A stretch of DNA of 17,161 bases from an uncultured Collinsella sp. (GTDB lineage Bacteria; Actinomycetota; Coriobacteriia; Coriobacteriales; Coriobacteriaceae): positions 1 to 17,161 of the forward strand of contig USGN01000005.1 of NCBI GenBank assembly GCA_900554255.1, written 5' to 3'. The position numbers and the translations under genes were made by a program. Below, one piece after another: positions 1-17,161 of this stretch. A model generated the notes under the pieces. The model did no database searches and was not told the origin of the DNA. It saw only the letters and a list, made by a program, of their open reading frames with translations. Position 1 is the stretch's first letter, and each line of letters opens with the position of its first letter.

Positions 1-1069
1 CGGCGCAACCCGGCTCATGGGTATGTGTGCAATCGCCAAACCGGCACGCGCGCGATGCCTCGACAATCTCGGGGAAGGCGCGCGCCAGACCCCGCTCGTG
101 ACCCACGAGCGGTAGGCTGCGCAGGCCCGGGGCATCGGCGATCACACCGGCGTCGCCCGGCAGCGTCACCATCACGCGCGCGACGGTAGTGTGACGGCCC
201 TGGTCGTCGCGTTCGCGCACACCGCCGGTCGCCAACGTATCGTGGCCCAGCAGTGCATTGAGCAGCGTCGACTTGCCGGCACCCGACTCGCCCAGAATCA
301 TGGCGCAGCTCCCGGCAGGCACGCAGGCACGGACCTCGTCTAGGCCGCGGCCCTCGGCAGAGGACGTCACGATCACGCGCACGTCCGGACCCACCAGGCG
401 GCGCACGCGGTCCAGATCGCGCTCGAGCTCCTCGGCATCGCAGCGGTCAGCTTTGGTGAGCACCACCACCGGCTCGGCATCGCAGTCGAGCGCCAACACC
501 AGCGAGCGCGCCACGCGGTCGAGCAGCACCTCACCGGCACCGAGCGCCTGCACGATTAGCACGCTATCCACGTTGGAGCAGAGCACCTGGCGCTCTCCGC
601 GGGCACGGCCGCGCCAACGCTCAAAGCTCGTACGGCGCGGCAGCACGCACTCAATCACGCCCATATCGTGCCCGGGAGCGCGGCGCACCGCCACACGGTC
701 GCCCACGGCAGGCAGCAGGACCTCGTCCTCGCCGCGCGACTTGGCAAACCCCACGGCATGCTCGGCGCGGAAGGTATCGTTGGCAGTCGCCACCAGCGGA
801 AACCCGCGATCCAAGCGCACCACGGCGCCAAGCTGCATCTGCTCGGGCTCCTCGGCATGTGCGCAGAAATCATCAAAGGCAGTCTGCTGGGCTTCATCGA
901 CCGGCAGGTCATCAAACGCCGGAACATCCTGCAGCGCATCGAGCCCCGGTACGCTCGCCAACAACTCCTCGGCAGACACGGGCGCTTCGGTCGCGAGCTT
1001 CCGACGACGGTCACGCTTAGCCCGCGCCCCCGTCGTCTTTTTCTTCGCTTTAGCCTTAGCCTTGCCCAC
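1..1069 (-). CDS. rsgA: Ribosome small-subunit-dependent GTPase RsgA (3' end cut off)
   Basis: RsgA is a circularly permuted GTPase that binds the 30S subunit late in assembly and acts in the cytoplasm. The 356 residues visible show the permuted order. A basic N-terminal tail (about residues 1-25, rich in K and R) is followed by an OB-like region (about 80-145). G4 TKAD is at 205-208, then G1 GESGAGKST at 260-268, a switch region RHTTVAR near 292-298 and G3 DAPG at 312-315. The start of the zinc knuckle follows (C342, C347, H349, C355). The last 40-60 residues should lie beyond base 1. The start is a GTG preceded by GGGAGG five bases upstream (1075-1080); no in-frame ATG fits. The gene lies downstream of the cation ATPase but behind a terminator hairpin, so it probably has its own promoter. 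The identity is secure; the tail is longer than in many homologues. Confidence 0.95.
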   Translation of the reverse strand, partial: MGKAKAKAKKKTTGARAKRDRRRKLATEAPVSAEELLASVPGLDALQDVPAFDDLPVDEAQQTAFDDFCAHAEEPEQMQLGAVVRLDRGFPLVATANDTFRAEHAVGFAKSRGEDEVLLPAVGDRVAVRRAPGHDMGVIECVLPRRTSFERWRGRARGERQVLCSNVDSVLIVQALGAGEVLLDRVARSLVLALDCDAEPVVVLTKADRCDAEELERDLDRVRRLVGPDVRVIVTSSAEGRGLDEVRACVPAGSCAMILGESGAGKSTLLNALLGHDTLATGGVRERDDQGRHTTVARVMVTLPGDAGVIADAPGLRSLPLVGHERGLARAFPEIVEASRACRFGDCTHTHEPGCA

Positions 1070-1112
1070 AAATGCCTCCCAGCAAAAAACCACACAACTG
1101 AGCAGGTATTTT

Positions 1113-1151
1113 AAATCAAAAAGAGCTGGCCGGGCAAAGCCCGACCAGCTC
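1113..1151 (-). terminator. Rho-independent terminator after the cation ATPase gene
   Basis: On the minus strand, 13-base arms (1139-1151 and 1123-1135) form a GC-rich stem around a TTT loop with a single G-U wobble, followed at once by a T-rich tract (1113-1122). The plus-strand direction lacks a T tract, so it ends leftward transcription from the ATPase gene, just before rsgA. Confidence 0.75.
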
Positions 1152-1211
1152 ACAAACTTTCCCTCAGCCCTTTATCATCCGCGCGGGAGAAAAGCCAGCA
1201 AGGATACCGCA

Positions 1212-1306
1212 GGGCCCGCCCGCCGGGAGGGGTTTCCTAAGGGCACATCCCGCAGCCGCAAAGCGGCGAGGACGTGCCCGTGGAAACCCCGCAGGCGGTC
1301 GGGCCC
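1212..1306 (-). repeat. Large stepped intergenic hairpin downstream of the ATPase gene
   Basis: Successive arms pair inward in register. 1212-1224 pairs with 1294-1306 (12 of 13). 1229-1237 (GGGGTTTCC) pairs with 1282-1290, perfectly. 1241-1246 (GGGCAC) pairs with 1274-1279, perfectly. 1255-1259 (GCCGC) pairs with 1263-1267 around an AAA loop. No U tract follows directly and a conventional terminator lies further downstream. It may be a 3'-UTR structure or a dispersed palindromic repeat; strand is given by the transcript it sits in. Confidence 0.7.
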
Positions 1307-1317
1307 GGACAGGAACA

Positions 1318-3999
1318 TTACTCTTTCTCGACCGCGCGCATGATCGCCTTGTAGATCTCCATCAACGGGATGATCAGGAAGGCCAGACCCAGCGCGGCAA
1401 GAACGCCCTTGAGTTCAAGCGTCACAGGGCCGAAGAACATCTCGGCAAGCGTCGGCTGCACGGTCACGATCACCGTCAGCACCAGTGCCAGCGCGGCAGA
1501 AGCCCACAGCCACTTGTTCTGCTTCTTCATGGTGAACAGCGACGCACGACGGCTGCGCATATTGAAGCAGTGGAAAATCTCGACCATGTTGAGTGTGATG
1601 AACGCCATCATCACGCCTTCCTCGTCGGCATTGCCGGCGATCATATCGGCGATGTGGATGTAGCCCATGTCAAAGTACACGCCCACAAAGAAGCTCGCCA
1701 GCACCAGCACGGTGATGATCAGGCCCTGGACCACGCAGTCCAGACCCATATGTCCGGCAAAGACGCCGTCCTTGGCGTTGCGCGGCTTGCGCTTCATGAT
1801 GTCGCCCTCGGCGTCCTCCATGCCCAGCGCGAGCGCGGGGAAGCAGTCGGTGACCAGGTTCACCCACAGCAGCTGCACCGGCTGAAAGATGGTAAAGCCG
1901 ATGAGCGTGGCGATGAATACCGAGAAGACCTCGGCAAGGTTGGCCGAAAGCAGGAACTGGATGACCTTGCGGATGTTGTCGTAGATGCGACGGCCCTCTT
2001 CGCAGGCACCGATGATGGTGGCGAAGTTGTCGTCGGCGAGCACCATGTCGGCAACGTTCTTGGTGACGTCGGTACCGGTGATGCCCATGCCCACGCCGAT
2101 GTCGGCACGCTTGATGGACGGGGCGTCGTTGACGCCGTCGCCCGTCATGGCCACGATCTGGTCGCGCGACTTCCAAGCCTCGACGATGCGGGTCTTATGC
2201 TCGGGCTGAACGCGGGCGTACACGCCGTAGTCCTCGATGTGCGCGTCGAGCTCCTCGTCGCTCATGCGATCGAGGTCGGCACCGGTGATGGCATGGCTGC
2301 GATCGGTGACGATGCCCAGCTGCTTGGCGATGGCCACGGCGGTGTCGATGTGGTCGCCCGTGATCATGACGGTGCGAATACCGGCATCGTGGGCCTCGCG
2401 GATGGCGTCGGCGACCTCGGGGCGGACAGGGTCAATCATGCCGGACAGGCCGCAGAAGACCAGGTCATGCTCGAGCGCAGCGGGGCTGCAGTCGCTCGGG
2501 ACCTCGGTGTAGGTGCGGCTTGCCAGCGCCAGCACGCGCAGGGCCTCGTCGGCCATGGCCTTGTTGGCGGCCACGAGCTCGGCGCGACGCTCCTCGGTCA
2601 GCGGAACGACCTTATCACCCTCGTAGATATGGGTGCACAGGCCGATCACCACGTCGGGCGCGCCCTTGGTGTACTGCTCATACTCGCCGTCCAGGGTCTC
2701 GACGACCACGGACATCATCTTGCGGCCCGAGTCGAACGGGGCCTCGCCCACGCGCGGGTGCTCGGCAGTCAAACCAGTAAGACCAGCCTTGCCGGCATCG
2801 TTGACAAGTGCGCACTCGGTCGGCTCGCCCACGGCCTCGCCCAGCTCCTCGTCCCACTGGGCATCGGAGCACAGAGCCATGCCGGCCAGGAACTTCTCCT
2901 TAGGCGCGGCGAGCTCGTGCTTGACGACGGTCATCTTGTTTTGGGTAAGGGTACCGGTCTTGTCGGAGCAGATGGTCTGCGTGCAGCCAAGGGTCTCGAC
3001 GGCAGAGAGCTTGCGGATAATCGCCTGGCGCTTGGCCATTTTGGTCACGCCGAGCGAAAGCACGATAGTCACGACGGCAACCAGACCCTCAGGGATGGCG
3101 GCGACGGCAAGCGAGACGGCGACCATAAAGGTATCGAGCAGGGCGGTCGGGTCGGTAAGAACGTTGCCCACGCCGTGACGGATGATGTCGACGCCAAAGA
3201 TGACGACGCAGATGACGATAACCATGATGGTAAGGATGCGGCTGAGCTCGGCAAGCTTCACCTGCAGCGGCGTGAGCTCTTCCTTGGCCTCGGCCAGGGC
3301 GCCGGCGATCTTGCCCATCTCGGTGTTCATACCGGTGCCGACCACGACGGCGCGACCGCGGCCGTATACCACGGTGGAACCCATGTAGCACATGTTCTTG
3401 CGGTCGCCGAGCGGCACGTCGTCGGTGCCGGCGGCGAGCTCAATGACGTTGGCATGCTTCTCGACGGGCACGGACTCGCCGGTAAGGGCGGCCTCCTCGA
3501 TCTTCATCGTGGCGCTCTCGAGCACACGGCAGTCGGCCGGGACGGAGTCGCCCGCCTCGAGCATGATCACATCGCCGGGCACGAGCTCGGCGCTCGGCAG
3601 GTGCACGAGCTTGCCGTCGCGCAGCACCTTGGACTGCGCCGCGCTCATCTCCTGCAGGGCCTCGAGGGCCTCCTCGCTTTTAGCCTCCTGGACCACGCCC
3701 AGCACCGAGTTGACGATAACGACGAACATGATAATGGCGACGTCGGCAAAATCGGGCTCGCCCTTGACCATGCCCGTAAGTGCGCTGATAACGGCGGCAA
3801 CGATCAGCATGATGACCATAGGGTCTGCCATCTGCTCAAAGAAACGCTTCCACAGCGGCGTCTTCTCGGCTTCCTCGAGCTTGTTAGGGCCTGTCTTGGC
3901 GAGGCGCGACGACGCCTCGCCGTTGCTCAGGCCGAGATTCTCATCGACGCCTTGGTCGCTGAGCACCTCCGCCGCGGCGGACAGGTATTCCTTTTGCAT
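1318..3999 (-). CDS. P2A-type cation-transporting ATPase (calcium-pump-like)
   Basis: This is an 893-residue integral membrane pump that should couple ATP hydrolysis to cation export, most likely Ca2+. Visible in order: N-terminal cation-ATPase domain (about 5-75), actuator motif TGES (173-176), M4 motif PEGL (303-306), phosphorylation motif DKTGT with D346, nucleotide-domain KGAPD (445-449), TGD (547-549), TGDGVND (619-625), then M5-M10. Residues matching both Ca2+ sites of the SERCA pump are present: E304 in M4, N687 and E690 in M5, N714, T717 and D718 in M6, and E807 in M8. This argues for a SERCA/PMR1-like rather than a heavy-metal pump. Mn2+ transport cannot be excluded. The ATG at 3999 has a strong AGGAGGGG Shine-Dalgarno (4007-4014), part of which is paired in a leader hairpin. 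The next gene leftward, rsgA, is unrelated. Confidence 0.95.
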   Translation of the reverse strand: MQKEYLSAAAEVLSDQGVDENLGLSNGEASSRLAKTGPNKLEEAEKTPLWKRFFEQMADPMVIMLIVAAVISALTGMVKGEPDFADVAIIMFVVIVNSVLGVVQEAKSEEALEALQEMSAAQSKVLRDGKLVHLPSAELVPGDVIMLEAGDSVPADCRVLESATMKIEEAALTGESVPVEKHANVIELAAGTDDVPLGDRKNMCYMGSTVVYGRGRAVVVGTGMNTEMGKIAGALAEAKEELTPLQVKLAELSRILTIMVIVICVVIFGVDIIRHGVGNVLTDPTALLDTFMVAVSLAVAAIPEGLVAVVTIVLSLGVTKMAKRQAIIRKLSAVETLGCTQTICSDKTGTLTQNKMTVVKHELAAPKEKFLAGMALCSDAQWDEELGEAVGEPTECALVNDAGKAGLTGLTAEHPRVGEAPFDSGRKMMSVVVETLDGEYEQYTKGAPDVVIGLCTHIYEGDKVVPLTEERRAELVAANKAMADEALRVLALASRTYTEVPSDCSPAALEHDLVFCGLSGMIDPVRPEVADAIREAHDAGIRTVMITGDHIDTAVAIAKQLGIVTDRSHAITGADLDRMSDEELDAHIEDYGVYARVQPEHKTRIVEAWKSRDQIVAMTGDGVNDAPSIKRADIGVGMGITGTDVTKNVADMVLADDNFATIIGACEEGRRIYDNIRKVIQFLLSANLAEVFSVFIATLIGFTIFQPVQLLWVNLVTDCFPALALGMEDAEGDIMKRKPRNAKDGVFAGHMGLDCVVQGLIITVLVLASFFVGVYFDMGYIHIADMIAGNADEEGVMMAFITLNMVEIFHCFNMRSRRASLFTMKKQNKWLWASAALALVLTVIVTVQPTLAEMFFGPVTLELKGVLAALGLAFLIIPLMEIYKAIMRAVEKE

Positions 4000-4009
4000 A
4001 TAGAGTCCC

Positions 4010-4108
4010 CTCCTGGGATTCGGGCCACTCAGCAGATTGATGCCCGATCATAATTCCCAGGAGAAGGGCAAGGGCTCATCAAGGCTGCCGTGCTGAGCGG
4101 CAGTTGAT
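4010..4108 (-). promoter_or_regulatory. Two-hairpin leader with complementary loops, sequestering the ATPase ribosome-binding site
   Basis: Read on the minus strand, hairpin 1 (4108-4078) has a 6-bp stem CTGCCG/CGGCAG extended by ATCAA/TTGAT, with loop CTCAGCA (4097-4091). After a 14-nt linker, hairpin 2 (4063-4010) has a 9-bp outer stem CTCCTGGGA/TCCCAGGAG and an inner stem CGGGC/GCCCG. Its apical loop contains TGCTGAG (4034-4028), the exact complement of the hairpin 1 loop. The 3' outer arm contains AGGAG of the ATPase Shine-Dalgarno sequence. The pairing is visible in the sequence; a translational switching role is inferred. I do not recognise it as a known riboswitch class. Confidence 0.6.
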
Positions 4109-4117
4109 AGTGGAGCT

Positions 4118-4147
4118 ATGGTACCCCAAAGCGACGCGTCTAGCCAA
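4118..4147 (-). promoter_or_regulatory. Candidate promoter of the cation ATPase gene
   Basis: On the minus strand TTGGCT (4147-4142) and TACCAT (4123-4118) are 18 bases apart, each matching 4 of 6 consensus positions. A start near A4111 would begin the transcript three bases before leader hairpin 1. That agreement, not the hexamers alone, is the reason for listing it. Confidence 0.35.
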
Positions 4148-4346
4148 AACATTCCAATTGGAAACACGGCTCGAGTGCAACGATGCAGACCGTGTGATGC
4201 TCAATATTGATAAAACGTTTTTTCTTCGGCGCATCATCGAACTAAAATATCGCCCAGATAGCAGCGGTTAGAACGGTTGGTAAAGTTTTTGCATATACCG
4301 TTTTTCCGCAAAAAATGAACTTCTAATTCGGCATACGGTCGATTTT

Positions 4347-4377
4347 TTGAGGTATTCGGTCGGCATTTCGTTATAAT
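4347..4377 (+). promoter_or_regulatory. Promoter of the pyruvate kinase gene
   Basis: A perfect -10 TATAAT (4372-4377) lies in an AT-rich stretch. A weak -35 TTGAGG (4347-4352) is 19 bases upstream, longer than ideal. The start would be near 4384, giving a leader of about 55 bases. Between this promoter and the ATPase leader (about 4150-4340) the DNA is AT-rich with no gene seen. Confidence 0.6.
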
Positions 4378-4440
4378 CATCTCAGTTTTATTTCTTATGG
4401 TTTATCTATCAGCGCAAGACGATGTCAGATGGAGGTCTGA

Positions 4441-5901
4441 ATGTACAAGCGCACCAAGATTGTATGCACCATGGGTCCCGCCTGCGATAGCGACGAGACC
4501 ATCCGCGAGATGATCAAGGCGGGCATGAACGTCGCCCGTTTTAACTTCTCGCACGGATCCTACGACGAGCACCACGGTCGCATCGAGCGCGTCCGTCGTA
4601 TTTCCAAGGAGCTCGGTCTGCCCGTCGGCATCCTGCTCGACACCAAGGGCCCCGAGGTCCGCACCGGCCTTTTGGTCGATGGCAAGAAGGTTGCCGTCAA
4701 GACCGGCGACAAGATCGTCGTCACCGCTCAGCCCACGTCCGAGGATTTCCACGGCACCGCTGAGCACATCTCCCTCGACTACCTGGCTCTGCCCTCCGAG
4801 GTCGAGAAGGGCTCCCTCATCCTGATCGATGACGGCCTGGTTGCCCTCGAGGTCGAGTCCGTCGACGGCCAGGACATGACCTGCGTCGTTAAGAACGACG
4901 GCCTGATCGGCGAGCGCAAGGGCGTCAACATGCCCAACGTCAACATCTCGCTGCCCGCCATCACCGAGCGCGATCGTCAGGACATCCTCTTTGGCCTGAC
5001 CGAGAACATCGACTACATCGCCGCTTCCTTCATCCGTGACGGCGAGTCCGTCCGCGGCATCCGCGAGCTTTGCCGCGAGAACGGCGGCGAGCACGTGACG
5101 ATCTTCCCGAAGATCGAGTGCGCCCTGGGCGTCGAGAACTTCGACGAGATCCTCGAGGCTTCCGACGGCATCATGGTCGCCCGTGGCGACCTGGGCATCG
5201 AGATCAAGCCCGAGCTCGTTCCGCACATCCAGAAGGAGATCATCGCTAAGTGCAACGCGGCCTACAAGCCCGTTATCACCGCTACGCAGATGCTCGACTC
5301 CATGCAGCAGAACCCGCGCCCGACGCGCGCCGAGGTTGCCGACGTTGCTAACGCCATTTACGACGGCACCGACGCCGTTATGCTTTCCGGCGAGTCCGCT
5401 GCCGGCAAGTACCCGGTCGAGGCCGTCAAGATGCAGGCCAGCATCGCTCTCGAGACCGAGAAGTACCTCCCGGCCCACGCTCCGCTCGAGGTTCCGGCCG
5501 ATGCTCACGGCACCCGCGTCGTCAACAACGTTGTGGGTATGTCCGCTGTGAACATGGCTACCACCGTTGGCGCCAAGTGCATCACCGTGCCGACGACCAC
5601 CGGTCGTACCGCTCGCCTGATCTCGCACTTCCGTCCCAACATGCCGATCTGCGCGTTCTCCCGCCACGAGTGGGCCGTCCAGCAGATGATCATGTACTGG
5701 GGCGTTATCCCGCACCAGGCCGAGATTACCCAGGGCACCGTCAACGGCACGATCGTCAAGGCGATCGAGACCGCTAAGGAGCTCGGCTACGTCGAGGCCG
5801 GCGACCTGACCGTCGCTACCGCCGGCGATCCCCGCATGAGCGTCCAGCTCGAGGACAAGGTCTCCTCGACCAACGTCGCTTACGTCGCTCAGGTGCGCTA
5901 A
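4441..5901 (+). CDS. pyk: Pyruvate kinase
   Basis: This cytoplasmic glycolytic enzyme converts phosphoenolpyruvate and ADP to pyruvate and ATP. At 486 residues it has the usual bacterial length without the extra C-terminal PEP-utiliser domain seen in some Gram-positive forms. Landmarks: NFSHGS (35-40), DTKGPEVRTG (67-76), the signature FPKIECALG with catalytic K224, MVARGDLG (245-252) with metal-binding residues, TATQML (280-285), ADVANA (300-305) and MLSGES (314-319). The B domain occupies about 72-165 and the allosteric C domain about 350-486. The ATG at 4441 follows GGAGG (4431-4435). The gene is monocistronic, with a TATAAT promoter and a strong terminator. Compared with its neighbours it favours GCT, CGT and TCC codons alongside C-ending ones, as expected for a highly expressed gene. 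Confidence 0.98.
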   Translation: MYKRTKIVCTMGPACDSDETIREMIKAGMNVARFNFSHGSYDEHHGRIERVRRISKELGLPVGILLDTKGPEVRTGLLVDGKKVAVKTGDKIVVTAQPTSEDFHGTAEHISLDYLALPSEVEKGSLILIDDGLVALEVESVDGQDMTCVVKNDGLIGERKGVNMPNVNISLPAITERDRQDILFGLTENIDYIAASFIRDGESVRGIRELCRENGGEHVTIFPKIECALGVENFDEILEASDGIMVARGDLGIEIKPELVPHIQKEIIAKCNAAYKPVITATQMLDSMQQNPRPTRAEVADVANAIYDGTDAVMLSGESAAGKYPVEAVKMQASIALETEKYLPAHAPLEVPADAHGTRVVNNVVGMSAVNMATTVGAKCITVPTTTGRTARLISHFRPNMPICAFSRHEWAVQQMIMYWGVIPHQAEITQGTVNGTIVKAIETAKELGYVEAGDLTVATAGDPRMSVQLEDKVSSTNVAYVAQVR

Positions 5902-5930
5902 GTCGTACTTGCAAGCAGGTTTGCATTGCA

Positions 5931-5966
5931 AAGGGCCCGGAAGGCAAAGCCTTCCGGGCCCTTTTT
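5931..5966 (+). terminator. Strong rho-independent terminator of pyk
   Basis: Arms 5931-5945 and 5949-5963 pair perfectly (core GGGCCCGGAAGGC) around an AAA loop, and the stem runs into TTTTT at 5962-5966. It lies 30 bases after the pyk stop codon. Confidence 0.93.
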
Positions 5967-6106
5967 CTATGCCAATGCCGGCACACGGCAAAACACACAC
6001 TCATTTCTTTACCAAAAGCGCGAAATCCACCCTTCGAGGCCCAATAAATATAGTCCCAAGCGATAAAAGTGTTCGCCCGGTGGCAAACCCGCACCTTGAC
6101 CGACGC

Positions 6107-6124
6107 TGCTAAATCGTTTTAGCA
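6107..6124. repeat. Short palindrome TGCTAAA-N4-TTTAGCA
   Basis: A perfect 7-bp dyad with a 4-base centre (TCGT) lies in the non-coding stretch between pyk and the next gene. TTGACC lies just upstream (6096-6101). It could be an operator or a small hairpin; no convincing -10 element was found beside it, so its role is unknown. Confidence 0.4.
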
Positions 6125-6140
6125 AGAGTCAGATCGACCT

Positions 6141-6274
6141 GGTTTTCGGAAGTGCGGGGAAAAATTGCTTACCCCCGAGCACAAGCCCTTTTATTTCAAC
6201 AAAACCCCTGATAAAGTTGGCTCAAATACCGCTTGTGCTTTGCCTGTTTGTCTTTTTCCCCGCACTTCCGAAAC
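6141..6274. repeat. 134-bp nested inverted repeat
   Basis: The outer arms are 6141-6164 and 6253-6274: a perfect 19-bp complement (TCGGAAGTGCGGGGAAAAA on the left) plus GGTTT/AAACC with a one-base length difference. After equal 13-base unpaired spacers there is a second perfect 9-bp pair, AGCACAAGC (6178-6186) with GCTTGTGCT (6231-6239). Further weak pairing (CAAC/GTTG, TATTT/AAATA) lies near the centre. It occupies most of the space between the pyk terminator and the gene starting at 6320. The rest of 5967-6319 shows no gene. Confidence 0.7.
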
Positions 6275-6319
6275 CGATAGCCTTTCTAGCCCAAACAACG
6301 CTCGAACGATCGGATTGCC

Positions 6320-7393
6320 ATGTCATTTCTCGCTTGCGGACCCACAGCTTTTCAGTACTATCGCATCCCGCCCCAGATACTAGGACTCTATCCGGCAATC
6401 CTGCCGCCCGACCATGACCATCGCTTGGTGCATTACTCAAAACAACCAGTATTTAAAGACTTGCTCGGCACACCAGTTTGGAGATTCGTGGGCGAAAGAA
6501 AACAGCGCGCGAACGGAAAGCTATTTCATAGCCGTCTGCTAACCCAAGAGCCGCCTCCTGGGTCGTTTAGGCAGACTGAACATGGGTTTGATGTCACGTC
6601 GCCTGAGTTTACGCTACTCAACCTTGCTACGCAGGTCTCGCGCAACCAGTTACTCATGGCTTGCTACGAGATGTGCGGCTCCTTTGCAGTGTTCACGCCT
6701 TGTAAACGGGCGCAGCAGCAGCTCGATGAAGCAATTTCGCTTAAGCTCATTCCGCCCGACTGTGGTTGGAAACGCGTTGTCGACACCAAGGGCAATGACA
6801 CCAACCTGTGGAAGCGCCCACCGCTCCTCAGCGCAGCGGATATCGCCGCGTTCGCCAAGCAGGCCGCAGGCCTGCGCGGCGTTAAACAACTGCGCTGGGC
6901 AGCCGAGCACATGACGGGGCAGACCGCCTCACCCTTCGAAGTACAGACCTCCATGCTTGTCTCGCTCCCCCGCGACGAGGGCGGCATGGGCATCAACATC
7001 GCAAACAACGTGCGCATCCCACTCAGCGACGCCGCACGCTCACTGTATGACAAAACCTGCTGCTACGCCGATATCCTCATAGAGAGCAACATCGACAGCA
7101 TGGGCGTCATTTTGGAATGCCAAGGCCGCTCCGCCCATGACAGCGAAGCCGCAAGTCTCTCCGATGCCGAGCGCACCACCGCCCTCACAAGCATGGGCTA
7201 TGACGTTATCCAGATAACCTATGAGCAAATCAAGGACACGAAGAGCTTTAACAACATCGCCGAGCTCATTCATAAAAAGGCGGGGCTCCCCTACATCCCA
7301 AAGACCGATCAGGAACGCACCGCCGCAGAAACCCTGCGACGGGAGCTGTTGGTCAATTGGGATGAACTGTTCTCCGTTAAGCCGGCCGGCTAG
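6320..7393 (+). CDS. Solitary PD-(D/E)XK-like (DUF559-like) protein
   Basis: This is a 357-residue soluble protein with no signal peptide or membrane segment seen. The C-terminal half (about 195-305) looks like a restriction-endonuclease-like fold: SPFEVQ with E207, a GG turn (221-222), ADILIE with D251, ILECQGR with E266 and Q268, then a helix and GYDVIQITYEQI. E...D...ExQ would be a variant of the D-ExK catalytic set. The N-terminal part includes TSPEFTLLNLATQVS (93-107) and ELCG-like EMCG (117-120). It resembles AbiEi-like and DUF559-like ORFs that I recall as numerous in Coriobacteriia. No partner toxin or methylase is adjacent. The ATG lacks a good Shine-Dalgarno sequence. Base composition appears less GC-rich than the neighbours, which may indicate transfer. 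Nuclease activity is inferred only. Confidence 0.7.
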   Translation: MSFLACGPTAFQYYRIPPQILGLYPAILPPDHDHRLVHYSKQPVFKDLLGTPVWRFVGERKQRANGKLFHSRLLTQEPPPGSFRQTEHGFDVTSPEFTLLNLATQVSRNQLLMACYEMCGSFAVFTPCKRAQQQLDEAISLKLIPPDCGWKRVVDTKGNDTNLWKRPPLLSAADIAAFAKQAAGLRGVKQLRWAAEHMTGQTASPFEVQTSMLVSLPRDEGGMGINIANNVRIPLSDAARSLYDKTCCYADILIESNIDSMGVILECQGRSAHDSEAASLSDAERTTALTSMGYDVIQITYEQIKDTKSFNNIAELIHKKAGLPYIPKTDQERTAAETLRRELLVNWDELFSVKPAG

Positions 7394-8250
7394 CAGCTAG
7401 CGATCAGAGGGACTGCGGGAACGTCAGAAGCGGCAACGCGAGCCGCAAAGCCCGCTTCGGTCAGCTCGATGACCTCGGTAAACGTTGCGTCAAAGAATTT
7501 CTCGGTCAGCAGGCGGTACGGCGGATGATCGGGCTCGCCGGGGTTTTCGCGCACGATCTCGTGCATGACGCCAATGGTCTTGAGTACATACTCCTTATGG
7601 ATGGGATACTGCCCAAAACGCGTCGCCGCAGTATACAGGCGATCGGTCGCGCGCGGAATCGAAACAATGCCGAGCGTTTTGCCAAACCAGTCAAAGTCGC
7701 CTTGCTTTTTAATGCGAAATTCCTCGCACGGTTTGCCGCCGTGCGCCTCCAGGTACTGATTCACGCGCGTATTCCATACGGTATCGGCCACCAGATGTGA
7801 CCAGACACCCAGTGTCAAATCGAGCAACGACTGCGCCACGTCCTCGGACGCAAGCGAGAACTCACGAGCGCCGGGACCGATAACCGGCTCAGCATCCCTA
7901 TAGCGCTGGGGATAGTGCACGCGGTTCAATCGCTCGCGTTCCTCGATAATCGAGGTCGCCGCGGCCGGCGCACCGGTGGGCGAACTTTTAAGCAGCGGCG
8001 CCACATAGGTATCCCAGAACTCATGTTCACGAGGCTTAGGGATGGGCTCAGGCTTGGCAAAGTGCGTAATGCGGTACGGGATGGGATCGGCGATGCCAGG
8101 GACCATATAGCCCACGAAGATATCCGGAACCACGCAGCCAAACAAAAAGGCATTGCGGTCGCGAACGCTCTTGCCAAGCGCACCAGTGCGCTCTAGCAAA
8201 CGCTCCGTCTGAGCGATATGAATGTTCCAGCTTGGCATAGCCACCCCCAT
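7390..8250 (-). CDS. Zinc-dependent phospholipase C family protein
   Basis: The 286 residues match the pattern of the Zn_dep_PLPC family: MPSWNIHIAQTERLL at the N-terminus, AFLFGCVVPDIFVGYMV (34-50), ITHFAKPEP (61-69) and GVWSHLVADTVWN (148-160). Likely metal ligands are H11, D43, H63, H152 and D156. Family members resemble bacterial phospholipases C, but the substrate of these short, apparently cytoplasmic forms is not known to me. No signal peptide is seen. Two starts are possible: ATG at 8250 (weak AGG upstream) and ATG at 8238, which begins the conserved MPSWNIH block and may be the true start. The gene is convergent with the nuclease-like gene, sharing CTAG at the stops, and lies downstream of the metal transporter operon. 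Confidence 0.75.
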   Translation of the reverse strand: MGVAMPSWNIHIAQTERLLERTGALGKSVRDRNAFLFGCVVPDIFVGYMVPGIADPIPYRITHFAKPEPIPKPREHEFWDTYVAPLLKSSPTGAPAAATSIIEERERLNRVHYPQRYRDAEPVIGPGAREFSLASEDVAQSLLDLTLGVWSHLVADTVWNTRVNQYLEAHGGKPCEEFRIKKQGDFDWFGKTLGIVSIPRATDRLYTAATRFGQYPIHKEYVLKTIGVMHEIVRENPGEPDHPPYRLLTEKFFDATFTEVIELTEAGFAARVAASDVPAVPLIASC

Positions 8251-8264
8251 AAAAAACCTGGATA

Positions 8265-8270
8265 ACTATA
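8265..8270 (-). promoter_or_regulatory. Candidate extended -10 element for the phospholipase C-like gene
   Basis: On the minus strand TGG-TATAGT forms an extended -10, without a recognisable -35. A start near 8258 would leave only about 8 bases before ATG 8250, or 20 before ATG 8238. Confidence 0.3.
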
Positions 8271-8282
8271 CCATCACGGCAA

Positions 8283-8298
8283 AGCCGCGCGGGCGGCT
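8283..8298 (-). terminator. Weak hairpin after the transporter ATPase gene
   Basis: On the minus strand AGCCGC-CCGC-GCGGCT is followed by only TTG. It lies 20 bases past the stop of the transporter ATPase gene and could be a weak terminator, with possible read-through into the phospholipase C-like gene. Confidence 0.3.
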
Positions 8299-8318
8299 AC
8301 GCACGCTCCACGCAGCAA

Positions 8319-9113
8319 CTAGTCCGTAGCACCGCTTTCGGTTCCATACGACGGCGAAGGCACCTCGATCACATGGTGATATCGATCGATATAGATTGCA
8401 CGGGCACCCAGGCGTCGCACCAAATCCTGGTGATGTGTGCTCATCAAGACCGTCTTACCCGCCGCGACGTAGGCCAGCAAGAAGTTGACCACGATGTCGC
8501 ATGAATCCTCGTCGAGCCCATTGGTGGGCTCATCGAGCACGAGGATATCGGGGCTCATCGATACGACTGCCGCCAGCGCCACGCGCTTCTTTTGTCCGCC
8601 CGAAAGCTGATAGGGCGAGGCATCGACCAGGTCGGCAACTTGAAACAGTTCCATGGCATCGCGCACGCGGCGCTCGAGCTCGTCTACCGGCAGCCCCATC
8701 TGCGCGGGACCAAAAGCAACTTCCTCGCGCACCGTAGCGCAGAACAGCTGAGCATCGGCATTTTGAAACACAAAACCTACGCGCTGATGAAAACGCTGAG
8801 CGGCCGCGGAATCCTTTAGAAACGCCGCATCGATCACATGCCCGTCAAACAGGTATGCCCCTGCGTCCGCGAGTTCAAGGCCGTTAATAAGGCGCATGAT
8901 CGTCGTCTTACCGCAGCCGTTGGGACCGAGCAGGGCAACGAGTTCACCACGGTCGACCTGCAGCGAAACGCCGTCGACCACCGTATGGCCCGCATAGGAA
9001 AACACCACGTCGCGCAGCTCGATGAGCGGCGCGACCTCGGGGCTGCCCGCATCGTTCGTGCCCGCTGCACTATTCATATCGACCGTCAAAACGTCGCCCT
9101 TCCCTAGTTGCAT
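8319..9113 (-). CDS. nikO: ECF metal transporter ATP-binding subunit
   Basis: This is the ATPase (A component) of an energy-coupling-factor importer. From the ATG at 9113 (264 residues) it shows Walker A GPNGCGKTT (63-71), Q-loop FQNADAQLF (116-124), signature LSGGQKKR (170-177), Walker B with ILVLDEP (190-196) and H-loop H227. The Q-loop region FQNADAQLFCATVREEVAFGP is typical of CbiO/NikO-type ATPases. The reading frame is open further upstream, but that would overlap the preceding gene by about 100 bases. ATG 9113 lies 19 bases after the upstream stop, without a good Shine-Dalgarno sequence. ATG 9077, or TTG 9089 behind GGGAAGGG, are alternatives, because family similarity begins only around PLIELRDVVFSY. 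It is the last gene of the operon. The symbol nikO rather than cbiO rests on the S component and the operator. Confidence 0.88.
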   Translation of the reverse strand: MQLGKGDVLTVDMNSAAGTNDAGSPEVAPLIELRDVVFSYAGHTVVDGVSLQVDRGELVALLGPNGCGKTTIMRLINGLELADAGAYLFDGHVIDAAFLKDSAAAQRFHQRVGFVFQNADAQLFCATVREEVAFGPAQMGLPVDELERRVRDAMELFQVADLVDASPYQLSGGQKKRVALAAVVSMSPDILVLDEPTNGLDEDSCDIVVNFLLAYVAAGKTVLMSTHHQDLVRRLGARAIYIDRYHHVIEVPSPSYGTESGATD

Positions 9114-9132
9114 CAGCAGTCCGCCGCCCGCA

Positions 9133-9969
9133 CTACAGCACGGCGCACAACACTGCCAGCAGCGCCACGCCGGCCGCATAGGCCGCATCGCGCCAGCCAA
9201 ACCTGGCGCGCGCGGGAGCCGGATACGCACCGGCAAAGCCGCGGCAAAGCATAGCCTCGTCCATCGCGCGACTGCATTCCATCGCCTTGATAAACGTCAT
9301 GCCCATGATACCCGCCAGCGAGTCGGTGCGCGAAAAACCCTCGGGCGCACGGCCAACGCTGCGCAGCATGACCGATTCGCACAGATCGTGCGCCGTGCGT
9401 CCCAGCACCTCGATGTGCTTGAGCGCCATATCAAACGTAAAGATAACTTCGTCGGGTAGATGCAGCATCTTGAGCGCCGCCGACATGCGGCTCCACGTGA
9501 GGGTCCACGAAACGCCCAGCACCAGCGACACATTAATGAAGGTCTTGAGCGCAATCTTGAGCATGGCGCCCGTAGCGGAAGCACCCAGCAGCAGGGCAGG
9601 CAGCGCCAAAACCACTGCGAGCCCCGCGGCGCCAAGCGCCGGCACAAAGGTCGCGCGCAGCCCGCGTATGGGACGCACGGCAACGAGCACCAGCGCAATG
9701 GCCGCCATCAACATGAGGTACAGCGGGCTTTGTGTCAGGCACACGCACAGGACGCAAACGAATATCCCCACCAGGCGCACCGGAGCCGAAACGCAAGAAA
9801 GGGCGCGGTCGACCATCGACCCGCCCTCGTGCGCGCCTCCACCCAGGCGAACCCGCTCAAGCAGGCTCGCCAGGTGCAGGACGTTCTTTTGCATCACGCG
9901 ATGACGAGCGCCCGTGGGCTCGTATCGCTCCTCGGCCGCAAGCCAGCTAGGCAGCTCGACCATCGCCAT
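9133..9969 (-). CDS. nikQ: ECF metal transporter transmembrane T component
   Basis: This 278-residue CbiQ/NikQ-family membrane protein couples the ATPase to the substrate-binding S component. After a cytoplasmic N-terminal stretch containing LPSWL, hydrophobic segments lie at about 63-100, 107-132 and 137-157, with one at the C-terminus (261-278). The T-component coupling helices carry the expected small-Arg-Gly-type motifs: ESVMLRSVG (198-206) and DEAMLCRGF (237-245). The latter matches the family pattern Am..RGf. ATG 9969 overlaps the end of the preceding gene by 23 bases, with GGAG close upstream. The ATG at 9963 is nearly as good because its Shine-Dalgarno spacing is better. The overlap indicates translational coupling in a three-gene operon. 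Confidence 0.88.
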   Translation of the reverse strand: MAMVELPSWLAAEERYEPTGARHRVMQKNVLHLASLLERVRLGGGAHEGGSMVDRALSCVSAPVRLVGIFVCVLCVCLTQSPLYLMLMAAIALVLVAVRPIRGLRATFVPALGAAGLAVVLALPALLLGASATGAMLKIALKTFINVSLVLGVSWTLTWSRMSAALKMLHLPDEVIFTFDMALKHIEVLGRTAHDLCESVMLRSVGRAPEGFSRTDSLAGIMGMTFIKAMECSRAMDEAMLCRGFAGAYPAPARARFGWRDAAYAAGVALLAVLCAVL

Positions 9970-11032
9970 GGGCTCCGCTTTCCTTGACCGTCAGCGAGAT
10001 CAGACGGAATGCGATGGTGAGCACCGCCACGCCAATCACGCCGGACAGGATATACATGGCAGCCTGACCGGCAAAGCCGAGACCCTGCTCCTCGGAATAG
10101 GCCTGCAGGTAATCACCCGTAGGCAGAGCGTCGGCAAAGGTCGGGGTGTCGAGACCGACCGAAGCCTGCAGGCTGTCGTCGCCAGCCTCCTGAACGGCGG
10201 TCGCGGCGCCCTCGGCGTCCCACTCACCCCAGGCGTCACCCGTGGCCAGCAGGCCCAGCGGCGTGGCCACGACAAGCACGGCAACCAAGATGAGCGTGGG
10301 GACCAGCGAGGTCTTCTTTGCAGCAGCGCCCTCGGCAGCAAGCTGTCCATCGGCGGCTTCGGGGCCGACGATAACGCTCGGCGCCGTCTTCTTGATAAAG
10401 CCGTAGATCGCGGCAGTCGCCACGCCCTCGACCACGCCGGCTACCAACATATGCGGGATCATCATGGCCGGAATGGCAATGGACAGCGGGAAGGGGCAGT
10501 ACAGCGGAGCGCCCGAAGCATTCGTGAAAAGCATCGGCTGAATACCAAACTCGATTGCCGCGCACAGGGCCGCCAGGCACAGGCCGACCCAGCCGCTTAC
10601 GATGGCCGAAACCGAGGTGCCCCAGCTCTTGTCGTGCAAACGGCTGTTAAGCGCGCGGAACACGATGGCTGCGGCAAACGGCAACACGAAGGCCATGTTA
10701 AAGCAGTTAGCGCCAAAGGACAGGATGCCGCCGTCGCCAAACAGCAGCGCTTGCAGCGCCAGCGCGACCGAAACCGCGATAGCCGCGGCCTCGGGGCCCA
10801 GCAGCAGCGCGATGAGTGCGCCACCAACGGCGTGGCCAGTGGTGCCGCCGGGCAGCGGCACGTTGAACATCATAAGCAAGAAGGAAAATGCGGCGCAGAT
10901 GCCCAGGAAAGCCATGTGCTCGCGATCGAGCGTGGCGCGCACCTTCTTGATACAGTGAGCCCAGACGGGCACCATCGCCACCGCCATGACGGCATCGGTC
11001 TGCGGGGACAGATAATTATCTGGAATGTGCAT
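9947..11032 (-). CDS. nikMN: Nickel-type ECF transporter S component fused to N subunit (NikMN)
   Basis: This 361-residue membrane protein has a CbiM/NikM domain (about 1-215) joined to a CbiN/PDGLE-like domain (about 244-345). The N-terminus MHIPDNYLSP supplies the H2 that binds metal together with the free amine in this family; GTTGHAVGG places a second His at H67. The signatures SFLLMMFNVPLPGGTTGHAVGG and FGDGGI..FGANCFNM resemble the nickel protein NikM2. They differ from Salmonella CbiM, which I recall as having SCSHPTG and LAHGGL..LGANGMSM. The PDGLE-like part has ATPLGLLATGDAWGEW (256-271) and a final membrane helix (322-345). The ATG at 11032 follows GGGAGG (11038-11043) at five bases. 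It is the first gene of the operon, with a NikR-like operator upstream. Nickel specificity is inferred; databases may label it cobalt. Confidence 0.88.
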   Translation of the reverse strand: MHIPDNYLSPQTDAVMAVAMVPVWAHCIKKVRATLDREHMAFLGICAAFSFLLMMFNVPLPGGTTGHAVGGALIALLLGPEAAAIAVSVALALQALLFGDGGILSFGANCFNMAFVLPFAAAIVFRALNSRLHDKSWGTSVSAIVSGWVGLCLAALCAAIEFGIQPMLFTNASGAPLYCPFPLSIAIPAMMIPHMLVAGVVEGVATAAIYGFIKKTAPSVIVGPEAADGQLAAEGAAAKKTSLVPTLILVAVLVVATPLGLLATGDAWGEWDAEGAATAVQEAGDDSLQASVGLDTPTFADALPTGDYLQAYSEEQGLGFAGQAAMYILSGVIGVAVLTIAFRLISLTVKESGAHGDGRAA

Positions 11033-11089
11033 GTACGCCTCCCGGTTATCGGCGCACGGAATTGCAACGCCGCTTGAATCACCTTTCCA

Positions 11090-11117
11090 GTGTTACGTAA
11101 TGTCAGATTCGTAACAC
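11090..11117. promoter_or_regulatory. NikR-like operator GTGTTAC-N14-GTAACAC
   Basis: Perfect 7-bp half-sites (11090-11096 and 11111-11117) are separated by 14 bases; the symmetry extends one more base each side of the spacer (G/C). As I recall, this is the operator form described for Geobacter-type NikR, distinct from the E. coli GTATGA-N16-TCATAC form. It lies just downstream of the candidate promoter of nikMN, where a bound repressor would block transcription. Confidence 0.65.
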
Positions 11118-11127
11118 GCCGCGAGCT

Positions 11128-11156
11128 ATCATAGCAAAACGGCGCACTGCCGACAA
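11128..11156 (-). promoter_or_regulatory. Promoter of the nikMN-nikQ-nikO operon
   Basis: On the minus strand TTGTCG (11156-11151) and TATGAT (11133-11128) are separated by 17 bases, and TGC before TATGAT makes an extended -10. The predicted start is near 11121, a few bases before the NikR-like operator. The -35 element lies in the loop of the upstream terminator hairpin. Confidence 0.6.
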
Positions 11157-11169
11157 AGCAGCACGCCGT
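11139..11169 (-). terminator. Probable terminator of the pheST operon
   Basis: On the minus strand 12-base arms (11169-11158 and 11150-11139) pair fully if two G-U wobbles are allowed, around a 7-base loop, followed by TTTTGCT. It lies about 110 bases past the pheT stop codon. The T tract is short, so read-through is possible. The bases 11170-11278 between it and pheT show no gene. Confidence 0.55.
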
Positions 11170-11278
11170 TATGTAATGCGCGTGTCATATATGCAGGCTC
11201 AACGGTGCCTTATATCGAGCATAGCGGTCACGTAAGTCTCGGCGGCAACCACCGCTGACCCATACCCCAGCGCAAATC

Positions 11279-13732
11279 CTAGCCGCGGACCTCGCCGTTT
11301 ACGCCCTTGCATACCTTGGTGACGATCTTCTGGTGCGCCTTCTCGACCTCTTCGCTGGTGAGCGTGTGGTCGTCGGAGCGATACGTAAGCGCGAAGGCCA
11401 TGGACTTTTTGCCCACGCCCACGCGGACCGGATCGCGATAGACGTCGAACAGACGCACGCCCTCGAGCAGCTTGCCGCCGGCGCTGGTAATGCGGCGCTC
11501 AAGATCCTCGCAGGTCACGGAGTTATCGACCACGATAGCCAGATCGTGCTCAACAGCCGGATACTGCGAGAACTCGCGGTAGTTCTCCTGGTTGCGGGCG
11601 CCCTTGATCAGCTTGTCCAGGTCGAGCTCAAAGGCAACGACGACCTCGTCGATGCCCATGGCTTCGCGCGCCTCGGGGTGGATCTCGCCGACCCAGCCCA
11701 GCACGGTGCCGCCGGACAGAACCTCGGCCGCACGACCCGGATGCAAGAAGGCATAGCCCTCGCCCTCGACGGGACGGAAGCGAACCTTCTCGATGCGCAG
11801 CTGGGCAAGCAGCTCCTCAACGATGCCCTTGCCAAAGAAGAAACGCAGCTTGCGGTACTTCATGTTCCAAGACCGCTCGCTCCACTGGCCCGAGAGCACG
11901 CCCGCCACGGACTTGGTCTCCTTGGGCAGGCTGGCGTTCTCGCGACCGTGGAACAAGCTGCCGACCTCGTACAGATGCACGTTGGGCGTGCCGTGGGCCT
12001 CGTTGTAGGCCACAGACTGCAACAGGCCTGGCAACAGCGAGCGGCGCATCTCGGTCTGCTCGGCTACCAGCGGGTTCATGAGCACCACGGGGCAACCGCG
12101 ACCCTCGGTGGACATACCGATCTTCTCCAGGTCGCCCGGGGCGGCAAAGCCAAAAGTCGTGGTCTCGTTGAGGCCGCAGGCGCGCAGGATCTCGCCGACC
12201 TTACGAGTGAGCTTCTGCTCGCGGGTCAGACCGCCGATGTGGTTCTTGGCAGCCGGAATGGTCGCCGTCACGCGGCCCATGCCCCATAGGCGCAAGACCT
12301 CCTCGATCAGGTCGATCTCACGCGGCAGGTCGGGACGGAAGCTCGGCGGCGTGACCATAAAGTCCTCGCCGTCGCGCTCGACGGTGCAGCCCAGGCGGGT
12401 GAGCGAGCGCTCGATAAAGTCAGGCTCGATGTCGGCGCCGCAGATGGCATGCACGCGGGCCAGGCGCAGCTTAATGCTGTCGATGGTCTTGGGCGCGGGG
12501 AACACGTCCACATAGCCGGGAGCAACCTCGCCGCCGGCGATCTCCTCGATCAGCGCGCAGGTAACGTTGGCGACATCCACGCAGCCGGTCTCGTCGACCT
12601 GGCGCTCAAAGCGAATGGAGGCGTCGGAGATCAGCGACAGATCGCGGCTGGTGTGCGAGGTGCGACCGGCGTTGAAGCAGGCGCTCTCGACCATCACGTC
12701 GACGGTGTCGTCCTCGATCTCGGAATCCATGCCGCCCATAACGCCGGCCAATGCCACGGGACGCTCGCCGTCGGTGATGAGGCCCATACCGGCGTCGAGC
12801 ACGCGCTCCTCGCCGTCGAGCGTCGTGAACTTCTCGTCCTGCTGGGCGGCGCGAACCACCACACGACGGTGGCCATCGCGCTCGGCAAAGGTGTCCAGGT
12901 CAAAGGCGTGCAGCGGCTGACCGGTGAGCATCATCACATAGTTGGTGATGTCGACGATGTTGTTGTGCGGGCGCACGCCCAAGGCGTTAAGGCGCTTGAC
13001 CATCCAGTCGGGCGACGGGCCGACCTTGACGTTGCGCACGATGCGGGCAACGTAGCGGTCGCACAGGCCCTCGTCGGCAATCTCGACCGAAAGCTCGTCG
13101 TCGGTCGCGCGGCCGGTCTCGGCCTTGATGGCGGGCAGCTCAACGTGGAAATCGCGGTCGAAGATGGCGCCGGTCTCGCGGGCCATGCCGATCATGGACA
13201 GACAATCGGGACGGTTGGGCGTGATCTCGCAGTCGAGCACGGTGTCGCTCGAGCCCACGTACTCGGCAAACGGCATACCGCAGGGCGTATCCTCGGGCAG
13301 GATCATGATGCCGGAGTGGTCGCCGCCCAAGCCGAGCTCGCGCGCGGAGCAGTTCATGCCCATGGACACGACGCCGCGAAGCTTGCTCTTCTTGATCTTG
13401 ACGTCGCCGGGCAGGACAGCGCCAATCATTGCCGTGACGATGTGGTCGCCGGCCTCGAAGTTCTGCGCGCCGCAGACGATCTGCAGCGGAGCGGGATTGC
13501 CGTCGGCGTCGAGATTCTTGTCGCCCACATCGACCGAGCACACATACATGTGGTCGCTATCGGGGTGCGGGATCTTGGTGAGCACCTTGGCGGTCACCAC
13601 GTGGTCGAAGGACTCGCCCACGGTGTCGATCGCCTCGACCTCGGTGCCGGTACGGATATATTCGTCCGAAAGGGTCTTGGGATCCTCCGGAATATCGATC
13701 ATGGTCTTGAGCCAGTCGTAAGAAACGCGCAT
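11279..13732 (-). CDS. pheT: Phenylalanyl-tRNA synthetase beta subunit
   Basis: This is the beta subunit of the cytoplasmic alpha2-beta2 enzyme that charges tRNA-Phe. At 817 residues it has the full bacterial length. An N-terminal EMAP-like tRNA-binding domain (about 43-150) includes HVVTAKVLTKIPHPDSDHMYVC and CSARELGLGGDHSGI. The B3/B4 editing region and B5 domain follow. A catalytic-like core contains LRLWGMGRVTATIP and MNPLVAEQTEMRRSLLPGLL, and a C-terminal anticodon-binding FDX-ACB domain (about 720-817) begins YREFSQYPAVEHDLAIVV. The ATG at 13732 has AGGAGA (13737-13742) upstream. The gene follows pheS by 162 bases, an unusually wide gap for this pair that contains a large hairpin. Expression should depend on the pheS T-box leader. 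Confidence 0.97.
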   Translation of the reverse strand: MRVSYDWLKTMIDIPEDPKTLSDEYIRTGTEVEAIDTVGESFDHVVTAKVLTKIPHPDSDHMYVCSVDVGDKNLDADGNPAPLQIVCGAQNFEAGDHIVTAMIGAVLPGDVKIKKSKLRGVVSMGMNCSARELGLGGDHSGIMILPEDTPCGMPFAEYVGSSDTVLDCEITPNRPDCLSMIGMARETGAIFDRDFHVELPAIKAETGRATDDELSVEIADEGLCDRYVARIVRNVKVGPSPDWMVKRLNALGVRPHNNIVDITNYVMMLTGQPLHAFDLDTFAERDGHRRVVVRAAQQDEKFTTLDGEERVLDAGMGLITDGERPVALAGVMGGMDSEIEDDTVDVMVESACFNAGRTSHTSRDLSLISDASIRFERQVDETGCVDVANVTCALIEEIAGGEVAPGYVDVFPAPKTIDSIKLRLARVHAICGADIEPDFIERSLTRLGCTVERDGEDFMVTPPSFRPDLPREIDLIEEVLRLWGMGRVTATIPAAKNHIGGLTREQKLTRKVGEILRACGLNETTTFGFAAPGDLEKIGMSTEGRGCPVVLMNPLVAEQTEMRRSLLPGLLQSVAYNEAHGTPNVHLYEVGSLFHGRENASLPKETKSVAGVLSGQWSERSWNMKYRKLRFFFGKGIVEELLAQLRIEKVRFRPVEGEGYAFLHPGRAAEVLSGGTVLGWVGEIHPEAREAMGIDEVVVAFELDLDKLIKGARNQENYREFSQYPAVEHDLAIVVDNSVTCEDLERRITSAGGKLLEGVRLFDVYRDPVRVGVGKKSMAFALTYRSDDHTLTSEEVEKAHQKIVTKVCKGVNGEVRG

Positions 13733-13801
13733 GTAGCTCTCCTAGTTCTTAATCTCCGCAAAGAGAGGAATATCAAATGAAGACGTTCGCCTTAGGGTTG
13801 T

Positions 13802-13888
13802 CCAGGTGCCCCAGGTTGGCGTGAAAGAGGAGCGACGCGTACTAAAGGTACGCGAGCGACGGTTTGAACGCCAAGATGGGGTGCCTGG
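13802..13888 (-). repeat. Stepped hairpin between pheS and pheT
   Basis: Arms 13802-13813 and 13877-13888 pair over 12 positions (two as G-U). After a 2x2 internal loop, 13816-13822 (TTGGCGT) pairs perfectly with 13868-13874. A central hairpin GCGTAC/GTACGC (13837-13842 and 13848-13853) is flanked on both sides by the direct repeat GAGCGAC (13830-13836 and 13854-13860). It begins 7 bases after the pheS stop and has no T tract, so it is not a simple terminator. Confidence 0.7.
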
Positions 13889-13894
13889 GCAAGC

Positions 13895-14971
13895 CTAAAA
13901 TTGGTTCAGGAAGCGCATATCGCCCGTCATCAGGGTTCGCAGGTCGGGCAGGTCGTAGCGCAGGGCCGCGACGCGCTCGGCGCCAATACCAAAGGCGAAG
14001 CCGGTGTACTTCTCGGGGTCGATGCCGCAGTTGATAAGGACGTTGGGGTCGACCATGCCGCAGCCCAGGATCTCGATCCAGCCGCTGTGCTTGCAGAAGT
14101 TGCAGCCCTTGCCGCCGCACACGTGGCAGCTCACGTCCACCTCGCAGGAAGGCTCGGTGAAGGGGAAGAAGTGCGGGCGATAGCGCGTCTTGCGGTCCTC
14201 GCCAAACATGCACTTAACAAAGTAGTCGAGCGTGCCCTTAAGGTCGCCAAAGGTGATGCCCTCGTCGACGACCAGGCCCTCGATCTGGTTGAACTGCGGC
14301 AGGTGGCAGGCGTCGGCCGTGTCGGGACGGTAGACGGTGCCCGGGCAGATCATGTAGATGGGCGGCTTTTGCGACTCCATGGTGTGGATCTGCACGCCCG
14401 AGGTCTGGGTGCGCAGCAGCACGTCGGACTCGCCGTGGGCGTGAGCCTCGGGGTGCGCGACGCTGCCGGGGTTGTTGTCGACCACATAGAACGTGTCGCG
14501 AGCCGAGCGGCTCGGGTGATCCATGGGCGCGTTGAGCGCGGTAAAGTTGTAGTAGGAGGTATCGACCATGGGGCCGGACTCGACGGTGTAGCCGATACCG
14601 CAGAAGATGTCCTCGGCCTCCTCGATGATCTGCTTGATCAGGTGCTGGTGACCGATCTGCGGACGGATGCCCGGCAGCGTGATGTCGACGGCCTCGTGCT
14701 CGAGTGCGTGCTTGAGGGCGGCGGCCTTCATCTCGGTGGTGCGCTCGTCGAGCATGCCCTCGATCAGTTGGCGCATCTCGTTGGCGCGCTTGCCCATCAT
14801 GGGACGATCCTCGGGGGCGAGCTTGCCCATCATGCGCATCAGGCCGGTGATACGGCCCTTGCGGCCGAGCAGCTCAACGCGCGCGGCCTCGAGCTTGGCG
14901 GCGTCGTCAGCGCTAGTGACGAGCTCCTTGGCCTCTTCCTCGAGTTTGACCAGATCATCAATCAGACTCAT
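13895..14971 (-). CDS. pheS: Phenylalanyl-tRNA synthetase alpha subunit
   Basis: This is the catalytic class II subunit, 358 residues. The N-terminal coiled-coil that contacts tRNA spans about 1-90. The core shows GPMVDTSYYNFTALNAPMDHPSR (133-155), LLRTQTSGVQIHTM (185-198), the motif 2 region VYRPDTADACHLPQFNQIEGLVVD (213-236) and motif 3 FGIGAERVAALRY (327-339). A four-cysteine cluster (C282, C285, C290, C293), CHVCGGKGCNFC, is as in other Gram-positive-type PheS. A 17-residue His-containing insert (about 166-182, NNPGSVAHPEAHAHGES) precedes LLRTQTS. The start is ATG 14971 with AGGGA upstream. The frame is open beyond this, but that extension covers the T-box leader. pheT follows in the same operon. 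Confidence 0.97.
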   Translation of the reverse strand: MSLIDDLVKLEEEAKELVTSADDAAKLEAARVELLGRKGRITGLMRMMGKLAPEDRPMMGKRANEMRQLIEGMLDERTTEMKAAALKHALEHEAVDITLPGIRPQIGHQHLIKQIIEEAEDIFCGIGYTVESGPMVDTSYYNFTALNAPMDHPSRSARDTFYVVDNNPGSVAHPEAHAHGESDVLLRTQTSGVQIHTMESQKPPIYMICPGTVYRPDTADACHLPQFNQIEGLVVDEGITFGDLKGTLDYFVKCMFGEDRKTRYRPHFFPFTEPSCEVDVSCHVCGGKGCNFCKHSGWIEILGCGMVDPNVLINCGIDPEKYTGFAFGIGAERVAALRYDLPDLRTLMTGDMRFLNQF

Positions 14972-15055
14972 GTCTTCCCTTTCGTCTCTCGCGCTCCCCG
15001 CTTGCCGAGGCGGCTGCCGCCGTCTGACGCTGTGAAAACGCGGCCCGGTTCGGTA

Positions 15056-15341
15056 ACAAAAAACCGCCCTCGGGCATGTACATTGCCCAAGGACGGTTGA
15101 ATTCCGCGGTACCACCTTGTTTGACCCGGCGGATGTCTGGCCCGCCGCGCCCACTCTGTGCCTCTTGTCGCGAGGCTCACGGCTTCCCTACTGGGACTTT
15201 GCTGCCACTGGCCGCGTGCCCGTTGAGGTCGCTGCTCGGGAGTGAACGCTTGGCCCTTGCCACCGCAGGAAGGCTTGCAGCCCATGACCTTCCCTCTCTT
15301 GCCGGCGACGCGGCGGGCAAAACCCTCTCCGTCAACGCATT
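15056..15341 (-). promoter_or_regulatory. T-box leader of pheST, likely tRNA-Phe responsive
   Basis: On the minus strand the conserved T-box sequence AAGGTGGTACCGCGG lies at 15118-15104. It can pair with ACCGTCCTT downstream as the antiterminator. The competing terminator has arms 15097-15085 and 15075-15063 and runs into TTTTTT. The base of stem I is CGTTGA/TCAACG (15337-15332 and 15226-15221). A likely specifier UUC, followed by A and the short helix strand CUCC, lies at 15246-15244. T-box leaders bind uncharged tRNA and prevent termination, so low tRNA-Phe charging should induce pheS and pheT. Confidence 0.92.
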
Positions 15342-15348
15342 GGGCTAC

Positions 15349-15354
15349 AGGATA
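15349..15354 (-). promoter_or_regulatory. Candidate extended -10 element of pheST
   Basis: On the minus strand TGG-TATCCT is an extended -10 with no clear -35. A start near A15341 would lie just upstream of the 5' strand of T-box stem I, which fits the leader length. Confidence 0.4.
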
Positions 15355-15475
15355 CCACATTCTGCGTGTGCATCGCCGCGTTCCGTTTTGTTCGCGCTGG
15401 GTACAAGGCAGCTAGCTGTGCAAACTGGCCGCGCACCCGCCTGCGGCGCTCGGCCTGCGAGATTAAGGATACGGT

Positions 15476-17050
15476 ATGGGAAAGAAGCACGATAAGAAGG
15501 CCGAGCCCGCAGCGGGCAAGACGCCCAAAGGCATGAAGGTCGATAAGGCCGTCAAAAAATTCCGTAAACTCGAGGGCAAGCTGTGGACTCGCGAGTACCT
15601 GCTCAAGATTGCCGAGTTCGATGGCGCGACCATTGCTCCCGCCAACGGCGCCGCAGCGCGCGCCGACGCCATGGGCACCCTTGCCGGCGAGCATCATAAG
15701 CTCCTGACCAGCGAAAAGTCTGTCGAACTTGTGCGCTCGCTGGCACGCGAAACCGTCGCCGGCGGCAAGATCAACGACCCGCAGCTGCTCGACGAGATCC
15801 GCGTGCTCGGCCGTGACCAGCGCGAAGCGAGCGTCATTCCCACCGAGGAGGCCGAGGCCTGGACCAGGCTCACCTGCGAGGCCGACGCCGTATGGCATAA
15901 GGCCAAGACGGCCAACGACTGGGCGAGCTTTGAGCCCTATGTGGATAGAATCGTCGCCCAACTTAAGCATCAGGCCGAGCTCATGGACCCCAAGCGCGAC
16001 CCATACGATGTTTGGCTCGACCAGTACGAGCGCGGCCTTTCCACTGAGAGCTTCGACGCGTTTTGCGAGGAGGTCAAGGCCACGGTCGTGCCGCTCGTGC
16101 ACGCCATCGGCGAGCGCGGCCAGCAGCCCGCTGCCGACTTTTTGCACGCCCGCGTGCCCGAGGCCGCCCAGCGCGCCATGAGCTTCGACCTGATGAAGCT
16201 CGTCGGCCTGAACCTGGACGACACCACGCTTGCCTTTACCGAGCACCCGTTTAGCGAGGGCTTTGCCGTGGGCGACGCGCGCATCGCGACGCACATCTAC
16301 GAGGACGACTGCATCTCCAACGTCTACAGCATCATCCACGAGGCGGGCCACGCCATGTACGAGCTGGGCGTCAATCCTGCCTATGCGCGCACCTGCCTGG
16401 AGGGCGGCACCTCCATGGGCATCCACGAGAGCCAGAGCCGCTTCTTTGAGAACACCGTGGGCCGCAGCCGTGCCTTTATGGGACCGCTGCTCGAGGTGCT
16501 GCGCCGCCACGCACCCGAGGTCTACGGCGACGTCGACGAGGACACGCTCTACCACGCCGTGAACATCGCGCAGCCTTCGCTGATCCGCACCGAGGCCGAC
16601 GAGCTCACCTATCCGCTGCACGTTATGGTGCGCTACGAGATCGAGCGCATGCTGTTTGCCGGCGAGGCCACGGCCAAGGACATCCCCGCGCTTTGGAATC
16701 GCTTTATGGACGAGTACCTGGGCATTCCCGTTCCCGACGACACGCACGGCTGCCTACAGGATACGCACTGGAGCGGCGGCTCATTTGGCTACTTCCCCAC
16801 CTATGCGCTGGGCAGCGCTTACGACGCCATGTTTGTGCCGGCCATGTGCCGCGACGGTGTCGACCTTACCGGCGCCTGCGCGAGCGGCGACCTGACACCT
16901 GTCCGCGCCTGGCTGGGCGAGCACATTTGGCAGTGGGGCCGCGCCAAAGACGCGCCGGAGCTCATCAAGAGCGCCTGCGGTATGGCGTTTGACGCCCGCT
17001 ACTACTGCAGCTACCTGCAGGACAAGTTCACCACGCTCTACGAGCTGTAA
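15476..17050 (+). CDS. M32-family metallocarboxypeptidase (carboxypeptidase Taq type)
   Basis: This 524-residue cytoplasmic zinc carboxypeptidase releases C-terminal residues from peptides. The zinc motif HEAGH (H288, E289, H292) is followed by HESQSR (317-322), with E318 as the third ligand, 30 residues after H288 as in characterised M32 enzymes. Other family blocks are IRTEADELTYPLHV (370-383) and GSFGYFPTYALG (435-446). The N-terminal helical region matches the family from about EFDGATIAPANGAAARADAMGTLAGEHHKLLTS (47-79). A lysine-rich stretch (residues 1-30) is an unusual extension, though the start (ATG 15476, AAGGA at 15465-15469) looks sound. No signal peptide is seen. The gene is divergent from pheST and monocistronic, ending at a terminator. 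No clear promoter was found in 15355-15475. Confidence 0.95.
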   Translation: MGKKHDKKAEPAAGKTPKGMKVDKAVKKFRKLEGKLWTREYLLKIAEFDGATIAPANGAAARADAMGTLAGEHHKLLTSEKSVELVRSLARETVAGGKINDPQLLDEIRVLGRDQREASVIPTEEAEAWTRLTCEADAVWHKAKTANDWASFEPYVDRIVAQLKHQAELMDPKRDPYDVWLDQYERGLSTESFDAFCEEVKATVVPLVHAIGERGQQPAADFLHARVPEAAQRAMSFDLMKLVGLNLDDTTLAFTEHPFSEGFAVGDARIATHIYEDDCISNVYSIIHEAGHAMYELGVNPAYARTCLEGGTSMGIHESQSRFFENTVGRSRAFMGPLLEVLRRHAPEVYGDVDEDTLYHAVNIAQPSLIRTEADELTYPLHVMVRYEIERMLFAGEATAKDIPALWNRFMDEYLGIPVPDDTHGCLQDTHWSGGSFGYFPTYALGSAYDAMFVPAMCRDGVDLTGACASGDLTPVRAWLGEHIWQWGRAKDAPELIKSACGMAFDARYYCSYLQDKFTTLYEL

Positions 17051-17072
17051 GGCATAACCGACACGTCAACGC

Positions 17073-17111
17073 AAAGGGGACGCCGCGGAACCAATCCGCG
17101 GCGCCCCCTTT
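17073..17111 (+). terminator. Probable terminator of the M32 carboxypeptidase gene
   Basis: CGCCGCGGA (17081-17089) pairs perfectly with TCCGCGGCG (17095-17103) around a 5-base loop. The stem is extended by AAAGGGG against CCCCTTT across a mismatch. The T tract is only TTT. Nothing recognisable lies in the last 50 bases of the window. Confidence 0.65.
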
Positions 17112-17161
17112 CCACCTAGTTGTTTAAGAACGTCCCCAATGACTACCTTACAGAGCCTCGA

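Follow-up and report, generated by a model that had tools for sequence, protein, structure and literature searches.

A conserved RNA motif in the leaders of calcium-type P-ATPase genes of Coriobacteriia, a candidate cation-responsive translational switch

Comparison of orthologous leaders makes it nearly certain that a conserved cis-regulatory RNA motif exists upstream of the calcium-type P-ATPase gene analyzed here. Probably, the leader acts in cis as an ON riboswitch for translation that no Rfam 15 class covers and through which a divalent cation would induce the synthesis of its own exporter. Because the motif is a compact hairpin that is accessible to direct synthesis and probing, its position upstream of Ca2+-type pump genes in two families of bacteria makes RNA-based Ca2+ sensing in bacteria a testable idea.

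The window, by which we mean the whole stretch of 17,161 nucleotides that was analyzed, comes from a gut bacterium of the genus Collinsella. It encodes on its minus strand a type IIA (Ca2+-type) P-ATPase of 893 amino acids (positions 1318 to 3999), which in a protein similarity search was 100% identical to a C. aerofaciens record over the best-matching segment. The best NCBIfam matches of the pump were Ca2+-ATPase models, at scores below their cut-offs, and its nearest solved protein is a Listeria Ca2+-ATPase. A gap of 402 bases lies, on the minus strand, between the pump gene and an upstream reading frame at 4402 to 6000, and the leader of the pump gene occupies about 4111 to 4000; all leader features below lie on this strand. 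The reading frame 5' of the leader (532 amino acids, minus strand) matched no Pfam or NCBIfam model. Elsewhere in the window, adjoining reading frames for an ABC ATPase and a CbiQ-type transmembrane protein resemble an ECF-type importer (8319 to 9969, minus strand), pheT and a pheS-like synthetase gene follow at 11279 to 15154 (minus strand), and an M32 carboxypeptidase is encoded on the strand opposite to pheT and the pheS-like gene (15476 to 17050, plus strand).

A first-pass annotation of this DNA had drawn two hairpins in the leader, with complementary loops and with the Shine-Dalgarno (SD) sequence locked in the second. The elements are present in the sequence: hairpin 1 pairs CTGCCG (4103 to 4098) with CGGCAG (4090 to 4085) around the loop CTCAGCA (4097 to 4091), of which TGCTGAG (4034 to 4028) is the exact reverse complement, and the minimum-energy fold holds AGGAGG (4014 to 4009) in a 9-bp stem. 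The two drawn hairpins correspond to the SD-masked (OFF) fold described below; in the predicted fold, TGCTGAG sits in the loop region of an inner stem of the SD hairpin and not in a simple hairpin loop. Taken singly, the fold of the window leader was moderately better than expected by chance (z of −2.2; 4 of 200 shuffles equally good). Hence, a comparison across leaders was needed, and the compensatory changes found across 47 distinct leaders place the complementarity above chance.

Orthologues of the pump were gathered by protein similarity alone (77 loci, from the best 80 of 405 matches), and one of them, L101, was excluded from the first leader count because its match starts at a contig edge. 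The same core, recognized by pattern, was present 39 to 76 bases 5' of the start codon in 75 of 76 orthologue leaders, L103 being the one without it, and a DNA search using the leader gave matches in 35 of 58 near genomes. Collapsing the 75 leaders to distinct cores left 43 (alignment A1), in which 16 columns are invariant and a further 6 are at least 90% conserved. Their consensus is (G/A)(A/G)G-CCC-UUG-CC..GG-A(A/G)UUAnnAUC-GGG, from which few cores, that of L106 among them, deviate. In the order of the motif, an outer helix (P0) encloses a helix P1, an internal loop of nearly invariant sequence (UUG / AAUUAnnAUC), and P2, a short hairpin bearing an anti-Shine-Dalgarno (anti-SD) sequence.

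The lower part of P1 consists of UUGAUG (4077 to 4082) and CAUCAA (4037 to 4042), which covary on A1 and on a second alignment, A2, and its upper part of CCC (4072 to 4074) paired with GGG (4043 to 4045), both invariant in the 43 rows of A1. P2 is the hairpin CCC-UUCUCCU-GGG (4056 to 4068), whose two closing C-G pairs are invariant in A1. Over P1 and P2 together, 87.8% of the cells of A1 are paired, and 37 cells are changed on both sides versus 15.3 in shuffles; none of 500 shuffles reached the observed paired percentage, number of double-change cells, or covariation score. The observed 8 of 13 pairs with double changes were reached by 9 of the 500 shuffles, and the number of pair types by 307.

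The most conserved part of the motif is the internal loop (4071 to 4069 / 4055 to 4046), which was absent from the first-pass annotation. Its 5' side (4069 to 4071) reads UUG in 62 of 63 representative leaders and UAG in one, and its 3' side is AAUUAUGAUC (4046 to 4055). Among these 63 leaders, the 5' core strand has a mean pairwise identity of 0.95 and the 3' internal-loop strand one of 0.86 (values that are inflated because the leaders were picked by a pattern fixing part of the core), versus 0.33 and 0.38 for the arms of P0, 0.26 for the sequence farther 5', and 0.46 for the gene's first 60 bases. A conserved pocket between freely changing helices resembles a ligand site, and both sides of the loop presumably belong to such a site.

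The 5' arm of P0, GCCGCUCAGCA (4091 to 4101), pairs with the 3' arm, UGCUGAGUGGC (4024 to 4034). In alignment A2, which holds 47 of 90 distinct leaders and was selected by the sequence of the linker and P1 and not by P0, 10 of the 11 pairs of P0 have changed on both sides, so that the predicted covariation between the loop complements was borne out. Paired cells make up 88.4%, and double-change cells number 80 versus 32.8 in shuffles; the paired percentage, the double-change cells, and the covariation score were reached by none of 500 shuffles, the number of pairs by 60, and the number of pair types by 5. Sliding the register lowered the pairing to 31 to 48%, and the outermost pair is formed in 16 of the 47 leaders. 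The arms also pair better with their own partners than with swapped ones (−18.6 versus −15.8 kcal/mol; 0 of 2,000 permutations as strong). As expected of a riboswitch, a conserved leader structure with covariation in P1/P2 and in P0 thus lies 5' of related genes in 75 of 76 cases. The linker between P0 and P1, CGGCAGCC (4083 to 4090), is likewise conserved in the A2 leaders; its GGCAGCC stays the same while the adjacent helices vary and could pair with the start of the 3' arm of P0. An alternative extension of P1, GGCAG with CUGYY, has 96.6% of its cells paired and no changes on both sides and is neither supported nor excluded.

How could this structure control translation? The loop and 3' strand of P2 are complementary to the ribosome-binding site, and the anti-SD CUUCUCCUGGG (4056 to 4066) faces CCCAGGAGGGG (4007 to 4017), which comprises the SD and the bases pairing with the anti-SD. 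When this pairing was forced in L001, which is 100% identical to the window over the leader query used in the DNA search, it extended over 11 bp (4066 to 4056 with 4017 to 4007). Anti-SD and SD sequences pair better with each other than when swapped between leaders (−19.5 versus −18.6 kcal/mol; 0 of 2,000 permutations as strong), a small but consistent effect, and L054, L081, and L101 carry double changes (CUCCCGGG with CCCGGGAG replacing CUCCUGGG with CCCAGGAG, and similar). Forced folds were calculated for 63 of 65 representative leaders, with L074 and L082 dropped for a wrong start codon and the OFF value of L051 unreliable because this leader was kept with a wrong start. The OFF fold was lower in 46 of the 63 (median difference, 4.7 kcal/mol), and the ON fold lay within 5 kcal/mol of it in 29; for L001, the values were −37.9 (ON) and −44.4 (OFF) kcal/mol. 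We treat the two folds as exclusive because, for the anti-SD to reach the SD with P0 still closed, about 6 bases would have to span about 20 base pairs. Against a general switch, the OFF fold is not the lower one in 17 of the 63 leaders, the SD pairing is weak in several, and L065/L030 have an unrelated P2 without a good anti-SD. A putative aptamer that overlaps its expression platform was therefore found in most leaders, not in all, and the motif likely switches between folds. The idea of a compact translational switch before a calcium-type P-ATPase, as put forward in the first-pass annotation, is supported in part: the masked SD, the missing Rfam match, and the covarying complementarity favor such a candidate, whereas the kissing-loop geometry found no support.

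We hypothesize that the nascent leader folds into P0, P1, and P2 around the internal loop UUG / AAUUAnnAUC, which would bind the divalent cation. When the ion is scarce, this fold would not be held, the P2 loop and 3' strand would pair with the ribosome-binding site, and translation would be off; in the window leader, the released 5' arm of P0 could then form hairpin 1. With the ion in excess, P1 and P2 would be stabilized by the ligand, P0 would close, and the anti-SD would be kept from the SD, which would be free for synthesis of the pump and hence for export of the ion.

The ligand that we favor, tentatively, is Ca2+, because the pump retains SERCA-like Ca2+ ligands. In an alignment of the pump with 23 relatives (L081, L106, and L315 were ignored as wrong frames), E in M4, NxxE in M5, TD in M6, and E in M8 were present in all 10 readable motif-bearing pumps. 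We take these residues to be the equivalents of SERCA E309, N768, E771, D800, and E908, the ligands of two Ca2+ sites, and they speak for Ca2+ without proving it. In L309 and L310 (family f2), the corresponding residues are NxxG and R, and L311 to L314 have Q at the M8 position. Within the group, the residues do not track the motif, as L103, L305, and L307, in which the motif is absent or changed, carry the same ones. It is conceivable, though we regard it as doubtful, that the motif represents the first natural class of Ca2+ riboswitch, in which an internal-loop aptamer turns on a SERCA-like two-site Ca2+ pump as cytosolic Ca2+ rises. If calcium is sensed, the motif would be the kind of RNA sensor that specialists expected and had not yet found; a 2022 review regards Ca2+, together with K+ and Zn2+, as a strong candidate for the ligands of undiscovered riboswitch classes (PMC10043782, Box 4).

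The main rival keeps the architecture and the ON mechanism but takes Mn2+ or a different transition metal to be what is sensed, with the motif replacing yybP-ykoY in the two families. We consider this reading unlikely on balance and place Mn2+ second among the ligands; it is the main rival because yybP-ykoY-like leaders precede some of the homologous pumps in other parts of the class. The leaders of L311, L314, L336, and L338, from other families of the class, contain GGGGAGUAGC and GACCU-type words, presumably those of the yybP-ykoY consensus. The RF00080 model matched 7 places, none above its cut-off of 45 bits, and of these only L336 and L338 (22.8 and 22.1 bits) precede a homologous pump. 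The L311 leader scored 15 bits, below the same cut-off, and L314 gave no RF00080 match at E-values up to 1, which counts against Mn2+. The four leaders possibly represent a branch of the Mn2+ riboswitch that has diverged and is under-detected. RF00080 matches occurred in 6 of 119 genomes of the class and in none of families f1 and f5, as would fit a replacement, and motif-free pumps such as L309 and L310 had no yybP-ykoY words within 200 leader bases. The pumps themselves argue against Mn2+, as those with the motif have the M8 glutamate of what we take to be the SERCA-like Ca2+ set, whereas L311 to L314 have Q. In favor of Mn2+, the pneumococcal pump MgtA is described as being under the control of an Mn/Ca-sensing yybP-ykoY riboswitch (PMC11434433). 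A cation riboswitch can thus occupy the leader slot of such a pump, which supports a cation sensor and at the same time keeps Mn2+ a serious rival. If Mn2+ were the ligand, the motif would be a second, unrelated RNA solution at a gene position held by yybP-ykoY-like leaders in related bacteria.

Among known riboswitches, yybP-ykoY resembles the window leader as we interpret it in that it turns on a cation-exporter gene, and yybP-ykoY-like leaders lie in the same slot in a few relatives. However, yybP-ykoY has a multi-helix junction, whereas the window leader has a different core sequence and a single long interrupted hairpin. At the gathering score, Rfam 15 had no match, RF00080 included, in the window or in 16 loci, nor in 13 loci whose pumps have no motif or a variant of it; at E-values up to 10, the window leader and L105 gave nothing relevant, the best E-values being above 1 for unrelated families and RF00080 being absent. 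These searches agree with the remark of the first-pass annotation that the leader lacks features of the yybP-ykoY, M-box, NiCo, and purine riboswitches. NiCo and M-box riboswitches sense divalent cations in transporter leaders, as we propose for the window leader, which unlike them has no Rfam match. The Na+-I (DUF1646) and Li+-I/II (nhaA) riboswitches are likewise small ion-sensing RNAs before ion transporters, but with other ion chemistry and genes (PMC9337991 and PMC9646797). No mention of Coriobacter or Olsenella was found in PMC9337991. A term search of the main texts of two discovery papers, on 26 and 50 genomes, found none of the words Olsenella, Collinsella, Atopobium, Coriobacter, ATPase, and calcium. 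We found no published account of the motif in the literature searched, although an earlier listing is possible, for example among the 224 candidate RNAs that a 2017 paper reportedly describes.

Among the genomes searched, which belong to the phylum of the window, the motif is confined to a narrow group. Model R1 matched 149 of 346 genomes of the class and 14 of 296 in a sample of the phylum, all of the latter in families f1 or f5, which, to judge from named orthologue records, are Coriobacteriaceae and Atopobiaceae. Among 89 locus records, in which some places occur twice, the core was present in 76, each with a pump start 42 to 69 bases downstream, and of the 13 coreless records only L154 had a pump. 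The weak model matches L152, L153, L155, L156, and L159 to L166, coreless and without an adjoining pump start, are taken as chance; three of the weakest (G295, G097, and G185) had neither a core nor a pump start beside the best match. In 17 core-bearing regions, tandem paralogues included, a pump start lay just downstream in all. Seven genomes of the window's genus had two matches each, and in five of them (G035, G022, G009, G017, and G016) both copies precede pump paralogues near each other. A strict pattern found 0 matches in viral contigs, a looser one was unspecific among the matches listed, and the plasmids and phages searched had no motif match.

Confinement to two families would fit a lineage-specific regulator, and a protein, too, might recognize a conserved internal loop set between helices that covary. 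We nevertheless consider it rather improbable that the motif binds a regulatory protein rather than a ligand, as no regulator gene is evident beside the leader in the window and duplications of the motif involve the pump gene alone. Lower still is the chance of a ligand-free sensor of temperature, pH, or general Mg2+ that uses two folds of similar energy. The 29 of 63 leaders with ON and OFF energies within 5 kcal/mol of each other are consistent with such a sensor, but a thermosensor needs no nearly invariant internal loop.

A kissing-loop switch, as the first-pass annotation proposed from the exact 7-base complement in the window, is very improbable. The stem of hairpin 1 (CTGCCG-CTCAGCA-CGGCAG, 4085 to 4103) has 65.5% of its cells paired versus 65.4% in shuffles and a single double change, whereas the covarying pairing is 10 to 11 bp long and runs into this very stem. 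Two conserved hairpin stems with pairing confined to their loops were thus not found. Because P0 covaries and the stem of hairpin 1 does not, the loop complement is best seen as part of a nested helix enclosing P1, which contradicts the kissing loop as a general model. P0 and hairpin 1 are alternatives, as both use 4101 to 4098 (columns 4 to 7 of A2), and hairpin 1 is predicted as the alternative pairing of the 5' arm of P0 in the OFF fold of this leader. A leader peptide or attenuator, for which a short ATG-TGA frame is readable by eye (4079 to 4029), has a negligible chance and is excluded as a general explanation, because P2 lengths fall into all three phases (0, 1, and 2 modulo 3 in 53, 23, and 14 of 90 distinct leaders) and ATG is replaced by ACG in many leaders, which leaves no common frame.

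Some leaders depart from the common form of the motif. Against the riboswitch that we prefer, the motif is not indispensable, as the orthologues L103, L305, and L306 lack it, and the usual pairing of P1 is absent in seven leaders (L049, L053, L063, L064, L088, L094, and L102). In L181, P1 is retained but built from other sequences (GCCCUCAU with AUGAGGGC), and in the five genomes with neighboring pump paralogues, the first pump copy has a leader of the altered-P1 type (L167 to L171). In genome G256, the L154 (1470 to 1640)/L307 leader keeps P0, P1, P2, and the anti-SD and has the pocket UCG / ACACGUACGU, whereas the motif model matched strongly in the four further genomes of its genus that were searched. 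The change possibly reflects an altered specificity or a dead sensor; if the motif is indeed a Ca2+ riboswitch, this leader would be either a natural variant in specificity or a sensor of that class that has lost its function.

The transcript presumably starts near 4111, a position deduced as about 7 bases past a −10-like box, TACCAT (4118 to 4123). This is about 8 bases before hairpin 1 and not 3, as had been claimed. The promoter claim itself we rate as weaker: a consensus scan found no sigma-70-like site in 3900 to 4450, but the −10-like box recurs, as 38 of 65 representative leaders have GGTANNWT 5' of the core, against a mean of 2.0 and a maximum of 7 in shuffles. In the short leaders L061, L067, L070, and L072, which have no clear P0, the −10-like box lies near P1. 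In three of these, L061, L067, and L070, the SD lies between the complementary words AUGUAUC and GAUACAU, like the loop of a small hairpin.
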